A model generated the notes under the pieces. The model was not told where the DNA came from, searched no databases, and saw only the letters and a list, made by a program, of their open reading frames with translations. This document shows positions 1 through 64,000 of a DNA stretch of 64,000 bases, one piece after another (the first letter of the stretch is position 1; each line of letters begins with the position of its first letter). A program made the translations under genes and the position numbers. Source of the DNA: Halobacteriales archaeon QS_1_68_20 (lineage in GTDB: Archaea > Halobacteriota > Halobacteria > Halobacteriales > PXRE01); assembly GCA_003021085.1 (NCBI GenBank), contig PXRE01000009.1, forward strand, positions 1 through 64,000, given 5' to 3'.

Positions 1-819
1 GATGGTGGCGGCGGTGACGGCGGTGGCGATGGTGGCGGCGGTGACGGCGGTGGCGATGGTGACGGCGGTGGCGGCGATGGTGGCGGTGGAGATGGCGGAG
101 GCGATGGTGACGGCGGTGGAGATGGTGGCGGTGGAGGCGGCGACGGCGGAGGCGGCGACGGTCAGCGGTTCGAGTTCGGCGGCCGGACGCAGTCCTGGGT
201 CGGCCGGGCGCCCTCGGACATCGAGAGCCAGCAGAACCCAACGATCACGTTGCAGGCCGGCCAGACCTACCAGGTCACCTGGGAGAACCTCGACGGCGCG
301 CCGCACAACTTCGCCGTCCTGAGCGGGGACGGTGACACGGTGTTCGCCTCCGAGATAATCCAGGAGGAGGGTACGACCCAGACCGTCGAGTTCGAGGCGA
401 CCGAGGAGATGGCCGAGTACCTCTGTGAGGTCCACCCCAATACCATGCGTGGATCCATCGAGTTCGGCGGGGGCGGCGCTCACGCCAGCGGTGCCGCGAC
501 CGCGACCCGGCAGGACGGCCTCTGGACCGTCCGGGAACTCGTGGTCGAGGGCACCGAGAACCAGCGTCTCGACGGCTACCTGTACGGCGTCTCCGAGGGC
601 GCCGACGGCGAACTGTACGCGCTGACCAGCGGCAACTTCACCCCGTACGGTGAGTCCGGGGCCGTCCACCGCATCGTGCCGGCCGGCCAGGGCGGCGGCG
701 GAGATGGCGGCGGCGGTGGCGATGGCGGCGGTGACGGTGGCGGCGGTGACGGTGGCGGCGGTGGCGATGGCGGCGGTGACAGTGGCGGCGGTTCCAACGG
801 GGGGTCGAGTTACCAATGA
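1..819 (+). CDS. C-terminal part of exported sugar-dehydrogenase-like protein with a cupredoxin domain (5' end outside window)
   Basis: The reading frame is open from base 1, so the start lies upstream. The first 53 or so codons are a Gly/Asp-rich linker. Residues about 75-155 form a plastocyanin-like domain with the type-1 copper ligands visible: His102 (PHNF), then Cys142, His145 and Met149 in the order C-x2-H-x4-M. After it comes a stretch typical of the last blade of PQQ-type glucose/sorbosone dehydrogenases (DGYLYGVSEG, LYALTSGN, GAVHRIVP), then a second Gly/Asp tail. I infer a secreted or surface redox enzyme that passes electrons to its own copper domain. It overlaps the next gene by ATGA, so the two are probably co-translated. 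Family assignment of the propeller is moderate because most of it is off the window. Confidence 0.7.
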   Translation, partial: DGGGGDGGGDGGGGDGGGDGDGGGGDGGGGDGGGDGDGGGDGGGGGGDGGGGDGQRFEFGGRTQSWVGRAPSDIESQQNPTITLQAGQTYQVTWENLDGAPHNFAVLSGDGDTVFASEIIQEEGTTQTVEFEATEEMAEYLCEVHPNTMRGSIEFGGGGAHASGAATATRQDGLWTVRELVVEGTENQRLDGYLYGVSEGADGELYALTSGNFTPYGESGAVHRIVPAGQGGGGDGGGGGDGGGDGGGGDGGGGGDGGGDSGGGSNGGSSYQ

Positions 820-1931
820 TCGACGACAACGTGCTCGACCTGTCGAGGCGGACCGTGCTCGGCGGACTCGCGGGCCTGTTCGGGGCCGGCGCCGTCGCCG
901 GGACCACCGGCGTCGGCGTCGCCCAGCAGGAGAGCCAGCAGCAGCCAGGAATCAACTACGACGTCCGGGCGAGACAGCGGGAGGGCGGCCCGGTCAACTG
1001 GGTTCTCCCGGGGCCACGCCGGTTGAGCGAGGAGGTGTTCGGCACGCCGGACAACCCCCTCCTCGGCAACGACTATCTCGAACACGCCAAGCAGATGAAC
1101 CCGGGCATGGCCAGCGTCCTCGACCAGTTCCCGACGCTCGTCGGGCTCCCGGAGGGGATGCGCCAGACCAACGACGCGGGCGACGCCTACACCGTCACCA
1201 GCGAACCGACGGCGTTCAGCGACGCCCACCGCCCGGTGGACGGCCACATCGACGTCACCTACATGGACCGGAGCCCCTGGGCGGGTTTCCGGCAGGGCCG
1301 CGACCAGGTGCAACTGGACGTGCAGTTCACCGACCCCGACGACAACAGCTACTCGGTGCAGGTCGCCCAGCTGGACCGCGAGACCAAAGAGCACGCCGGG
1401 GGCGTCCTCACCGGCGGCCTCATCCACGGCAGCACCGGCATCGGCTCCCCGCTGTTCCCCAAGGTGTACAACTACGGCGCGTTCTGGGGCGTCGGCACCC
1501 TGGACGTCAACGACGGGAGCCAGACGATGCAGAACCGGGTGATCCACTTCATGACGACCCAGATGGCCCGGGACAACAACTACGCGCTGGCGGTCGACGA
1601 GGAGATGCCGCTGGGAGACCCGCTCCACGGGCGACCGCACCACACCCACGGGTTCGTGTTCCCCATCGAGATGACCCAGGACGGCCCGCAGTTCTCGCCG
1701 CTTGACCTCCCCTACCAGGGTCAGCCGTTCATCCACATCATGTACGACCTCGACGAGGTGTCGATACAGGCCAGCGGCATCGCCGACCAGCCCCAGGACG
1801 ACGACGAACCGCGGGGCGAGGACGGTGACGACGACGGTGGCGGCGGAAACGGAGGCGGCGGTGGCGGCGGAAACGGAGGCGGCGGTGGCGGCGGAAACGG
1901 AGGCGGCGGTGGCGGAGACGGCGGCGGCTAA
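816..1931 (+). CDS. Tat-exported protein of unknown function with Gly/Asn-rich tail
   Basis: Starts inside the stop of the preceding gene (ATGA overlap). The N-terminus has a twin-arginine signal (SRRTVLGGLAG followed by an alanine/glycine hydrophobic stretch ending near AQQ), so it is folded before export. The body of about 290 residues has no family I recognise; a His-rich cluster (HGRPHHTHGF) lies near residues 275-285 and could bind metal. The last 40 residues are tandem GGGGN/GGGGD units, the same kind of low-complexity linker found in the upstream gene. Context suggests an extracytoplasmic partner of the copper-containing dehydrogenase. It could equally be a substrate-binding or structural surface protein. 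Confidence 0.8.
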   Translation: MIDDNVLDLSRRTVLGGLAGLFGAGAVAGTTGVGVAQQESQQQPGINYDVRARQREGGPVNWVLPGPRRLSEEVFGTPDNPLLGNDYLEHAKQMNPGMASVLDQFPTLVGLPEGMRQTNDAGDAYTVTSEPTAFSDAHRPVDGHIDVTYMDRSPWAGFRQGRDQVQLDVQFTDPDDNSYSVQVAQLDRETKEHAGGVLTGGLIHGSTGIGSPLFPKVYNYGAFWGVGTLDVNDGSQTMQNRVIHFMTTQMARDNNYALAVDEEMPLGDPLHGRPHHTHGFVFPIEMTQDGPQFSPLDLPYQGQPFIHIMYDLDEVSIQASGIADQPQDDDEPRGEDGDDDGGGGNGGGGGGGNGGGGGGGNGGGGGGDGGG

Positions 1932-1987
1932 CCGCCATACTACCGCCCCGGTACTCACCGGGGCGCCGGAACTCGCCGCTCCGGCAT

Positions 1988-3064
1988 TCAGTCGTCGTCG
2001 CCTTCTCGAACGTGGTGAACGTCCCGGTCGGGGGTCATCCCGACCGTCATCCCCCGGTCGTTGACCCGGCGCATCCGCGCCCGGAGGTCGTCGGCCATCG
2101 CTGGGGCCTCGGGCACCTCGGCCAGTTCGTCGGCGACGGGGAACGTCCGGAGGTCCCTGTGGACGGCGATACCGGCGTAGGCGCCGTCGCCCAGCGCGAT
2201 GGTGGTCTGGTTCTGGCCGTGAGTGAGGTCGCCCGCGGCGTAGACGCCCTCGACGCTGGTCCGGCGGTCCTCGTCGACCGTTACGGCGCCGTCCTCGTGG
2301 AGTTCACACCCTAATTCGCGCGCGAGGTCGTGGTTGTACGAGCGGCCGTAGACGGCGAACCCGCCGGCGTACTCCCGGACGCTCCCGTCCTCGAACCGCA
2401 ACCCCCGGAGCCACTCGTCGCCCTCCGTCGGTGCCTCGGGAACGGGGGCCTCGGCGGGCGTCTCGACCACGTCGAGGGGGTGGGCCTCGACCTGTCGAGC
2501 AGTGTCGTCACTCCACTCGGGGTCGGCCCCGTCCAGCAGGAGGTCCACGTCGGCGGTGACGTTGAGCAGGAGCATCGCCACGTTTGCCGCGTGGTCGTCG
2601 TGGCCGAGGACGAACACCGGATGGTCGCCTAGCGTGTAGGCGTCACAGTGGACGCAGTAGTGGACCCCGCGGCCGGCGAACTGTTCCAACCCCGAGACGT
2701 CGGGTTCGACGTCGGTGAACCCCGTCGCCAGCACGACCCGCTCGGCCCGCAGGTCGGCCCGGTCTGCCGTCACCGCGAACCGCGACGGGTCGGTGGCCAC
2801 CCGCTCGACGCCGGTGACGGCGTCCGGAAAGAAGTCCACGCCGTAGCCGATCAACTGCTCGACCGTGAGGTCGGCCAGTTCGGCGCCGGAGGTCTCCGGG
2901 GAGACGCCGATCAGGTTGTGGACGCGCGCGACGGCCTCGTGACGGCCGCCCCCGGCGTCCAGTAGCGCGACTCGGTGCCCCAGGCGGGCGGCGTAGACGG
3001 CGGCCGTCGACCCGGCCGGGCCGGCGCCGACGACGGCCACCTCGTACTTCGGTGGTGGGGTCAT
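1988..3064 (-). CDS. Thioredoxin-reductase-like NAD(P)/FAD oxidoreductase
   Basis: 358 residues. The N-terminus is a classic FAD Rossmann motif (VAVVGAGPAGSTAA). A CxxC pair (HYCVHCDAY, near residue 140) sits where thioredoxin reductase has its redox-active disulfide, and the C-terminal FAD motif GVYAAGDLTHG is present. The central NADPH domain is less regular: the usual GxGxxA reads LGHDDHAAN. It may reduce a thioredoxin-like or ferredoxin-like partner. The start is set at MTPPPKYEV; the frame is open further upstream but codes no recognisable sequence there. The AI-2E gene lies just upstream on the same strand, about 110 bases away. Confidence 0.85.
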   Translation of the reverse strand: MTPPPKYEVAVVGAGPAGSTAAVYAARLGHRVALLDAGGGRHEAVARVHNLIGVSPETSGAELADLTVEQLIGYGVDFFPDAVTGVERVATDPSRFAVTADRADLRAERVVLATGFTDVEPDVSGLEQFAGRGVHYCVHCDAYTLGDHPVFVLGHDDHAANVAMLLLNVTADVDLLLDGADPEWSDDTARQVEAHPLDVVETPAEAPVPEAPTEGDEWLRGLRFEDGSVREYAGGFAVYGRSYNHDLARELGCELHEDGAVTVDEDRRTSVEGVYAAGDLTHGQNQTTIALGDGAYAGIAVHRDLRTFPVADELAEVPEAPAMADDLRARMRRVNDRGMTVGMTPDRDVHHVREGDDD

Positions 3065-3174
3065 CGGCGCCCCTAGCGGAGCCGCGGGCTTGACGCTTCT
3101 CCCGGTCCGTCCCGTGGTTCGGCCGGCCGGCCGGCCGGTCGTCGTCCCGGGCCGTCTCTGCACCCACGTGCCCG

Positions 3175-4176
3175 TCACCTCTGGACCCTGACCGGGCCGA
3201 ACTCGTCGGTGAACAGTTCCACGGTCGCCTGGAGCAGTCCGATGACGATGGGGCCGAAGAAGATGCCCATGAACCCGAGGACGTACAGGCCGCCCAGGAC
3301 GCCGATGATGATGACGCTGGGGTTGATCTGGACGTACCTGTCGACGACGACCGGGCGGAGGTAGTCGTCGGAGATGCCGACGACGATCGATCCGTAGAGG
3401 AACAGGGCGACGGCGGCGGCCGCCTCGCCGGTCACGAACAGGTACCCCGCGGCCGGCCCCCACACGAGGAAGGACCCGACGATGGGCAACAGCGCGAGGA
3501 CGATCATCACCGCGGTCCAGAACGCGGCGTTCGGGATGCCCACGGTCGCCAGGCCGATGCCCGCGATGACGCCCTGGAAGACGGCGACGAGGACGTGGCC
3601 GATCAGCACCGCGGACATGATGTCGTCGACGGCCCGGAACAGTTCGTCGACGCCCTCGTCGCTCAGCGGGACCGTCTCCCGCAGCCACGCGACGAACCGT
3701 TCCCCGTCTTTCAGGAAGTAGTACAGCAGGAACAGCGTCAGGCCGACGCCGATGAGGACGTGCGTGAGGGCGCCGAAGAAGCCGACGAGGCTGTCGAACT
3801 GGACCTCGTTGAACGCCTGCTGGAGGACCTGCTCGACGTCCACCTCGAACCCGGTGAGCACCCAGATTTCGCGTTCGACCTGGGCCAGCGTGACCCGTCC
3901 CTCCTGGATGGCCGTCACCAGCGACGCCGCTTCCTCGACGGTCGACCGGACGGCGAACACCAGCGGCAGGACCAGCGCCACGGCCGACCCCGCCACGATG
4001 GACCCGGCGGCGATTCGGGGGCCGACCTCCGGTTCGAGTCGCCGCTGGAGCGGTTCGAGGAGGTACGCCAGCAACACCGCCAGCAGGAAGTACTCCAGGA
4101 ACGGCATCACGAAGGCCACCGACAGCGTGAAGAGGACGGCGACCAGCGCCAGCAGGAAACCCCAGGCGAGGCTCAT
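3175..4176 (-). CDS. AI-2E family (PerM/YdiK-type) membrane transporter
   Basis: 333 residues with about eight hydrophobic segments. The arrangement of paired N-terminal helices, a charged loop (near residues 100-140), then a cluster of helices ending in a GFMGIFFGPI-like segment is typical of the UPF0118/AI-2E transporter family, which exports small molecules or sodium in haloarchaea (exact substrate unknown). A GTG 21 bases upstream could also start it, but the ATG at 4176 lies 28 bases from a TATA-like sequence, so a leaderless message from the ATG is favoured. Confidence 0.85.
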   Translation of the reverse strand: MSLAWGFLLALVAVLFTLSVAFVMPFLEYFLLAVLLAYLLEPLQRRLEPEVGPRIAAGSIVAGSAVALVLPLVFAVRSTVEEAASLVTAIQEGRVTLAQVEREIWVLTGFEVDVEQVLQQAFNEVQFDSLVGFFGALTHVLIGVGLTLFLLYYFLKDGERFVAWLRETVPLSDEGVDELFRAVDDIMSAVLIGHVLVAVFQGVIAGIGLATVGIPNAAFWTAVMIVLALLPIVGSFLVWGPAAGYLFVTGEAAAAVALFLYGSIVVGISDDYLRPVVVDRYVQINPSVIIIGVLGGLYVLGFMGIFFGPIVIGLLQATVELFTDEFGPVRVQR

Positions 4177-4199
4177 ACGCCTATCGTCGGTCAGCACTC

Positions 4200-4208
4200 G
4201 ATTAAAAG
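4200..4208 (-). promoter_or_regulatory. TATA box for the AI-2E gene
   Basis: On the minus strand this reads CCTTTTAAT. It lies about 28 bases before the ATG at 4176, the spacing expected for a leaderless haloarchaeal transcript. Confidence 0.5.
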
Positions 4209-4243
4209 GCCGGTATCTCGCCCGGCGAACCCGGGCGGTCGGT

Positions 4244-4444
4244 TCAGGCTTTCACGTCGTAGCCCGACCGTTCGATGGCGTCGCTGACGGCATCGGTCGA
4301 CGCGTCGCCGGTCACCTCGACGGTGCCGCTCTCGTGGTCGGCGGTGACCTGCTCGACGCCCGCCACGTCGGTCACCGCGTTCTCGACGGTCTCTTGGCAG
4401 CCACCGCAGGACATGCTGGGGACGGGAAGTTCGTACGTTGCCAT
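4244..4444 (-). CDS. Heavy-metal-associated (HMA) domain protein
   Basis: 66 residues forming a single ferredoxin-fold HMA domain, the size of CopZ-type metallochaperones. The metal motif MSCGGC is at residues about 10-15 and the domain ends with the usual GYDV strand. It probably carries Cu(I). It sits between the HAD phosphatase and the transporter, with no copper ATPase next to it; a P1B ATPase and a second HMA protein are at 20968-23441. The start is MATYELPVPS rather than the longer in-frame option, which adds a non-HMA extension. Confidence 0.9.
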   Translation of the reverse strand: MATYELPVPSMSCGGCQETVENAVTDVAGVEQVTADHESGTVEVTGDASTDAVSDAIERSGYDVKA

Positions 4445-4486
4445 GGGCGGTCCTACGGGCCTGGACGCCAAATGGCCCGCCAATCT

Positions 4487-5143
4487 TCACTCGACGAGCG
4501 GCGGGAGTTCGGTCAGGTCGGCCACCTCGTACTCCGGGGCCACCGACAGGTCGAGGCCCTCGCGGTGGGGTCGCCTGACGAAGGCGGCGTCGACGCCGGC
4601 GTTGACCGCCGCCCCGACGTCGCTCTCGCTGTCGCCGACGAACAGCGGGTTCGAGACGTCGAGGTCGGCCATCGTCCGCTCCAGGAAGTGCGGGGCCGGT
4701 TTCTTGCGCCGCAGGTCCTCGACCGAGGGCGCCCGGCCGTAGGCGACCGCGAAGTGCTCGGCGAGGCCGTACTCCGACAGCAGGAAGTCCACCGTCGCCT
4801 GCTGGTTCGTGCTGACGACGCCCATCGGGACCGAGAGCTCCCCGAGGGCGTCGACGTCGTCGTAGGGTGGCTTGCCACCGTCCAGGGCGGCCCGGACCTG
4901 GAACCGCGAGGCGTAGGCGTCCCTGGTCCGCCAGAACGTCTCCCGGTCGAGGCCGTGGTGAGTGCAGACCTCCTCCAGGGTCGCCACGTCGACGCCGAGC
5001 ATGATCTCCTCGACGTGCTCGTCCGGCGGATCGGTGACCCCACAGGCCTCGAACGCCCGCCGGGCGGCGTCGTGGAGCAACTCCGGTCCCGCCGGTTCGA
5101 GCAACACGCCGTCCATGTCGAAGACGACCCCGTCGTAGCTCAC
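4487..5143 (-). CDS. HAD-superfamily phosphatase
   Basis: 218 residues. Motif I is DMDGVL near residue 9, with the nucleophile and acid Asp residues; motif II is the Thr in VVSTNQ near residue 110; motif III Lys is in RRKKPAPHF; motif IV is FVGDSESD. A helical cap lies between motifs I and II. The sequence is close to phosphoglycolate phosphatase-like or beta-phosphoglucomutase-like enzymes; the substrate cannot be read from the sequence. It lies about 40 bases upstream of the HMA gene on the same strand and may be co-transcribed with it. Confidence 0.88.
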   Translation of the reverse strand: MSYDGVVFDMDGVLLEPAGPELLHDAARRAFEACGVTDPPDEHVEEIMLGVDVATLEEVCTHHGLDRETFWRTRDAYASRFQVRAALDGGKPPYDDVDALGELSVPMGVVSTNQQATVDFLLSEYGLAEHFAVAYGRAPSVEDLRRKKPAPHFLERTMADLDVSNPLFVGDSESDVGAAVNAGVDAAFVRRPHREGLDLSVAPEYEVADLTELPPLVE

Positions 5144-5174
5144 AGGCTCATCCGCTCCCTCGTGCGCGATGTAT

Positions 5175-5232
5175 CCTTCGGTTCACGCGCGCCCAGGAGC
5201 GTCCCTTCGGGTCACGCGCGCCCGGGAACGTC
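5175..5232 (+). repeat. 29-base tandem duplication
   Basis: Two adjoining 29-base units (5175-5203 and 5204-5232), each beginning CCTTCGG and containing TCACGCGCGCCC, differ at three positions. They fill the intergenic space upstream of the gamma carbonic anhydrase promoter. A second 29-base tandem pair of unrelated sequence is at 10116-10173. Confidence 0.75.
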
Positions 5233-5277
5233 CGCCGGACGCCAAGAGTTTAGCACCGTCGCGTGCTATCAAGCGTC

Positions 5278-5793
5278 ATGCCCGACAGCCGTCGGTACGG
5301 CTTCGAGGGAACGGAACCCGAAATCCACGAGACGGCGCGGGTCAGCCACGAGGCAACGCTGGTGGGGGACGTGACGGTCGCCGCGGACGCCAGCGTCTGG
5401 CCGGGGGCAGTGTTGCGGGGCGACGTCGGCCCCGTCGAGGTCGGGGAAGGTTCGCACGTGGGGGACAACGCCGTCCTGCACGCCGTGACGGTCGGCGAGC
5501 AGGTGATGCTCGGCCACGGGGCCGTCTGCAACGACGCGACGGTCGAGGACGGGTCGCTGGTCGGGTTCAACGCGACCGTCGGAACGGACGTGGTCGTCGG
5601 GACGGGGAGTCTGCTGGCCGCCGGAACGGTCGTCCCCGACGAGTACGAGGTGCCGCCCGAGTCGTTCGTCAGGGGGGTTCCCGCCAGGGTGACCCCGCTG
5701 GCCGAGACCGACATCGACGCCCGGGAGGTGTTCGCGGCGTACTCCTCGGGGGCCTACACGGACCTGGCGAAGCGCCACGACGACCTCTTCTGA
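5278..5793 (+). CDS. Gamma-carbonic-anhydrase-like hexapeptide-repeat protein
   Basis: 171 residues of left-handed beta-helix repeats (VGDVTVAADASVWPGAVLRG and similar), the YrdA/gamma carbonic anhydrase family. Of the three zinc histidines expected, His68 (NAVLH) and His80 (LGHGAV) are present, but the third, normally in LHGC five residues later, is Asn85 (GHGAVCND). Activity as a carbonic anhydrase is therefore uncertain; acyl-transferase-like or structural roles are possible. The ATG at 5278 is 29 bases after an AGTTTAG box, fitting a leaderless start. Confidence 0.85.
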   Translation: MPDSRRYGFEGTEPEIHETARVSHEATLVGDVTVAADASVWPGAVLRGDVGPVEVGEGSHVGDNAVLHAVTVGEQVMLGHGAVCNDATVEDGSLVGFNATVGTDVVVGTGSLLAAGTVVPDEYEVPPESFVRGVPARVTPLAETDIDAREVFAAYSSGAYTDLAKRHDDLF

Positions 5794-5898
5794 GCCGTCG
5801 GCCCGGCGACTTTTGGGGCTCCGCCGCGTTCCGGGAACCATGCAGCGCAGCGTACCCTCCCGACGCGCGAGACGACCGGCAGGCCGGCGGGACGAGCG

Positions 5899-6597
5899 AT
5901 GATCGAGCGACTCGGGGAGGGGGTCTGGTGGATGCAGTTCGGCCTGGGGCCGCCGCTGTTGCGCAACTGCTATCTCGTCGACGACGACGGGGCGCCGACG
6001 CTGATCGACGTCGGACTCCCCTGGGACGCGCCCAAAATCCGCAAGCACCTCGAATCGGTCGGCTACGACGTGAGCGACGTCGAGCGAGTGCTGATCACCC
6101 ACTACGACTACGACCACGTCGGCGGCCTCCGGCGCCTGGCGAGGGACCTCGACGCGCCCGTCTCCCTCGGGGAGCGCGACTACGGCATCGTCGCCCGGGA
6201 GTACACGCCGCCGCTGTTACACCACAAGGGGGCGTTCCACCGGGTGCTCCGGCGACTGTTTCCGTTGCCGCTGGAACTGCAACTGCGTCCGCTGGCCGAC
6301 GGCGAACGCGTGGGCGGGTTCACCGCGTTCCACACGCCCGGGCACAACCCGGGGCACACCGTCTACGTCCACGAGGAGCGGTCGGCGGCGTTCCTGGGGG
6401 ACCTGGCCTGGGAGGACGAGGGTGCGCTGACGACGCCGATGCGGATGGACTCGTACAGTCTCGCGGAAGTAAGACAGAGCGTGGGGGACCTCGCGGAGCG
6501 GACGCCGCCGTTCGAGATCGCCTGCGTCGGTCACGGCGAACCGCTCACGCGGGGCGGTAGCGAAGCGCTGGGCGTGCTGGCGGCCTCGCTACGATAG
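5899..6597 (+). CDS. Metallo-beta-lactamase fold hydrolase
   Basis: 232 residues. The metal motif reads THYDYDHVGG near residue 74, that is H-x-D-x-D-H instead of the canonical H-x-H-x-D-H. The other ligands are visible: HTPGHNPGH, the Asp of FLGDLAW and the C-terminal GHGEP histidine. The fold family includes glyoxalase II-like and quinol-related hydrolases. The substrate is unknown. It overlaps the 3' end of the convergent PGF-CTERM gene by 9 bases. Confidence 0.85.
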   Translation: MIERLGEGVWWMQFGLGPPLLRNCYLVDDDGAPTLIDVGLPWDAPKIRKHLESVGYDVSDVERVLITHYDYDHVGGLRRLARDLDAPVSLGERDYGIVAREYTPPLLHHKGAFHRVLRRLFPLPLELQLRPLADGERVGGFTAFHTPGHNPGHTVYVHEERSAAFLGDLAWEDEGALTTPMRMDSYSLAEVRQSVGDLAERTPPFEIACVGHGEPLTRGGSEALGVLAASLR

Positions 6598-7800
6598 CCG
6601 CCGGGTGATCAGGACCGCCCCGGCCAGCGCCAGCAGCGCGGCGCCCGGTCCGAACCCTGGCACGGGGAGGGAGTCCTCCTCGGGCGTTTCGGTCGCCTCA
6701 GGCGACGGATCCTCACCTTCGGAGATGACCTCGACGGTCACGTCCTCGGAGGTGACGCCCTCGTGCTCGGCGGTGATGGTGACGGTACCCTCGGCGTCCA
6801 GGGTCACCCTGGCGACGCCGTCGGCGTTCGTCGTCCCGGACTCCTCGCCGTCGACGAGGATGGTCGCGCCCTCGACCGCGTCACCGTACTCGTCGGTCAC
6901 CTCCAGACGGACGTTCTCGCCGGAGACGGCGCGCTGGTTACTGGAGGTGATGTTGAGGTTGTCTTCCTTGGTGATCGTGACGTCGACGGTCTTGTCCTGC
7001 TCGCCGACGGAGACGGTCTTCGTGGTCGTCTCGTAGCCGTCCTTCGTCGCGGTGATCTCGATCTCGCTGTTCACCGGGACGACGACGGTCTGCTTGCCGT
7101 TGGTACGGGTCAACACCGTCCCGACGGTCTCGATTTCGACCTCGGCGTCCTTGACGGGTTCCGCGGGCGTGAAGTGGTCGTCCGTGACCGAGACCTGCAG
7201 TTGGACGTCACCCTGCTCCAGGGCGAGGGTCACTTCCTTGGTGTCGACGACCTCCACGTCGGTCCGGTTCTCGAAGTACCCTTCCTTGACGGCGATCACG
7301 TGGTACTCCCCGCGCTCGATGGTCCCGCTGGAGAAGGACCCGTCGGCGTCGGTCCGGCCCTGGGTCACCAGTTCGCCGTCCTGGTAGAACAGGACCCGCG
7401 CGTTCTTGAGGGGTTCACCGTTCTCGATGACGTTTACCTTCCCTTCGGCCTTCCGGTACACCGTGAGGTTGATCTCCTGCCCCTCGGCCTCCTCGATCAC
7501 GAGGGGACTGTTCCGGACGTAGGCGTGGTGGTCGACCGACAGTTCGACCTGGGTGCCCTCCGGGACGTCGAGCAGGACCATCCCGTTGGAGGCGGTCTCA
7601 CCGCTGGTCGATCCGCCGTCCCACTCGGCGGTGACCGTGGCACTGTCGATCTCGTTGTTTAGGGGGTCGGTCACCTGTACCGTCAGCGTGACCTCGGACT
7701 GGCTGTCCGCGCGTTCGTTCGCAACTGCAGTCGGGGCACTGACTGCTAACACCGTGATCGCGACGACGACGAGAATCGCGATCGGACGATCACCTTTCAT
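6589..7800 (-). CDS. Secreted surface protein with beta-sandwich repeats and PGF-CTERM anchor
   Basis: 403 residues. A Sec-type signal peptide (residues about 1-28, AILVVVAITVLAV core) is followed by several carboxypeptidase-regulatory-like or Ig-like beta domains (NGEPLKNARVLFYQDGEL, DEYGDAVEGATILVDGEE). Then comes a Ser/Thr/Glu-rich linker and a C-terminal tripartite signal PVPGFGPGAAL, a hydrophobic helix and RRLS. This is the PGF-CTERM signal, processed by archaeosortase A and lipid-anchored in haloarchaea. The ATG at 7800 is chosen over an adjacent GTG at 7803; a TATA-like AATAAAT on the opposite strand lies about 30 bases upstream. Confidence 0.88.
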   Translation of the reverse strand: MKGDRPIAILVVVAITVLAVSAPTAVANERADSQSEVTLTVQVTDPLNNEIDSATVTAEWDGGSTSGETASNGMVLLDVPEGTQVELSVDHHAYVRNSPLVIEEAEGQEINLTVYRKAEGKVNVIENGEPLKNARVLFYQDGELVTQGRTDADGSFSSGTIERGEYHVIAVKEGYFENRTDVEVVDTKEVTLALEQGDVQLQVSVTDDHFTPAEPVKDAEVEIETVGTVLTRTNGKQTVVVPVNSEIEITATKDGYETTTKTVSVGEQDKTVDVTITKEDNLNITSSNQRAVSGENVRLEVTDEYGDAVEGATILVDGEESGTTNADGVARVTLDAEGTVTITAEHEGVTSEDVTVEVISEGEDPSPEATETPEEDSLPVPGFGPGAALLALAGAVLITRRLS

Positions 7801-8076
7801 CACGTAGCACCTTGGTCATTACGACGCAATAAATCCTCCCTTACACGGGTTTATTTCGGCCATAACCGATAAGTAGCGGTAGTAGTAGATTCCTACGGAC
7901 TTCTCGATTACCCGGGGACGGGACTCTCGGTCACGTCCTGATTCCACTCGAGGCGCGTCCGGGCGTGGACGGGATGGATCGGGCCAGGCCCCATCCCGGC
8001 CGGAGCGGGCACGTTCCCGCCGGGTGCGACCTGACCTGTCCCTATGCGAACTTCTTTTCGGGACGCCGACCGTACG

Positions 8077-8769
8077 ATGGATATGGACGACACGACGGTT
8101 CTGGTGACCGGAGGGACCGACGGACTGGGTCGCGCGGTAGCGGCGGCGTTCGCCGACGCCGGCGCACGGGTCGTCGTCGGGGCACGAGACGCCGACGACC
8201 TGGACGCCACCGTCGAGGAACTCGGCGACGAGGTGCGGGGACTCCGGACGGACGTGCGCGACGAGTACGACCTCGAACGCCTGGCCGAGACGGCGGCACG
8301 GTTCGGTCCCGCGGGCGTCGGTGTCGTCGTTCCCTGTGCCGCGGTGTACCACGGCGACTACGGCGAGACGCCGCTACCAGAACAGTCCTACGCGGGCTTC
8401 GACGACACGGTACGGACGAACGCCCGGGGCGTGTTCGCCACCGTCAGGGAATCGTTGCCGCACATGCCGGCCGACGGCCAGGTCGTCGTCCCCACGGAAG
8501 GCGTCGCCCGCGAGTCCCGGCCGGGGTTCGGTGCGTACGCCGTCTCGAAGGCCGCCGCGGAGGCCGTCGTCCGCGGGTTCGCCGCCGACTGCGAGCAGGC
8601 CGTCGGTGCGGTCGACCCTGGCCCGGTCGCCACCGACCTCTCCGGCGGCGAGGGGCGCGACCCCGGGGAGGCCGCAGCCATGGTCCGGTGGGCCGCGACC
8701 GAACTCGACCCCGACACCCTCGACGGCGGCGTCGTCACCGTCGACGAGTGGGACGCCGCGACCACCTGA
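8077..8769 (+). CDS. Short-chain dehydrogenase/reductase family protein
   Basis: 230 residues. The cofactor motif TGGTDGLG is at residues 10-17 and the active-site pair YAVSK is near residue 162. The catalytic Ser normally 13 residues before Tyr is not obvious: that region reads VVVPTEGVARES, with Glu or Thr at the position. The asparagine motif reads VPCAA rather than NNAG. It is therefore an atypical member whose enzyme activity is uncertain. ATG at 8077 is preferred to an upstream ATG at 8044 because the Rossmann motif then begins after a short strand. Confidence 0.8.
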   Translation: MDMDDTTVLVTGGTDGLGRAVAAAFADAGARVVVGARDADDLDATVEELGDEVRGLRTDVRDEYDLERLAETAARFGPAGVGVVVPCAAVYHGDYGETPLPEQSYAGFDDTVRTNARGVFATVRESLPHMPADGQVVVPTEGVARESRPGFGAYAVSKAAAEAVVRGFAADCEQAVGAVDPGPVATDLSGGEGRDPGEAAAMVRWAATELDPDTLDGGVVTVDEWDAATT

Positions 8770-8870
8770 GCACGGCCGAACGGCGTCCAGGCGACCGTCG
8801 CCCTCGGGAGTGTCCCCACCGACCGGCCAGGGTTCCCCACCGACCGCTCCGGGGACCGCCATCGACAGAG

Positions 8871-8878
8871 TTATTAAA
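8871..8878 (+). promoter_or_regulatory. TATA box of the ZIP transporter gene
   Basis: TTATTAAA, centred 26 bases before the ATG at 8900. The spacing implies a leaderless transcript. Confidence 0.6.
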
Positions 8879-8899
8879 CTCAGTACTGTCGTTAACAAT

Positions 8900-9724
8900 A
8901 TGAACGGAGCGAGTCGGATCGGGGTCGCCGGCGTCGTGGGACTGGTCGCGCTGTCGGCGCTGGCGGTCCAGGCGGGTCTCTGGAAGTTACTCGGCATCTC
9001 CTGGGTCGCGTTCGTCGCGATGGCGGGCGGGGCGCCGCTGGGTGCGCGGGCGGCGGACGGCGAGCACGCCCGGCGACTGGTCTGGGGGTACGGCCTCGCC
9101 AGCGGCGCGATGATCACCAGCGCGCTGGTGTTCATCGTCCCCGGCGCAATCGACCACCACGCGACCTACGGCGGGTTCGGCGTCGCGCTGGGCGTCCTCG
9201 CGGGGTTCACGGCCCACACCGTCGGCCACCGCGCGACCCACCGGGAACTGCCCCTGGATCACACGGTCGTCGAACTGTCGGCGCACGCGCTCACCGCCGG
9301 CGCCATCATCGGCATCGTGTACGGCAACATGCCCGAACTCGGCCCCCTGCTCGGCCTGGCCATCGTCTCCCACAAGGGCCCCGCCGGGTACGCCGCTGGC
9401 CGCCGACTCGGCCGGCAGGGTCGGTCCCCCTGGGTCCTGCTGTTGCCCGCGGCGGGCGTCGGCCTCACGGCCATCCCAGCGGGGCTGGTCGCCCTTCCGG
9501 CGAATCCCGTCGTCAACGCCGTCGTCTTCGGGTTCGCCGCCGGGGTGTTCCTGCACGTGGCGATGGACTTCCTGCCGCGCTGTGAACTCGGCGGCGAGGT
9601 CTACGAGGTGGCCCAGTTGTCGACGGACGCCCACGAACTGCTCGACCACCTGCGGTTGCACGCCGTCGGGTCGACCGCGCTCGGCGGCGTCGCCGTCTTC
9701 GTCGCCTGGTTCGCGCTGGCTTGA
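8900..9724 (+). CDS. ZIP-family divalent metal transporter
   Basis: 274 residues with about eight hydrophobic segments. The cytoplasmic loop is His-rich (HTVGHRATHRE). The two membrane metal motifs are present in variant form: ELSAHALTAGA (helix IV) and SHKGPAG (helix V), where ZIPs usually have HNxPEG and HExPHE. The family moves zinc, iron or manganese into the cytoplasm. A strong TATA box gives a leaderless start at 8900. It is convergent with the YkgJ-family gene at 10194. Confidence 0.8.
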   Translation: MNGASRIGVAGVVGLVALSALAVQAGLWKLLGISWVAFVAMAGGAPLGARAADGEHARRLVWGYGLASGAMITSALVFIVPGAIDHHATYGGFGVALGVLAGFTAHTVGHRATHRELPLDHTVVELSAHALTAGAIIGIVYGNMPELGPLLGLAIVSHKGPAGYAAGRRLGRQGRSPWVLLLPAAGVGLTAIPAGLVALPANPVVNAVVFGFAAGVFLHVAMDFLPRCELGGEVYEVAQLSTDAHELLDHLRLHAVGSTALGGVAVFVAWFALA

Positions 9725-9933
9725 GGGTTCGTTTGGGGGTTTGTGGTGGCGATTTGTTCGTAGTGGCCTCGACCTGGGACCATGGCGCGCGCGAGCAACG
9801 CGTACGAGGTCCCCGCGAGCCTGCGAGTGGGGGCTCGTCGGCGCTTGCTCCGACGGTGGACGAGTAGCGCAGGTGGCGCGAACGGACGTGAGCGCCCCGA
9901 GCACCGCAATCGGTTGGGGAGGGCGTGGCCATT

Positions 9934-10003
9934 CCTAGGCCTGGCATGCCGCTAGCGTCGATTCCGTCCAAACCGACAACACTAGCGGCATGCAAGACCT
10001 AGG
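9934..10003. repeat. Long imperfect inverted repeat (hairpin)
   Basis: Arms 9934-9955 and 9982-10003 (22 bases, 19 matching) share CCTAGG at the outer ends and GCATGCCGCTAG towards the 26-base loop. It lies between the ends of two convergent genes, so it may act as a two-way terminator. A remnant of an IS200/IS605-type end is the alternative. Confidence 0.65.
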
Positions 10004-10115
10004 GGTCACCCTCACGCCTCCCCAGCCGCGGGCTCGGCCCGGCGACCGACCGCCGAGGTCGCCGGGCCTCCCCCGGCCCTCGCGCGCGTTGCCCGCGCGC
10101 GCTCCATTTACCCAA

Positions 10116-10173
10116 ACCACAGGTCAGCTACGAACGCCAGTACGACCACAGGTCAGCTACGAACGCCAGTACG
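10116..10173. repeat. 29-base tandem duplication
   Basis: Units 10116-10144 and 10145-10173 both read ACCACAGGTCAGCTACGAAC then GCCAGTACG and are identical. The pair lies just past the stop of the YkgJ-family gene. Perfect identity suggests a recent duplication. Confidence 0.8.
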
Positions 10174-10193
10174 ACGACGATACGTGACGCCAG

Positions 10194-10742
10194 TCACAGC
10201 GCTCGTTCGGTGTCAGGGTCCTCCAGTTCCCACAGAAGCGGCGGGAGGAAGGCGTCGAGTTCGTCGACCAGTCGGCGGTCGCTGACGCCCAGGCCGTCGC
10301 AGTGTTCGTGGGCCTCGCCGCGAACGTCCACGTGAATCTCGCCGTCGACCTCCCTGACCTCCAGGGGGAACACCGAACAACGGGTCGGCTTCCAGTCGTG
10401 CTCGGCGTGGAGCGCACAGAGGCCGTCCTCCCGGAGGAACACGCAGGCCTCGCCGTCCTCGCCGACGTGGTCGTGGTCTTTCTCCTCCTTGCGGACGAAC
10501 TCCTCGCCGCGGAACGTCTCGGTCGTCTCCGCCAGCGACGCCCGCTGAGCCAGTTCGTAGAAGTCGTCGTCGTACAGCAAAACGCCGTGGTGACAGCACC
10601 ACGTGCAGTCGGGGACGCACTCGAAGGTGAGCGCCGGGTCGAACTCCACGACCGCCTCCTTGCCCGGGTAGACCTCGACGCGGCGCGAACCGGACTCGCC
10701 GCTGGCGCCGCCCTCGCTCCCCTCGCCGGTTCGCTCGCTCAC
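10194..10742 (-). CDS. YkgJ-family cysteine-cluster protein
   Basis: 182 residues. Cysteines are spaced as in the YkgJ/UPF0153 Fe-S or zinc cluster family: FECVPDCTWCCHHG near residues 40-53, ACVFL and GLCALH in the middle, and TRCSVFP. The biochemical role of the family is not established. A Ser/Glu/Gly-rich N-terminus of about 25 residues precedes the conserved part. The upstream gene is divergent, about 100 bases away. Confidence 0.85.
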   Translation of the reverse strand: MSERTGEGSEGGASGESGSRRVEVYPGKEAVVEFDPALTFECVPDCTWCCHHGVLLYDDDFYELAQRASLAETTETFRGEEFVRKEEKDHDHVGEDGEACVFLREDGLCALHAEHDWKPTRCSVFPLEVREVDGEIHVDVRGEAHEHCDGLGVSDRRLVDELDAFLPPLLWELEDPDTERAL

Positions 10743-10844
10743 GCCCGTCGGTCGGGCACGCGCCGTAAAGAGTCCGGCGGTCGGGTACCCGCCGACGGGG
10801 AACGGCGGTCAGACTTTTGCGCTCGCCGGACGACGCCGACGACG

Positions 10845-11681
10845 ATGGCCCGGTTCGGACGCGGCCGCTGGGCCGTGGTCCCGCGTCGACCCGTCGCCGC
10901 GGCGCTCGTGGCCGTCGCAGTCGCCGCCACGGGACGGACCCTGGAAGTCCTGACCGGACTGCACGAGGTCGTCGGTGCGCCGGTGGCGTCGCCGGTTCTC
11001 GCGCTACTCGCGGGCGCCCTCGCTTCTCGGAGGGCGGGTAAGGAGCGCTCCGAGTACAGCTTCGACGGATCGACCGCCGTTCGCGTCCTCGCGGTGGGCG
11101 GCCTCGGCGTGCTCGCGGTCCAGGTGGTCGCGCACGGCCTGGCGGTCGGTGCGGTGTTCGCCGCCGGGGGCGACGCCGGACTGGTGATCCAGGGCGAGAG
11201 TCCGAGCACGAAGTCGACGGCGACGGCCCAGGTGGTGGCGTACCTCGCGTTCGGCGTCCTGCTGACGGCAGTCGGCGAGGAAGTCCTCTTCCGCGGTGCC
11301 CTGCTGGGATCGCTCACGGAGCGGGTAGGCTTCTGGCGAGCGAACGCCGTCCAGGCGGGACTGTTCGGTGCCTGGCACCTGGCGTGGCCGCTGGCGGTGG
11401 CGCTCGGTCCGTTCGAACCGCCGGTTGCGATGCCGGTGTACGCGCTCGGGTTCGTCCTCGTCCCGGCGGTGGTCGGGGGCGTCCTGGGCGTGCTGGTCCG
11501 GGCGACCGGGACCCTGTGGACCGGCGTCGTGGCCCACGCGGTCCACAACGGCGTCGCGCTGTTCGTCCACGTTGACGGCGGCGCGTCGGTCCTGTCGCCC
11601 GCGCTGGTCCTGGGGTACGTCACGCTCGGCTGGTGGGCGTGGTCGCGGTGGCCCGGGCAGTTCCCGGGCGAAGGGGGTTGA
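10845..11681 (+). CDS. CPBP-family intramembrane metalloprotease
   Basis: 278 residues and about eight membrane segments. The CPBP (Abi/Rce1-like) motifs are all visible: EEVLFRG (EExxxR), GAWHLAW (second motif His) and HAVHNGVA (HxxxN). Such proteins are proposed glutamic-type membrane proteases or prenyl-protein processing enzymes. The frame is open far upstream, but the ATG at 10845 starts immediately before the first membrane segment and about 30 bases after a CTTTTG box. Confidence 0.88.
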   Translation: MARFGRGRWAVVPRRPVAAALVAVAVAATGRTLEVLTGLHEVVGAPVASPVLALLAGALASRRAGKERSEYSFDGSTAVRVLAVGGLGVLAVQVVAHGLAVGAVFAAGGDAGLVIQGESPSTKSTATAQVVAYLAFGVLLTAVGEEVLFRGALLGSLTERVGFWRANAVQAGLFGAWHLAWPLAVALGPFEPPVAMPVYALGFVLVPAVVGGVLGVLVRATGTLWTGVVAHAVHNGVALFVHVDGGASVLSPALVLGYVTLGWWAWSRWPGQFPGEGG

Positions 11682-11704
11682 GGGAGGGACGAGTCGAGGG
11701 GACC

Positions 11705-12088
11705 TCACCTGGCTCGCGTCCGGTAGTAGCTGCGCTTGCCTTTCCCGACGTCGAGGATGCGCCGTTCGAGGAGGCCGTCGTCGACGAGTCCGTCGAGGGT
11801 CGTCGCGACCGTCGCCACGTCGACCAGTTCGGCCATCAGGCGCTGGATGTTCGACGGTCGAGAGACGTTGCGCTCGGCGAGGCCCACGTTCATCACCTCC
11901 ATGGTGATCTCGCGGACGTTGTACGCCTTCCCGGGGTTCTCCTTCAGGAAGTTCAGGATCTCCTGCTCGACCGAGTAGTGGCTCTCCCCGTTCGAACTCC
12001 CGGTGGTCGATCGGCACACCGGACGTAGCCGTTCCAGCGTGAAAAGGTGACTGCGGAATTCCGACGAATCCCGGCGAAGGACGCCCAT
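11705..12088 (-). CDS. Winged-helix DNA-binding protein
   Basis: 127 residues. The C-terminal two thirds form a winged helix: HYSVEQEILNFLKENPGKAY, then a recognition region NVSRPSNIQRLMAEL and a basic tail (RRILDVGKGKRSYYRTRAR). The start is uncertain. ATG 12088 lies about 24 bases from a TATA-like CATAAAG shared with the divergent DUF389 gene; a GTG at 12019 would remove a poorly conserved N-terminal stretch. Probably a transcription regulator, perhaps of the divergent membrane-protein gene. Confidence 0.75.
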   Translation of the reverse strand: MGVLRRDSSEFRSHLFTLERLRPVCRSTTGSSNGESHYSVEQEILNFLKENPGKAYNVREITMEVMNVGLAERNVSRPSNIQRLMAELVDVATVATTLDGLVDDGLLERRILDVGKGKRSYYRTRAR

Positions 12089-12141
12089 CGACGGTAATTT
12101 CCCTTCGACTTTATGCACCTGCTGTCCCAAGGTCGACCGAC

Positions 12142-13421
12142 GTGCGTCCCATCCAGGCAACCGTCCCCACGGGCGCCCTGGCGGACGTGAAAGCGGTGCT
12201 CGACGAGCGGGGGACCGCGTACTTCGCCACCCACGAGACCGGCACCGACGAGTACGAGGCCGTCCTGTACATCTCGATCCCCGAGGAGGCCGTCGAGTCC
12301 CTGCTGGAGGCCCTCTACGAGACGGGACTGGGGTCGGACGACCACGTCCTGATCATCGACACGGAGGTGGACATCTTCGGCCGGGCGGACGGCGCCGAGA
12401 CCGACGAGGACGGCCACGCCCGGATCGCGTCCGCGGAACTCCACGGCAAGACCGAGGACCTGATCCCGGACTTCCGGACGTTCGTCACGATGATGGTCCT
12501 GAGCACCATCGTGGCGACGACCGGGGTGTTGCTCGACTCGCCCGCGGTCGTCGTCGGGTCGATGGTGCTGGCGCCGCCGTTCGGCCCGGCCGCCAGCGCC
12601 AGCGTCGGGACGGTAATCGACGAACCGGAACCGTTCTGGTACGGGGTGAGTCGGCAGGCGCTCGGCGTGGCCATCGCCGTCACCGCCGCGACCGCGTTCG
12701 CCTGGGTGATGAAGGCCGCGTACCTCCTCCCGTCGGGGTTCGCCCTGACCGCCGCGCCGCAGGTCGCCGAGCGCCTGTCGCCGGACCTGCTCTCGCTGGT
12801 CGTCGCGTTGGTGGCCGGCATCGCGGGCGTCATCAGCATCGCCACCGCCTCCGGCCGGGCGCTGGTCGGCGTGATGATGGCCGCCGCGTTGCTCCCGCCG
12901 GCCGCCATCGTCGGCATCGGGTTCGCCTGGGCGGAGCCGACGGTGGCGCTCCATTCGGCGGTCCTGCTGGCGGTCAACCTCCTGGCGATCAACTTCGCCG
13001 GCCTCGTCACGTGTGGTACCTCGGGTACCGCCCGCAGTCCCGGATCCAGATCCCGGGGACGCGGCACGCGCTCCTCAAGCGCGGCGGGGCGCTATTCGTC
13101 GCCATCCTCGTCACCTCCGCGTTCCTCTGGAACGTCACCTACGCCAACGCCCAGCGGTCGCAACTGGAGGACGCCCTCGAGGAGGACGTCCGGAACCTCC
13201 TCGACGCCGAGGCTTACAAGAACGTCAGCCTCGTGGACGTGCGGGTCGTCCAGGAGCAGGCGGCGCTGAGCCACCGGACCGAGAAGGTGATCGTCACCGT
13301 GGGACGGCCACCCGGGGAACGTCACCCCGAACTCCACCGCGAAATCGAACGGAGCGTCGAAGACCGGGTCGGCCACGAGGTCGTCGTCGACGTCCGCGTC
13401 TCGCTGGTCGTCAGTCGGTGA
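12142..13421 (+). pseudogene. DUF389/TIGR00341-type membrane protein, frameshifted
   Basis: GTG start at 12142, about 30 bases after a CTTTATG box. The first frame codes an acidic cytoplasmic domain and several membrane helices (PAVVVGSMVLAPPFGPAASA, GVMMAAALLPPAAIVG), as in the DUF389 family. Near 13010 the frame stops making sense (after NFAGLVT) and the protein continues in another frame as WYLGYRPQSRIQIPGTRHA to the stop at 13421. The sequence looks like one missing base at about 13010 (ACG-TGTGG). Either a real broken gene or a sequence error; restored length would be about 427 residues, normal for the family. Confidence 0.8.
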
Positions 13422-13586
13422 GTCCCAACGCGGGACGCCGGCACGGATTTTCTGGAACGGGAACATATTTACTACCGACGGGTGACACCCCGACAACGGG
13501 ACTGCCGGTCCCGGGGGGTCCGACGACCTCGCGTCACCGGTGCCGTCGCCGGGACCGGCACGTCCAGCGAGCGGCGGAGGGAGACC

Positions 13587-14981
13587 ATGGGACAGGAGCA
13601 AGTCACGGTCGACTCCGAAGAAACGGGGCCGCTTGGGACGTTCAGGCAGTTCTTCGCCCTGCGGCGGGACGTGCTCGTCCTCTCGCTGGCGATGTTCGCG
13701 TTCAGCCTCGGCTTCCAGATGACGAACCGCTTTCTCCCCGACTACATGATCGCGCTGGGGGCCTCGGGGTTCGTCGTCGGGGCCTTCGCTACGTTCGGGA
13801 ACGTCATCTCCGCGGTGTACCCCTACCCGGGCGGGGCCATCTCCGACCGGATCGGGTCGCGGTACTCGCTGACGCTGTTCGGGTTGCTCTCGACGGTCGG
13901 GTTCGTCGTCTGGCTGGTCGCCCCCGGGATCGACCCCGTCGACCTCGCGGGGGTCACGATCGAACCCTGGGTCTGGATCTTCGTCGGCCTGCTCCTGGCG
14001 CAGGCCTGGAAGTCCTTCGGCCTGGGCGCGTCGTTCGCGGTCGTCAAGCAGGTGACCGATCCCTCGCGACTGGCGGCCGGGTTCGCCAGCACGGAGACGT
14101 TCCGACGGACGGCCTTCCTGGTCGGCCCGGTGCTGGCGGCGGTGCTGATCGACCTGTACCCGGCGTTCACGGTCAGCTTCCAGTACGTGCTCGCGGTCGC
14201 CGTCGTCTTCGGGGCCCTGGGGACGGTCGTCCAGCACGTCCTCTACGACGTCGACGAGCAAAGCTCGTCGGGCAGCCAGAACTCGGAGAGTTCCGGCGAC
14301 GCCACCCAGGACACCATCGGTGACTCCTTCGAGGGCGTTGCGCAGATCAGGCGGGACCTCCGGGACATGCCCGGCCCGCTCAAACCGTTGCTGGTCGGCG
14401 ACACGCTGGTCCGGTTCGCCAACGGGATGGTCTACGCCTTCTTCATCCTCGTCGTCACGCGCATCTACGAGGTCGGCCTCTCGGCGACGGTCTCGCTGGC
14501 GGGGTTCTCGTACGCCGTCGACCTCTCGCCGCAGGCGTTCTTCGGCTACCTGCTGGGCGTCGAGATGCTGGTCGCGCTCCTGGTGATGGCGCCCGCCGCG
14601 AAGGCCGCCGAACGGGTCGGCCTCAAGCCCGTCGTCGCCGTCGGGTTCGCCGTCTACGCCGTCTTCCCGCTGGTGTTGATCGGCGCGCCGGGCACGCCGC
14701 TGGCGATGATCCTGGTGTTCGCGTTCTCCGGTCTGCGGTTCGCCGGCCTGCCCTCGCACAAGGCGCTGATCGTCGGCCCCGCCGAGGCGGGTGCGGGTGG
14801 GCGCGTGACGGGGACCTACTACCTGCTTCGGAACACCATCGTCATTCCGAGTGGGTTGCTCGGCGGCTACCTCTGGGACTTCGTGAGTCCGGAGATGGCG
14901 TTTACCGTCGCGGCGGTGATCGGAATCGCGGGGACCGGGTACTTCCTGATGTTCGGTGAGGAGTTCGAGGCGTACGCCTGA
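13587..14981 (+). CDS. MFS transporter
   Basis: 464 residues, twelve probable membrane helices in two halves separated by a hydrophilic Ser/Asp-rich loop (residues about 225-255). The loop after helix 2 has the MFS motif A equivalent (GGAISDRIGSR). The substrate is unknown. A TATA-like CATATTTACT at 13463-13472 is more than 100 bases upstream, so this gene has a leader; a GGAGG sequence precedes the chosen ATG by about 7 bases, an unusual Shine-Dalgarno start in this window. Confidence 0.85.
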   Translation: MGQEQVTVDSEETGPLGTFRQFFALRRDVLVLSLAMFAFSLGFQMTNRFLPDYMIALGASGFVVGAFATFGNVISAVYPYPGGAISDRIGSRYSLTLFGLLSTVGFVVWLVAPGIDPVDLAGVTIEPWVWIFVGLLLAQAWKSFGLGASFAVVKQVTDPSRLAAGFASTETFRRTAFLVGPVLAAVLIDLYPAFTVSFQYVLAVAVVFGALGTVVQHVLYDVDEQSSSGSQNSESSGDATQDTIGDSFEGVAQIRRDLRDMPGPLKPLLVGDTLVRFANGMVYAFFILVVTRIYEVGLSATVSLAGFSYAVDLSPQAFFGYLLGVEMLVALLVMAPAAKAAERVGLKPVVAVGFAVYAVFPLVLIGAPGTPLAMILVFAFSGLRFAGLPSHKALIVGPAEAGAGGRVTGTYYLLRNTIVIPSGLLGGYLWDFVSPEMAFTVAAVIGIAGTGYFLMFGEEFEAYA

Positions 14982-15037
14982 GGGGATTCAGTTTTGAGAA
15001 CTGGCAGGACTCTCTGCGTCGCGGAGACCGTCGCCGA

Positions 15038-15361
15038 TCAGCTGTACTCCCGCCACCGGTACCCGCACTCCTTGCACTTGAAAAAGCGCGTCGGCGGTTC
15101 GTCGGCCGACGCCGTCTGCTTGATCGTGTACCAGGCTTCGCCGTGACCGCACTCGTCGCAGGTCACGTCCGTCGAGGTCGGCTTGCCCTCGAAGTTGGCG
15201 TCCGGGTCCGACTCGATGACGTCGGCGTCGGTCTGGGATTCCGTGCTGACGAACTGCTCGGCGGCCTCTTCGTCACGCGCCTGGGTCGCGCCGCAGTTCG
15301 TACAGACCATGACGCCGTCCTCGTTGCGCATCATCGAACCGCAGTCGTCACAGAACTGCAT
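15038..15361 (-). CDS. tfs: Transcription factor S (TFS/RPB9-TFIIS-like)
   Basis: 107 residues with two zinc ribbons: N-terminal CDDCGSMM...CTNCGA and C-terminal CDECGHGEAWY...CKECGYRW. The C-terminal ribbon carries the acidic DE pair (ASADEPPTRFF) that stimulates RNA cleavage by stalled RNA polymerase. Length and layout match archaeal TFS. It stands alone between an MFS gene and a repeat-filled spacer. Confidence 0.95.
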   Translation of the reverse strand: MQFCDDCGSMMRNEDGVMVCTNCGATQARDEEAAEQFVSTESQTDADVIESDPDANFEGKPTSTDVTCDECGHGEAWYTIKQTASADEPPTRFFKCKECGYRWREYS

Positions 15362-15771
15362 TCTTGGAACGTGGTACTGCCCCGACGCATTTCAATCGTG
15401 CGTCCGCGGCCCATAGCAGTCTTCAGAGGAGTCCACTCTATAGAGCGCCCAGATGGCCCCGGGCGCTCTCCAGGAACGACATCGGTGCCGGCAACAGCCA
15501 GAAAGCCCCCGGCCGCTCGACTTCCGTCAGAGGCAAGCGCTGAGGACTTCCCGCTCGTTGCACTCGCGGGAACCGCCGGGGGTGGCGAGAGCGAAGCTCT
15601 CGCGGCCTCCCGCTCGCGTTGCTCGCGGGAGCGTCGTCCGGGCGGGATCGAGCGCCCGGCCCCTTTCAGTCCCGTCCGGGACGGATGTGCCGGCCACCGT
15701 CGCTAATCTGAACACTACCTGCACGAGAGGGAAAAATTTATTACGAACCTCAAACTCACTTCCTGGTACGC
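15362..15771. other. Gene-free spacer holding a dispersed repeat
   Basis: No credible gene. Bases 15498-15704 belong to a repeat family also present at 17423-17572. A TATA-like AAAAATTTATT at about 15731-15741 precedes the small gene at 15772. Confidence 0.6.
15498..15704. repeat. Dispersed GC-rich intergenic repeat, copy 1
   Basis: Begins CCAGAAAGCCCCC and ends GTGCCGGCCACCGTCGCT; copy 2 at 17423-17572 has the same two ends around a GC-rich middle of different length. The middle contains short palindromes such as GAGAGCGAAGCTCTC, so a folded RNA or DNA structure is likely. Confidence 0.6.
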
Positions 15772-15975
15772 ATGACGGACGAGAAGACTGACGCTCTGCG
15801 TGACATCTTCATGGAGGTGTCCGAGGACGGCACGTTCACCGAGCGCCAGGCGGAGGCGCCGTCCCACGACCCCATCGGCGAGCGCGAGGCCGACATGGAA
15901 GCCGAGGTATCGCAGTCGGCCCGCGCCGACGGCCTCGAAGACGCCGTCGACGCCGACTTCGGCGGTGCCGCGTAG
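15772..15975 (+). CDS. Small acidic haloarchaeal protein of unknown function
   Basis: 67 residues, about one third Asp/Glu, no Cys, no membrane segment. Begins MTDEKTDALRDIF and contains ATFTERQ-like and ADGLEDAVDADFGG segments. The ATG follows an AT-rich promoter box by about 35 bases. A small membrane-protein frame follows 20 bases after its stop. I do not recognise a function. Confidence 0.65.
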   Translation: MTDEKTDALRDIFMEVSEDGTFTERQAEAPSHDPIGEREADMEAEVSQSARADGLEDAVDADFGGAA

Positions 15976-15995
15976 GTGTAGCTTTACCGGGGAAA

Positions 15996-16187
15996 CTGAC
16001 GGCGCCGTACGAAGAGTGGAACCACCCGCGGCGTGCGAAGGTCGTCCCGCCGGTTGTCGCCGGCCTCGGCGGGATGGTCGGAGCGAGTTGGCCCCAGGTG
16101 ATCGGCCAGTCGTTCTCGGTCGGCGCGGGAGTCGGTGCCGGACTCGGCTTCCTCCTCGGCTACCTGCTGGTGGCCGCCGCCGACTGA
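15996..16187 (+). CDS. Possible small membrane protein with non-ATG start
   Basis: The frame reads LTAPYEEWNHPRRAKVVPPV, then a glycine-rich hydrophobic segment (VAGLGGMVGASW) and a second one (VGAGLGFLLGYLLVAAAD) to TGA at 16185. No ATG, GTG or TTG precedes the conserved-looking start; CTG at 15996 is the best candidate, and ATG 16074 would leave only 37 residues. The amphipathic, Gly-rich helix pair and the position 20 bases after another gene support coding. Moderate to low confidence. Confidence 0.4.
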   Translation: MTAPYEEWNHPRRAKVVPPVVAGLGGMVGASWPQVIGQSFSVGAGVGAGLGFLLGYLLVAAAD

Positions 16188-16252
16188 GCCACTGACACCT
16201 GAGCCACCGCCCACGGCGCAGGCCTTTTTGCGCCGGCTTTCGACGCTCGTCC

Positions 16253-17044
16253 ATGGACGAGGAGCCGACGATTCTGCTGACGAACGACGACGGCGTCGAC
16301 AGCCCCGGCTTCCGCGCGCTGTACGACGCGCTGTCGGACCTGGGACGGGTCGTCGGGGTCGCGCCGTCGAACGACCAGAGCGCGGTCGGCCGGTCGCTGT
16401 CGAACGAGGTGACCGTCGCCGACCACGAACTCGGATACGCGGTCGACGGGACGCCCGCCGACTGCGTCATCGCCGCCCTGGAGTCGCTGGTGCCCGAGAC
16501 GGACCTGGTCGTCTCCGGGTGCAACAAGGGCGCGAACCTCGGGAGCTACGTCCTCGGGCGGTCGGGGACCGTCAGCGCGGCCGTCGAGGCGGCCTTCTTC
16601 GGCGTCCCGGCCATCGCCGTCTCCCAGTACATTCCCGTCGCCAAGGACGTCTCCTTCCACCAGTACGAGACCACCCTCGAGGACTACGTGGAGGCGGCCC
16701 GCGCGACCGCCTACCTCGCCGAGCACGCGCCGGCGGCAGGCGTCTTCGAGGAGTGCGACTTCCTGAACGTCAACGTCCCCGCGCCGGAGGGCGAGGTGGG
16801 CGGGATGGAGATCACCCGGCCCTCGCACGTCTACGACATGGGCGCGCGCCACGAGGCGGGGACGGTCAAACTGGTCGACAACGTCTGGGAGCGGATGGCC
16901 AGCGGCGACGTCCCCGACCCGGAGGGGACCGACCGCCGGGCCGTCGTCGAGGGTCGGATCAGCGTCTCGCCGCTGACCGCCCCGCACGCGACCGAGCGAC
17001 ACGACGCGCTGGACGCGCTCGCGGAGACCTACCCGGAGCCCTGA
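16253..17044 (+). CDS. surE: 5'/3'-nucleotidase SurE
   Basis: 263 residues. N-terminal ILLTNDDGVDSPG carries the two metal-binding Asp of the SurE active site; APSNDQSAVGRSLS and VVSGCNKGANLG are the other conserved motifs (GxNxG variant). It removes phosphate from nucleoside monophosphates. A CTTTTTG box 27 bases before the ATG supports a leaderless start. Confidence 0.93.
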   Translation: MDEEPTILLTNDDGVDSPGFRALYDALSDLGRVVGVAPSNDQSAVGRSLSNEVTVADHELGYAVDGTPADCVIAALESLVPETDLVVSGCNKGANLGSYVLGRSGTVSAAVEAAFFGVPAIAVSQYIPVAKDVSFHQYETTLEDYVEAARATAYLAEHAPAAGVFEECDFLNVNVPAPEGEVGGMEITRPSHVYDMGARHEAGTVKLVDNVWERMASGDVPDPEGTDRRAVVEGRISVSPLTAPHATERHDALDALAETYPEP

Positions 17045-17065
17045 ACCGATCCGCCGTCGCCGTGC

Positions 17066-17287
17066 TCACTCTAGCACGATCAGGAGGCGCCCCGATTCGA
17101 GCATGCGGTCGATCTGGTCGTAGGTGAACTTCCCGTTGCAGTCGTCGCCGACGAACGTGACGTGGCCGTCGGCCTTCTCGGTGACGACGGCGAGAGAGTC
17201 GCCGCCGCGGTAGTGGTAACGCACGGTCGTCCCGGGGTGGATCGCGTCGACGGTGACGCCGAACGATTCCCCGCTTTCGGCTGGCAT
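17066..17287 (-). CDS. Small protein of unknown function
   Basis: 73 residues, beta-rich pattern (TTVRYHYRGGDSLAVVTEKA, HVTFVGDD), with a C-terminal helix and LLIVLE end. Start MPAESGESFG is preferred because an AAGGATAT box lies 26-30 bases upstream; a longer form would start inside the promoter. It converges on surE with a gap of 21 bases. No family recognised. Confidence 0.7.
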   Translation of the reverse strand: MPAESGESFGVTVDAIHPGTTVRYHYRGGDSLAVVTEKADGHVTFVGDDCNGKFTYDQIDRMLESGRLLIVLE

Positions 17288-17422
17288 ACCACCGACCCGG
17301 CCGTCACCCCGCATATCCTTTGTGGCGGCTTTGCTTGGCAGTTTACAGATACGCCGGTACCTCTGGATGGAACACCCACAAAGCCCCGCGCTTTCAGTCC
17401 GTTGTCTCTTGATCAACAACGA

Positions 17423-17572
17423 CCAGAAAGCCCCCACGCGCTCGACTCGCGCGCCTCGCTGCGCTCCTCGGCCGCCGTCGGAGCAAGCTCCGACGAGCCC
17501 TCGTTCGCGTCGCTCACGAGGACTCCGGCCTGCGGTGCTTGCGTCGTCGGGTTCGTGCCGGCCACCGTCGCT
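17423..17572. repeat. Dispersed GC-rich intergenic repeat, copy 2
   Basis: Same ends as the copy at 15498-15704 (CCAGAAAGCCCCC and GTGCCGGCCACCGTCGCT). The 17288-17690 spacer has no credible gene apart from promoter sequences for its neighbours. The palindrome GTCGGAGCAAGCTCCGAC is also found in similar form in the 9830-9870 stretch. Confidence 0.6.
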
Positions 17573-17690
17573 CGCGGGTCCCGGCCATCGCGGACTGTAG
17601 ATGGTCGCCGCACTGCGCGACTCACGCCGAAGGACAGGATCGCTCGTCGCAGGACCGAACACTGATGTACGGCGCCGTGCCAGCGCCCCC

Positions 17691-18515
17691 ATGGGCGAAG
17701 CCGACGCCGTCGACCGGGTCGACGAACCGGGTACCGTCTCGTCGCTGGCCACGGACCTCCGCGCGCTCGGCGTCGAGGCCGGCGACGTCCTGCTGGTCCA
17801 CTCGTCGATGAGCGCGCTGGGGTGGGTCGCCGGCGGGCCGCCGGCGGTCGTCGATGCCTTGCAGGAGGTCGTCACCGCTGACGGCACGCTCGTGATGCCG
17901 ACGCACACGCCGCAGTACACCGACCCCGCGAACTGGTCGAACCCGCCCGTCCCCGACGACTGGGAGGACACCATCCGCGAGGCCCGGCCGCCGTTCCGCC
18001 CGGCGGTCACGCCGACTCGCGGCATGGGGGCGATCCCGGAGTGCTTCCGCGACTACCCCGACGTGGTCCGGGGCGAACACCCCTTCTACTCCTTCGCGGC
18101 CTGGGGGGCCGACGCCGCGGACGTGGTGACCGACCACGAGTTCGACGACAGTCTGGGCGAAGGGTCGCCGCTGGCCCGACTGTACGACCGTGACGCCGAC
18201 GTCCTCCTGCTGGGCGTCGGCCACGAGGTGTACACCTCGCTCCACCTCGCGGAGTACCGCGCGGACTTCCCGAGAGAGCGGGTCGAGTGCGAGGCCCCGG
18301 TCGTCCGGGACGGCCGGCGGGTCAGCGTCGAGTTCGAGGACATCGACATCGATTCGGCGGACTTCCCCGATGTCGGGGCCGCTTTCGAGCACGAGGTCGG
18401 CGCTACGTCGGGGTCGGTCGGTGCCGCCGCAACGAAACTGCTGGACCAGCAGGCGCTCGTCGACTTCGCCGTCGACTGGTTCGGGGAGAACCGGCCTCGG
18501 GACGAGGAGCAGTGA
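17691..18515 (+). CDS. Aminoglycoside 3-N-acetyltransferase family protein
   Basis: 274 residues. Family motifs: LLVHSSMSALGWVAGG near residue 38, GTLVMPTHT, and RGEHPFYSFAAWGADA near residue 125, plus the LLLGVGHEVYTSLHLAE region. The AAC(3)/YokD family acetylates aminoglycosides in bacteria, but chromosomal archaeal members probably act on other amino sugars or metabolites with acetyl-CoA. An in-frame upstream start exists (17601) but lies in the repeat region, so the ATG at 17691 is chosen. Confidence 0.85.
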   Translation: MGEADAVDRVDEPGTVSSLATDLRALGVEAGDVLLVHSSMSALGWVAGGPPAVVDALQEVVTADGTLVMPTHTPQYTDPANWSNPPVPDDWEDTIREARPPFRPAVTPTRGMGAIPECFRDYPDVVRGEHPFYSFAAWGADAADVVTDHEFDDSLGEGSPLARLYDRDADVLLLGVGHEVYTSLHLAEYRADFPRERVECEAPVVRDGRRVSVEFEDIDIDSADFPDVGAAFEHEVGATSGSVGAAATKLLDQQALVDFAVDWFGENRPRDEEQ

Positions 18516-18602
18516 CCGACCCCGCCGACCGACGGGAACACCGACGCGGCCGAGACGTCACTCTCTACCGAACGATCGTGGATTATGGATAGGGCGCGGC
18601 GG

Positions 18603-19339
18603 TCACCACGGCACCCAGCGCAACGCTCCGTCGGTATCCGCACCGTCCGAACCGGCCCCATCCTGCGCCGACCCCACCGCGTCCGACGCGGCGTCGACGT
18701 CGAGCAACGCCAGCACCTCGTCGCGTTTGGACTCCAGTTCGGTGAGGTCGTCGTGGAGCGTCCGGAGTCGCCGGTCGAGGTCCGTCCGGCCGCCGTCCTC
18801 GGCGGCGTCGACGGCCCGGTGCATCTCGTCGCGGGCCAGTTCCAGCATCCGGTAGAACTCGATGACCGCCTCCATGGTCTCGGCGTCCAGCAGGCCCAGT
18901 CTGTCGGTGTTGGCCCGGTAAATCCGGTCGGTGAGACACAGTTCAACCTTCTCGAACGCTTCGGGGGCCGCGCCGACGACGACGTCGTCGGCCAGTTCGT
19001 CCACGGCCGACTCCACCGCCTCGCTCGCGCCCTCCGGTGCCTCGCTCGCGCCTTCGGCCGCCTCGCTCGTCCGACTCTCGACCAGTTCCAGCAGTTCATC
19101 GGAGACGAACCCGTCGACGAACTCGCCGGCCTGTAGCGACCGGACGCCCAGTTGCAACTGCTGGACCGCCAGCGACCGGAGTTCGGTCGCCAGCGCGCGG
19201 CGGAGTCGACGGCGCTCGATGGCCCGCCGGCGCACGTTGAAGTAGTACGTCGAGACGAACGACAGCACCCGCCGGCGACGGCGCCGATCAGTGCGGTGAC
19301 GGCGGGATCGGTGAACAGCGAGACGTCGTGCTGGGCCAT
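18603..19339 (-). pseudogene. Membrane-anchored coiled-coil protein, frameshifted
   Basis: ATG 19339 gives MAQHDVSLFTDPAVTALIG and a hydrophobic N-terminal helix. At about 19270 the helix continues only in another frame (VLSFVSTYYFNVRRRAIERR), which runs to TGA at 18603. One base appears to be missing. The rest is a long charged helical region (VESRTSEAAEGASEAPEGAS repeats, EFYRMLELARDEMHRAV, LHDDLTELESKRDEVLALL). No known family. Either a damaged gene or a sequence error. Confidence 0.65.
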
Positions 19340-19480
19340 GGTGGATACCGGTGCGCTGACTGCGATGGAACGACCACGGCGAAGAAAACGATTTCGCCTC
19401 CGCCGAGGTGGAACGATCCCGCCCCCGACTGCTCGGCGTCGAACGAAGGAATCTCCTTCCCGGGGGTCCTTCACCCGCCC

Positions 19481-20161
19481 ATGAACCGCACGCTCGTCGA
19501 GTTGCTACACCGCAACGCCGAGCACGCCAGCGCCTTCCAGTCACGGTTCGACGACGTACAGGACGGCCAGCGACCGGAGGCCGTGACCGTCTGCTGTTCG
19601 GACTCGCGGGTCCTGCAGGACCACATGTGGGGCAACGACGAACCCGGACACGTCTTCACCTGTAGCAACATCGGCAACCGCGTCGTCCAGCGGACCGAGG
19701 CGGGTGAGGCCGTCTCCGGCGACGTTCTCTACCCGCTGGAACACACCGGGACCGACCTGGCGGTCGTCGTCGGCCACACCGGGTGCGGGGCCGTCACGGC
19801 GACCTACGACGCCCTGACCGACGGCCTCGAAGAACCCCCGGGCATCGAGCACTGCGTCGGGTTGCTGAAGCCCCACCTCGAAGGTGGCCTCGAACTGCTC
19901 CCCGAGGGGTTGTCCCGCGAGGAGGCCGTGAACCACCTCGTCGAGTACAACGTCGACCGGCAGGTCGAGTTCCTGCTGGAGAGCGGAGACGTGCCCGACG
20001 GCGTCGAGGTCGTCGGGGTCGTCTACGACTTCCAGGACGTCTACGACGGCAGTCGCGGCGAGGTCCACGTGATCAACGTCGGCGGCGAGCGCGACGTCGA
20101 GACGTTGCGGGACGCCCACCCGGCGGTCGAGGACCGCATCGACCGGGTCTGGGAGTACTGA
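19481..20161 (+). CDS. Beta-class carbonic anhydrase
   Basis: 226 residues. Zinc ligands are visible: Cys39 and Asp41-Arg43 of CCSDSRV, then His99 and Cys102 in VVGHTGCGAV. The fold continues with typical PLEHTGTDLAVV and a C-terminal VVGVVYDFQDV strand. It interconverts CO2 and bicarbonate in the cytoplasm. This is the second carbonic-anhydrase-family gene of the window and the one with a complete active site. Confidence 0.92.
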   Translation: MNRTLVELLHRNAEHASAFQSRFDDVQDGQRPEAVTVCCSDSRVLQDHMWGNDEPGHVFTCSNIGNRVVQRTEAGEAVSGDVLYPLEHTGTDLAVVVGHTGCGAVTATYDALTDGLEEPPGIEHCVGLLKPHLEGGLELLPEGLSREEAVNHLVEYNVDRQVEFLLESGDVPDGVEVVGVVYDFQDVYDGSRGEVHVINVGGERDVETLRDAHPAVEDRIDRVWEY

Positions 20162-20291
20162 GACGCGAGCGACTCCGATATCGCCCGTCCGGGTGCGGTG
20201 TTGTTCGTTGCGGAGGGGGGTAGGATCGGCAGGAAGGTTACTGTACCGGGACGGGGGCGCGATTCTGGGGTATCCACCGTGAACGCTTCAG

Positions 20292-20834
20292 TCAGCGGAG
20301 CTCGTCCATCTTTCCGGATTCACTCAATTCGATGAGGGCGCGGTTGAGGAGTTCACGAAGGACGAACTCCTCGTAGTGCTGGGTCTCGCAGTACACACAG
20401 GGTTTCATCTCCTGGGCAACCGACTCGATTTCGTCACCGTGTTCCAGATACAGTGTCTCGACGAGCCCGGACAGTTCGTCGGTCGCGGTCGCCTGTGCCT
20501 CCGTGAGCGTCTCGTCGCTGTCCTCCGGCAGATCGTACGAGAACACGCGCGTGTTCGACCGGTAGTATTTCCGCGTGCCGCCACCTGCCTCCTCGAGGCG
20601 CGCGATTTCCACCATCCCAGCGTCCCTCAGGACGTTCACGTGGTGGCGTACAGTCGTTTCGGCCTTCTCCTCGCCACGCCGATGGAGCTCTTCGTGAATT
20701 CCCTCGATCGTCATCTCCTCCTCGGCGAGCATGTCGAGGACCTTCGCCCGGATGTCGTTCTCGAGGGCCTTCGCCTTTTCAGGGTCGGTCGTGACGACCT
20801 CACGGATCGGCACGTCGGATTCGAACAGGGCCAT
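20292..20834 (-). CDS. Winged-helix regulator, probably of the metal ATPase
   Basis: 180 residues. The N-terminal half is an ArsR-like winged helix (IRAKVLDMLAEEEMTIEGIH, then ETTVRHHVNVLRDAGMVEIA). The C-terminal half has CVYCETQHYEEFV near residue 145, a C-x2-C-x3-H arrangement that could sense metal. It is divergent from the P1B ATPase with a 133-base shared upstream region, the usual layout for a metal-responsive regulator and its target. Direct evidence for copper sensing is lacking. Confidence 0.8.
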   Translation of the reverse strand: MALFESDVPIREVVTTDPEKAKALENDIRAKVLDMLAEEEMTIEGIHEELHRRGEEKAETTVRHHVNVLRDAGMVEIARLEEAGGGTRKYYRSNTRVFSYDLPEDSDETLTEAQATATDELSGLVETLYLEHGDEIESVAQEMKPCVYCETQHYEEFVLRELLNRALIELSESGKMDELR

Positions 20835-20967
20835 CTCTTTGCCCCGGATTAGGAGTACGACGACAGTAAGAGTAACGCCACGCGTCCAACTCCGGTATGG
20901 ATCTCAGGACACCGCTACAACATCAATCGTAACGGCTTTGAGCGTCGCGCGACGAGGATGGCTCGAG

Positions 20968-23238
20968 ATGGGGACGACACAGGAGCAGTTCAACGTCGGC
21001 GGAATGTCCTGCTCGTTCTGTGCGGAGAGCATCGAGAAGGCTTACGAGCGCACCGATGGCGTCGAGGACGTGGACGTCAGTCTCGCGCACGAGGAGGTCC
21101 TGGTCAAGTACGACGAGGACCGCATCAGCGAGGTCGAGGTGAAGGACACGCTCCGTGACCTCGGGTATAGCATCCGTGACCCCGACAAGGAGAAGCGATA
21201 CGAGCAACAACAGGAAGAACTCGCCGAGGGCAAGCGCCGTCTCGTCCTCGCGGGGAGCGCTTCCATCGTCGTCGCCGCGCTGATGGGCTGGATGATCGTC
21301 GTGACGGGCCGCTTCGAGTCGGAGTCGCTGGCGATGGATCTCGTGACGCTGGCGCTGGCGCTGGGGACGATGTTCGGTCCTGGACGGTACATCAAGGAGA
21401 AAGCGTACCAGAGCCTCCGTCGCACCATCTTCAACCAGCACGTCCTGCTCGAAGCGGGCGCGTTTGCCGGGTTACTGGGCGGGTTGCTTGGACTATTCGT
21501 TTTCCCGAGTTTCCCGACTGTCCACTTCTTCGCCGTCTCCGTGTTCGTTACCACCTACCACATTCTCTCGGAGTACACCAGCCTCATCGTGCGTACACGG
21601 GCCTCACAGGCTGTGCAGAACCTGCTCGACCTTCGACCCGACACCGCACGGCGCGTCACCGACGACGCCGTAGCGGAGGTGCCCGTCGACGACCTCGAAG
21701 TCGGCGACCGCGTGCGGGTCAAGCCCGGCGAGAACCTCCCGGTCGACGGGAAGGTCGTCGACGGTGGGTCCACAGTCGACGAGTCCGTCGCCACCGGGGA
21801 ATCCATTCCGGAAGAGAAGACAGTGGGAGACGAGGTGATCGGCGGTAGCCTCAACGAGACCGGTACGCTCCTCGTCGAGGTGACTGCGACCGGCGACGAT
21901 GCCTTCCTGAATCAGGTCGCCCGCGAGATCGAGGAGGCGCGGGCGATGAAGCCCGGCATCGTCCAGCTCGCCGACCGCGTTCTCAAGTACTTCGTTCCCG
22001 GCGTCCTGACTATTGCGGCGTTATCGTTCGCGTTCTGGGTGGTCGCGCCACTCGCGTGGGATGGCAACCCCGACGTCCGGCGTGGTGCGTTCGCAGCGCT
22101 GGCCGCCCTCGTCCTGGGCTATCCCTGTGCACTCGGAATGGCGACGCCACTTGCACTGATTCGGGGTGGTGGGAAGGCCGCCAATCGCGGTATTCTGATG
22201 CGTAGCGGTGATGCGTTCCAGATCTTCCCCGACGTCGATCACGTCGTTCTCGACAAGACCGGGACGATGACCGTCGGCGAGCCTGCCGTCGACGAGGTAG
22301 TCGGACTCGGCCACTCCGAATCTGAAGTGTTGAAGACGGCGGCGACCGCGGAGGCGTTCAGCGAGCATCCACTCGCCGATGCCATCCTCGAGTACGCCAG
22401 GGAACGGGGGGTCGAGTATGCCGACCCGGAATCGTTCGACTCCGTGACCGGCAAGGGCGTCCACGCTACCGTCGATGGTGACGAGGTACTCGTCGGGAAG
22501 CCGGTCTGGCTCGACGAGACAGGTGTCGATATCGGCGACGTGGTTGAGGAGATTCGACGACTCCAGCAACGTGGACTCACCGTGTCTGGCGTCGTCCGGG
22601 ATGGCGACCGCCTCGGCCTGATCGGTATCGGCGACGAGATCAAGGACGATGCAGCCGCGACGGTCCAGCGGATGAAGGATGCGGGAATCACACCGGCGAT
22701 GATCACTGGCGACGACGAGCGCACCGCTCACGCCGTCGCGCAGAGAGTCGGCATCGAGCGTGTGATGGCTGGCGTACTGCCCGACGAGAAGCGCGAGGAG
22801 ATCGGACAGTTGCAAGACGAGGGCCACCGGGTGGCGATGGTCGGTGACGGCATCAACGACGCGCCGGCCCTGACGCAGGCGGACATCGGCATCGCGATCG
22901 GCGCGGGAACCGACATCGCGATCGAATCCGCCGACATCGTGCTAATGGGAGAGCGGCTCGGTGGCGTGATGGATGCCCACGAAATCGGCGAAGAGAGTTT
23001 CCGTAAGACCCGCCAGAACCTCGTCACCGCATTCTCCTTCAACGGCATCGGGGTCGCCGCGGCGACGACCGGTTTCGTCCATCCGATCTGGGCGATGATT
23101 GCGATGGTGCTGTCGGTCTCGGCGGTGCTGGCAAACAGTTTCGCCGGGCAGTTGCTCTCCGGGGAGGGGGTCAACACCGACTTCAGCGTCGGGGAAGCGG
23201 GCGGCGACGAAGTCGTCGAAGAGCCGACTGCCGACTAG
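20968..23238 (+). CDS. copA: Heavy-metal (probably copper) translocating P1B-type ATPase
   Basis: 756 residues. N-terminal HMA domain with Cys15 and Cys18 (GGMSCSFCAE), eight membrane helices, the actuator TGES region (SVATGESIPEEK), phosphorylation motif DKTGTMT (Asp429), SEHPLADA nucleotide motif and hinge GDGINDAP. The transmembrane metal motif reads Tyr385-Pro-Cys387 (GYPCALGMATP) instead of Cys-Pro-Cys; helix 7 has FN instead of YN and helix 8 MVLSVS instead of MxxSS. Metal specificity may therefore differ from CopA. It exports metal from the cytoplasm. The ATG at 20968 starts directly before the HMA domain. It ends overlapping the convergent chaperone gene. Confidence 0.9.
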   Translation: MGTTQEQFNVGGMSCSFCAESIEKAYERTDGVEDVDVSLAHEEVLVKYDEDRISEVEVKDTLRDLGYSIRDPDKEKRYEQQQEELAEGKRRLVLAGSASIVVAALMGWMIVVTGRFESESLAMDLVTLALALGTMFGPGRYIKEKAYQSLRRTIFNQHVLLEAGAFAGLLGGLLGLFVFPSFPTVHFFAVSVFVTTYHILSEYTSLIVRTRASQAVQNLLDLRPDTARRVTDDAVAEVPVDDLEVGDRVRVKPGENLPVDGKVVDGGSTVDESVATGESIPEEKTVGDEVIGGSLNETGTLLVEVTATGDDAFLNQVAREIEEARAMKPGIVQLADRVLKYFVPGVLTIAALSFAFWVVAPLAWDGNPDVRRGAFAALAALVLGYPCALGMATPLALIRGGGKAANRGILMRSGDAFQIFPDVDHVVLDKTGTMTVGEPAVDEVVGLGHSESEVLKTAATAEAFSEHPLADAILEYARERGVEYADPESFDSVTGKGVHATVDGDEVLVGKPVWLDETGVDIGDVVEEIRRLQQRGLTVSGVVRDGDRLGLIGIGDEIKDDAAATVQRMKDAGITPAMITGDDERTAHAVAQRVGIERVMAGVLPDEKREEIGQLQDEGHRVAMVGDGINDAPALTQADIGIAIGAGTDIAIESADIVLMGERLGGVMDAHEIGEESFRKTRQNLVTAFSFNGIGVAAATTGFVHPIWAMIAMVLSVSAVLANSFAGQLLSGEGVNTDFSVGEAGGDEVVEEPTAD

Positions 23239-23441
23239 GCCGCCACGTCGTAGCCCGCATTCTCGATGGCTGCCTCGACCTCGTCGTCCGCAACGTCGTC
23301 TTCGGCGACGAATTCGACGGTGTCCGTCTCGTGGTCGGCCTCGATGCGAGAGACGCCCTCGACGTTCTTGAGGGCGTTTTCCACGTTCCGTTCGCAGCCG
23401 TCGCACGACAGCCCCGTAACGGAGATCGTTTTACGTTCCAC
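23235..23441 (-). CDS. Copper chaperone-like HMA protein
   Basis: 68 residues, one HMA domain: metal motif GLSCDGCERN with both cysteines, C-terminal NAGYDV. Probably hands metal to the ATPase whose gene it overlaps by 4 bases tail to tail. Its promoter region carries the palindrome at 23466-23487. It is related to the HMA protein at 4244-4444 but not identical. Confidence 0.9.
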   Translation of the reverse strand: MERKTISVTGLSCDGCERNVENALKNVEGVSRIEADHETDTVEFVAEDDVADDEVEAAIENAGYDVAA

Positions 23442-23465
23442 GTGGGCCGGTCGGGACGGCAGACG

Positions 23466-23487
23466 AAAGACTGTTACGACAGTCTTT
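23466..23487. promoter_or_regulatory. Perfect palindrome upstream of the HMA chaperone gene (putative operator)
   Basis: AAAGACTGT, four bases (TACG), ACAGTCTTT. The arms are perfect 9-mers. The site is centred about 35 bases before the ATG at 23441, over the expected TATA position, so a bound regulator would block transcription. The winged-helix protein at 20292 is the nearest candidate. Confidence 0.55.
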
Positions 23488-23508
23488 GTAATGGTGGGGG
23501 AGCAATTG

Positions 23509-24447
23509 TCAGTACGCGGTCAGGGGGACTCTCCAGACCACGCCGGTCTCACGGTCCCATTCGATCGGGAAGTGGCCGTCCGCGATACGTTTGGGACTGC
23601 CCCGTTGCACGCCGAAGTCCACGACGGACATGGCGTCGTCGGGTCCGAACTTAACGTCGTAGGGCCGCTCGAGACCTTCCCCGGGCCGGCCTTGCTTCGA
23701 CGCCAGCCCCGGCTTCGCGTTCTGGACGAACGGGCGCACCCGCTGTGGGCCGTCGGCTTCCGTGTCGATAACGACGACACGGGACCCGGCGGGCTTGTCC
23801 CTGAGCGCGTTCGTCACCCACTGGAAACCGCCGTACTCGGGGACGAACAGCTGGTCGGCGTACTCGCCCCACGACCTGGGTGCCACGTCGGGCTTCGACG
23901 GGGACGAGTTCACCTCGTGCAGGCCCGCGACGAGCGACTCCTCCGGTCGTTGCAACCCGCTCGCCTGGTGGTCGATCAGGAACGAGAGCTCCCTGGGCTG
24001 TCGTTCGCTGTCGACGAACTGCGGCGCAATCGTCGAGGAGGTGGGCCTGTAGTTCGGACTCGTGACGGGGTCCATGTTGGCCGTGACGTCGGGCCAGCCG
24101 TACCACGCACCCCCTCGGACCCGGTACGTGGCGTCGTAGTTGTCGGCGATGGGCCGCCCGGGAGCGTTGTCGTCGCCGTTCTCGGCGACGAACATCTCGC
24201 CTCGCCCGTTCCACGCGACGCCGATCTCGTTCCGGAGCCCCCACACGAGGGGTTCGACGGTGGCTTCCGCGTTCCCACGCCCGGGCAACCCGGACCCGGT
24301 CGAGCACCCGCCCACACGAGGGGTTCGACGGTGGCTTCCGCGTTCCCGGGGTCGAAGGTTCGGTTCGAGCGTGACGACGCGTTCTCTCGTTTTCGAGTCT
24401 GCGACGAGGGCCGAGATAACCACGTTCGCATCGACGACCAACGTCAT
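23509..24447 (-). pseudogene. Chimera of a PIN-toxin N-terminus and a truncated sugar dehydrogenase
   Basis: The first 30 codons (MTLVVDANVVISALVADSKT) are the start of a PIN-domain nuclease with its first acidic residue. At about 24360 the sequence jumps to the C-terminal part of a PQQ-type glucose/sorbosone dehydrogenase: GLRNEIGVAWNGRGEMFVAE, AWYGWPDV, YDVKFGPDDAMSVVDFG, and a final TGVVWRVPLTAY. A 37-base piece at the junction is duplicated. The product would lack both the PIN active site and most of the propeller, so both parents appear dead here. The frame is open throughout, which is unusual. Confidence 0.75.
24240..24347. repeat. 37-base direct repeat pair with 71-base period
   Basis: Copies at 24240-24276 and 24311-24347 are identical (CCCACACGAGGGGTTCGACG start, CGCGTTCCC end). 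They sit at the breakpoint between the dehydrogenase and PIN fragments. In the dehydrogenase frame copy 1 codes EATVEPLVWG before the conserved GLRNEIG, so the second copy is probably the added one. Confidence 0.8.
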
Positions 24448-24599
24448 CCGTCACGGTCCGACGTTCTCTCGGCACGTTCTCGTGCGCTCTCGTCGATTTT
24501 GGCGGCGAGCTCTGCCACGTCCTGCTCGGTGAGCTCGCCGTCGGCTGTGAGTTCGTCCATCAACCCGTCAGGTATCCTTGTCTCTTCGAAAGTATCCAC
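24444..24599 (-). CDS. Small antitoxin-like protein
   Basis: 51 residues from a GTG start at 24599: DTFEETRIPDGLMDELTADG, then an alpha-helical AELAAKIDESARERAER tail. Its stop overlaps the ATG of the PIN fragment (ATGA), the standard antitoxin-toxin arrangement in haloarchaeal VapBC-like pairs. With the PIN partner truncated, it is an orphan antitoxin. The GTG is preceded by GGGGA, a possible ribosome-binding site. Confidence 0.55.
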   Translation of the reverse strand: MDTFEETRIPDGLMDELTADGELTEQDVAELAAKIDESARERAERTSDRDG

Positions 24600-24616
24600 T
24601 CCCCTGGTGGATGCTG

Positions 24617-24934
24617 TTATCTCTTCTCCCGCTGTTCGACCTTGTTCAGTTCGATCAGCAACCGGAAGATGGCCTTCACGAGGTTGGCGTCGACGTCGAA
24701 CCGCTCGGCGTTCTCGCCGGCCCGGTCCATCACCGCCTGCTCCTGCTGTTCGTCGACCGTGGGCAGGCCCTCCTCCGCTTTGACCGCCGCGATGGTCTCG
24801 GCGACGTAGGTCCGCCGTGCGATCAACTCCACGAGTTCGCGGTCGATGTCCTCGATCTCGGCGCGCAACTCCGAGAGCGTCATCTCCTCGGGCGGTCGGT
24901 CGGTCCGGTCGGTGGAACTGGGTTCGTCGGTCAC
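24617..24934 (-). CDS. Chorismate mutase (AroQ type)
   Basis: 105 residues, all-helical: LSELRAEIEDIDRELVELIA with the first active-site Arg, RRTYVAETIAAVKAEEGLP with the Lys, and LVKAIFRLLIELNKVEQ. It converts chorismate to prephenate for phenylalanine and tyrosine synthesis. Start GTG 24934 overlaps the TGA of the shikimate kinase gene (GTGA), showing a two-gene aromatic-pathway operon. Confidence 0.92.
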   Translation of the reverse strand: MTDEPSSTDRTDRPPEEMTLSELRAEIEDIDRELVELIARRTYVAETIAAVKAEEGLPTVDEQQEQAVMDRAGENAERFDVDANLVKAIFRLLIELNKVEQREKR

Positions 24935-25803
24935 GCTCTTCTCGCTCCCTCGTGGTTCGTCGTGGTCAGCCACACCGCGCCAGCGCGGTCGGCCCACCGG
25001 TCGCGGACGGCAGCCAGCGTCCCCTCGTCGCCCAGGGCCACGTAACTCGGGCCGGTTCCGGACAGCGAGACGCCCGCGACGTCCGGCAACGCTTCCAGCA
25101 TCGGGCCGGTCGGGAAGTCCAGGGCGGCGCAGAACGCGAAGCCGTTGACGGTCATCGCGCGGCCGTACTCGCCGGCAAGCGCGAGGTCCGCGGCCACGTC
25201 GGCCACCGGCGCGACCCGCCGGCAGCTGTCGACGTCCGTGTCGGCGCTGTAGGCCCGCTCGGGCGGCGTCCAGACGAGCGCCGCCGCGTCCAGGCGTTCG
25301 TGGGCGAGCAACTCGTCCTCCCGATTATCCGTGACGGTGACTCCTCCGAGCATGCTGGCGCTGGCGTCGTCGAACGCGCCGGTGACCGTGACGCCGACGT
25401 CGCGGGCCGCCCGGACGCCGATCCGTGCGGCGTCGGCGCGGGCGATCGCCGCGTGGCGCTGATCGCTGACCGCCACGTCCAGGGCGTCGAGGGTGGCCAG
25501 CACGGCCGCGTTGGCGGCGGCGCTAGAACTCTTCAGCCCCGAGGCCATCGGCACGTCGCTCTCGGTGCGGACGGTCCCGCCCTGGCCGTCGCCGAACCGG
25601 TCGACGACCAGTTCGACGCAGCGCTCGATCAGGGTCGCGTCCGCGTCGGGGTCGGCCGCGATTTCGCCCTGCACGTCGTCCTCGCGGGCGGAGAGGTCGA
25701 CCGCCGCCCGGACGTGCTCGTCGATGGCGAACGCCGACCCGGTGCCGGTCGCCAGGGCGTTCACGACCGTCCCCGCCGCGGGGGCCTCGGCGCGTCCGTT
25801 CAC
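24931..25803 (-). CDS. aroK: Archaeal shikimate kinase (GHMP family)
   Basis: 290 residues. The GHMP ATP-binding motif is PMASGLKSSSAAANA near residue 85-100; the family C-terminal motif is GVSLSGTGPSYVALG. Archaea use this GHMP-type enzyme in place of the bacterial AroK to make shikimate 3-phosphate. GTG start at 25803 is chosen: an ATG seven bases upstream is out of frame. Chorismate mutase follows with an overlapping start. Confidence 0.92.
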   Translation of the reverse strand: MNGRAEAPAAGTVVNALATGTGSAFAIDEHVRAAVDLSAREDDVQGEIAADPDADATLIERCVELVVDRFGDGQGGTVRTESDVPMASGLKSSSAAANAAVLATLDALDVAVSDQRHAAIARADAARIGVRAARDVGVTVTGAFDDASASMLGGVTVTDNREDELLAHERLDAAALVWTPPERAYSADTDVDSCRRVAPVADVAADLALAGEYGRAMTVNGFAFCAALDFPTGPMLEALPDVAGVSLSGTGPSYVALGDEGTLAAVRDRWADRAGAVWLTTTNHEGARRA

Positions 25804-25960
25804 GCCCCATCGTGGGTCGGGAGTTCCCTTAACGTCTGCGTCGGCGGTGAGTTTGGCGAACGTGCCGGCGCGGTCGTCGCGTCGATTCCGCCGGCAACCC
25901 GGGCCGCAAGCCCGGGCCGGGAACGCGGCGCTTTTCCCGGCGTCGGTCTAAGGTCCGGGT

Positions 25961-26386
25961 ATGAACCGCAAGGAGGCCGCCCCGGCCTCGCTGCCGGTGC
26001 GACTGGAGGAGGGCGGCGTCGTGGTCGAGTACCTCGACGGCCGGGAAGTGTTCTACCACGGGGTCCCCGAGGCGGTCGGCGACAGCCTTCGCGCCCCGCC
26101 GGGCAAGCACGTCCACGTGCTCGTCACCGACGCCGACGGCAACGAGGGCGTCCTCGTGTACGTCGACGATCTCAAGACCGACGCCGAGATCCTCGAGTCG
26201 ACCGGCGTGGGCCGGCTGTTCGTCGAGGGCGAGGGGACGGCGCAGGTGTTCCCCGGCGTCACCGTTCGGCGGGACGGCCACGCCCACGTCGTCGAAGCGG
26301 ACGACGACACCGTCGACGGCCGGGTGTTCGTCTTCGCGGAGGACCAGTTCGGCGAATCGTCCTACGAACTGCTCGCGGAGGACTGA
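25961..26386 (+). CDS. Haloarchaeal conserved protein (DUF5796-like)
   Basis: 141 residues of mainly beta sequence: GVVVEYLDGREVFYHGVPE, HVHVLVTDADGNEGVLVYVD, TGVGRLFVEGEGTAQVFPGV, and a final RVFVFAEDQFGESSYELLAED. I recognise it as resembling the haloarchaeal DUF5796 family, function unknown. Its stop overlaps the next ATG by one base (TGATG). Confidence 0.75.
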   Translation: MNRKEAAPASLPVRLEEGGVVVEYLDGREVFYHGVPEAVGDSLRAPPGKHVHVLVTDADGNEGVLVYVDDLKTDAEILESTGVGRLFVEGEGTAQVFPGVTVRRDGHAHVVEADDDTVDGRVFVFAEDQFGESSYELLAED

Positions 26387-26622
26387 TGACGCTCCGAAAA
26401 CGGTGGCGGGGCCTCGACCGCTCGACGGTCGGGGCCGCGCCCGACCGGTACGGCTACTACGAACTCGGGGACGACGATGGCGACGTGATCGGCCGCGACT
26501 GGGGCGTCCTGCAGGACGAACTGAAGGAGGTGCTGGCATACGGCGACGCGGCCCAGGTGCGCTGGCAGGTCGCGGAACACCGCGAGCACGCCAAGGACCT
26601 GTTCGAGGAACACGGGGACTAG
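26386..26622 (+). CDS. Haloarchaeal protein of unknown function
   Basis: 78 residues, translationally coupled to the gene before it. Sequence features are PDRYGYYELGDDDGDVIGRD and a helical LQDELKEVLAYGDAAQVRWQ. The RYGYYEL...DG start resembles the first strands of GIY-YIG-type domains, but no catalytic Arg/Glu set follows, so a nuclease role is not supported. Confidence 0.75.
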   Translation: MTLRKRWRGLDRSTVGAAPDRYGYYELGDDDGDVIGRDWGVLQDELKEVLAYGDAAQVRWQVAEHREHAKDLFEEHGD

Positions 26623-26706
26623 TTGCTCCACCGATGTTTCCGAACTACGCCGAGGGGGCGCGTCGATCGGGCGTTCTCGGGTTCCCCGCGGCAGGGTCCA
26701 AAATAG

Positions 26707-26841
26707 TTACTGCAGGTACGACGGTTCCTCGGCGTCGCAGTTGGCCTCGTGGTCCTCGGCGTCCTCGTGGCTGTCGAACATCATGCCGCACTGCTCGCAC
26801 TTCCACCAGGTCATGTCGTCGCGCTCCGTCTCGACCACCAT
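26707..26841 (-). CDS. Small C2HC zinc-finger-like protein
   Basis: 44 residues: WWKCEQCGMMFDSHEDAEDH then EANC, giving C-x2-C...H...C ligands for one zinc. Start ATG 26841 is 27 bases from a CCTTTACC box, so the transcript is leaderless. Role unknown; many haloarchaea carry such mini zinc-finger genes. Confidence 0.8.
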   Translation of the reverse strand: MVVETERDDMTWWKCEQCGMMFDSHEDAEDHEANCDAEEPSYLQ

Positions 26842-26937
26842 GTACGTGGATGGGTCGGCTTGGGGTAAAGGCGTTACTCTCGTCGGCCACAGTGCGAGTA
26901 AGCAACCCTCAAGACCCGGCCCGCCCAACGCCCACCC

Positions 26938-29145
26938 ATGAGTTCGGACGGCGAGGGGATCGAGTTGACGGTCAAGGGTGCCGAGAAGCGCGACGCCGGC
27001 CGGGGGGTCGCCCGGGTGCCCGAAGACGCGCGCCAGCGGATGGGCGTCCTCAGCGGCGACACCGTCCTGATCGAGGGCGAGCGGACGGCCGTGGCCAAGG
27101 TCTGGCCGGCGGGGGCGGAGACCCCGCCGGGGACCGTCCGCATCGACGCCGACACCCGCGCGAACGCCGGCGTCACCGTCGGCGACGCCGTGGCGGTGCG
27201 CCCGCAGGCGGTCGAGGACGCGCGTTCGGTGACGCTGTCGCCGTCCGGGTCGATCTCCGAGAGCGAGCGCGAGGCGGTCGAACGCGTCGTCAAGCGCGAC
27301 CTCCGGGACCGCCCGGTCAGCGAGGGCGAGCGCATCCGCATCGAACGACTGGGCGGTGACCCCTTCGTCGTCAGCGCGACCGACCCCGAAGGGGTGGTCC
27401 GCATCACCAACCGGACGTCGATCACCGTCCGCTCGGGTGGGACTGCGGGAGCCGCCCCCTCCGCGCCGGAGGACGAAGGGCCGATGGACGTCACCTACGA
27501 GGACATCGGCGGCCTGGACGAGGAACTCGACCAGGTCCGGGAGATGATCGAACTGCCGCTGTCGGAACCGGAACTGTTCCGCCGACTCGGCGTCGACCCG
27601 CCGAAGGGCGTCCTCCTGCACGGCCCGCCGGGGACGGGCAAGACGCTGATCGCCAAGGCGGTCGCCAACGAGGTGGACGCCTCCTTCCACCTCGTGAACG
27701 GCCCGGAGATCATGAGCAAGTACAAGGGCGAGAGCGAGGAGCGGGTCCGCGAGATCTTCGAGGAGGCCGAGGCGAACTCGCCCGCGATCGTCTTCTTCGA
27801 CGAGATCGACGCCATCGCGGAGAAGCGTGAGGACTCCGGCGACATGGAGTCCCGCGTGGTCGCCCAGTTGCTGTCGATCATGGACGGCCTGGACCCCCGG
27901 GGCGACGTGATCGTCATCGCCGCGACCAACCGCGTCGACGCCATCGACCCCGCGCTGCGGCGGGGCGGCCGGTTCGACCGCGAGATCGCCATCGGCGTCC
28001 CCGACGAGCAGGGCCGCCGGGAGATCCTGGCCGTCCACGCCCGGGGGATGCCGCTGGCCGAGGACGTGGACCTCGACCGCGTCGCCGCCCAGACACACGG
28101 CTTCGTCGGCGCCGATCTCGCCGCCCTCGTGACAGAGGCCGGGATGTCGGCCCTGCGGCGGGTCCGGGGCGTCGGTAGCGGCGCGGACGCCGGCGACGGT
28201 GTGGAGGCGAGCGGTGCGGACGCCGATGCAGGAGACGCAGACGCTTCGGACGAAGACTCGGGCGGCGACGAGATGCTGGTGACACGCGCGGACTTCGAGG
28301 CGGCGCTCGCGGCGGTCGACCCCTCGGCGATGCGGGAGTACGTCGCGGAGACCCCGTCGGTGAGTTACGACGGCGTGGGCGGCCTCGACGAGGCGAAAGC
28401 CACCCTCAAGCAGGCCGTCGAGTGGCCGCTGTCGTACAGTCCGCTGTTCGAGGCGGCCCGGACGGACCCGCCAAGCGGCATCTTGCTGTACGGCCCGCCG
28501 GGGACCGGGAAGACGCTGCTCGCCCGCGCGGTCGCCAGTGAGAGCGGCGTCAACTTCATCCACGTCAACGGCCCGGAGATCATGGCCTCGGCCGTCGGCG
28601 CGGCCGAGGAGGCGGTCCGTGACGTGTTCGACCGCGCGCGCCAGGCGGCGCCCGCGATCATCTTCTTCGACGAACTCGACGCCATCGCGGGCCAGCGGGG
28701 ACGCGGCGACTCCTCCAACGAGGTCGGCGACCGCGTCGTCTCCCAACTGCTGACCGAACTCGACGGCCTCGTGGACAACCCGAACCTGGTCGCGCTGGCG
28801 GCGACCAACCGCAAGGACGCCATCGACCCAGCGCTCCTGCGGCCGGGTCGCTTCGAGGAACACCTCCTCGTCCCCGAACCCGACCGGGACGCCCGCCGGG
28901 AGATCCTGGCGGTCCACACCCGGGGCAAGCCCCTGGCCGAGGACGTGGACCTCGACGATCTGGCCGACCGACTGGAGGGCCACACCGGTGCCGACATCGA
29001 CTCCGTGATCCGGAGCGCCTCGCTCCTCGCGATCGAGAAGGTGGCCCACGAGGTCAGTCCAGCCGAGGCCGCCGACCGCGCCAGCGACGTGGAGATCCGC
29101 GCCGAGCACGTCGAGGCCGCGCTCGAAGACGCTGGCATCGAGTAA
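26938..29145 (+). CDS. cdc48: Cdc48/VAT-type AAA+ ATPase
   Basis: 735 residues. N-terminal double-psi-barrel substrate-binding domain (residues about 1-180), then two AAA modules: Walker A GPPGTGKT at residues 229-236 and 519-526, Walker B FFDEIDAIA and FFDELDAIA, and arginine-finger/sensor regions NRVDAIDPALRRGGRFDREI and NRKDAIDPALLRPGRFEEHL. It unfolds proteins, often for the proteasome (PAN is at 52926). An acidic, Gly/Ala/Asp-rich insertion (residues about 410-445, GADAGDGVEASGADADAGDA) separates D1 from D2 and is longer than usual. Confidence 0.95.
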   Translation: MSSDGEGIELTVKGAEKRDAGRGVARVPEDARQRMGVLSGDTVLIEGERTAVAKVWPAGAETPPGTVRIDADTRANAGVTVGDAVAVRPQAVEDARSVTLSPSGSISESEREAVERVVKRDLRDRPVSEGERIRIERLGGDPFVVSATDPEGVVRITNRTSITVRSGGTAGAAPSAPEDEGPMDVTYEDIGGLDEELDQVREMIELPLSEPELFRRLGVDPPKGVLLHGPPGTGKTLIAKAVANEVDASFHLVNGPEIMSKYKGESEERVREIFEEAEANSPAIVFFDEIDAIAEKREDSGDMESRVVAQLLSIMDGLDPRGDVIVIAATNRVDAIDPALRRGGRFDREIAIGVPDEQGRREILAVHARGMPLAEDVDLDRVAAQTHGFVGADLAALVTEAGMSALRRVRGVGSGADAGDGVEASGADADAGDADASDEDSGGDEMLVTRADFEAALAAVDPSAMREYVAETPSVSYDGVGGLDEAKATLKQAVEWPLSYSPLFEAARTDPPSGILLYGPPGTGKTLLARAVASESGVNFIHVNGPEIMASAVGAAEEAVRDVFDRARQAAPAIIFFDELDAIAGQRGRGDSSNEVGDRVVSQLLTELDGLVDNPNLVALAATNRKDAIDPALLRPGRFEEHLLVPEPDRDARREILAVHTRGKPLAEDVDLDDLADRLEGHTGADIDSVIRSASLLAIEKVAHEVSPAEAADRASDVEIRAEHVEAALEDAGIE

Positions 29146-29284
29146 CGAGGTGACGAGGGGCCGGCGTCGAGTGACGACGTCCCTTCGTTGGGCCGTCCGG
29201 GGACCCGGTAACCGGGTCGTTCGGGCCGAGACTCGTTTGTTCGGGGGAAAGGATATATGTATTTTCACGTATATATATCGAACG

Positions 29285-29371
29285 ATGGAGCCACGACGTT
29301 TCGACGGGCGGCTTCGGTCAGCGGCGGGCAGGCCGGTAGACGGTATCGTCAGGGAGGGAACGGATGCCTGA
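29285..29371 (+). CDS. Possible leader ORF overlapping the next gene
   Basis: 28 codons (MEPRRFDGRLRSAAGRPVDG then IVREGTDA). A strong AT-rich promoter (GGATATATG at about 29252-29260) lies 28-30 bases upstream, so the expected transcript would be leaderless at this ATG. Its TGA lies just inside the following gene, whose ATG at 29364 is in another frame. It may couple or regulate translation of that gene. Codons are ordinary but the peptide has no known relatives. Confidence 0.35.
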   Translation: MEPRRFDGRLRSAAGRPVDGIVREGTDA

Positions 29372-29747
29372 AGGTGTACATCCCGTAGTCGCGCTCGCGC
29401 TGTCGCTGTACGGTGGCCTGTGGGCGCACGTACTGGCGCACTACCTGATCGGCTACCTGTGGACGGCCGACCAGGAACTGGAGCTGTGGTACGTCTTCCC
29501 GACCGGCGTCGACTACAGTTCGATGAGTCTCCCGCCGCGGGCGTACCGGTACATCGGCCTCGCGCCGCTGATGCTGGTCGTCCCGCTGGCGGTGCTGTTC
29601 GTGGTCGAGATCCAGCCGCTACTGGCGGACGGCGAGCAGATGCGAGCGGCGGCGCACCTGCCGCTGTACCTCGCCACGCTCCCGACCTGGTCGGACCTCG
29701 AACCCCTGCGGTCGAGTACGGAACAGTCCACCGGCGTCGAGGTGTAG
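29364..29747 (+). CDS. Small membrane protein of unknown function
   Basis: 127 residues with two or three hydrophobic segments (VVALALSLYGGLWAHVLAHY, YIGLAPLMLVVPLAVLFVVE) and a soluble C-terminus. His residues sit in the first helix. A GGGAGGG element 6-12 bases before the ATG is Shine-Dalgarno-like, consistent with translation inside a leadered message. No family recognised. Confidence 0.7.
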   Translation: MPEGVHPVVALALSLYGGLWAHVLAHYLIGYLWTADQELELWYVFPTGVDYSSMSLPPRAYRYIGLAPLMLVVPLAVLFVVEIQPLLADGEQMRAAAHLPLYLATLPTWSDLEPLRSSTEQSTGVEV

Positions 29748-29818
29748 TCGGAGCGTCCTGGCCGTGGGTCCGGCCCGGCCGTGGGCCCGAGGAAACTCGA
29801 CCTCGGTCGGCCGACCCA

Positions 29819-30448
29819 CTAGTCGTCGGACGGCGCGTCGTCGTCGACGAGCGCCGTCTCACCCACGAGTACCGACTCGCCCGCCCGCACCGTCTCGCCT
29901 TTCTCGACGAGGACGTCCCCGGGAGCGACGCCAGGGAGGATCACGTCCGCGCGACTCCCGAAGTCGATGTGGCCGATCCGCTGGCCACGTTCGAGGTCCT
30001 CGCCTGCCGCCACGTAGGGGTTGATCCGCCGGGCGAACCAGCCGGCGATCAGGACCACCTCGTGGTCGTGGGGGCCGTCGACGTCGATCCGGACCTTCTC
30101 GTTGCGGTCGGAGTCCTTGGTGAACGCGGGTCGGTGGGCGCCGGGTTCGTGGGTCACGTCCCGGACCGCCCCGGCCAGCGGCGCGCGGTTGACGTGGACG
30201 TCGGTCACGTTCATGAACACGCCGACGCGGACGCGGTCGCCCTCCTCGCGGACGACCGACACCCGGCCGTCCGCGGGCGCGAGGACGCCCGACCGGGGCG
30301 GCGTCCGCTCGGGGTCCCGGAAGAACCCGAGGACGCCGACGGCGAGCGCGACCGCGGCGAGGGCCGCGTACGGGGAGACCACCGCCAGCGGCACCGCCGC
30401 CACCGCGGGGACGGCCGCGCGCCGCAACGCACCGGGGGCCAGTTGCAT
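29819..30448 (-). CDS. asd: Phosphatidylserine decarboxylase, archaeal type
   Basis: 209 residues. N-terminal membrane helices (VPAVAAVPLAVVSPYAALAA), then the family core GFFRDPERTPP, FMNVTDVHVNRAPLAG, HRPAFTKDSDRNEK, and HIDFGSRADV near residue 165. The Ser of FGSR is the expected self-cleavage site that yields the pyruvoyl cofactor. It makes phosphatidylethanolamine- or archaetidylethanolamine-type lipids. The ATG at 30448 is chosen; the open frame extends further but lacks sense. Confidence 0.9.
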   Translation of the reverse strand: MQLAPGALRRAAVPAVAAVPLAVVSPYAALAAVALAVGVLGFFRDPERTPPRSGVLAPADGRVSVVREEGDRVRVGVFMNVTDVHVNRAPLAGAVRDVTHEPGAHRPAFTKDSDRNEKVRIDVDGPHDHEVVLIAGWFARRINPYVAAGEDLERGQRIGHIDFGSRADVILPGVAPGDVLVEKGETVRAGESVLVGETALVDDDAPSDD

Positions 30449-30646
30449 GGCCGTGACGTGACGGCCGGGGCGGTAGCGTCTTTCGGTCTCCGGTCGTTCC
30501 GTTGCCGGGTCCGTTCTGGGCCCGTCGGGGACGTCGACTCCCGTCTCGGTCGGAGTCACCCGGACGACTGTCGACGGTTACGGCGACGAACTCTGACGAT
30601 CCGGACGACAAAATCACCTGCCCTCGGAGCAACTCCAAGTTGTTAG

Positions 30647-30655
30647 TTTTATAAT
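30647..30655 (+). promoter_or_regulatory. TATA box for the exported protein gene at 30677
   Basis: TTTTATAAT, centred about 27 bases before ATG 30677; implies a leaderless transcript. Confidence 0.6.
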
Positions 30656-30676
30656 ACATTGGCCTCGGGCGTGGAT

Positions 30677-31150
30677 ATGTCGCCCGATACGAAAGGCGAT
30701 AGCGGATCGTCGGAGATCGACCGTCGCACGACCTTCCAGCGGATCGGCGGAATGGCGACCGTCGGCGTTACGTCTGTGTCCGGGATCGCCGGCGCGACGA
30801 CGGTCGACGGCTCGGTCGGGTCGGCCGTCGAAGCGCAACTCCAGGCCCGGGTTCGTGAATCCGAGACGGACGAGGCGATCAGGGACACGATAGAGTCCCA
30901 CGCCCGGCCGGTGGTGGACGAGCTAGTCGCGGACGGCGTCATCGAGAGTGCCGACGCGTTCCCGCTCGATCGACGCACGCTGGAACGGCTGTCGTACTGC
31001 GGCGGCCACACCATCCCCGAGGCCCGCGAGAACGCCGAGTTCGTCCGGGTCGCCCAGGACGCCAAAGAGCGGGAGGGCGCCCACTTCGACCGCGACTGGG
31101 AGTCCGTCCACGTCGACAGCGTGGCCGAGGCGGTCGCCGCCGACGACTGA
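30677..31150 (+). CDS. Putative Tat-type protein of unknown function
   Basis: 157 residues. Residues about 16-45 contain a twin-arginine-like signal (DRRTTFQRIGGMATVGV and a small-residue hydrophobic stretch), suggesting export. The mature part is helical and acidic (EAQLQARVRESETDEAIRDT, VVDELVADGVIESADAFPLD) with a single Cys. Function unknown. Confidence 0.75.
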   Translation: MSPDTKGDSGSSEIDRRTTFQRIGGMATVGVTSVSGIAGATTVDGSVGSAVEAQLQARVRESETDEAIRDTIESHARPVVDELVADGVIESADAFPLDRRTLERLSYCGGHTIPEARENAEFVRVAQDAKEREGAHFDRDWESVHVDSVAEAVAADD

Positions 31151-31231
31151 GCCGTCCGACTCGGCCCCGGTCCGGTGTTGGTCTGTTCCGTCCGCCGGGT
31201 TTCGACGAACTCCCGCTGGCGGCCGGGACGC

Positions 31232-32131
31232 TCACAGCGCTTCCGTGTCGAACGGCCCCTCCACGATCCCGACCCGACCGTCGGTCCGGAACTGCCGGTC
31301 GTGCAGGTTGCTCACGAAGTAGTCCTCGTCGAACCGGTCGAGGTAGGTCTTCAGGTCCTCCGTCGGGGCTTCCTCCGGGAACACGAAACGCCCAGGTACG
31401 CCGAGTGGTCGCCGTCGATCCGGACGCGCGTCCCGTTGGCGCGGAGGTCGCCCTCCAGCGGGTCGAACCCGGTCCCGTCGCTGTCCGCCGGCCGGCTCGT
31501 GCCGGACACGAGGGTCCCGTCGCCCAGCCGTTCGAGCAGGGTCGCCACGTGTTCGTTCGCCTCCGGATAGCGCTCGGCCCCGCCCTGCCAGGCATCGACC
31601 GTCGCCTCGACGGCACCGGCGGCGTCGACGTCGAGGGTCGCTTTCCCGACGACGAGGTGGTCCTCGCCAACGCCGACGGCTCGCTGGTCGGCGGCGTAGA
31701 CGTCGAACGTCTCGCCGTCAGTCGTTTGCTCGTACCCCTCGTCGGTCAGGGACGTCACGACCGCCTCGCGGTCGAACGACGCGACGACGACCCGGCTGGA
31801 CTGCAGGTTCAGGGCACGTTCGGCGTCCCCGAAGCCGACGACGGTCGGTCCCCATTGCTGTTCTCGTTCGCGCAGTCGACTCAGCGTCTGCTCGGAGAGG
31901 TGATCGGCGTGGGCGTCGACCACCTGCGGTTTCAGTGACGAAAACGTGTAGTGGGCCTCGTGGGTCGTCGCGCCGGGGGGCGTGTAGCCAGCGGTGGAAC
32001 GGCTGCGCCGGATCGTCGGTCGCCCCGTCGTCGTCACCGCTACACCCGGCGAGGCCGGCGACCGCCGCTGTCGCCGCGAGTGCGCCTGTCTGCCGGAGGA
32101 CGGATCGCCTGGAGGAGCCATAGGGGATCAT
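31232..32131 (-). pseudogene. Lipoprotein with two compensating frameshifts
   Basis: The ATG at 32131 opens a Tat lipoprotein signal: SRRSVLRQTGALAATAAV then LAGC lipobox. Near 32000 the sensible sequence moves one base over (TPPGATTHEAHYTFSSLKPQ) and continues for about 200 codons. Near 31400 it moves back to the first frame (FVFPEEAPTEDLKTYLDRFD) and ends at TGA 31232. The middle part codes normal acidic protein (DVYAADQRAVGVGEDHLVVG). One extra (or two missing) and one missing base would explain it. No domain recognised. Likely sequence errors or a decayed gene. Confidence 0.7.
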
Positions 32132-32266
32132 GTTCTCGGGCTGAGAGGAGAACGGCGACGTCAATTTTCGGTTACGTCGGCGCGAACAACCGGGGCGGTG
32201 TTCACAGCGCGCGTGGTAGTCCGGTGATTTCTTGCCGCCCGCGAGTGTGCAACCAGCCATGGTCGG

Positions 32267-33847
32267 GTGGCGATTCCCGTGACCTGGCGGGTCGACTGGA
32301 AGGCGAGCGTCTCGCTCGTCGGGACGGTCGTGAAGTACCTCGCAGCGACGATGCTGGTGCCGCTGGTCGTGGCCGTCGTCTACGGCGAGGACGTCCGGGC
32401 GTTCGTGGGGTCTATCGCCATCGCCGTCGGCCTCGGCCTGGCGCTGGAACGACTCGATCCGGACCCCGACATCGGCGCCCGGGAGGCGCTTGTCCTGGTG
32501 GCAGTGGCGTGGCTGGCCGCGGCTGTCGTGGGCGCGATCCCGTACCTCCTGGCGGGGTTCGGAACGCAGTCGACGGTCGGATTCGACCCCTCCTCGGTGA
32601 GCGCGGCGATCACTTCGATAGTCAACGCGCTGTTCGAGTCCACCTCCGGGGTCACCACCACGGGGGCGACCGTCCTCGCCGAGATCAAATTCGAGCGCCA
32701 CTCACACGCGCTGTTGATGTGGCGGCAACTCTCCCAGTGGCTCGGCGGGATGGGGATCATCGTCCTGATGATCGCCATCCTGCCCGAACTGGCTGTCAAC
32801 GGCGCGCAGTTGATGCAGTCCGAAGCGCCCGGGCCGGAACTCCAGAAACTCACGCCCCGCATCGTCGAGACGGCGCGGGCGCTGTGGCTGATCTACTTCG
32901 GGTTCACCCTCCTGTACGTCGCCATTCTCTACAGTCTCCACCTGGCGGGGATGGCGCCGGATATGGGGCTGTACAACTCGGTCGCCCACGGGTTCACGAC
33001 GCTCCCGACGGGCGGGTTCTCGCCGGAGGCCCAGAGCATCGCCGCGTTCCGGCCCATCGTCCAGTGGGTCGTCATCCCGTTCATGTTCGTCGCGGGCGTG
33101 AACTTCGCGCTGTTCTGGCACGTCGTCCACGGCGAGGTCCGCGAACTGGCCGACGACGTGGAGTTTCGCACCTACGCCGGGGCGGTCGCGGCGTTCACAG
33201 CGGTGCTGGCGGTGTTGCTGGTCGGGGGTGCTGCACCCGCCGAGGGTCTCGGCGGCGTCGGCGGCGGCGTCAGTGAGAACGCCTTCCGGCAGGCGACGTT
33301 CCAGATCAGTTCCCTGCTGAACTCCACGGGGTACGCGACCAGCGATTTCGCCAACTGGAGCACCCACGCCCAGATGGTCCTGCTGTTCGCCATGTTCGTC
33401 GGCGGGTCCGCGGGGTCGACCGGCGGGGGGATCAAGGTCGTCCGGTGGCTGGTCGTCGTCAAGACGGTCCGTAGGGAACTGTTCGTGACCGCCAACCCCA
33501 ACACCGTCCGTCCGGTCAGGCTGGCCGGGAACGTCGTCGACGAGGACGCCATCCGGGCCATCATGTCCTTTACGTTGCTATACCTGGTCCTGTTCGGCGT
33601 CTCGGGGGTGTTCTTCGCGCTGGACTCGGCCCGGATCGGCCACGACCTGACCGCGCTGGAGTCGTTCAGCGCGGCGCTGGCGACCATCGGGAACATCGGC
33701 CCGGGGTTCGGCTCGCTGGGCCCGTTCGGGAGCTACCTGCAGTTCTCGAATCTCTCGAAACTCTGGATGGTGTTTTTGATGTGGGTCGGGCGCCTGGAGA
33801 TCGTGCCGGTGCTGGCGTTGTTCGTCGGGGGGCTTGATCGGTCGTAG
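32267..33847 (+). CDS. trkH: Trk-type potassium uptake membrane subunit
   Basis: 526 residues, GTG start at 32267 (the ATG at 32259 is out of frame). Four pore repeats of the TrkH/KtrB fold are visible from their filter regions: GVTTTGATV, TTLPTGGFSP, STGYATSD and GNIGPGFG. About ten membrane segments, C-terminal GRLEIVPVLALF. It imports K+ in partnership with TrkA-type cytoplasmic gating subunits, present at 40560-41891. Halobacteria keep molar K+ inside, so such genes are important. Confidence 0.93.
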   Translation: MAIPVTWRVDWKASVSLVGTVVKYLAATMLVPLVVAVVYGEDVRAFVGSIAIAVGLGLALERLDPDPDIGAREALVLVAVAWLAAAVVGAIPYLLAGFGTQSTVGFDPSSVSAAITSIVNALFESTSGVTTTGATVLAEIKFERHSHALLMWRQLSQWLGGMGIIVLMIAILPELAVNGAQLMQSEAPGPELQKLTPRIVETARALWLIYFGFTLLYVAILYSLHLAGMAPDMGLYNSVAHGFTTLPTGGFSPEAQSIAAFRPIVQWVVIPFMFVAGVNFALFWHVVHGEVRELADDVEFRTYAGAVAAFTAVLAVLLVGGAAPAEGLGGVGGGVSENAFRQATFQISSLLNSTGYATSDFANWSTHAQMVLLFAMFVGGSAGSTGGGIKVVRWLVVVKTVRRELFVTANPNTVRPVRLAGNVVDEDAIRAIMSFTLLYLVLFGVSGVFFALDSARIGHDLTALESFSAALATIGNIGPGFGSLGPFGSYLQFSNLSKLWMVFLMWVGRLEIVPVLALFVGGLDRS

Positions 33848-33857
33848 GTGGAGTTAG

Positions 33858-34010
33858 TTAATTCTGGTTTGGGTCGGTTTCGTGGGTTAGTTCCTCGTAC
33901 GTCCGGTCGTCGACCTGGTGGCCGCAGGGCTGGAGGGCGTAGGTGATCGGGTCGACGCGGTCGATCCGTTCTACCGGTCGGTCGCAGATCGGGCAGGTTT
34001 CGTCGGGCAT
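33858..34010 (-). CDS. Small zinc-ribbon-like protein
   Basis: 50 residues: DETCPICDRPVERIDRVDPI, then QPCGHQVDD and an acidic tail. One C-x2-C knuckle plus C-x-H could bind zinc. It is divergent from the winged-helix gene at 34181. Upstream TATA-like sequences lie about 75-110 bases away, so a leader is likely. Function unknown. Confidence 0.65.
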   Translation of the reverse strand: MPDETCPICDRPVERIDRVDPITYALQPCGHQVDDRTYEELTHETDPNQN

Positions 34011-34101
34011 CTGTTGGGGGTCTCTCGCGTTTTCTCGGGTGCGTTCACGGTGGGTTCCACGGTGCTGGATTACATGCTCCTTGTTTAAGTATCTAAGGTA
34101 T

Positions 34102-34118
34102 ATCCTACGGGATAGGAT
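34102..34118. promoter_or_regulatory. Palindrome in the divergent promoter region
   Basis: ATCCTA, five bases, TAGGAT. It lies between the divergent genes at 34010 and 34181, next to AT-rich promoter boxes (TTTAAGTAT, ATTATATG). It is a candidate operator for the phage-repressor-like winged-helix protein downstream. Confidence 0.4.
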
Positions 34119-34180
34119 TATATGATCTATCCATGGGCTAAACCCGCACGAATAAACGGCTGTTTCGTGATTGTTCGGGT

Positions 34181-34492
34181 ATGCGTCCCCGGGTGCCGTG
34201 GATGAACGAGGTCGACACCGCGATCCTGGAGTACTTCGCGGAACTCGGCGCGGTGGACGGCTCCCGGGTTTCCCTTGCACCGACGCCGCTGTACGTGAAC
34301 CTCGTCCAGCGGATGGGCGTGGTCGACGTCCAGCCGAATACTCTGTCCCGGCGAATGAGCAGGTTGGCGGCGATGGGCTTTCTGGAGAAGATCGACGAGA
34401 AGCGGGGCTACTACTGTCTGACCGAGATGGGTGAGGCGTTTCTGGCGGGTGAGCTGGATGCCGAGGACATTCCGCGGCCCGAAGACAACTAA
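34181..34492 (+). CDS. PhiH1-repressor-like winged-helix protein
   Basis: 103 residues: VPWMNEVDTAILEYFAELGA, LYVNLVQRMGVVDVQPNTLS and RRMSRLAAMGFLEKIDEKRG make a compact winged helix like the phage phiH repressor family common in haloarchaea. ATG 34181 is about 28 bases after an AATAAA box, a leaderless start. It may repress itself and its divergent neighbour through the palindrome at 34102-34118. Confidence 0.85.
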   Translation: MRPRVPWMNEVDTAILEYFAELGAVDGSRVSLAPTPLYVNLVQRMGVVDVQPNTLSRRMSRLAAMGFLEKIDEKRGYYCLTEMGEAFLAGELDAEDIPRPEDN

Positions 34493-34579
34493 CGTACTCG
34501 TAGTGCCGTTCTGATCAGTTTGTCAAGATGGACATGGCTGGTGGGCAGGTTTTTCTTGTAGGCGTGTGGGCGGGGAGAT

Positions 34580-36199
34580 ATGGTTACTGATAATTTTCAA
34601 GATTGGACCTACGTCCCAGATGACGTACCAGAGGGGCGGTGTGGACTCACGACCGATTATCCGGGGATACCACCCACCCCCGGTGAAATAACCTGCTGGC
34701 GGCCATCTTAGAACGATTACGATAGATGTATTTGGCATGCACAAGCCAAAGAAAAACCAGCCGACGAGTTGATCAACTCCCGAAAAGAATTTCCAGAACG
34801 ACTAGATTTTGCAATACTTGAACGGGCTAAACTCAAGGACAACATTTCCTTTGAAGATTGTATACTTTATGGGTCCGATCTCAAGGGAGCAGACCTCAAA
34901 GGTGTCGTATTTAAGGAGGCTTCCCTTGAGTATGCTAATCTCAGTGAAGCTGAACTCCGGAGGGGAGATTTCAGAAATGCTCATCTTGTAAAGGCTGAAT
35001 TGAATGGTGCAAATCTACACAATGCTAATTTCACTAATTCCTCACTTATTTTGGCCGAGCTTCGTGATGCTATTCTCGTCCGTACCAACCTTTCTCAAGC
35101 TCGTCTTGGAGGCGCGGACTTTACCGAAGCACATCTTCCCAAAGTGAACTTTACTGAATCTTCTCTCGGAAAAGCAAATTTCACTAATGCTGACTTGATC
35201 TCTAGCCGATTCAAGAAAACAAACCTCAAAGATGCGATTCTTGAGGATGTCCGTTTGGAAAACACTTTCATGGATAAGGCGAATCTAGAACGGGCGAACT
35301 TTACAAGAGCTAACCTTTTCGATGCAGATCTTACAGGAACAGCGCTCTACGGCGCCGTCCTCGACAACGTCAAAGTCAACACTAACACTGAGTTCGGCGA
35401 CCACTACCCCGACGACGGCGACGTCGAGAAGGCCGCCTGGACCCTCTCGCAAATCGAGGATCTCGCCCGCCAGAACGCCCTTCACGGGCAGGTCCGGTCA
35501 GCGTTCACCAAACGGAAAGACCGCCGCCGGAACCACTACTGGCAGAACTCGAAGATCCCCGGCTGGATCCGCCGCCCCGTCCACCGTCTGAAGGCCACTG
35601 GCAACCAGGCCACGACGTGGCTGGTCAGTCGCCTCCGCTCGTGGGTCAACGAGGACACCGAGGACGACCCTGATACCGAGGCCGACGCCAGCGACGACGC
35701 GACGTCCGCCGACCTCGACGAGTCGTCCGACGAACCCGGACCTGACGTGACCCCCGTCGCGGAACCACTTTCCAACTCGGACGAGTCTAACGACCTGACC
35801 AACTGGGAACGCTGGATGAACACTGGCAAGTGGGCGTGGCTGGCCATCACCGGGTCGACGACGCGCTACAGCGAGAGTCCCCGCCGGGTCGTCGTCACGT
35901 CGCTGGTCGTGGTCCTCGTGGCCGCGGTGCTGTATCCATTGCTGGGTGGCGTGGCGATCACCACCGAGGGCACCCAGTTGACGCTGTTCGAGCCCCTGGG
36001 GACGCCGCTGGACCAACTGCCGGGCGGCACCTGGCTGGCGAACTTCTATTTCAGCCTGGTGACGTTCACGACGCTGGGCTACGGGGACATCCAGCCCGCC
36101 AGCGCGCCCGCGCAGTTGCTGGCCGGCATCGAGTCGTTCCTCGGTGCGGCCCTGATGGCCCTGCTGGTCGCGGTGCTCGCAAGGCGGATCACGCGCTAA
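34580..36199 (+). pseudogene. Pentapeptide-repeat potassium channel, interrupted by an in-frame TAG
   Basis: The frame starts MVTDNFQDWTYVPDDVPEGR and continues TCWRPS, then TAG at 34709-34711, then NDYDRCIWHAQAKEKPADEL and on without change of frame. A single base change from TGG (Trp) would restore it. Residues 80-250 are pentapeptide repeats (ADLKG, ANLSE, ANLHN, ANFTN, ADLIS, ANLFD). After a charged Asp-rich linker come two membrane helices flanking the K+ filter TLGYGD. If the TAG is real, only translation from TTG 34769 would make the channel. The repeat half is AT-rich, the channel half GC-rich. Confidence 0.8.
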
Positions 36200-36256
36200 C
36201 TCTCCTCCGCTCCAATCCCACGGCCCTTGCTACCTTCACGAGATACCGAACAACGA

Positions 36257-37510
36257 TTAGCGGTCGTACAGCCGGAACGACGAACTCCGTTCGATCACGT
36301 CGGTCGGATTCGGCAATTCACTCGGCGGCCGTTCGACCACGTCCATGACCTCGCCGGCCCGGAAGACCCGGTTCTGTTCGTTGCCCGTGATCTCGGTCAC
36401 GACGCCGTCCGCGACCAGGCGCTCGACCGCCCGGTTCGCCGTCTGGTAGGACCTCCCGATCAACTCCGCGGCCTCCGACACCGTGAAGTACGGTTCGGCG
36501 AACATCTCGGTCGCCAGCAACCGGACCGAATCGGCCTCGTCGACGTACCGCCGTTCGTACTCGCGGCGCTTCTGTACGAGGAGTTTCGCGCGCACGAACG
36601 ACTCTTCCGACTGTCGGCGAAGCCCCTCCAGGAAGAACTGGAGCCACTCTTTCCAGGCACCCTGCTCGCTGACTGCCAGCAAGAGATCCGTGTACTCGTC
36701 ACGGTGTCGTTTGAAGTACGAACTCGGGTACAGAACGGGGTTTACCAGGAGGTCTGTACAGAGTAGCATCAAGACGACGAACAGGCGGCCCACTCTGCCG
36801 TTGCCGTCCTTGAACGGGTGAATCGTCTCGAACTGGTAGTGGGCGAGCGCCACGTCGATCAGGTCCGGCCACCCGCGACCGGTCCGGACGTACTCCAGCA
36901 ACGACTCCATCTTCCCCTCGACGGCGCTGGGTGGCGGCGGGACGAACCTGACCTGCGTACGGCCGTACTCGTCGGTCTCCTCGATGTGGACGAGATCGGG
37001 GCGGAACTCGCCGGGGAGCGGGTCCTCCTCGTCGGTCCGACCGCGGTCCATCAGCGTCTCGTGGAGGTCCTGGACCAGCCCAATTGTGAGGCTCTCCCGT
37101 GACCGCCCTGCGGTGTCGAGGTAATCGAGCGCCGCTTCCAGCGCCCGGACGTAGTTTTTCGCCTCGCGGACGTCGCGCTCGTGTTCGCTCTCTGGGGGTT
37201 CGTCCAACTCGTCGACTTCCAGTCGATAGATGTCCGAGACGGTCACCGCAGTCCCCTCGATCTGGGAAGACTGTTCGGCTTCTTTGTAGACGAACGAACT
37301 GAACACCGCGCTCGGGTTCTCGACCTCACTCACCAGGCCGTCGAGTCGTCCGAGCGCGTGCATCGCCCGGGCGAGTACGACGGTCACGTCTTCGCCCAGG
37401 TCGATGGTCGGTGGGAGGTTATCGGGAAAGTACGCTCGTGAGAGATGCTTGTCTTCCCGAAGTGGCATGTAATGGCCCGGGGCATCGGGCAGGCGATACT
37501 CCTCTCCCAT
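36257..37510 (-). CDS. Fic-family protein with inhibitory motif and C-terminal winged helix
   Basis: 417 residues. The Fic core motif HPFKDGNGRVGR is complete at residues 231-242, so AMP transfer to a target hydroxyl is expected. An autoinhibitory-type sequence SSQIEGT (residues 81-87) precedes it, which places it with self-inhibited Fic proteins. The C-terminal 90 residues look like a winged helix (YFTVSEAAELIGRSYQTANR). It may act as a regulator or toxin-like modifier. It converges on the pentapeptide channel gene. Confidence 0.9.
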   Translation of the reverse strand: MGEEYRLPDAPGHYMPLREDKHLSRAYFPDNLPPTIDLGEDVTVVLARAMHALGRLDGLVSEVENPSAVFSSFVYKEAEQSSQIEGTAVTVSDIYRLEVDELDEPPESEHERDVREAKNYVRALEAALDYLDTAGRSRESLTIGLVQDLHETLMDRGRTDEEDPLPGEFRPDLVHIEETDEYGRTQVRFVPPPPSAVEGKMESLLEYVRTGRGWPDLIDVALAHYQFETIHPFKDGNGRVGRLFVVLMLLCTDLLVNPVLYPSSYFKRHRDEYTDLLLAVSEQGAWKEWLQFFLEGLRRQSEESFVRAKLLVQKRREYERRYVDEADSVRLLATEMFAEPYFTVSEAAELIGRSYQTANRAVERLVADGVVTEITGNEQNRVFRAGEVMDVVERPPSELPNPTDVIERSSSFRLYDR

Positions 37511-37803
37511 TACCCCGAAAATCGGAACGGTCTGAGTAAAGAGTTCTGCATTCTGCTTGAATTGCGGGGGGTAAAGCAGGGGGTGTATTTCACGGGGGTA
37601 ATAAACAGGGTTGAATCAGAAGGCTACATCGGACGGATTTCGGGAGGTGTGTTTCTCCTATGTGAACCTCGACGATTTCCCATGCGATATGAGACTGTCA
37701 TTATAGTGGGGCCGTTCGAAGACATCATCGGGTCGGAGACGCTATCGAGGGGTAGTGTCCCACTGCACGAATCGCTTTTCGCCCCCGCGTACGAATGCTA
37801 TCG
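37511..37803. other. AT-richer spacer
   Basis: Between the Fic gene and the antitoxin gene. Lower GC than its surroundings and no convincing gene except the possible toxin remnant at 37725-37817. Confidence 0.4.
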
Positions 37804-37817
37804 TCAAGACACATCAT
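37725..37817 (-). pseudogene. Possible PIN-toxin remnant
   Basis: Overlaps the antitoxin stop in the ATGA-like way of VapBC operons. It begins MMCLDDS, which resembles the first strand of VapC-type PIN toxins, and then runs into 23 unrelated codons and a stop. If so, the toxin has been cut after its first strand. Very short, so this is an inference. Confidence 0.25.
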
Positions 37818-38034
37818 CTATAGAGGTTTCGCCTCCGTCGAACGACTCGTTCAACTCACGATCCGTCCGCTCGACGTGTTCGACGATCCCATCGTCGGCG
37901 AAGCCACCTGGTTCTTTCAGGTCGCGCTCCCGGCGGGCGAGCCTGTTCAAAAACTCGTCCCAACTCTCGTCGTCTCCTTTTAGAGCGGACAGTGTGGCTT
38001 TCATATCCTCGGAGACGCGGATTGTGGGACTCAT
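37804..38034 (-). CDS. VapB/RelB-like antitoxin
   Basis: 76 residues: SPTIRVSEDMKATLSALKGD then ESWDEFLNRLARRERD and a Glu/Asp-rich tail. The N-terminal strand plus two helices suit a ribbon-helix-helix or AbrB-like antitoxin of the haloarchaeal type. No full toxin is adjacent; a remnant may overlap its stop. Confidence 0.65.
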   Translation of the reverse strand: MSPTIRVSEDMKATLSALKGDDESWDEFLNRLARRERDLKEPGGFADDGIVEHVERTDRELNESFDGGETSIDDVS

Positions 38035-38108
38035 GGGCAGACGTTGGACAACGTATGGAGTAATCGTTTCGGTGATCCCGGTGACGATGCGCCCGCCCTT
38101 CCATTATC

Positions 38109-38603
38109 ATGGAGTCCCCAACGACGGATATGGCCGGGCCGATCACGCAGACCGCGTCACTGCGGGGTGCCGAGGAACTCCTCGTAGAGCGCGACCTGCT
38201 CTCGAACCTGCAGGCCGCTATCGAGGACCTGGCGCCCGGCTTCGCTGCCGACGACGCTGGAGAGCCGGCCCTGAAGGCCGTCCTGCGGGAGTACGGCTGG
38301 GACGAGACGGTCGTCCCGGTCGCCGCCGAGAACCAGCCGCGGTTCGACGGGGTCCAGGACCGCGTCGCGCTCGAACACGAGGCCCGCGAGCAGATGAACG
38401 CCCGGTCGCACCTGCTCTTCCTCGAAGCGGCCTACCGGGAGCGGGCGATCGACGCCAGCGTGATGGTCGTCCCGACGCGTCAGCACACCGGCGGGGCAAC
38501 CTTCGGCCGGGTCCTGAACGAGACCACCGGCGACGGACGACTGTTCACCTACCACTTCCCGCTGTTCACGCCGCTGTACCTCGTGGAGTACGAACCACCG
38601 TAG
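38109..38603 (+). CDS. Possible BglII/BstYI-like restriction-fold protein
   Basis: 164 residues. The segment FDGVQDRVALEHEAREQMNA then ARSHLLFLEAAYRERAID resembles the catalytic D...ExE region of the BglII endonuclease family, followed by SVMVVPTRQHTGGATFGRVL. No methyltransferase gene is adjacent, so either the enzyme is inactive, it is an orphan solitary protein, or it has another role. Family placement is tentative. Confidence 0.4.
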   Translation: MESPTTDMAGPITQTASLRGAEELLVERDLLSNLQAAIEDLAPGFAADDAGEPALKAVLREYGWDETVVPVAAENQPRFDGVQDRVALEHEAREQMNARSHLLFLEAAYRERAIDASVMVVPTRQHTGGATFGRVLNETTGDGRLFTYHFPLFTPLYLVEYEPP

Positions 38604-38650
38604 CGACGCTACTGCGTCGGTCTTCCAGCGGTTCGATTCCAGAACGTCGC

Positions 38651-40291
38651 TCACTCAACGAACGCCGCTTCGAACGCCCGCACGTCCTCGTCGGTCCCAG
38701 CCACGACCACCTCGTCGCCGTGCTCGAACACGAACGACTCGGCGTCCAGCGCCGTGATCGTCTGCTCCCCCCGCTCGACCGCCAAAACGGTACACCCCGT
38801 TCGCTCGCGGACGTCGGCCCCGGCCAGGGTCTGCCCGGCCAGCCCCGCGGCGGCCAGCTTGACCACCTCGATCCGGGTGTCGAACGCCAGCACCTCCTCG
38901 TCCTCGAACACCGTCGTCGCCAGCATCCGCCCGCTGGTCGTCGCCAGCGACTGGACGTAGTCCGCGCCCGCGCGATACAGCTTGGGGACGCTGCCCTCCT
39001 CGTTGGCCCGCGCCAGGATGGTGAGGTCGGGGTCGAGATCCCGCGCGACCAGCGTCGTGAAGACGGCCGTCGTGTCGTCGCCGACCGTCACGATCACCGT
39101 GGCCGCGTCCGCGATGCCCGCTTCCCGGAGCGCCGCCGGGTCGCAGGCGTCGCCGACCACGTCGACGCCCTGCTTGTCCTCGACGTCCAGCACGGTCACC
39201 TCGGTGCTGGTGTCGTCGAACATCGACGCCGTCACGGTGCCGGCGTCGCCGTACCCGGCGATGACCACTCGCCGGGGCGCGAACGGTTCGACGGGTGCCG
39301 TCGCGGCGTCCCGGAACGCGTCGATCCGGGCGGGTTCGCCCGCGACGAGCAGGCGGGTATCCTCGCCGAGTTCCCGCTCGGGGTCGACCGCCGTCTCGAA
39401 GGTGCCGTTCGTCCAGGCGCCGATCACGTCGACCCCGAACCGCTCGCGGAGGCCGGCCGCTGCGACGGACTGCCCCCAGAGGTCGCTCCCGCGCTCGACG
39501 GTCAGTTCCACGAGTTCGATGTCGTCGCCGACGTCGACGCCCTCCCGGCCGACGGCCGCCACCGCGGTCGGGACCTGCCTGGCGAGGCTCTCGCCGAGCA
39601 ACCGCCGCGGCGACAGCACGTCGTCCGCCCCGGCGATCCGGTGGTACGTCTCAAGCTCGGCGTCCTCCACGAGCGTCACGATCTGCACGTCCGGGTTCAC
39701 CTCCCGGGCCGACAGGACGACGCTCGCGGTCACGTCGTCGGGGGCGTCCGCGACGACCGCTCGCGCCGTCCCCACGCTCGCCCGTTCGAGGACGTCCGTT
39801 GACTCGGGGTCGCCGTGGACGACCCGGTAGTCGGCCTCGTGGAGTTCGGTGGCGGTCTCGGCGTCCGCGACGACCACGACGTACTCGCGGTCGCGCGATC
39901 GCAACTCGGAGACGAACGCCTCGCCGCGGGCGGTGTGCCCGCAGATGACGACGTGGTCCGCCAGGTCGGGGGCCTCCGTCGGGACCGACGGCGACAGCGC
40001 CGACCGGAGCCACGGGACCGCGAACACGTCCGCGGCGGTGAGGATCAACCCGATCCCGGCCAGTTGCATGGTGATCATCAGCAGGTTCATCTGGGGCGTC
40101 GTCCACGGGGCGTCCTCGCCGTATCCGGTGGTCGTGAAGCTCTGGACGACGACCTCCAGCGAGCGGTACAGCGGCCGCTCGCGGCCCTCCCAGGCCGACA
40201 TCCCGAAGTCGTACACGAGCGTGAACACGACCGTCGTCACGACGACCAGCGCGAAGTAGTAGACCGGCCGCCTGGACCGCCACCGCGCCAT
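38651..40291 (-). CDS. Potassium channel with two TrkA-N/TrkA-C (RCK) modules
   Basis: 546 residues. Two membrane helices flank the filter TTTGYGEDAPW (residues about 50-60). Then come two NAD-binding Rossmann modules: VVICGHTARGEAFVSELRSR near residue 120 and VVIAGYGDAGTVTASMFDDT near residue 345, each followed by a C-terminal TrkA-C domain. The layout resembles MthK-type ligand-gated channels, here with duplicated RCK domains. The start at ATG 40291 precedes the first helix. It is divergent from trkA. Confidence 0.9.
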   Translation of the reverse strand: MARWRSRRPVYYFALVVVTTVVFTLVYDFGMSAWEGRERPLYRSLEVVVQSFTTTGYGEDAPWTTPQMNLLMITMQLAGIGLILTAADVFAVPWLRSALSPSVPTEAPDLADHVVICGHTARGEAFVSELRSRDREYVVVVADAETATELHEADYRVVHGDPESTDVLERASVGTARAVVADAPDDVTASVVLSAREVNPDVQIVTLVEDAELETYHRIAGADDVLSPRRLLGESLARQVPTAVAAVGREGVDVGDDIELVELTVERGSDLWGQSVAAAGLRERFGVDVIGAWTNGTFETAVDPERELGEDTRLLVAGEPARIDAFRDAATAPVEPFAPRRVVIAGYGDAGTVTASMFDDTSTEVTVLDVEDKQGVDVVGDACDPAALREAGIADAATVIVTVGDDTTAVFTTLVARDLDPDLTILARANEEGSVPKLYRAGADYVQSLATTSGRMLATTVFEDEEVLAFDTRIEVVKLAAAGLAGQTLAGADVRERTGCTVLAVERGEQTITALDAESFVFEHGDEVVVAGTDEDVRAFEAAFVE

Positions 40292-40428
40292 GGGCGTACG
40301 TGCCCGTGGGCGCCCGTCAAGGTACTGGTTTGGGAGCACGCGTGACGGTCTTCGACGGCACGTCACCGGCCGCCGTCCTGTCACCCGTCGTAACGCACTT
40401 CCGGGTGCCGGCGATAGATGGACCAACG

Positions 40429-40569
40429 ATGACCGAGGAAAGCGGTCCGTCGGTTCCGGGTCGGTCGGGTCCGGACCGGTCACGTCCGGATCGGTCGGGT
40501 TTGGATCAGTCGGTTCCGGGTCAGCCGGGTCTGGATCAATCGGATCGGGGGTGGTCGCCGTGCGCGTGA
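40429..40569 (+). CDS. Short Pro/Gly/Ser-repeat ORF before trkA
   Basis: 46 codons, MTEESGPSVPGRSGPDRSRP and so on. It is built almost entirely from the 15-base repeats at 40452-40541 and its TGA overlaps the trkA start region. All three forward frames are open across the repeats, so coding here is doubtful. It might act as a leader peptide for trkA. Confidence 0.25.
   Translation: MTEESGPSVPGRSGPDRSRPDRSGLDQSVPGQPGLDQSDRGWSPCA
40452..40541. repeat. 15-base minisatellite before trkA
   Basis: Six consecutive 15-base units, consensus near GGGTCCGGATCGGTC, with a partial seventh. In the trkA frame they would code Gly/Ser pentapeptides (GSVGS), on the other strand Asp-Pro repeats (DPTDP). Located 10-110 bases before the trkA start. 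Confidence 0.85.
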
Positions 40570-41891
40570 TCGTGGTCGGCGCGGGCGAGGTCGGCCGGTC
40601 CATCGCGGAGAACCTCTCGGAGGGCCACGACGTCGTCGTGATCGAGCGCAACGAAGCCCTCGTAGACGACCTCACCTACGAGGCCGACGTCCTGGCGATC
40701 CACGGCGATGGGACCGATCTAGACGTGCTCCGGGAGGCCGGCGTCGAGGAGGCCGACATGCTGATCGCCTCGACCGACGGCGACGAGACGAACATCGTCG
40801 CCTGCGGGGTCGCCAAGACCGCGGGCGACGTGTTCACGGTCGCGCGAGTCAAGCGCCGGGACCTGCTGCACACCTGGCAGGGCGCCCAGCACGCCTTCAA
40901 CGTCGACTTCATGGTCAGTTCTGACCTGCTGACCGCCGAGGCGATCCTCCGCATCTCCGGACTCCCCGGGTCCATCGACGTAGACACATTCGCCGGCGGC
41001 CTCGTCCGGATGGCGGAGTTCGAACTCGGCGAGGACAGCCCCGTGACCGGCCAGACCGTCCGGGAGGCCGACCGGTGGAACTCGCTGACGTTCGCCGCGG
41101 TCATCCGCGACGACGAGGTGGTCATCCCCCGCGGGGACACCGTGATGGACGCGGGCGACCGCGTGGTCGTCATCGGCAGTCCCGAATCGATCCAAGAATT
41201 CGCCGGTGCGGTCACCGCCAGCGTGGACGATGCCGACGACGTCGTGATCGTCGGCGGAACGGAGGTCGGCTACCAGACCGCGCGACTGTTCACGGAACAC
41301 GGCTTCCGCCCGCGGTTGATCGACCGGGACCGCGAGCGGGCCCGCGAACTGGCCGAGGCCCTCCCGAAGGCGACGGTCCTCCACGGCGACGCGACCGACC
41401 TCACCCTCCTGAAAGACGAGCGCGTGGGCGACGCGGACGTCGTCGTGACGACGCTGGAGAGTGACGAGGAGAACCTCCTCGTGGCCCTGCTGGCCGAACG
41501 GATCGGCGTCGGCCGAACCGTCTCCGTCGTCCAGCGGGTCGCGTACGCCGACCTCTTCGAGACGGTCGGCGTCGACGTCGCGGTCAACCCACGCGAGGAG
41601 ACCGCCGAGGAGATCGTCCGGTTCACGCGCACCGGCCAGACCGAGAAGATCGCTATGCTGGAACACGACCTGGCGGAGGTGCTGGAGATCGAGATCTTGC
41701 CGGAAAGCGTGCTCGCGGACCGCCGCATCGCCGACGCGATGGCCGACCTCCCCGACGGCGTCGTGATCGGGTCCGTGACCCGCGCCGGAGAACTGATCAC
41801 GCCACGCGGCGGAACGACGCTGGAACCCGGCGATCACGTCGTCCTGTTCGTGGAGGCGTCCAGCCTCGACGAGGTCGTCGACGCGGTCTGA
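40560..41891 (+). CDS. trkA: Trk potassium uptake regulatory subunit TrkA
   Basis: 443 residues with two NAD-binding TrkA-N domains (MRVIVVGAGEVGRSIAENLS at the N-terminus; DVVIVGGTEVGYQTARLFTE near residue 225), each followed by a TrkA-C domain (TGQTVREADRW; LPESVLADRRIADAMADLPD). It gates TrkH-type transporters by nucleotide binding. GTG at 40560 is chosen; GTG 40551 in frame is possible. The channel gene at 38651 is divergent and TrkH is 7 kb upstream. Confidence 0.92.
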   Translation: MRVIVVGAGEVGRSIAENLSEGHDVVVIERNEALVDDLTYEADVLAIHGDGTDLDVLREAGVEEADMLIASTDGDETNIVACGVAKTAGDVFTVARVKRRDLLHTWQGAQHAFNVDFMVSSDLLTAEAILRISGLPGSIDVDTFAGGLVRMAEFELGEDSPVTGQTVREADRWNSLTFAAVIRDDEVVIPRGDTVMDAGDRVVVIGSPESIQEFAGAVTASVDDADDVVIVGGTEVGYQTARLFTEHGFRPRLIDRDRERARELAEALPKATVLHGDATDLTLLKDERVGDADVVVTTLESDEENLLVALLAERIGVGRTVSVVQRVAYADLFETVGVDVAVNPREETAEEIVRFTRTGQTEKIAMLEHDLAEVLEIEILPESVLADRRIADAMADLPDGVVIGSVTRAGELITPRGGTTLEPGDHVVLFVEASSLDEVVDAV

Positions 41892-42050
41892 TCGGCCGTT
41901 TCCGCCGGTTTCGGCGGTTCTGAAACCGGTAGACGGAAGCCAACATCTTTAATCGCTGCTGTCGAATCAGTGGCGAATATATGAATACGTGTACGTCTGG
42001 AGGCGTGACGGCCGTAGCGGGAACGGACCGGGGTGGGGTAAGAGCGACCC

Positions 42051-44273
42051 ATGGCTGACCAGGAACTCGCCAGGGATCTCGGGTTCCTGGAAGCGTACAC
42101 CCTCGGTCTGGGGACGATGATCGGGGCGGGCATCTTCATTCTGCCTGGCATCGCCGCCGAGATCGCGGGCCCGGCCAGCAGCATCTCCTTCGCCATCGGC
42201 GGCACCGTCGCGTTGCTCGCGGCGTTCTCGCTGTCGGAACTGGCGACCGGGATGCCCAAGGCCGGTGGCAGTTACTACTACGTGAACCACGCGCTGGGGA
42301 GTTTCTTCGGGAGCATCGTCGGCTGGGGGATGTGGGGCGGCCTGATGTTCGCGACCGCCTTCTACATGCTCGGATTCGGGCGGTACCTGACGGGCCTGCA
42401 CCCCGACGCTCCCATCGTCGCCGCCGCCGTCGCCGCGGCCGTGTTGCTGGTCCTGATCAACTACCGCGGCGTCAAGGAGACCGGGTCGCTCCAGAACGTC
42501 ATCGTCCTGACGCTGGTCGGCCTGATCCTCGTGTTCATCGCGTTCGGTATAGGTGCCATCGATACGGAGCTGTTGACTCCGTTCTTCCCGGAGGGCGGGT
42601 GGATCACAGTCGCCGGGACCGCCGGGACCGTGTTCGTCACGTTCATCGGGTTCGAGGTGATCGCCACCAGCGCCGAGGAGATCAAGGACCCGGGACGGAA
42701 CCTGCCGCTGTCGATGATCGCTGCGGTCGTGACGCCGACCCTCTTCTACGTCCTCGTGATGCTCGTCAGCACGGGCGTGCTCCCGGCCGAGGCGCTGGCG
42801 CCCGACCAGACGCTGGTCCCCATCTCGCTGGTGGCCGAGCAGTACCTCGGCGAGATCGGTGCGACCGCCATGGTCGTCGGGGCCATCCTGGCGACGGTCT
42901 CCTCGGCGAACGCGTCGATCCTGTCGGCGGCCCGGGTCAACTTCGCCATGGGCCGGGACAAGATCCTGACCGAGTGGCTCAACGACATCCACGGCCGGTT
43001 CCAGACGCCATACCGCGCGATCCTGGTGACCGGCGTCGTGATCGTCCTGCTGATCGTCAGTGGCCTGCCAATCTCGACGCTGGCGGACGTGGCGAGTTTC
43101 ATGTACCTCCTCACGTACACACTCGTCCACGTCGCCGTGATCGTCATGCGCCGGGCCGACCCCACGGAGTACGAACCCGACTTCCGCATCCCGTCGATCC
43201 TGTACCCGGTGGTCCCGATCGTCGGCGGTCTCGCCTGCATCGGCGTCATGTACCAGATGCGCCCGGTCGTCCAGCTCATCGGCGGTGGGATCATCCTCGT
43301 CGGAGTCGTCTGGTACGCCTTCTACGCGAAAGAGCGCGCCATCTCGACGAGCCTCGTCGGCGAGGCCATCGCCCCCGACGAGGCGGCCGACGGCGGCGAC
43401 GTCTACCGCGTCGTCGTTCCGGTCGCCAACCCCGACACCGAGCGGACGCTACTGCGGTACGCGGCCGCCAGCGCCGCCGACCGCCCCGAAGAGACCGAAC
43501 TGATCGCCGTCAACGTGGTCGAGGTTCCGCCGCAGACCTCGCCCGCCCAGGTCGAGGAGGACCGCGTAGCGCGCCAGAGCGAACTGCTCGCCCGGGCCCG
43601 CGAGGTGGCCGCGGACCTGGACGTCGGCCTGCGGACGCGCGCGGTCGTCGGCCACGACGCCGGCGACAACCTCCTGTCGGTCATCGAGGACGAGGACGCC
43701 GACCACGTCCTGCTCGGGTGGGCCGGCCCGCGCAAGCGGAGCGACGTCCTGTTCGGGTCGACCATCGACCCCGTGTTGGAGCGTGCGCCCTGCGACGTGA
43801 CCCTCGTCAAGGATCCCGACGAGGACCTGGGCTCCATCGTCACGCTGGCCGGCAAGGGGCCGAACGCCCCCGTCTCTGCCCGCCGGGCGGCCGAACTCGC
43901 CCGGGCGTTCGACGCCTCCTTGACGCTGTTGAACGTCCAGCCGACGGCCGAGGACGTCGACGTGGACCCCGAGACGGTCGGCCGCGAGACGGTCGAGGAC
44001 ATCGTCGAGGCCGCCGACCTCGACGACGAGGAGTACGAACCGCGAGTGCTCGTCAGCGACGACGTCCAGGAGACGCTGATCGGCACCACGACCGAGTACG
44101 ACACCGTCTGCGTCGGCGCGACCGGCCGGAGCACCGTCGCGCAGGCGCTGTACGGGTCGATCCCGCGCCGCATCGTGGAGTCCGCCGACGGGACCGTCGT
44201 GATGGCCCGCGGCGAAGTCCGGACGCCGCGGACGCTCCGTGAAGCCATCGTCCAGCGCCTGAGTCGCAGGTGA
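42051..44273 (+). CDS. APC-family amino-acid permease with two C-terminal Usp domains
   Basis: 740 residues. N-terminal half is an APC permease of twelve helices: LGTMIGAGIFILPG near residue 20, FIGFEVIATSAEEIKDPGRN near residue 200. The C-terminal half holds two universal-stress domains (DVYRVVVPVANPDTERTLLR near 445; SIVTLAGKGPNAPVSARRAA near 595). A fused transporter-Usp suggests transport controlled by nucleotide binding or stress. ATG 42051 is preceded by promoter-like AT stretches 70-110 bases upstream. Confidence 0.92.
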   Translation: MADQELARDLGFLEAYTLGLGTMIGAGIFILPGIAAEIAGPASSISFAIGGTVALLAAFSLSELATGMPKAGGSYYYVNHALGSFFGSIVGWGMWGGLMFATAFYMLGFGRYLTGLHPDAPIVAAAVAAAVLLVLINYRGVKETGSLQNVIVLTLVGLILVFIAFGIGAIDTELLTPFFPEGGWITVAGTAGTVFVTFIGFEVIATSAEEIKDPGRNLPLSMIAAVVTPTLFYVLVMLVSTGVLPAEALAPDQTLVPISLVAEQYLGEIGATAMVVGAILATVSSANASILSAARVNFAMGRDKILTEWLNDIHGRFQTPYRAILVTGVVIVLLIVSGLPISTLADVASFMYLLTYTLVHVAVIVMRRADPTEYEPDFRIPSILYPVVPIVGGLACIGVMYQMRPVVQLIGGGIILVGVVWYAFYAKERAISTSLVGEAIAPDEAADGGDVYRVVVPVANPDTERTLLRYAAASAADRPEETELIAVNVVEVPPQTSPAQVEEDRVARQSELLARAREVAADLDVGLRTRAVVGHDAGDNLLSVIEDEDADHVLLGWAGPRKRSDVLFGSTIDPVLERAPCDVTLVKDPDEDLGSIVTLAGKGPNAPVSARRAAELARAFDASLTLLNVQPTAEDVDVDPETVGRETVEDIVEAADLDDEEYEPRVLVSDDVQETLIGTTTEYDTVCVGATGRSTVAQALYGSIPRRIVESADGTVVMARGEVRTPRTLREAIVQRLSRR

Positions 44274-44361
44274 TCGGGCCGACCGGGGCGGGTCCTCGGT
44301 TCGGCACCGTCGTCGGTGCCCCGTCCAAACGGTTTAATAGCTTACTTCCTACACGTCGACC

Positions 44362-44790
44362 ATGACGCCGGTCGTGGCCGACACCGTGGTCGTCCCGCTC
44401 GCCAGCGAGTCCGACGCCCGCGAGACGTGCGCCGTGCTCCGGGAGGAACTGGACCCGGGAACGAGGGTCGTGGTCGTCCACGTAATCGAGAAGGGCGGCG
44501 GCGGACTGGACAAGGCCTCCGTCGCCCAGCGCGAGGAGACCGCGGAGGACGTCTTCGCGGTCGCGCGCGGCGAACTGGAGGGATTCGACGTCGAGACGCG
44601 CATCCTCTACGACACCGACGTCGCCGAGACGATCACCAGCGGTGCAGACGACGTCGGCGCGGACCTGATCGTCTTCTCGCCCCGGCAGGCCTCGCGGCTC
44701 TCCCGGTTGCTGTCCGGTGACGTCGCGCTGGACCTGATCACCGGGACCGACCGGCCGGTGCTCGTGTTGCCGAGCGGGGAGGGGAGTTGA
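44362..44790 (+). CDS. Universal stress protein family
   Basis: 142 residues, single Usp domain: VVADTVVVPLASESDARETC and a C-terminal LIVFSPRQASRLSRLLSGDV segment in place of the usual ATP-binding GxxGxxxxxxGS, so ATP binding is uncertain. TATA TTTAAT at 44333-44338 is 27 bases before the ATG, a leaderless start. The GNAT gene follows after 7 bases. Confidence 0.85.
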   Translation: MTPVVADTVVVPLASESDARETCAVLREELDPGTRVVVVHVIEKGGGGLDKASVAQREETAEDVFAVARGELEGFDVETRILYDTDVAETITSGADDVGADLIVFSPRQASRLSRLLSGDVALDLITGTDRPVLVLPSGEGS

Positions 44791-44797
44791 CCGACCG

Positions 44798-45385
44798 ATG
44801 GTCGAGATTCGCCCCGTCGACAAATCGGAACTCCTGGCCATCCGCCGACTCCACGAGGAGTCAGTCGGCGACCTGTCGTCGGCGGTTGCCCTGGAGTGGT
44901 ACCGCGAGAATCCCGACCTGTTCGTGGGCGCGTTCGACGGTCCGGAACTCGTGGGGTACTGCCTGGGACGCGGGAGGAGCGAGGACCTGGCCGAACTCCA
45001 CGGCATCGGCGTCCAGGACCCGTACACCCGCCAGGGGATCGGTACGGACCTGCTGGCCCGTTTCGAGGAGGCCGCGGCGGCCGGGTTCGACGGCGTCACC
45101 ATCAGATCGGTGGGCGGCTACGTCGACGAGTTCTACCTGGCCAACGGCTACGAACCCGCCAGCGTCCTCGTCCGACTGCCGGCAGAGGAGGTCCCCGAGG
45201 AGTACCCCAGAGAGTTCGACGTGGTCGAGGAGCAGGTGGTCGACGGGACGGCGAAACTGTACGTCGACGCCGACGGCCACGACCCCGCGTTCCTCGAATC
45301 GGTGCGGGAGGCCTTCGGCGACCCCGACGCCGTCTACGTCATGGAGAAGCGCAACCTCGACGACGGGTCGGGCGCGATCCGGTAG
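44798..45385 (+). CDS. GNAT-family acetyltransferase
   Basis: 195 residues. N-terminal VEIRPVDKSELLAIRRLHEE, the acetyl-CoA loop YTRQGIGTDLLARFEEAAAA near residue 75, and YLANGYEPASVLVRLP. The last 70 residues are an added domain of unknown role (DVVEEQVVDGTAKLYVDADG). Probably acetylates a small amine or protein N-terminus. Close to the Usp gene, perhaps co-transcribed. Confidence 0.88.
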   Translation: MVEIRPVDKSELLAIRRLHEESVGDLSSAVALEWYRENPDLFVGAFDGPELVGYCLGRGRSEDLAELHGIGVQDPYTRQGIGTDLLARFEEAAAAGFDGVTIRSVGGYVDEFYLANGYEPASVLVRLPAEEVPEEYPREFDVVEEQVVDGTAKLYVDADGHDPAFLESVREAFGDPDAVYVMEKRNLDDGSGAIR

Positions 45386-45400
45386 TCGGACCTCGATCTT

Positions 45401-45626
45401 CGGGTTCGTAGTCCTCGTGGATCCGGTCCATCCGCGCGGCCACGATCGACCACCTTTTTCGTCGTCGGGTGTCCTCGGGCGCTCTTCGAGCGCCCTGCGG
45501 GCACCGCTCCTCGAAAAAGCTGGACCAAAACGACCGCCCGCTCCCTCGCGTTCGCTCGGTCGCGTCCGCCGGACGATTACTCCTCGGGTTCGTAGTCCTC
45601 GTGGATCCGGTCCATCCGCGCGGCCA
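45401..45626. repeat. 42-base direct repeat flanking a dispersed repeat
   Basis: Copies 45401-45442 and 45585-45626 are identical (CGGGTTCGTAGTCCTCGTGG start). The right copy is the 3' end of the pterin dehydratase gene. The 142 bases between them hold a GC-rich, palindrome-filled segment (GGGCGCTCTTCGAGCGCCC). Thus the end of the gene is duplicated around an intergenic element. Confidence 0.8.
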
Positions 45627-45936
45627 TGACGAAGTCGGTCTTGTGCAGGCCGTCGATCTTGTGGGTCCACATCTCGACGCGGACCTCGCCCCACGAGAGG
45701 TGGAGGTCCGGGTGGTGCCACTCCTCCTCGGCGAGTTCGCCCACCTCGTAGGTGAACTCCAGGGCGTCCCGGAAGTCCTTGAACTCGTAGGTGCCATCCA
45801 GGTGGTGGTCGTCGACGACCTCCCAGACGTCGTCCCGGAGTTCGTCGAGGTACTGGTCGTACTCTCCGGCGGTGAGCGGTTCGTCCTCGCTCGTGCAGGC
45901 CTCACACTCCTGGTCGGCGAGCGCTGTTTCGGACAT
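45577..45936 (-). CDS. Pterin-4-alpha-carbinolamine dehydratase
   Basis: 119 residues. Active-site core [20 protein letters not shown] then [20 protein letters not shown] matches the DCoH/PhhB fold with its conserved HHP and H-K pair. In archaea it recycles pterins or takes part in molybdopterin-linked chemistry. N-terminal CxxC-like (CEACTSED) is not typical. Divergent from hisS. Confidence 0.9.
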
Positions 45937-46061
45937 ACGTGGCGGTACGGGTGCGGCCGAAAAGAAGGTTCGTTCGACGGCGTCGTCCGATTGGTATCGG
46001 CCTGTTCTCCGGTCGTCCCGGGAGCGAACCGTTCAAGGCCGCCCTTCCCGAACCCGGGCGT

Positions 46062-47366
46062 ATGTACGACCGCCTGAAGGGGTTCAGGGACTTCTACCCC
46101 GAGGAGATGGCCGGCCGCCGCCGCGCGATGGACGCCGTGGAGGCCAGCGCGGCCCGGTACGGCTTCCGCGAGATCGACACGCCCGCGCTCGAACGCGCGC
46201 AGATGTACGCCGACAAGAGCGGCGACGAGATCGTCGAGGAGATGTACAGTTTCGAGGACAAGGGCGGCAGACACGTGGCGATGACGCCCGAACTGACGCC
46301 GACGGTCGCCCGGATGGTCGTCGACAAGGGCCAGGAACTCAGCAAGCCGATCAAGTGGGTGTCGACGCGGCCGTTCTGGCGCTACGAGCAGGTCCAGCAG
46401 GGCCGGTTCCGTGAGTTCTACCAGACGAACGTCGACGTATTCGGGTCGTCGGCGCCGGAGGCCGACGCGGAGGTGCTGGCGGTCGTCGCGAACGCGTTCG
46501 TCGACCTCGGCCTCACCAGCGAGGACTTCGAGTTCCGGGTCAACCACCGCGACGTGCTCGGCGGCCTGCTGGCGACGTTCGGCGACGACGTCGACACCGA
46601 GGCGGGCATCCGCGCCGTCGACAAGAGCGCGAAGGTCGAACCCGAGGAGTACTACGACCTGCTGGTCGACGCCGGCCTGACCCGCGACCAGGCGAGCCAA
46701 CTCGACGACCTGCTGAAGGGCGGGGACCTGGACGAGATCGCGGCGTTCGCGGGCACCGACCGCGTGCGCGAGGGCGTCGAGAACCTCCGGGCGATCCTGG
46801 CGGTGACCGAGGACTTCGGCGTCCGGGAGTACTGCACCCTCTCGCTGGAGACCGCCCGGGGCCTGGACTACTACACCGGCGCGGTCTTCGAGTGCTTCGA
46901 CTCCGCGGGGGAGGTCTCCCGCTCCATCTTCGGCGGCGGCCGCTACGACGACCTGATCGAGAGCTTCGGCGGCCAGCCGACCCCCGCGGTCGGCATCGCG
47001 CCGGGGTACGCGACGTTGACGCTACTGCTCCAGCGCGCCGGCGTCTGGCCGGAGGGCGAGGAGGCCATCTCGACGGACTACTACGTCCTGCAGGCCGGCG
47101 ACGTCCGCGAGGAGGCCGCCCGGGTCGCCCGTGCGTTGCGGGAACGCGACCACGTCGTCGCGAGCGACGTCGCCGGTCGGTCCTTCGGCGCCCAGATGGA
47201 CTACGCCGACTCCATCAACGCCGAGACGGTCGTCATCGTCGGCGAGCGCGACCTGGCCAACGACGAGGTGACGATCAAGGACATGGAGACCGGCGACCAG
47301 ACCCAGGTGCCGGTCGAGGACTTCCCGGGCGACCGCCAGCGGCCGACCTACGACGACTTCGCGTAG
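46062..47366 (+). CDS. hisS: Histidyl-tRNA synthetase
   Basis: 434 residues. Class II motifs: motif 2 region FWRYEQVQQGRFREFYQTNV, histidine A/B motifs ARGLDYYTGAVFE and GGGRYDDLI, and a C-terminal anticodon-binding domain (VIVGERDLANDEVTIKDMET). Charges tRNA-His. The ATG at 46062 is chosen as the last in-frame start before the conserved MYDRLKGFRDFYPEEM. Confidence 0.95.
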   Translation: MYDRLKGFRDFYPEEMAGRRRAMDAVEASAARYGFREIDTPALERAQMYADKSGDEIVEEMYSFEDKGGRHVAMTPELTPTVARMVVDKGQELSKPIKWVSTRPFWRYEQVQQGRFREFYQTNVDVFGSSAPEADAEVLAVVANAFVDLGLTSEDFEFRVNHRDVLGGLLATFGDDVDTEAGIRAVDKSAKVEPEEYYDLLVDAGLTRDQASQLDDLLKGGDLDEIAAFAGTDRVREGVENLRAILAVTEDFGVREYCTLSLETARGLDYYTGAVFECFDSAGEVSRSIFGGGRYDDLIESFGGQPTPAVGIAPGYATLTLLLQRAGVWPEGEEAISTDYYVLQAGDVREEAARVARALRERDHVVASDVAGRSFGAQMDYADSINAETVVIVGERDLANDEVTIKDMETGDQTQVPVEDFPGDRQRPTYDDFA

Positions 47367-47426
47367 CGCGGTGGGCCCCCGTCGGCTTCCGGGGCGTTTT
47401 TGTGTTCGTTCGACGACCTGTCGCCC

Positions 47427-47786
47427 ATGTTCGGTGACCTGGTGCAGAGCAAGGGCGAACTCCTGGCGCTGGTGGCGATCCTGACGGCGGGGGGAACGCC
47501 GGTCGCCGCGATACTCGGCCTAGGTATCCTGGTGCCGCTGGTACCGATCGTCGGCTTCGTGCTCCTGCTCCCGTTGATCGCCATCTTCGGCGACCGCCTG
47601 TTCGAGGACGACCCCGAATCGGCGGGCGATCCGCTGGAGGAACTTCGCCAGCGATACGCCCGTGGTGAACTCGACCACGACGAGTTCGAGCGACGGGTCG
47701 AACGGCTGATCGAGACCGAGAACGACCACCGGACGACGACCGAAATCGGGAGCCTCGAACTCAACAAGGTGGTCGAGACGGAGTAA
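47427..47786 (+). CDS. Membrane protein with SHOCT domain
   Basis: 119 residues. Two hydrophobic helices (residues about 10-30 and 35-55) and a C-terminal SHOCT motif LEELRQRYARGELDHDEFER. Such small proteins are common in haloarchaea; role unknown. A CGTTTTTG box 28 bases before ATG 47427 indicates a leaderless start. Confidence 0.85.
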   Translation: MFGDLVQSKGELLALVAILTAGGTPVAAILGLGILVPLVPIVGFVLLLPLIAIFGDRLFEDDPESAGDPLEELRQRYARGELDHDEFERRVERLIETENDHRTTTEIGSLELNKVVETE

Positions 47787-47841
47787 CCAGCACTGATCAG
47801 TTCCGCCATTCCTTATCAGGCTCCAGGTCCGAAACCTGGCC

Positions 47842-48654
47842 ATGCGCGCGTTCCGGGTCGCCTACGACGGCACGGCCTACCACGGCTTCCAGCGCCAGCC
47901 CGACGTGCCGACCGTCGAGGACGCGCTGTTCGACGCGCTCCGGGACCTGGGTGTCCTGGCGGCCGACGCGGACAAGCCCTCGGGTTTCGCCGCGGCGGGC
48001 CGGACCGACGCCGGCGTCTCCGCGCTGGCCCAGACGGTCGCGTTCGAGGCGCCCGACTGGCTGACGCCGCGGGCACTGAACGGCGAGCTTCCGGGGGACG
48101 TCCGGGCCTGGGCCAGCGCGGAGGCACCGCCGGAGTTCCACGCGACCCACCACGCCGCCAGTCGGACCTACGCCTACTACCTCCACGCGCCCGACGCCAG
48201 CGCAGAGCGAGCGCGCGAGGCGGCGACCAGGTTCGAGGGGACCCACGACGTGCACAACCTCACGCCGGACGACGAAGGGACCGTGCGGGCGGTGACGGAC
48301 GTCGCGGTGCGCAGGGACGGCCCCTTCCTGGTCGTCCGGATGCGGGCGCCCGGGTTCAGTCGCCAGCAGGTCCGCCGGACCGTCTCGGTGCTGGCCGGGG
48401 TTGCACGTGACGATGCTGGAACGGAGCGCGTCGACGCGGTGCTCTCGGACCGGGAGTTGACCGGCCCCGAGGGGATTCCGCCGGCGCCGGCCGAACCGCT
48501 GGTGCTGGTCGACGTCGCGTATCCCGACCTGTCGTTCGAGCGCGACGAGGAGGCGGCCGCCAGCGCCCGGGCGGTCTTCGAGCGCCGGCGGGTCGACCGG
48601 CAGACTGCCGCCCGGGTGGCCGGCGAACTCGCCGCCGGCGTCGATCGAGGCTGA
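47842..48654 (+). CDS. truA: tRNA pseudouridine synthase TruA
   Basis: 270 residues: FRVAYDGTAYHGFQRQP at the N-terminus, catalytic Asp in AAAGRTDAGVSALAQ near residue 55, and FLVVRMRAPGFSRQQVRRTV. Modifies uridines in the tRNA anticodon arm (38-40 positions in the family). Confidence 0.94.
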   Translation: MRAFRVAYDGTAYHGFQRQPDVPTVEDALFDALRDLGVLAADADKPSGFAAAGRTDAGVSALAQTVAFEAPDWLTPRALNGELPGDVRAWASAEAPPEFHATHHAASRTYAYYLHAPDASAERAREAATRFEGTHDVHNLTPDDEGTVRAVTDVAVRRDGPFLVVRMRAPGFSRQQVRRTVSVLAGVARDDAGTERVDAVLSDRELTGPEGIPPAPAEPLVLVDVAYPDLSFERDEEAAASARAVFERRRVDRQTAARVAGELAAGVDRG

Positions 48655-48655
48655 C

Positions 48656-49063
48656 CGGCGACGGCTGGACGCGATCCATTTCCGAACCGTCGGTGAGAAA
48701 GGGGCAGTTCGGCTCGATCCGGGCGAATCCCGGACCGTCACGGCCACCGTCCGACTCGACGAATCGGGCGATCACGTCGTCCGGGCTGACACGGGGTGGG
48801 CGAGGAGCGATCCCGTCGAGGTCGTCGTCGAACCGGATTCGACGCCGGTCTCGACGGAGTCGCCGGACGGTGGATCGGGGCCGAACGACGCATCGGGATC
48901 CGACGACGCGTCGGGTGACGACGCCACGCCGGGGGCGACCGCGACGGGGACCGCGGCCAGTGCGACAGACGAGGTCGATGAGACCCCGGCAGACGCACCC
49001 GGGTTCGGTCCCGTCGCCGTGGTGCTGGCGCTGACGGTACTCGGTGCGGCGAGTCGGCGGTGA
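48656..49063 (+). pseudogene. C-terminal remnant of a PGF-CTERM surface protein
   Basis: The frame has no start codon of its own and begins next to the truA stop. It codes part of a beta domain (VRLDPGESRTVTATVRLDES), a Ser/Thr/Asp-rich linker and DAPGFGPVAVVLALTVLGAA then SRR, a PGF-CTERM anchor. The 5' part of a secreted protein gene seems to be deleted, leaving a fossil. I cannot exclude that it is translated from an unrecognised start. Confidence 0.6.
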
Positions 49064-49103
49064 CGACGCCGGCCGTCGACCCACACGCGCCGTCGGGCCA
49101 GCG

Positions 49104-50774
49104 CTAGTCGTCGGCCGAGCGTAACCGCAGGACAACGACGCTTCCCCGCGGTTCGTTCGGATTGAACTCGAGGTCGCCACCTGCGGCGGTGACGACCCAG
49201 TTGATCACCCACAGGCCCAGGCCACTGCCGTGTTTCAGGGCGGTTTCCGTCCCCCGAAGGAGCGTCTCCTGCTCCATGTCGGGGATGCCGGGGCCGTTGT
49301 CCGCGACCGTCAGGCGGACCCAGGTCGTCCCGTCCTCGACCGTCGAGCGGGTCCTGACCGTCACCTGGGGGTCGGGAGCGTCGTTGTACTCGATCGCGTT
49401 CTCGACTGCGTTCCGGACGGCGGCGGTGAGGAGTTCGTCGTCCGGCGCGAGGACGCCATAGTCGCCGCCCGGGTCGTACCGGAACGCCGCGTCGGGCCAC
49501 CGTTCGCGGCAGTCCGCGAGGATCGACCGGATCGCTGCGTCGACGTCGACGACGATGCGGTCGCCGTCGCGTTCGACCAGCGTCGAGTCGATCCGGGACG
49601 CCTCCCTGCTGAGGTCCGCCAGGCCCCGGGCGACGGTTTCGATGTCCTCCAGCACGTCCTGGCCCTCCTCGTCGACGTGGTCCTCTAGCTGGTCGGCCCA
49701 CCCGATGATCTTGTTGACGTCGTTTCGGAGGTTGTGCCGCAGGATGCGGTTGGTGACCTCCATGCGCTGTTCGTACCCCTTGAGTTCGGTCACGTCCCTG
49801 AGGGCGACGACGTGGCCCACCAGTTCGTCGCGGCGGTCGGTGATCGGGGTGACCCGGTAGTCGTGGAATCGCCTCGACCCCCCGACGTCGGTGCTCTCGA
49901 CCCGGCCGTCGAGGCGTGTCACGTCGTCGACCGGGAGGTGGTCGATGGCGTCGGCCCCGACCGTGATGCCGTCGGAGAACGCCTCGCGAGCGGTGTCGTT
50001 GACGTGGACGACGCGGTCGGCGTCGTCGGTCACGAGGATGCCGGTGCCGAACTCCTCGATGGCCCGCTGGCGGGCCTCCGGGCGCAGTTCCAGCAGGTCG
50101 AACTCGAACAGCGCGAGGCCGAAGACGACGCCGGTCAGCGCGAACGTCGAGGAGGTCAGGTCGACGCCGCGAATCGGACTCAGGCCGAGCACGAACGCGA
50201 CGTTGGCCAGGGTCGGGACGCCGGCCCCGACGACGAGCAGGCCGGCCTGTCGGCGGTAGATGGTCGCTTCACGGACGAACACCCACGACAGCAGACTGAT
50301 TCCCAGCAGGATCAGGAGGTAGGCGTAGACGAGGTGGGCGAAGAACCCGGGACCGAACGTCATCCCGAGGACGGTCGTCGACTCGCCCTCGAGGTGTAGG
50401 GCGGTCCAGATGTATCCGTGCAACGAGTTCGTCCACGTCAACAGCGTCACGAGGATCGGTTCGACGAACAGGAGGCAGATCCGGCGCCGCGTCAGCGCGG
50501 TCCCGAACCCGGCGTACCGCACCGTCAGCACGAACCAGACGACCGGGACGAAGGCCCCGAGCGTGAACGTCACCTTCCCGAGGACGATGAGCACGTCCAG
50601 TTCCGCGGCTGCGAACTCCGCGGCGTCGGACAGCGCCCAGACCGCGATGAGGCCCATCAGCACGACGAACGGCTGGCCGAGCGGGTCGTCGCTGTGTTCC
50701 AGTGTACTCCAGACTACGACCAGCGAGACCAGCCCCGCGAGCAGAGGGACGGCAGCGTACCCCGGAGACACCAC
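49104..50774 (-). CDS. Membrane-bound histidine kinase with PAS domain
   Basis: 556 residues, GTG start. Seven N-terminal helices (about 1-230), a PAS domain (ILVTDDADRVVHVNDTAREA; RDVTELKGYEQRME), then HisKA with the phosphoacceptor in ILRHNLRNDVNKIIGWAD and an HATPase domain (AVRNAVENAIEYND; NGPGIP; GSGLGLWVINWV). The 7TM-PAS-kinase form is common in haloarchaea. No response regulator gene is adjacent. Confidence 0.9.
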   Translation of the reverse strand: MVSPGYAAVPLLAGLVSLVVVWSTLEHSDDPLGQPFVVLMGLIAVWALSDAAEFAAAELDVLIVLGKVTFTLGAFVPVVWFVLTVRYAGFGTALTRRRICLLFVEPILVTLLTWTNSLHGYIWTALHLEGESTTVLGMTFGPGFFAHLVYAYLLILLGISLLSWVFVREATIYRRQAGLLVVGAGVPTLANVAFVLGLSPIRGVDLTSSTFALTGVVFGLALFEFDLLELRPEARQRAIEEFGTGILVTDDADRVVHVNDTAREAFSDGITVGADAIDHLPVDDVTRLDGRVESTDVGGSRRFHDYRVTPITDRRDELVGHVVALRDVTELKGYEQRMEVTNRILRHNLRNDVNKIIGWADQLEDHVDEEGQDVLEDIETVARGLADLSREASRIDSTLVERDGDRIVVDVDAAIRSILADCRERWPDAAFRYDPGGDYGVLAPDDELLTAAVRNAVENAIEYNDAPDPQVTVRTRSTVEDGTTWVRLTVADNGPGIPDMEQETLLRGTETALKHGSGLGLWVINWVVTAAGGDLEFNPNEPRGSVVVLRLRSADD

Positions 50775-50921
50775 GGGGCGGCTTGACCCGGGTGGTGCAT
50801 AGTGGTGTCGGTTCGGTTGCTATTCGGTCGCGGGTGTGGGCACCGTCGTGCTCCTCGGCCGACCCCGGTACGTCCGACTGAGATGCCAACGTTTACCAGC
50901 GACGGATAGTGAAGGACGTGC

Positions 50922-52712
50922 ATGAGTGCCGTTTCGGAGCGCAGTGAGATCGACGAGGCCTACAAGTGGGACCTCGAGAGCGTCTTCGCGTCGGACGACG
51001 AGTGGGAGGCCGCCTACGAGGAGGTCGGGGAACTGATCGACGAACTGGGGACCTATCGCGGTCGAGCGACCGAGGACGGGGAGACGTTGCTCGAACTGCT
51101 GGAACTGTACGAGGAGACGATGCGCCGGGTCGAGAAGGTCCGGGCGTACGCCCGGCTGCGGAAAGACGAGGACACTCGCGACCAGCACTACCAGGCGCTG
51201 TCGGCCCGGGCACAGTCGCTCGCCAGCGAGGCCCACAGCGCCGCCAGTTTCCTCGGCCCCGAACTGCAGGAACTGGACCGGTCGGAACTCGAGGATATGA
51301 TGGCCGAGACCGATGGCCTGGCGGTGTACGAACACTACTTCGACGACGTCCTGCGGATGAAAGAGCACACCCGCTCGGCGGAGGTGGAGAACCTGCTGGC
51401 GGAGTTCGGGGAGGTCCTCTCCGGGCCCCAGGAGGTCTACCAGATGCTGTCGAACGCGGACGTGGAGTTCCCCACGGTCGAGGGGCCGGACGGGGAGGCG
51501 GTCGAAATCACGAACTCGAACTTCACGACCCTGCTGAAGCGGTCCGACCGTGACTTCCGCCGTCGGGTCTACGAGGGGTACTTCGAGACGTGGGCGGACC
51601 TCCGGAACACGGTCGCCACGGCCTACGAGAAGAGCGTGACCGGCGACGTGAAGGTGGCCGGGGTGCGCGGCTACGACACGGTCCGCGAGGCGGCGCTGGA
51701 CCGCCCCAACGTCCCCGTCGAGGTGTACGACAACCTGCTGGAGACCGTCCACGACAACCTGGGCGCACTCCACCGGCACGCGGAACTGAAACGCGAGGCC
51801 CTCGACGTGGACGAACTCCGGATGTGGGACCTGTATACGCCGCTGGCCAGCGACGAGGAACCAACCGTCGAGTACGAGGAGGCGAAAGAGCACGTCGTCG
51901 AAGCCGTCGGCGCGCTGGGCGAGGACTACCAGTCCCGCGTGGCCGAGGGCCTGGAGTCCCGCTGGGTGGACGTCTACGAGAACGAGGGCAAGCGCTCGGG
52001 CGCGTACTCCTCGGGCACCTACGACACCCAGCCGTACATCCTGATGAACTACCAGGACGACGTCTCCTCGATGTTCACGCTGGCGCACGAACTCGGCCAC
52101 TCGCTACACTCGCAGTTGACCAGCGAGAACCAGCCGTACGTCTACAGCGACTACGAGATCTTCACCGCGGAGGTCGCCTCTACGGTCAACGAGTCGCTGT
52201 TGACCCGGCACCTGCTGGAGAACGTCGATGACGAGCGGTTCCACCGGCACGTGCTGGACCAGTACCTCGAACGAGTCCGGTCGACGCTGTTCCGCCAGAC
52301 CATGTTCGCGGACTTCGAGTTGCAGGCCCACCGGGCCAAAGAGGAGGGCGACGCCCTGACGCCGGACCGTCTGGACGAGATCTACGGCGACCTGAAGGCG
52401 GACTTCTACGAACCGGCCGTGCTGGACGACCACATCGCCCGCGAGTGGATGCGCATCCCGCACTTCTTCCGGGCGTACTACGTCTTCCAGTACTCGACAG
52501 GCCTGTCCGCGGCCGTGGCGCTGGCCCGCCAGATCCTCGACGAGGGCGAACCTGCGGCGGCCCGCTACCGGGAGTTCCTCGAACGCGGGTCGCGGGCCTA
52601 TCCCCTGGAGTTGCTCCGGGACGCGGGCGTCGACATGAGCAGCCCGGGCCCCATCGAGACCGCTATCGACGAGTACGACGACCAACTCGACGAGATGGCC
52701 TCCCTGCTGTAG
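50922..52712 (+). CDS. pepF: Oligoendopeptidase F (M3 family)
   Basis: 596 residues. Zinc site HELGH at residues 389-393 with downstream Glu in ASTVNESLLTRHL; N-terminal helical domain MSAVSERSEIDEAYKWDLES typical of PepF. Cleaves oligopeptides in the cytoplasm. PAN lies about 200 bases downstream, so protein breakdown genes are neighbours. Confidence 0.94.
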   Translation: MSAVSERSEIDEAYKWDLESVFASDDEWEAAYEEVGELIDELGTYRGRATEDGETLLELLELYEETMRRVEKVRAYARLRKDEDTRDQHYQALSARAQSLASEAHSAASFLGPELQELDRSELEDMMAETDGLAVYEHYFDDVLRMKEHTRSAEVENLLAEFGEVLSGPQEVYQMLSNADVEFPTVEGPDGEAVEITNSNFTTLLKRSDRDFRRRVYEGYFETWADLRNTVATAYEKSVTGDVKVAGVRGYDTVREAALDRPNVPVEVYDNLLETVHDNLGALHRHAELKREALDVDELRMWDLYTPLASDEEPTVEYEEAKEHVVEAVGALGEDYQSRVAEGLESRWVDVYENEGKRSGAYSSGTYDTQPYILMNYQDDVSSMFTLAHELGHSLHSQLTSENQPYVYSDYEIFTAEVASTVNESLLTRHLLENVDDERFHRHVLDQYLERVRSTLFRQTMFADFELQAHRAKEEGDALTPDRLDEIYGDLKADFYEPAVLDDHIAREWMRIPHFFRAYYVFQYSTGLSAAVALARQILDEGEPAAARYREFLERGSRAYPLELLRDAGVDMSSPGPIETAIDEYDDQLDEMASLL

Positions 52713-52811
52713 CGGCAGCCGCTGGGAGCGAGACCACGACGCCTGCCGCCCCGGCGGCGGACCGGGAAATCCCGAACGACCATTTATTAGATCGTCGAAA
52801 GACTTAAACGA

Positions 52812-52901
52812 ATGAGGCCGACTCAGCCATCAATTCCCCGTTCGTCTTGCGGTTTCGGTCGTGTGGCAGGCACTAACGCCTCAACCCAAAGGCACTTTTA
52901 G
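52812..52901 (+). other. Promoter region of PAN with a short open frame
   Basis: A 29-codon frame (MRPTQPSIPRSSCGFGRVAG and so on) begins 29 bases after a TTATTA/TTAAAC stretch, but ends in the second TATA box CTTTTAG (52895-52901) that is 28 bases before the PAN start. Most likely part of a double promoter rather than a gene. Confidence 0.35.
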
Positions 52902-52925
52902 GGTGGGGAGCTAGGACGTGTTGAG

Positions 52926-54149
52926 ATGGCGCGCAGTCCGTCCCTCCCGGATCGTCCGCGACTCGACCTCGACCCCGACATGTCCGACGAGGAACGGCTG
53001 GCGGCCCTGCGGGACCACTACGAAGAGGTGCTCGAGATTCACGACGAACTCTCCGAGCAACTGAAAGAGGCCCGCGATCGGCGCCGCCAGCTACGGCAGG
53101 AGGTCGACCGGCTCGAACGGGAGAACGAGACGCTGAAGACGACGTCGCTGTACGTCGCCACGGTCGAAGAACTGGGCGACGACGGCGTCGTCGTCAAGCA
53201 GCACGGTAACAACCAGGAAGTGCTCACTGAAGTCACCGCCAAGATGGAGGAGAAACTCGAGGCCGGCGACCGGGTCGCCGTCAACGACTCGTTCTCCATC
53301 CAGCGACTCCTGGACCGCGAGACCGACGCTCGCGCCCAGGCGATGCAGATAGACGAGAGCCCCGACGTAGAGTACGCCGACATCGGCGGCCTCGACGAGC
53401 AGATCACCGAGGTCCGCGAGACCGTCGAGCAACCCCTCGAGAACCCCGACCAGTTCCGCGAGGTCGGCATCGATCCGCCGAGCGGCGTCCTCCTGCACGG
53501 CCCGCCGGGCACGGGGAAGACGATGCTGGCGAAGGCGGTGGCCAACGAGACCGACGCCACCTTCATCAAGATGGCCGGGTCGGAACTCGTCCAGAAGTTC
53601 ATCGGCGAGGGCGCGAAACTCGTCCGTGACCTGTTCCAGGTCGCCACCGAGCACCAGCCCTCGATCATCTTCATCGACGAGATCGACGCAATCGCCAGCA
53701 AGCGCACCGAGAGCAAGACCTCCGGGGACGCCGAGGTCCAGCGGACCATGATGCAGTTGCTCTCGGAGATGGACGGCTTCGAGGACCGCGGCGAGATCCG
53801 CATCGTCGCCGCCACCAACCGCTTCGACATGCTGGATCGCGCCATCCTCCGGCCGGGCCGGTTCGACCGCCTCATCGAGGTGCCCAAACCGGACTTGGAG
53901 GGCCGCAAGCGCATCTTCGAGATCCACACCCGCGACATGAACGTCTCCGACGACGTGGACTTCGACCACCTCTCCCGGGAGACCGAGGGCTTCAGCGGGG
54001 CCGAACTGGAGAGCCTGGCCACCGAGTCCGGGATGTTCGCGATCCGGGACGACCGCACCCAGGTCCGGTCGGCGGACTTCGAGGACGCCATGGACAAACT
54101 GGAGGCCGACGACACCGGCGACATCGTCCCCTCCGCGGGCTTCTACTGA
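52926..54149 (+). CDS. pan: Proteasome-activating nucleotidase PAN
   Basis: 407 residues. N-terminal coiled coil (LRDHYEEVLEIHDELSEQLK), OB domain (TTSLYVATVEELGDDGVVVK), then one AAA module with Walker A GPPGTGKT at residues 192-199, Walker B FIDEIDAIA and NRFDMLDRAILRPGRFDRLI. The C-terminus ends GFY, close to the HbYX docking motif but without the final residue. Unfolds substrates for the 20S proteasome. A CTTTTAG TATA box 28 bases upstream gives a leaderless start. Confidence 0.95.
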   Translation: MARSPSLPDRPRLDLDPDMSDEERLAALRDHYEEVLEIHDELSEQLKEARDRRRQLRQEVDRLERENETLKTTSLYVATVEELGDDGVVVKQHGNNQEVLTEVTAKMEEKLEAGDRVAVNDSFSIQRLLDRETDARAQAMQIDESPDVEYADIGGLDEQITEVRETVEQPLENPDQFREVGIDPPSGVLLHGPPGTGKTMLAKAVANETDATFIKMAGSELVQKFIGEGAKLVRDLFQVATEHQPSIIFIDEIDAIASKRTESKTSGDAEVQRTMMQLLSEMDGFEDRGEIRIVAATNRFDMLDRAILRPGRFDRLIEVPKPDLEGRKRIFEIHTRDMNVSDDVDFDHLSRETEGFSGAELESLATESGMFAIRDDRTQVRSADFEDAMDKLEADDTGDIVPSAGFY

Positions 54150-54171
54150 ACGTCGCCCCGTCTCCCCGACC

Positions 54172-54277
54172 CCACTGGCGCCGCGGCGCGTTCGGGCGGT
54201 GGCGAACGGGCCGAACATCACGAACCCGACGATGGCGGCGTCCACTGGCACCGCGGCGCGTTCGGGCGGTGGCGAAC
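54172..54277. repeat. 36-base direct repeat pair with 70-base period
   Basis: Copies 54172-54207 and 54242-54277 differ by one base (CCACTGGCNCCGCGGCGCG start). They fill the spacer between PAN and the arginine decarboxylase gene. Confidence 0.8.
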
Positions 54278-54314
54278 CGCAACCGCTTACCGGCCGGGCC
54301 GCTCACCGCCGGGC

Positions 54315-54782
54315 ATGGACGCGGTTCGAATCGCCTGGGGGACCGGGACGGGACCGACCGAACTGGCCGCCTACGACGCGGCGCTGGCCGACGCGAACCT
54401 GCAGGACTACAACCTCGTGACCGTCTCGTCGGTCGTCCCGGCGGGTGTCGAGGTCGAACAGGTCGGGACCGCACCGGACCTCGGGACGGCGGGCGAGCGC
54501 CTGCACGTCGTCCAGGCCCGCGCGACCGTCGACGGGCCGGGCGAGGTGGTCGCCGCCCTGGGATGGGCGACCGGCGAGGACGCCGGCGTCGTCTACGAGG
54601 CCACGGGCGGGTCCGAGGCCGCGGTGCGCGACGAACTGGCGGCCGGCCTCGCCGCTGGCAGCGAATTACGCGACCGGACGATGGACGAGCGGGAGTTCCG
54701 GGTCGTCTCCGCGGATGGGGAACCGGACTGCGCCACGGCCGCGGTCGTGGTCGCGGCGTTCGGTCGGGGCGACCCGATCTGA
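54315..54782 (+). CDS. pdaD: Pyruvoyl-dependent arginine decarboxylase
   Basis: 155 residues. N-terminal VRIAWGTGTGPTELAAYDAA and the self-cleavage site in LVTVSSVVPAGVEVE (between the two serines, near residues 38-39), which makes the pyruvoyl group. It converts arginine to agmatine, used by archaea to modify the tRNA-Ile2 anticodon. Neighbours PAN and the DUF5811 gene are conserved neighbours in my memory of haloarchaeal genomes. Confidence 0.92.
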   Translation: MDAVRIAWGTGTGPTELAAYDAALADANLQDYNLVTVSSVVPAGVEVEQVGTAPDLGTAGERLHVVQARATVDGPGEVVAALGWATGEDAGVVYEATGGSEAAVRDELAAGLAAGSELRDRTMDEREFRVVSADGEPDCATAAVVVAAFGRGDPI

Positions 54783-54825
54783 CCGGACCTTTATAACCCT
54801 CGGGCTATTCTATGTAGCCTATCCG

Positions 54826-55206
54826 ATGAACGCGAACACCCCGTACGCAGGGCTGCCGGGCGTCACCCCGCCGGGCGAGCGCGCACCCGAGGACGTGTCC
54901 GAGGTGACCCCAGAGCAGCACCGTGCCCTCCGCGAGCACGTCTCCGAGATCGCGTCGCTGACCCGCGAGTACCTGCCCCACGAGTACGCGATCGGCGCCG
55001 AGGTCCGCCGCGGCGCGACCGGCCCGGAGGCGACCGTCGCCGTCGAACCACCGGTCGGCCACCCCGTCAGCGCCGGCCTCTCGCCCGAACTGAACGACAT
55101 CGAGGATCTCGACGTCGACGCCAGCGAGGTGGCCCGCGGCCTGGCCGCGACTGCGGCGTTGCAGGTCAAGCAGGCGATGGACGGCCATGACCTGGCCGCG
55201 CGATAG
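54826..55206 (+). CDS. Haloarchaeal conserved protein (DUF5811-like)
   Basis: 126 residues: MNANTPYAGLPGVTPPGERA, a helical region (EHVSEIASLTREYLPHEYAI), then VAVEPPVGHPVSAGLSPELN and a C-terminal helix. Resembles DUF5811; function unknown. Two AT-rich boxes 30-40 bases upstream. Confidence 0.78.
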   Translation: MNANTPYAGLPGVTPPGERAPEDVSEVTPEQHRALREHVSEIASLTREYLPHEYAIGAEVRRGATGPEATVAVEPPVGHPVSAGLSPELNDIEDLDVDASEVARGLAATAALQVKQAMDGHDLAAR

Positions 55207-55326
55207 GCCGGACCCGGCGGTCCGTTCTGCCTTCCGTCGCGGATCCGAGTGGCGACGCCGGGTGCCCGCTCGTAATCGCGTAACTGGCCCCCGAGCATTA
55301 TTGCCCTACGTTGCCTTGTTCCGGAT

Positions 55327-56323
55327 ATGCCCTTCAGCGTCTCGTGGCACACGCTTCTGGACGAACTCGAAGACCTCCCCGAGGGGTCAACGCTCATCAC
55401 GCTGCTGTCGCACGACCGATTCCGCGTCACCGACGTACAGGAGCAAACGGGTCGTCATCGAGTTTCTGGACCGGGACATCGAGGAGACACGACCACTCCA
55501 ACGCGACCAGGTCGAGACCCTCTATCGACGCATCAGCGACGAGCCGGGCGGCTTCGACCTCGACCGGCTCCCGCCCGATGCCGACCCGTACCCTGCCGTG
55601 CTGAGCCTCCACCCGCGCTTCGAGGCCGATGAAGACGCCAGGGTCATCACCGAAACCGAAGGTCCGACCTCGACACAACTCCTCGAAAGCGAACCCGAGA
55701 CGGACACTGCCGAGCGCACCGAACCGGACCTGGACGTGTATGCGGACGCTCTCCTGCTCGTTGACGCGCTCGAACGCCACGAGGTCGAGGTGCTGGAGGA
55801 GATGGACACGGACGCGCTCGTGAACCTCTACACCCTGCTCTCGGACGTACAGCGCAACGCCAACGACCTCCGACAGGACGTAGCCGACGTGCTGTTGAAC
55901 CGGCTCCACCACGACCGCCCGGTGTCCGGTCCGTTCGGCTCCGTCCAACGTACCACCCGGCGCAATCGGTCGCTCAAGGACGACGAGGAGGTCCTGGAGA
56001 CGCTCGAAGAGGTGGGTATCGACCGCGAGCGCGTGCTGGGTGTAGACCGTGATAAAGTAGACGACGCCCTTGAAGTGACAGAGCTGTCTGAATGCGACGT
56101 GTACGATATCGAGGAGTCCGAGTACGTCCGGAAGGCCGAGGTGGACGAGGAACGCAAGGAGACGCGCCTCCAGGGTCTCAAAGACCAGCTTGCGGCCGCC
56201 GAAGGCGACGAGGCCGAAGAACTGCGCGAGGAAATCGAGGAACTGGAAGGCCGCATCGAGGAACTAACCGAATTCAAGTCCGGGTCGCAGTTTCATACGC
56301 GGGCGGGCGCAGGCGGTAAATAA
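55327..56323 (+). pseudogene. Haloarchaeal protein of unknown function, frameshifted
   Basis: The first frame gives MPFSVSWHTLLDELEDLPEG and RFRVTDVQEQ. From about 55445 the sense continues one base later as RVVIEFLDRDIEETRPLQRD and runs to TAA 56321, with long helical, acidic sequence ending in a coiled coil (EAEELREEIEELEGRIEELT). One extra base (or two missing) would explain it. It stops 15 bases before the attL repeat, so it is probably part of the chromosome rather than of the inserted element. Confidence 0.65.
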
Positions 56324-56337
56324 GTAAATCCTGCTTC

Positions 56338-56351
56338 ACTTCCCCCAGAAG
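56338..56351. other. attL: left att repeat of the integrated element
   Basis: ACTTCCCCCAGAAG. On the minus strand, with adjoining bases, it codes FWGK followed by TGA, the displaced original end of infB. The same 14 bases recur at 63352-63365. Confidence 0.75.
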
Positions 56352-56380
56352 AAGGCGAATCGTGTATACGGACGTCAACA

Positions 56381-56391
56381 CAACTAAGTTG
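56381..56391. promoter_or_regulatory. Palindrome in front of the integrase operon
   Basis: CAACTAAGTTG, a perfect 5-1-5 palindrome about 30 bases before ATG 56418, where the TATA box should be. A candidate operator for the protein at 56418. Confidence 0.35.
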
Positions 56392-56417
56392 GTGGAGGTG
56401 TGAGTATCGGGTAGGCA

Positions 56418-56954
56418 ATGAGTGAGCAAGTTCACATCCGCGTCGGTGAATCCCGCCACGAAAAGTGGGTCAATCACGCCGAAGCGGAGTACGACGGGAA
56501 CATGTCGAAACTAATCCGCGCCGCGGTCGAGAAGGAAATCAGTGGAGCGGGCGACACCGCCACAGACGGCGCTCAGACGGTCGAACCGAACGGACGGATA
56601 GACGACATCCTAAACGGTGTTGAGGACAACGGAAGCGCCCTCGAAGCGATACAAGACCGCCTTGAGAACATGCACGACACCATGCTTTCGCAGGGTGGAC
56701 TTCCCGATAAAGTGTTTTCCGACGTGTACGGCGCTCTACCCGTGGTGAAAGACGGCTTCGAGGGGGCGGACAAGGACGCTATCGCCGTGGAGTTCGGCGC
56801 GACGGCGGCAGAAATCGCAGACGACGCGGGTGTGTCCGAACTCGAAGCGGAGCGGGCGCTTGTCCAACTCCGCTACGAGGACGAATACAGTGGCGTGGAG
56901 ATGTTGATGACTGAAGGGTTCGACTCGCCCCGCTACTGGTTGGAGGTACGCTAA
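56418..56954 (+). CDS. RHH-winged-helix protein, possible recombination directionality factor
   Basis: 178 residues. N-terminal VHIRVGESRHEKWVNHAEAE then NMSKLIRAAVEKEI suits a ribbon-helix-helix; the middle is a coiled-coil-like LNGVEDNGSALEAIQDRLEN; the C-terminus is a winged helix (TAAEIADDAGVSELEAERAL and PRYWLEVR). It overlaps the integrase ATG by one base (TAATG). In related haloviral integration modules such small partners control integrase direction, so an excisionase or regulator role is inferred. Confidence 0.7.
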   Translation: MSEQVHIRVGESRHEKWVNHAEAEYDGNMSKLIRAAVEKEISGAGDTATDGAQTVEPNGRIDDILNGVEDNGSALEAIQDRLENMHDTMLSQGGLPDKVFSDVYGALPVVKDGFEGADKDAIAVEFGATAAEIADDAGVSELEAERALVQLRYEDEYSGVEMLMTEGFDSPRYWLEVR

Positions 56955-58021
56955 TGAGTACCACGGACCCTATCGAGAGTTACCGCGATAGTTACGTTCT
57001 CCGTTCGCAGTCCGACGCGGCAGAAAACACGGTAAAGCGCCACGTCCGCCACCTCCGCATGTTCGAGACGTGGCTTCAAGAGCGCGGCAAGGATCTTCAA
57101 AGCGACATTGAGGTTGAGGATGACCTACTGCGGTTCCGTCGGTGGCTGAACCTGCGAGGGGCTGGCACCGAGTGTCCCGAGTGTGAGACGGTCGCGGACC
57201 CCTTCGAGGACCATTGTCCCGACTGCGGGGCCGACGTATCGGAGGGTGAACCAGTCGGCTATTCGGAAGGGACTATCAAGAACGCCACGGGGGCCATTAG
57301 CAAATTCTTCCAGATTCGTCGCCCCGATGACCCGAACCCCGTAGACGAGTGGGAACCCACGGGGTCGGACGGCAAGTGGTCAATTACCACGGACAAGAAG
57401 CGGGCGACTCGGGAAGGTGTGTTCTACCTCGAATCCGATGAGGTAGACCAACTGATTGAAGCGGCAGAGGGCTTTCGGGACAAACTGGTTATCCGTCTCC
57501 TGGTTTCCACGGGAATGAGGCGGTCAGAACTAATCAGCCTGCGACTGAGGGACGTGGAGCCTGGCCAGAAGCGAATCCGTATCTACGAGCGGAAGAACGA
57601 CGAGTATCGGACGGTCGGCTTTCGGTCGGACAAACTGGCGCGGAACCTGCGGATGTGGATTGACCACCACAGAACGCAGGAATACGGGGCCGACGAAAGC
57701 GACTACCTCTTTCCGCCAGACGGGAAGGGGGAGAGTGACCACCTGGGGGCCACCGTGGTACGGGATATAGTGGTTGAAGCGGCAGAACGCGCGGATATTC
57801 AGCAGTCCTACGGGAGTGACGCCCTCGGGAGAACACAACACCTTGTAACCCCCCACGCTCTACGGGCCACGTTCGCCGTCCAATGCGCCAAGAACGGGAT
57901 TCCCGCCCCTATGGTGAAAGAGGCTCTTGGCCACCACTCCCTGAACGTCACGGACATCTACACGTCCGTGATTGACGACGACGCGGCAGACATGATTCGG
58001 CGCGACGGACCTTCATTCTGA
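56954..58021 (+). CDS. int: Tyrosine recombinase (integrase) with zinc-finger-like insertion
   Basis: 355 residues. Catalytic set is complete: Arg189 (STGMRRSEL), Lys214, His301 and Arg304 (HALRATF), His327 (ALGHHS) and Tyr336 (DIYTSV). The N-terminal core-binding domain contains CPEC (Cys74, Cys77) and CPDC (Cys88, Cys91), a four-cysteine knuckle unusual at this place. It should catalyse site-specific integration at the infB att site. Follows the 56418 gene as one operon. Confidence 0.92.
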   Translation: MSTTDPIESYRDSYVLRSQSDAAENTVKRHVRHLRMFETWLQERGKDLQSDIEVEDDLLRFRRWLNLRGAGTECPECETVADPFEDHCPDCGADVSEGEPVGYSEGTIKNATGAISKFFQIRRPDDPNPVDEWEPTGSDGKWSITTDKKRATREGVFYLESDEVDQLIEAAEGFRDKLVIRLLVSTGMRRSELISLRLRDVEPGQKRIRIYERKNDEYRTVGFRSDKLARNLRMWIDHHRTQEYGADESDYLFPPDGKGESDHLGATVVRDIVVEAAERADIQQSYGSDALGRTQHLVTPHALRATFAVQCAKNGIPAPMVKEALGHHSLNVTDIYTSVIDDDAADMIRRDGPSF

Positions 58022-58185
58022 GTACCAACCGCGGACGGACCCACCTTCTACGACGCTACCCCACCTTCGGACAGTGGAAACACCGCTCCACGGGGTTCAG
58101 TGACCACCGACCGCCCCGCCCGTCGGGAGGACTCCCCGCGCCCGCCCCGCGTCGCGTCTAATCGGAACTGAGGACCCGCGCCCGC

Positions 58186-58827
58186 TCAGTCCGCCACGTC
58201 ACTCAGTGACAGTCCCGCCCATTCGAGTAGTTCGAGGGCGTCGTAGTGAGGGACCACTACCACGTCGGGATGCCAGTGGTAGCGGGCGGTATGGGTGTCC
58301 TCCGCATACCCGTCCCCGTCGTACCTCACCGTGGCGACGCCCTCACTGGCCAGTAGGCTCCGCAGGTGGTCGCCGTCCACGTCGAAGCCCCGTAGGTCCA
58401 CGTGGAGCGACCCGAATAGGGTCCCCACCCACGTCGCCCGCTCAGTGAGGACGAGACGCGCCGTGAGCGGTCGCAGTTGGGATACGTCCGTGGGTCCGTC
58501 GTAGGCCACGGACGGATGGGGGACCGACGTGAGCGCCCACATGTCGCTACTGGCGGGGTCAGTCGCTTCGACGTGGCGACGTGGGGAGTTCGCCAGCCAC
58601 CCGAGCGCGTCCGCCACGGACGCCAACCGCCACCGCTTGGTTGAAAACACCTCTAATCGGGATTCTGCGCCGTCGTCGCGGACGTTCGCCCCGAGAAGTA
58701 TCAGGTACTCCACTACCGCCCGCTGGCGGTCGGACAGTTCGGGGCGGTCGCAACGACCGACGGCGTAGTGTTGCCCAAGTCGCTCGAAGCGGTCGCCACA
58801 CTGCGGACACCTGTTCACGGTTTTCAC
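58186..58827 (-). CDS. Decayed LAGLIDADG-homing-endonuclease-like protein with zinc knuckle
   Basis: 213 residues from a GTG at 58827 (58818 also possible). N-terminal CPQCGDRFERLGQHYAVGRC is a C2HC knuckle of the kind that precedes haloarchaeal LAGLIDADG proteins. The following LSDRQRAVVEYLILLGANVR aligns with the first LAGLIDADG helix, but the catalytic GDG-like Asp is lost (EYLILLGANV). The rest (ALTSVPHPSV; HWHPDVVVVPHYDALELLEW) keeps the fold. Likely a DNA-binding protein without cleavage activity, or a degraded gene. Confidence 0.55.
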   Translation of the reverse strand: MKTVNRCPQCGDRFERLGQHYAVGRCDRPELSDRQRAVVEYLILLGANVRDDGAESRLEVFSTKRWRLASVADALGWLANSPRRHVEATDPASSDMWALTSVPHPSVAYDGPTDVSQLRPLTARLVLTERATWVGTLFGSLHVDLRGFDVDGDHLRSLLASEGVATVRYDGDGYAEDTHTARYHWHPDVVVVPHYDALELLEWAGLSLSDVAD

Positions 58828-59506
58828 GTAACTGAGCGGGAAACTACCCCGCTTAGAGACGATTTCTCGACATTTTGACGTATTTCGCAAAACCGTTTGC
58901 TACCATTCACTCCGCTGGATTCGTCCCACGGAGGACACCGCGCCCGCGTGATTCGCTCTTTGATTTCTCTAATTTTGTCGTTCATTTTTCACGTCCGTAT
59001 CCGTCGGGGACGTATCAGTTTGCGGAGGTATCTTGACCGCCAGCATAATCCCCGCGCGTGGCTCCACGTCGGTGGACCGCTCCGCCACCGACTTGACCGC
59101 TCCACGCCCACATCCCCAACGGGCTTACCCTATACTACGCCCAGCGGACAGAGACGGCCTAAAACGGCGGTTTCCGTTTAGGCGGGTGTGAGGGGGTCGC
59201 CCCGTGTTGGAGCGTTGGGGCGGAGTTATTAAATTGGGTTTGGCCATATCAGTTCTCCGACACTGGCGTCATCGCGTCTCTCGAAGGAATTGAGGCTTCT
59301 CACGGAATAACGGCCTTAGAACCGCTTAGAGCGTGTTAATAACGACTCACTCTAACTACGTACAAAGTGAAGGCAGTGGCCGAAGGCGACCACACGCGAC
59401 GAACAGCGGACGCCCGTCTTAGGCGTTCTACTCCCCGCCCTCACTCTGATTACGGTATTAGTGTGAGGACGGTGGACGTGGACGGCCACCGCCTTGGTGA
59501 TTAGAT
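58828..59506. other. Non-coding region of the element: possible origin or control region
   Basis: About 680 bases without a credible gene. AT-rich patches alternate with GC stretches. It holds one copy of the repeat shared with 62222-62371 (59131-59173, GCGGACAGAGACGGCCT), a CCTCAC/GTGAGG inverted repeat (59439-59444 and 59463-59468) and promoter-like TTATTAAAT and TACGGTATTAG. The small-gene operon starts directly after it. Confidence 0.5.
59131..59173. repeat. Element repeat, copy 1
   Basis: Shares GCGGACAGAGACGGCCT and ACGGCGGTTT with 62222-62261 (copy 2); an inverted third copy of its left half is at 62353-62371. All three are inside the integrated element and bracket the small-gene operon. 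Confidence 0.7.
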
Positions 59507-59671
59507 ATGGCCCGTGACAAACGGATTCGACTGAGCGAGGACGAAAAGGCGATTCTGAATGACCTGCGGAAACGGCGGTTCGGGGGCGACCAAACCCCCT
59601 ACGGCCACGTGGTCGCAGAACTCTGCCGATTCTACGACGCAGAGACGCAGAACACGAACGTGAAACTATGA
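59507..59671 (+). CDS. Small RHH-like DNA-binding protein
   Basis: 54 residues: RDKRIRLSEDEKAILNDLRK with a helical HVVAELCRFYDAETQ. Looks like a ribbon-helix-helix repressor. First gene of the overlapping block; its TGA overlaps the next ATG (ATGA). Confidence 0.65.
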   Translation: MARDKRIRLSEDEKAILNDLRKRRFGGDQTPYGHVVAELCRFYDAETQNTNVKL

Positions 59672-59841
59672 GCGGGGCGGAAACCTGCGAATCAGACGGG
59701 TGTGAGGGGTGGCCCGAGTTCCCCGACGACGACGGTGGTTACTACTGTCGTGGCTGTTACGACGGCGACCCCGAGTTTCGCCACGTTCCCGACGAACCGA
59801 CTGGATACCGAACCGACCTGATTTCGAGGCTTCAAGCATGA
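59668..59841 (+). CDS. Small cysteine-pair protein
   Basis: 57 residues with CESDGCEG and YYCRGCYDG, giving a possible four-cysteine zinc site, and an acidic centre (FPDDDGG). Overlaps the genes on both sides by four bases. Function unknown. Confidence 0.65.
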   Translation: MSGAETCESDGCEGWPEFPDDDGGYYCRGCYDGDPEFRHVPDEPTGYRTDLISRLQA

Positions 59842-59933
59842 GAAAAATGTACGACGACAACGACATTCCCGACGAACTGAGCGACGACGAACAGACCACC
59901 AAATACACCATCCCGCTGGAGGATGACGAATGA
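59838..59933 (+). CDS. 31-residue acidic protein
   Basis: RKMYDDNDIPDELSDDEQTT and a KYTIPLEDDE tail. ATGA overlap with the previous gene and with the next (TGA inside the next ATGA). Such tight packing supports translation despite the size. Confidence 0.5.
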   Translation: MRKMYDDNDIPDELSDDEQTTKYTIPLEDDE

Positions 59934-60067
59934 CTGAAATAAATCCCATGTTGGCGCGAAAGGCGCGGAACGTCGGTGTGGAGTCCGACCTATTCGACTA
60001 TACCGACCGCCAGAACGTCGATATTGAGGCGGTTCTTGAAACCGCCCTTGGTGAGGTGAGCGCATGA
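59930..60067 (+). CDS. Small protein of unknown function
   Basis: 45 residues: MTEINPMLARKARNVGVESD then LFDYTDRQNVDIEAVLETAL. Coupled on both sides by ATGA overlaps. No domain recognised. Confidence 0.55.
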   Translation: MTEINPMLARKARNVGVESDLFDYTDRQNVDIEAVLETALGEVSA

Positions 60068-60327
60068 ACGCCCTCACGGTCAAGAACCACCAGAACGTGG
60101 ACGCCTTCGACCGCCTCACCCTCAACACGGAGGGACGCCTTGAGTTCGAGGACGGGACGCTTACGGCGGTCTACCCCGACGGCGCGGAGGAAACGGAATA
60201 CGTGGTGGCGCTATTCCCCGTGGAGGGCGGGACGGTCGAACTCACCGACTCCGCCGTGGTCCTCGAAGCGACGGGGGACACCGTGGTGGCGTTGGTCCCT
60301 GCGACGGCCTACGGGGGTGGTGAGTGA
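60064..60327 (+). CDS. Small beta-rich protein of unknown function
   Basis: 87 residues: HQNVDAFDRLTLNTEGRLEF, TAVYPDGAEETEYVVALFPV, then VVLEATGDTVVALVPA. Regular alternation suggests a beta barrel. ATGA overlap with the gene before; its stop overlaps the next ATG by one base. Confidence 0.65.
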   Translation: MNALTVKNHQNVDAFDRLTLNTEGRLEFEDGTLTAVYPDGAEETEYVVALFPVEGGTVELTDSAVVLEATGDTVVALVPATAYGGGE

Positions 60328-60710
60328 TGTACGACGTTCGAGAAGCGCGGGACCGCGACGGCGACCCCGTGGAGGACCGCAGTGAGCGGATAGACGAACT
60401 CATGCGGAGCGACCGCGTGGGATACGGGGACGGCGACCCGTTGGCGGCAGATTCCTACTCGAACTACCCCGACCACCCCACGGAACTGTCCGCGCCCAAG
60501 TGGCGCGACTGGGTGGAGGTGCTTCTTTCCCACCCTGCGGTCGGTTCCTACGACGACGCGGTGGCGGAGGCGACGCCCGCCAGTGACCAAGTGAGTGTTA
60601 GACAGTGGCGTGAGGGGATTCAGAACGCCGCCAACGCCGCGGGCTTGGACGCGGGGGAACTTTCGACCTTAGCGACGACGGCGAACGGGACGCCACTGCG
60701 GACGCTCTGA
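60327..60710 (+). CDS. Small protein of unknown function
   Basis: 127 residues, hydrophilic, with DGDPVEDRSERIDELMRSDR, PAVGSYDDAVAEATPASDQV and a helical RQWREGIQNAANAAGLD end. An in-frame GTG at 60324 is an alternative start. No family recognised; belongs to the coupled block. Confidence 0.65.
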   Translation: MYDVREARDRDGDPVEDRSERIDELMRSDRVGYGDGDPLAADSYSNYPDHPTELSAPKWRDWVEVLLSHPAVGSYDDAVAEATPASDQVSVRQWREGIQNAANAAGLDAGELSTLATTANGTPLRTL

Positions 60711-60763
60711 GCGCCTTCACGGAACAGTGGCCCGACGACGCGGTACGGTCGAATAACCCGCTC

Positions 60764-61012
60764 GTGGTCGCCAACTTGTACGCGGGGCGTGGCCTGTCCA
60801 CGGCGGAGGTGGCGGACCTATTCGACTGTTCGGAGGACCACATTCGGGGCGTTCTCCGCCAGTGTAGCCTACTCGAAGCCGCGGAAAGTGAACAGGTGGA
60901 CCCGAAGCGCGAGAAGGACATTCGGCTTGGCGGGGCGACCGTCTCGAATCTGGATAACGCCGAACGGTCCAGCAGTGGCGGGCTGAACGTGGACGTGAGC
61001 GCGTTCGAGTAG
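60764..61012 (+). CDS. Helix-turn-helix protein
   Basis: 82 residues from GTG 60764. AGRGLSTAEVADLFDCSEDH then IRGVLRQCSLLEAAE is a clear helix-turn-helix. The open frame extends upstream (SAFTEQWPDDAVRS) without a better start. Follows the preceding gene by about 54 bases; probably part of the same operon. Confidence 0.65.
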   Translation: MVANLYAGRGLSTAEVADLFDCSEDHIRGVLRQCSLLEAAESEQVDPKREKDIRLGGATVSNLDNAERSSSGGLNVDVSAFE

Positions 61013-61083
61013 CGGGCGGTAACTGAGCGGTATGGTCGGGGTGGCGGTCGCTTCCCCGATTGGCCCACGTGACGGGCTTCATT

Positions 61084-61728
61084 ATGACGGCGACCACCAC
61101 CCAACAGCGGTACGATTGGCAGACTGAGGAACAGATAGCAGAACAAGAGTTCGCAGACGGCTACCACGTCGAACGGGACCGACGGACCCCCGAACGTGAC
61201 GGGTCCAACGACGCCCTCGAACACGACCAGAACGAGGGGAACCCGAACGCCACGACCATGTACGGGGGTCGCTCCTCGAACGGGTACGACCCGAACGAGC
61301 GACTCCCCGCTTGTGAGCGGTGGGCGACCAAGGGCGACAAGTTCGCCAGTCTGTGGGCGCGGAACGCGGGGGTAGATTCCCACCGCGCGCCACGTCGTAG
61401 TCGGGCGGAATGTAACAAGGCCAACGAACGAACCAAGGACCGCCAGCGGTTCGTTCAAGCCGTCGCCAACGCCCTACGGTTAGGGGAGGACGCGACGGAG
61501 CGGGCCAAGGAACTGGCGACCCTCCCCACGCCAAAGACCCTGAATTTCATCGGGGGACTGGATACGTGGCTTCTCGCGGTCACCCTCCACGCCGCCAACG
61601 AACAGCGGACGGTCATGCGGGTGGACCGCGACGCCCTCAAGGAGATTCGAGCGGACTGGGGCGTCACTACGGACCAACTGGCGACCGCCACCGAAAAGGT
61701 GGCGAATATCGTGAGGAAAGGGGCATGA
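61084..61728 (+). CDS. Helical protein, possibly cyclin/TFB-like
   Basis: 214 residues. N-terminus is polar (TQQRYDWQTEEQIAEQEFAD). The C-terminal half is helical: QRFVQAVANALRLGEDATER, DTWLLAVTLHAANEQRT, then VTTDQLATATEKVANIVRKG. The helix pattern and the position of an AA-alkyl-L stretch recall the cyclin fold of archaeal TFB, but there is no zinc ribbon. It could be a transcription modulator. The ATG 61084 is chosen; overlaps the next gene (ATGA). Confidence 0.6.
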   Translation: MTATTTQQRYDWQTEEQIAEQEFADGYHVERDRRTPERDGSNDALEHDQNEGNPNATTMYGGRSSNGYDPNERLPACERWATKGDKFASLWARNAGVDSHRAPRRSRAECNKANERTKDRQRFVQAVANALRLGEDATERAKELATLPTPKTLNFIGGLDTWLLAVTLHAANEQRTVMRVDRDALKEIRADWGVTTDQLATATEKVANIVRKGA

Positions 61729-62021
61729 CTTACGTCGAACAGTATGGGGTCCGAATCCCTGACGACGACGTGGCGAAGCGCATGGCCCGTTTGGAGAAAC
61801 CCCACCGCGACGAAACCGTGTTGAAGTATCTCCACTTCGAGTTAGGCATGTCGTCTGGCGACATCGGGCGACTGTTCGGGGTGAGACGCCAGACCATTCA
61901 GAAAGTGGTCCGCGGATTCGACTGGGAATTTCACCGACGGCGCGGGGATAGTCGCGTGGTCGGGGAGGAACAGCGGACGCTTGGCGAGTTCGAGCGGACC
62001 ACGCTTGAGGACCTGATTTAG
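61725..62021 (+). CDS. Helix-turn-helix protein
   Basis: 98 residues: MTYVEQYGVRIPDDDVAKRM, then LKYLHFELGMSSGDIGRLFG and VRRQTIQKVVRGFDWEFHRR, a clear helix-turn-helix of the resolvase or sigma-like sort. Last gene of the coupled block; a T-rich CTTCTTTTTC follows its stop and may end the transcript. Confidence 0.7.
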   Translation: MTYVEQYGVRIPDDDVAKRMARLEKPHRDETVLKYLHFELGMSSGDIGRLFGVRRQTIQKVVRGFDWEFHRRRGDSRVVGEEQRTLGEFERTTLEDLI

Positions 62022-62498
62022 CCGACCCTTCTTTTTCAACGTATCAAAAACGGCGTAGCAGTCGCTCAGTCGTTTGAAATCGTACAAAAAGCGAAAAGCG
62101 GGAAAGGTCGTAGCGGGCCACCACCCAGTGACCATACCGTGACTGCGAATGTCCCGACTGAGGACGGACGACAACTGAGGCAGGTCACGGGCGTCCTTTT
62201 CGCCTCTCCGCCTCACTCATATGTATGCCCTGCGGATAGAGACGGCCTGAGACGGCGGTTTTCAGATATTGGCCCGCTGGCGGTCGCTCGAACGCTCAAA
62301 CACGGGCGGACCCCCGCGTGGGGACGAAAACGGATTCGGGCGGTACAAGCGTTCTCTGTCCGCAGGGCATAGTATTAGGTAGGCCCGTGAGGGGGAAGGG
62401 CGTGGAGTAGTCAAGGCGGTGGCGGGCGGTCACACCGTCGTGGAGCCTGCGCGGGGATGTTGCTGGCTTTCGTATTATGCAATAATTGAAACATCGTC
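62022..62498. other. Gene-free part of the element
   Basis: Contains a possible terminator (T-rich stretch at about 62027-62036) and the 148-base inverted-repeat segment at 62224-62371. An open frame of 77 codons at 62139 spans the inverted repeats and is not credible. Confidence 0.5.
62224..62371. repeat. 148-base segment bounded by 19-base inverted repeats
   Basis: Left arm 62224-62242 and right arm 62353-62371 (TATGCCCTGCGG start, 18 of 19 match). The left arm also lies in the copy of the repeat at 59131. The inside has no gene. It could be a miniature inverted-repeat element, a replication origin or a regulatory locus. Confidence 0.65.
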
Positions 62499-63017
62499 GT
62501 GAACTTGATAGAGTTGGCGAGAGGCCGTTTTTATATGGTAAACATCGCTAACATTCTCGCAACAAGTGGATTAGGGCTTGATATTGTCGGAGCCGCCGTC
62601 ATCGCTCTCCCCGACATCCCAAGACTGAGACTTGTTCTTGGGTCGGCAGTTATTCGGAATGGACTTGAAAAAATGGAGAGTACGGGGATTCAAGAAGGCG
62701 AAATCGGATATTCGCCGCTCAGGGAATTACTTGAGACGAAATACGACGTAGAGTTTCCATCCGATGTATGGGCCTTCAGAGTAGGTCAGTCCACTGCGTC
62801 AAGATATGGGTATGAATCTGTATTTTTGTTCACCGACCCTGAAGATGAGTCAGAGCAGGTGGCATTAGGTAAAGACTTGGGGGTTGATGTTGATTACCGC
62901 GTGGTCAGAAAACAGATTCGACCACTTCTCGACCGACAGCAGGCTATTGTCCGCGCAAGTGGTTTCCTTTTACTGAGTCTTGGGTTTCTTCTACAAATCG
63001 TGGCGCGATATATTTAG
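62499..63017 (+). CDS. Membrane protein near the right end of the element
   Basis: 172 residues from GTG 62499; ATG 62535 is an alternative. One membrane helix near residue 25 (SGLGLDIVGAAVIALPDI) and one at the C-terminus (ASGFLLLSLGFLLQIVARYI) frame a soluble domain (ESTGIQEGEIGYSPLRELLE; YGYESVFLFTDPEDESEQVA). A TATTAT box lies 27 bases before the GTG. The gene is less GC-rich than its neighbours. Function unknown. Confidence 0.65.
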   Translation: MNLIELARGRFYMVNIANILATSGLGLDIVGAAVIALPDIPRLRLVLGSAVIRNGLEKMESTGIQEGEIGYSPLRELLETKYDVEFPSDVWAFRVGQSTASRYGYESVFLFTDPEDESEQVALGKDLGVDVDYRVVRKQIRPLLDRQQAIVRASGFLLLSLGFLLQIVARYI

Positions 63018-63349
63018 GTGGGTAAATTAGTCCACGCCGAGCGCGGCCAATTGGGTCCTCACTGAGAAAACAGAAAATGAGGCTCAAACACGGGTGTGGG
63101 GGTCGCCACATATGCGCCAGAGTGATTTTCAACACGTGGCGGGCGCTCACCCACCCCTTACACTACGCGAGAAGGGACCCGTTTCGTGTGTAATGTTGAC
63201 GGGGAGGGGTGGATTCGGTCGCCGTCTGGCGGTTTCGAGGCGTTCGAGAGAAGCCATTCCTCACCAACCTATCAGACTGTTAGAGTGGTCTGGCGGGTTA
63301 GACCCCCGATAGCCCCTGAACTGTATACACAGGCGACTACACAAAACGC
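63018..63349. other. Right end of the element without a gene
   Basis: No credible gene. It contains GTATACAC (63323-63330) mirrored at the left end by GTGTATAC (56362-56369), likely arm-type sites for the integrase. Confidence 0.5.
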
Positions 63350-64000
63350 CTACTTCCCCCAGAAGGGGTCCCGCGACCGGCGCTTCTCCAGGTACATGTT
63401 CAGCGCCTCCCGCTCGTCCATCGGGATGTCCTCCAGCAGTTCCTGCTCCAGGATCTTTGCGTGTTTCTCCGGCAGGTACGTCCAGAGTTCGTCGCCCTCG
63501 TCGACCTGGCGGCCGACCGTCGGGCCGTCGATGGCGACGCTCATCCGCTCGCCCGCGCGGGCCTCGTCGACGTCCTCGCCCTGGTCCTGGATGCCCTGGA
63601 CCTCGCCGACGCGCTCGGGGTCGTCGCCGTCGAACTTCGCCACGCCGACGTTGCGCTCCAGGGTGCCGGACATGACCTCGACGCCGATCACCGCGGGATC
63701 GGACTGGCGGAAGACGTGGTCCTCCAGGATGCGGAACCGGCACGGCCGGGTGATGTTCTCGAGCACCTGCTCCTGCTGGGCCTGCTCCAGTTCCTCGACG
63801 AACTCCTCGTATTCCTCGACCAGGCGGTAGATGACCTCGCTCTCGAAGATGCGGACGTCCGCCAGGTCTGCCTCGTCGGCGGCGTCGTCGAGCACGTCCA
63901 CGTTGAACCCCAGGACGACCCGGTGTTCGGGCTGATCGGCGGTGTCTGCGACCGTCACGTCACGGGGAGCGACGTCGCCGACCTCCGCGCGGACGATGGG
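63350..64000 (-). CDS. infB: Translation initiation factor aIF5B (C-terminal part)
   Basis: The frame runs off the right edge of the window. 216 residues are visible: VVLGFNVDVLDDAADEADLA, FRQSDPAVIGVEVMSGTLER and NMYLEKRRSRDPFWGK, from the domain IV/beta-barrel region of aIF5B. It joins initiator tRNA and the ribosomal subunits. The last codons FWGK and TAG are part of the att repeat and come from the inserted element; the original end (FWGK-TGA) is at 56338. Confidence 0.95.
   Translation of the reverse strand, partial: PIVRAEVGDVAPRDVTVADTADQPEHRVVLGFNVDVLDDAADEADLADVRIFESEVIYRLVEEYEEFVEELEQAQQEQVLENITRPCRFRILEDHVFRQSDPAVIGVEVMSGTLERNVGVAKFDGDDPERVGEVQGIQDQGEDVDEARAGERMSVAIDGPTVGRQVDEGDELWTYLPEKHAKILEQELLEDIPMDEREALNMYLEKRRSRDPFWGK
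63352..63365. other. attR: right att repeat of the integrated element
   Basis: ACTTCCCCCAGAAG, identical to 56338-56351, lying inside the last codons of infB. Confidence 0.75.

Follow-up and report, generated by a model that had tools for sequence, protein, structure and literature searches.

Does an in-frame TAG near the start of an otherwise open gene for a pentapeptide-repeat K+ channel mark a broken gene, a miscalled base, a decoded codon or a start that simply lies further downstream? The question is raised by a locus within the window analyzed here, the whole 64,000-nucleotide (64 kb) stretch of Halobacteriales archaeon QS_1_68_20 DNA, where the forward-strand frame opened by the ATG at 34580 runs in phase through a TAG at codon 44 (34709-34711) and ends with a TAA at 36197-36199, exactly at the coordinates that the initial annotation had given. 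This interrupted frame amounts to 539 codons, with the TAG as its sole in-frame stop before the TAA, and under standard rules the longest ORF is one of 476 codons beginning with a TTG (34769). The openness of the frame after the TAG is more than chance would provide, because the 212 AT-rich codons 3' of it contain no stop in frame, whereas the other two forward frames have 7 and 20, and none of 2000 base shuffles of the post-TAG stretch stayed open. For the 43 codons 5' of the TAG, the probability of a chance opening is about 15%, but homology ties them to the rest of the gene: when 394 genomes of the order were searched, matches extended from the initial residues across the stop column (e.g., query 1-132, 41% identity, E=1.7e-30), and tblastn alignments with the relatives' loci cross that column in single pieces (e.g., query 1-311 for L031), which confirms the single conserved N-terminus that had been proposed for the two sides of the stop.

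The product had been called a pentapeptide-repeat K+ channel, and this identity is upheld by the match to the repeats (PF00805, 2.6e-46), modeled as a beta-helix, and by a C-terminal Ion_trans_2 pore (PF07885, 1.7e-13) with the TLGYGD K+ filter (Table 1). The residues of the N-terminal Cys/His knuckle are present as well, split by the TAG at codon 44 rather than lying in one uninterrupted frame, which is why the window gene is classed as a broken, not an intact, member of the haloarchaeal pentapeptide-repeat K+ channels. In a 22-sequence alignment, no variation is seen at C39, R41, C50, W52 and H53, and hardly any at C21; C21, C39, C50 and H53 would seem to form a metal-binding knuckle, and a search by sequence found no solved structure sharing it. 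An AlphaFold model built on the read-through sequence, with the TAG read as Trp, is confident for residues 41-70 (pLDDT ~93-95), which lead into the beta-helix. The Trp (TGG) suggested for the stop codon was recovered when homologues were aligned, being present at the stop column in 30 of the 38 distinct relatives, with R (2), Y, P, V, T, A and E in the remainder; a Trp at codon 44 is thus strongly favoured, yet not strictly required.

Table 1. Parts of the interrupted channel gene, in window coordinates.
Part	Position	Strand	Basis or remark
Upstream 43-codon fragment: ATG and first part of the knuckle (C21, C39)	34580..34708	+	Translation, homologue alignment
In-frame TAG, codon 44, at the column holding Trp in 30/38 relatives	34709..34711	+	Translation, relatives
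Remaining knuckle (C50, W52, H53), same phase beyond the stop	34712..34768	+	Translation, alignment
TTG, first possible in-frame restart	34769..34771	+	Next candidates (35000 onwards) lie inside the repeats
Pentapeptide-repeat beta-helix, AT-rich, GC3 ~0.37	34796..35389	+	PF00805 2.6e-46; model pLDDT ~93-98 over most
Helical linker with low-confidence acidic insert	35390..35878	+	Alignment, model
Two-helix K+ channel pore, TLGYGD filter, terminal TAA, GC-rich, GC3 ~0.89	35879..36199	+	PF07885 1.7e-13; alignment, model

The family to which this gene belongs comes in two forms: a short one of ~350 residues, GC-rich like its genome, which occurs in many haloarchaea and of which an intact knuckle-repeat-pore paralogue (L059, at C26) is present in the same genome, and a longer, often AT-rich, accessory one, plasmids among its locations, to which the window gene belongs. 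The proteins of Halorubrum sp. PV6 (WP_168654377.1) and Halalkalicoccus jeotgali (WP_081461395.1) likewise have a Cys/His knuckle, a pentapeptide beta-helix and a 2-TM pore in the same order, and the window protein shares ~28-29% identity with these haloarchaeal relatives over nearly the full length; the window gene differs from them in the nonsense codon within the knuckle, in the acidic linker insert, which none of the other 21 relatives in the alignment has, and in an internal GC3 step. This step, a sharp switch of codon composition inside one gene (GC3 from 0.37-0.49 to 0.89 near 35347), has similar counterparts in three other loci (L106, L108 and L115), which suggests recombination or module exchange between the repeat and pore halves. 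Three long-form relatives (L098, L109 and L112) have a pore without the TLGYGD filter and are thus, going by that motif, perhaps not K+ selective.

The most probable explanation of the TAG, and one held with some assurance, is that one nonsense change has interrupted an accessory channel gene; among the options listed in the initial annotation, the null mutation is the best supported. It is favoured by the lone in-frame stop at a column that is mostly Trp, by the ordinary use of TAG elsewhere, by the intact L059 and by relatives that are themselves broken. The copy on the complete plasmid 1 of Halalkalicoccus jeotgali, annotated there as three separate CDS, resembles the window gene in having a nonsense codon (TGA) at a knuckle Trp, that of the CxWH motif, but is more decayed, with a frameshift and additional stops besides (as in G076; L051/L118). 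Another relative (L055 in G304, 1536-1700) has a 39-base tandem duplication in the knuckle with a TGA at the CWRP Trp codon in each copy, two others carry two TAGs (L054 in G369) and one TAG (L056 in G003), and frameshifts were found in L097 and L119 (G068 and Halorussus caseinilyticus). As other members also carry stops or frameshifts, decay is common in this channel family. That such stops hit knuckle Trp codons needs no special explanation, since, of the 12 one-transition routes to a stop within the first 75 codons, 8 start from Trp codons (codon 44 counting for two). A programmed stop at a fixed site was considered too and rejected, as the relatives' stops fall at different codons. What counts against the nonsense reading is that the fully open downstream frame would also fit a truncated protein that is still in use.

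A rather unlikely alternative, albeit one to be taken seriously, is that the organism has an intact gene and that the TAG arose in its draft assembly (40 contigs, 81.5% complete), either through a base-call or consensus error or as a base from a minority strain. An error of this kind would show up in just this way, as one substitution at a conserved Trp in a frame that is otherwise open, and no independent copy of the locus could be brought to bear on it: among 98 genomes there was no DNA match beyond the own genome that would represent a close relative or a second assembly, and pattern scans of genome contigs and viral contigs returned no close relative of the locus either, which is why a consensus error is possible. 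Against an error, however, stand the true nonsense codons at Trp positions in relatives, that of the complete plasmid noted above among them, and a screen of the 64 kb window for further stops flanked by coding-like sequence, which gave three candidates (the end of hisS among them), none of which was convincing. With no second convincing interrupted frame, the assembly is not visibly error-prone within the window.

That the TAG is decoded (by suppression, as pyrrolysine or through programmed read-through) and a full-length protein made is the least credible of all the readings, even though frame and conservation do carry on past the stop. The stronger evidence against recoding comes from ordinary TAG termination: within the 64 kb window, from which alone TAG usage was judged, this codon closes the reading frames of HisS, oligopeptidase F, a 7TM histidine kinase, PS decarboxylase and IF-2 where their C-termini normally lie, and the Pfam domains of three of these proteins end close to it (residue 463 of 475 in HisS, 582 of 596 in oligopeptidase F and 552 of 556 in the histidine kinase). 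Neither of the two components expected for pyrrolysine decoding was detected in this 81.5% complete genome: the N-terminal domain of pylS was not found (a control genome gave a match), and none of the 37 detected tRNA genes has a CUA anticodon (32 anticodons were assigned with ARAGORN, those of four intron-bearing genes by eye from covariance alignments, and the 37th, that of L094, less certainly as Glu UUC by visual reading of its sequence). As the genome is incomplete, their absence is not proof. No relative examined has a TAG at the codon-44 column, and the RNA after the stop shows nothing unusual versus shuffles (z = 0.09), so that a downstream recoding hairpin was discarded. The recoding that the initial annotation had allowed for is thereby disfavoured; the gene is most likely just broken in an ordinary way, or miscalled, and its false annotation as a recoded one is avoided.

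It is also improbable that the gene is shortened yet working, with translation starting or restarting at the TTG to give a 476-residue channel without the knuckle. This TTG, 19 codons past the stop and the only in-frame start before the first repeats, is followed by an intact frame, and a restarted product would keep both repeats and pore; one relative (L012) does have repeats and a pore without the knuckle, although its filter has diverged. Such a product would, however, lose C50, W52 and H53, and no clear ribosome-binding sequence was seen by inspection ahead of the TTG. As all 21 aligned relatives begin upstream and carry the knuckle, the TTG appears not to be the ancestral start, and its proposed role as the native one is thus not favoured.

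Under the preferred reading, that of a nonsense mutation, the ancestor would have been an intact haloarchaeal channel with Cys/His knuckle, pentapeptide beta-helix and 2-TM K+ pore, in which one substitution at a conserved knuckle Trp codon would end translation after 43 codons. The change is probably real and, as the remaining frame is still open, probably recent, and the locus would yield little or no channel, bar a possible low-level restart at the TTG. In intact members, a ligand would be sensed by the beta-helix, capped by a knuckle that probably binds metal, and the helix would in turn gate the K+ pore. Tolerance of the loss may stem from the gene being accessory and the shorter paralogue intact.

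More interesting than the stop itself is the family, in which a Cys/His knuckle, a beta-helix and a K+ pore are combined in a manner resembling HalA, and which appears to be little described, a full-text literature search having found no paper on it. HalA, the Hailong anti-phage channel, is DNA-gated, binding and being gated by oligodeoxyadenylate. Both it and the window protein have a repeat region followed by a pore, and the read-through model matches the HalA fold (PDB 9nyi; 410 columns, E 2.1e-5), with a TM-score of only 0.24-0.35; its mode of action may be that of a beta-helix channel gated by a ligand. Haloarchaeal knuckle/beta-helix/2-TM channels more widely, L059 included, share this architectural resemblance to HalA. 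The window gene is not filed as HalA: its protein scores 50.9 bits with NCBIfam NF051894 versus a cut-off of 250, a whole-genome search with this model also remained below the cut-off, PADLOC gave no defence-family match for the channel, and no HalB nucleotidyltransferase-like gene was found among the immediate neighbours scanned with Pfam (TrkH, a small ORF without a Pfam match, a Fic protein and a TrkA-domain protein). Highly improbable is the notion that the channel is a toxic, gated defence effector of the HalA kind, that loss of the knuckle by nonsense at its Trp codons recurs as a selected on/off switch for it, and that a truncated or read-through product is used under stress.

As to the surroundings, the small ORF upstream (34181-34492) shows no conserved pairing with the channel, no similar gene being found near the relatives at E 1e-3. 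The K+ transport genes lie close together within 32267-40675 (TrkH at 32267-33847, the channel, and the TrkA-domain protein at 38651-40675), and the Fic protein gene (36257-37510), which is on the opposite strand to the channel, is matched by PADLOC as SoFic (2.9e-97).

Follow-up and report, generated by a model that had tools for sequence, protein, structure and literature searches.

The window, a stretch of 64,000 nucleotides from Halobacteriales archaeon QS_1_68_20, ends inside infB, the gene of aIF5B. The 3′ part of the gene occupies 63350..64000 on the minus strand, extends beyond the window end and has matches in 58 relatives. The full ORF, read in locus L142, encodes a complete aIF5B of ~607 aa with the C-terminal end ...RSRDPFWGK. 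An intein in infB, an idea raised by a 991-aa open frame, was rejected; the extra length is an upstream open frame. The 14-bp sequence ACTTCCCCCAGAAG has exactly two exact copies in the window, at 56338-56351 and 63352-63365, and both read TTC TGG GGG AAG plus a stop on the minus strand. The proximal core (63352..63365) forms the last codons of infB, FWGK and TAG (stop 63350-63352), and the distal core (56338..56351) gives FWGK and TGA (stop 56336-56338). An earlier note on this DNA had described such a 14-base direct repeat at both ends of an integrated element, each copy coding FWGK and a stop, and its reading is exact in sequence and position. None of 100 dinucleotide-shuffled windows contained two matches to ACTTCCCCCAGAAG, even with one mismatch allowed. 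The whole integrated element with both att cores spans 56338..63365 and is delimited by the exact repeats, a step in G+C, synteny and empty/occupied pairs in relatives. Its repeat unit is 7,014 bp, with a G+C content of 60.0% in this interval versus 68% in the flanks.

The two ends share a palindrome, TGTGT-(about 11 nt)-TACACA, immediately inside each core. The left arm dyad, CGTGTATACGGACGTCAACACA, covers 56361..56382 and the right arm dyad, TGTATACACAGGCGACTACACA, covers 63322..63343. The dyad is conserved at both ends of the infB elements and of a related element at menB, and these palindromes are likely arm sites. The genes DUF5811 (54826-55206) and pdaD (54315-54782) lie on the distal side of the element, away from infB. 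In many element-free relatives both genes adjoin infB, some hundred to about 1,100 bases past it, as a comparison of infB downstream regions proposed in the earlier note brings out; the window genome is 81.5% complete and some of the compared assemblies are incomplete. The distal TGA would be the original infB stop of the host, and the empty site of the window lineage is predicted to read FWGK-TGA followed by GAAGCAGGATTT. No tRNA genes were found within the 64-kb window. Targeting of a tRNA gene was rejected, as the window and the element loci in relatives are free of tRNA genes, except for one distant tRNA-Gln in L109.

Two genes next to the distal core make up the integration module. A tyrosine recombinase of 355 aa is encoded on the plus strand at 56954..58021. 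It is complete, matching PF00589 at 1.7e-30 (Pfam), and all the active-site motifs R-HxxR-H-Y are present; a zinc-ribbon-like insert is seen at about residues 72-94. The match to NCBIfam XerA_Arch reaches 7.5e-41, which is under the cut-off of that model. The protein is 87% identical to the integrase of Halorientalis marina. A scan of genome contigs with the integrase alignment gave matches only in H. marina and in QH_7_66_36, and phage records returned only distant XerD-like proteins. Directly 5′ of the integrase, an accessory protein of 178 aa is encoded at 56418..56954 (plus strand), and its stop overlaps the integrase ATG. By eye its N terminus is RHH-like; it has no match in Pfam, and a fold model was discarded (pLDDT 38). 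Its identity is 83-84% in two loci with the same integrase (L061 and L068) and 63% in the menB element (L062). From its position and conservation, the accessory protein is a candidate directionality or architectural factor.

The rest of the element is cargo. The protein m234 is encoded on the minus strand at 58186..58890, and its remote haloarchaeal relatives match PF03161 (LAGLIDADG_2, best 1e-10). Foldseek matches of the m234 model in the PDB are topped by I-Tsp061I, I-SceI, I-DmoI and WhiA. With a pLDDT of 50 this model is of low confidence, and it is mainly the sequence relatives that support the LAGLIDADG assignment. The acidic catalytic Asp of both LAGLIDADG motifs is absent from m234 and its six close homologues, while the relatives show MGD and CDG. 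By alignment m234 thus lacks the acidic residue per motif of an active homing endonuclease, and it is most likely a non-cutting DNA-binding protein. A single HWH near its C terminus is unconserved in the homologues; no HUH Rep was matched in the element, and no other known Rep motif or family either.

Next to m234 lies an operon of small plus-strand ORFs flanked by imperfect inverted repeats of ~140 nt, with arms at 59039..59179 and 62328..62467 that are 74% identical over 120 nt. The operon begins with p54 (59507..59671; 67% identity in L062) and the Cys-rich p57 (59668..59841; 52% in L062, also present in L102 and L103). Two ORFs of 31 aa (59838..59933) and 45 aa (59930..60067) follow, joined through overlapping ATGA junctions, and then p87 (60064..60327), which has relatives in L108 and L111. 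The next two frames, p127 and p110 (60327..61012), correspond to a single HTH-like (by eye) gene in homologues, p245. In the window a frameshift near 60,700 breaks this p245-type gene, so that the window copy may be decaying, whereas seven homologues have an intact ORF. Decay, a sequencing error or a programmed shift would each leave this same picture. The gene of p213, a protein of no assigned function (61084..61728), comes next. A TFB-like identity for p213 was dropped, as it shows only 23% alignment to its positional equivalent in L062, which carries a TFIIB zinc ribbon. The last gene between the repeats, p98 (61725..62021), encodes an HTH DNA-binding protein with weak HTH matches in Pfam and PHROGs and 46% identity in L062. 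Outside the right repeat, p160 (62535..63017, plus strand), a small protein with two hydrophobic segments, adjoins the infB end.

The infB site is occupied in other haloarchaea as well. The same integrase sits at infB in Halorientalis marina GDY88 (L068) and in genome G058 (L061); both loci also have the accessory gene at infB, and in L061 the integrase is interrupted by an inserted transposase-like ORF. When the L061 flanks are joined, they align over 900 bp with the empty sites of two congeners, G102 and G172 (L136 and L137), at 96% without gaps and at 95% with one gap. The empty congeners have one FWGK-TAG; in G058 this TAG is found at the distal copy, and the copy at infB has TGA. The second pair involves G287 (L139), which carries an 855-bp att-to-att unit with one gene between FWGK-TAG and FWGK-TAA. 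Its far flank, CGGTCCGGTGG, directly follows the stop in the empty site of G191 (L138). A single FWGK-stop at the empty site, which the earlier note had asked for, is thus found for G058 versus G102/G172 and for G287 versus G191, the genomes on which these comparisons were made in place of the window genome's own site. The note had also considered that relatives of the element might lie at unrelated places without repeats, and those with the same integrase (L061, L068) sit at the same infB site with the repeats. Among 29 relatives' loci read downstream of infB, arm sequence past the stop was seen only in G018, and relatives have a single FWGK-stop. The G018 locus (L067) has both cores and only a truncated accessory gene, and G177 (L107) has the infB core, the right arm and a truncated accessory gene. 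The infB units of G018, G177 and G287 are deleted derivatives. No distal att was found for an infB-adjacent integrase of G008, and this site was therefore not scored as occupied.

The H. marina locus narrows down the exchange. Its infB copy is TTCTGGGGG-AAG-TAG and its distal copy TTCTGGGGC-AAG-TGA, so that the codons are GGG-AAG-TAG at infB versus GGC-AAG-TGA at the far end. The simplest reading would place the crossover within TTCTGGGG; the element would then contribute the final base of the Gly codon as well as the Lys codon and the stop. Alternatively, the distal copy, which is without coding constraint, may have mutated later. The earlier claim that integration leaves aIF5B unchanged except for its stop codon thus holds for the end sequence, which is kept, but the H. 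marina end appears to be restored by the element and not left untouched.

A closely related enzyme has another target. In QH_7_66_36 (L062/L069) an integrase of 50% identity lies at the 3′ end of menB, where the 15-bp att TAGTGCCACGGGAAC covers a protein end of FPWHY. This element has palindromes of the same form and carries the same cargo block. The infB and menB integrases form one clade with support 100/100. A distant integrase (L129) also lies at the menB 3′ end (YPWHY-TAA) with reversed orientation, so the menB target was reached at least twice.

The cargo block consists of the degenerate LAGLIDADG protein, the overlapping small ORFs, the HTH protein and the long inverted repeats, and it is common to seven haloarchaeal loci, the window and six others (L062, L102-L106). 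All of m234, p54, p57, the p127/p110 gene and p98 have relatives in L062, and subsets are present in L102-L106. Long inverted repeats flank the operon in the window, L062, L103 and L106; in the window and L062 the arms are alike within each element and unlike those of the other element. In five of the six other loci (L102-L106) a different tyrosine integrase adjoins m234, which indicates that block and integrase are swapped as modules. The genes near the infB end appear as exchangeable cargo. Found in 14 of 394 genomes, p160 is the sole recognisable gene of the 855-bp G287 unit (87% identity). Among the other infB elements, that of L067 carries a DpnII/MboI-type nuclease (6e-38), that of L061 an Mrr-type nuclease and that of L068 a protein that weakly matches HEPN. 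An anti-virus role of this cargo is possible, as a guess.

Taken together, we conclude, with a probability of about 0.9, that the window element is a small haloarchaeal integrative element whose recombinase and upstream accessory protein mediate recombination between its circular form and the last infB codons. An intact tyrosine recombinase lies inside the interval, and att direct repeats lie at its ends, one of them in the target gene. The recombinase, the accessory protein or both would bind the palindromic arms, the crossover would occur inside TTCTGGGG, and attP would complete the last Gly codon and provide the Lys codon and a stop. With the gene end supplied in this way, the essential infB stays whole, and the site would be both tolerated and always available. 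The cargo block would be a common backbone that different integrases move to different sites, and its most likely role is to replicate, maintain or control the excised circle.

In a more specific form of this explanation, the operon flanked by inverted repeats is the replicon of a small cryptic plasmid that captured an integrase. Relatives of p96 and p245 are adjacent and in the same order on the 4,491-bp circular Halomicrobium urmianum plasmid NZ_CP084094.1; p96 of L062, the positional partner of p87, is 37% identical to its relative there, and p127 is 32% identical. The presence of two cargo-protein relatives on a 4.5-kb plasmid favours a replication or maintenance role for the block, and from sequence p127/p110 is a candidate replication or maintenance protein. 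The block also keeps its architecture while the neighbouring integrase changes. On the Halomicrobium plasmid, however, neither an integrase nor m234, p98 or long inverted repeats were found, and a search of PLSDB gave no extrachromosomal copy of the whole block. An origin as a captured plasmid is thus possible, at clearly less than even odds. The absence of recognisable virus or plasmid functions, as the earlier note had put it, stands for virion genes, none of which was found, but not for plasmid functions, given these relatives on the Halomicrobium plasmid.

A satellite that borrows the particles of a helper virus, as bacterial phage satellites do, would also be small, with an integrase, several DNA-binding proteins and no virion genes, and the defence-type cargo at the infB site in relatives would suit it. 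No packaging signal and no terminase-like or capsid-modifying gene was identified, though, and no sequence in common with any halovirus was found among phage records and viral contigs, which makes this an improbable reading. Even less probable is that the element is a provirus that has become defective, or a small pleolipovirus-like virus in its chromosomal form. A length of 7 kb fits the range of temperate pleolipoviruses such as SNJ2, with genomes of about 7-16 kb (PMC13107129), and the integrase is of a similar kind. Against it, the PHROGs matches are limited to the integrase and to weak HTH/HNH-type hits, and spike, capsid and packaging ATPase were not recognised among the element genes. 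The 50,697 phage records contain no relatives of the L062 TFB-like protein, the p245 homologue or p160, and viral contigs contain no relevant relatives of the integrase, m234 or p160. Searches of the element ORFs with Pfam, PHROGs and NCBIfam returned no virion genes and no conjugation or relaxase genes. That the repeats arose by chance in a region of ordinary genomic variation can be set aside almost entirely: 14 bp is short, but the shuffles yielded no such pair, the same core and arms recur at infB in other genomes, the empty sites are nearly gap-free and the element breaks the infB-DUF5811-pdaD synteny.

Several known systems resemble the infB element in part. Among thaumarchaeal elements, 14 of 68 lie in 3′-distal regions of protein genes, and one replaces the stop and restores the frame (PMC6563490). 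That element, NitEve-E2, of the class of ‘cryptic integrated elements’, has a short att (13 bp) at the 3′ end of a protein gene and an element-supplied stop that restores the ORF. Stop replacement is likewise seen here at infB versus the distal copy in the window (TAG vs TGA), in L061 (TGA vs TAG) and in the H. marina codons. NitEve-E2 belongs to another phylum and has another target, whereas the window element uses infB and has a conserved adjacent accessory gene and a cargo block found in seven loci. Archaeal att sites in protein genes are also on record for BJ1 (in HMG-CoA reductase), Msmi-Pro1 and NitGar-E6, with the remark that recombination at these sites was not tested (PMC8371274). The SNJ2-type pleolipoviruses are small integrating haloarchaeal elements with a classical tyrosine integrase, a 13 bp att and small cofactors (PMC8371274, PMC13107129). 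SNJ2, however, targets a tRNA gene and carries both virion genes and a Rep-Arvir gene for replication; nothing of this kind is recognised in the window element. The threshold for the SNJ2-type integrase family is 30% identity across 60% of the protein (PMC8371274), and the family similarity seen for the window integrase is that to XerA_Arch, below the cut-off. SGI1, at the trmE 3′ end, and the dusA islands also have att in the end of a conserved gene, but they are bacterial and their cargo is unrelated (PMC8409611, PMC4482086). A literature search gave no account of infB as an archaeal integrase target, nor of the cargo block. The infB element thus represents a family of small integrative elements in haloarchaea that apparently has not been described before. 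The suggestion in the earlier note of an undescribed kind of element holds for the family, but att sites in protein genes and stop replacement were already known in archaea.

Candidate att pairs within protein genes lie about 600-730 bp 5′ of the integrases of a wider family, which are roughly 30-48% identical among themselves and in several cases preceded by the same accessory gene. The pairs are cleaner in L064, L109, L110, L111, L112 and L116 than in L108, L119 and L126. Joining the flanks gives continuous proteins with a Pfam domain spanning the junction for TspO (L064), TctA (L110) and an amine oxidase (L112), and single ORFs for GNAT (L111), an ABC exporter (L109) and a sensor kinase (L116). 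This survey of repeats and frames suggests that the six target genes are split internally and not restored. Tentatively, and with somewhat less than even confidence, we propose that small integrative elements of haloarchaea form a broad lineage, in which the integrases are often paired with an RHH-like accessory gene and are specialised for protein-coding targets. Some would restore 3′ ends (infB, menB), and others would interrupt genes internally (tspO, TctA-type, ABC exporter, amine oxidase, GNAT, sensor kinase) as possible reversible on/off switches. The infB site also takes att-flanked units that lack an integrase, and these, the 855-bp p160 unit among them, might be gene cassettes mobilised in trans.

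These results single out an essential archaeal translation gene as the site of a recurrent insertion hotspot and identify the backbone of a small element for which no earlier description was found. They also provide clean empty/occupied pairs, with Halorientalis marina as a named strain among the relatives. The integrase relatives bear on how such an enzyme comes to use a new target: two closely related ones use infB and menB, a distant one reuses menB and others interrupt genes. Should excision of the relatives that split genes prove to be regulated, these would be the archaeal equivalent of the phage-controlled gene switches of bacteria.

The host genes of the integrase relatives are tspO and the genes of an ABC exporter, a TctA-type protein, a GNAT protein, an amine oxidase and a sensor kinase (L064, L109, L110, L111, L112 and L116). 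At each of these loci the att is the point where the protein gene is split, and joining the flanks gives a continuous protein. The 3' end of menB, occupied by a related element in QH_7_66_36 (L062), is also the target of a distant integrase, in the opposite orientation (L129:8306 and 12018, integrase-oriented). In the G058 element, a transposase-like ORF is inserted in the integrase and interrupts the gene (L061:5879-6703).

In the window, long imperfect inverted repeats (59039-59179 and 62328-62467) lie on either side of the small-ORF operon. Comparable repeats are present in L062 and in L103 and L106, two loci sharing the cargo block beside other integrases. At 60327-61012 a frameshift splits a gene that is a single ORF in seven homologues. 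The interval between DUF5811 and the distal att (55206-56337) holds an ORF (55187-56323) with much charged, coiled-coil-like sequence. Its 5' part appears frameshifted, with an overlapping ORF at 55327-55632, and no counterpart of the whole ORF was found in the relatives' loci examined. This ORF is possibly what is left of an earlier insertion at this place.

In G008, infB (FWAK-TAG) is directly followed by a distant integrase and an RHH-like gene (L063:2036-3438); a distal att for this integrase was looked for and not found. In G287, two infB att cores enclose an 855-bp unit (L139:2094-2963) that lacks an integrase, and its single recognisable gene is a homologue of p160, the small element protein. 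This unit may be an att-flanked gene cassette or a deletion remnant.
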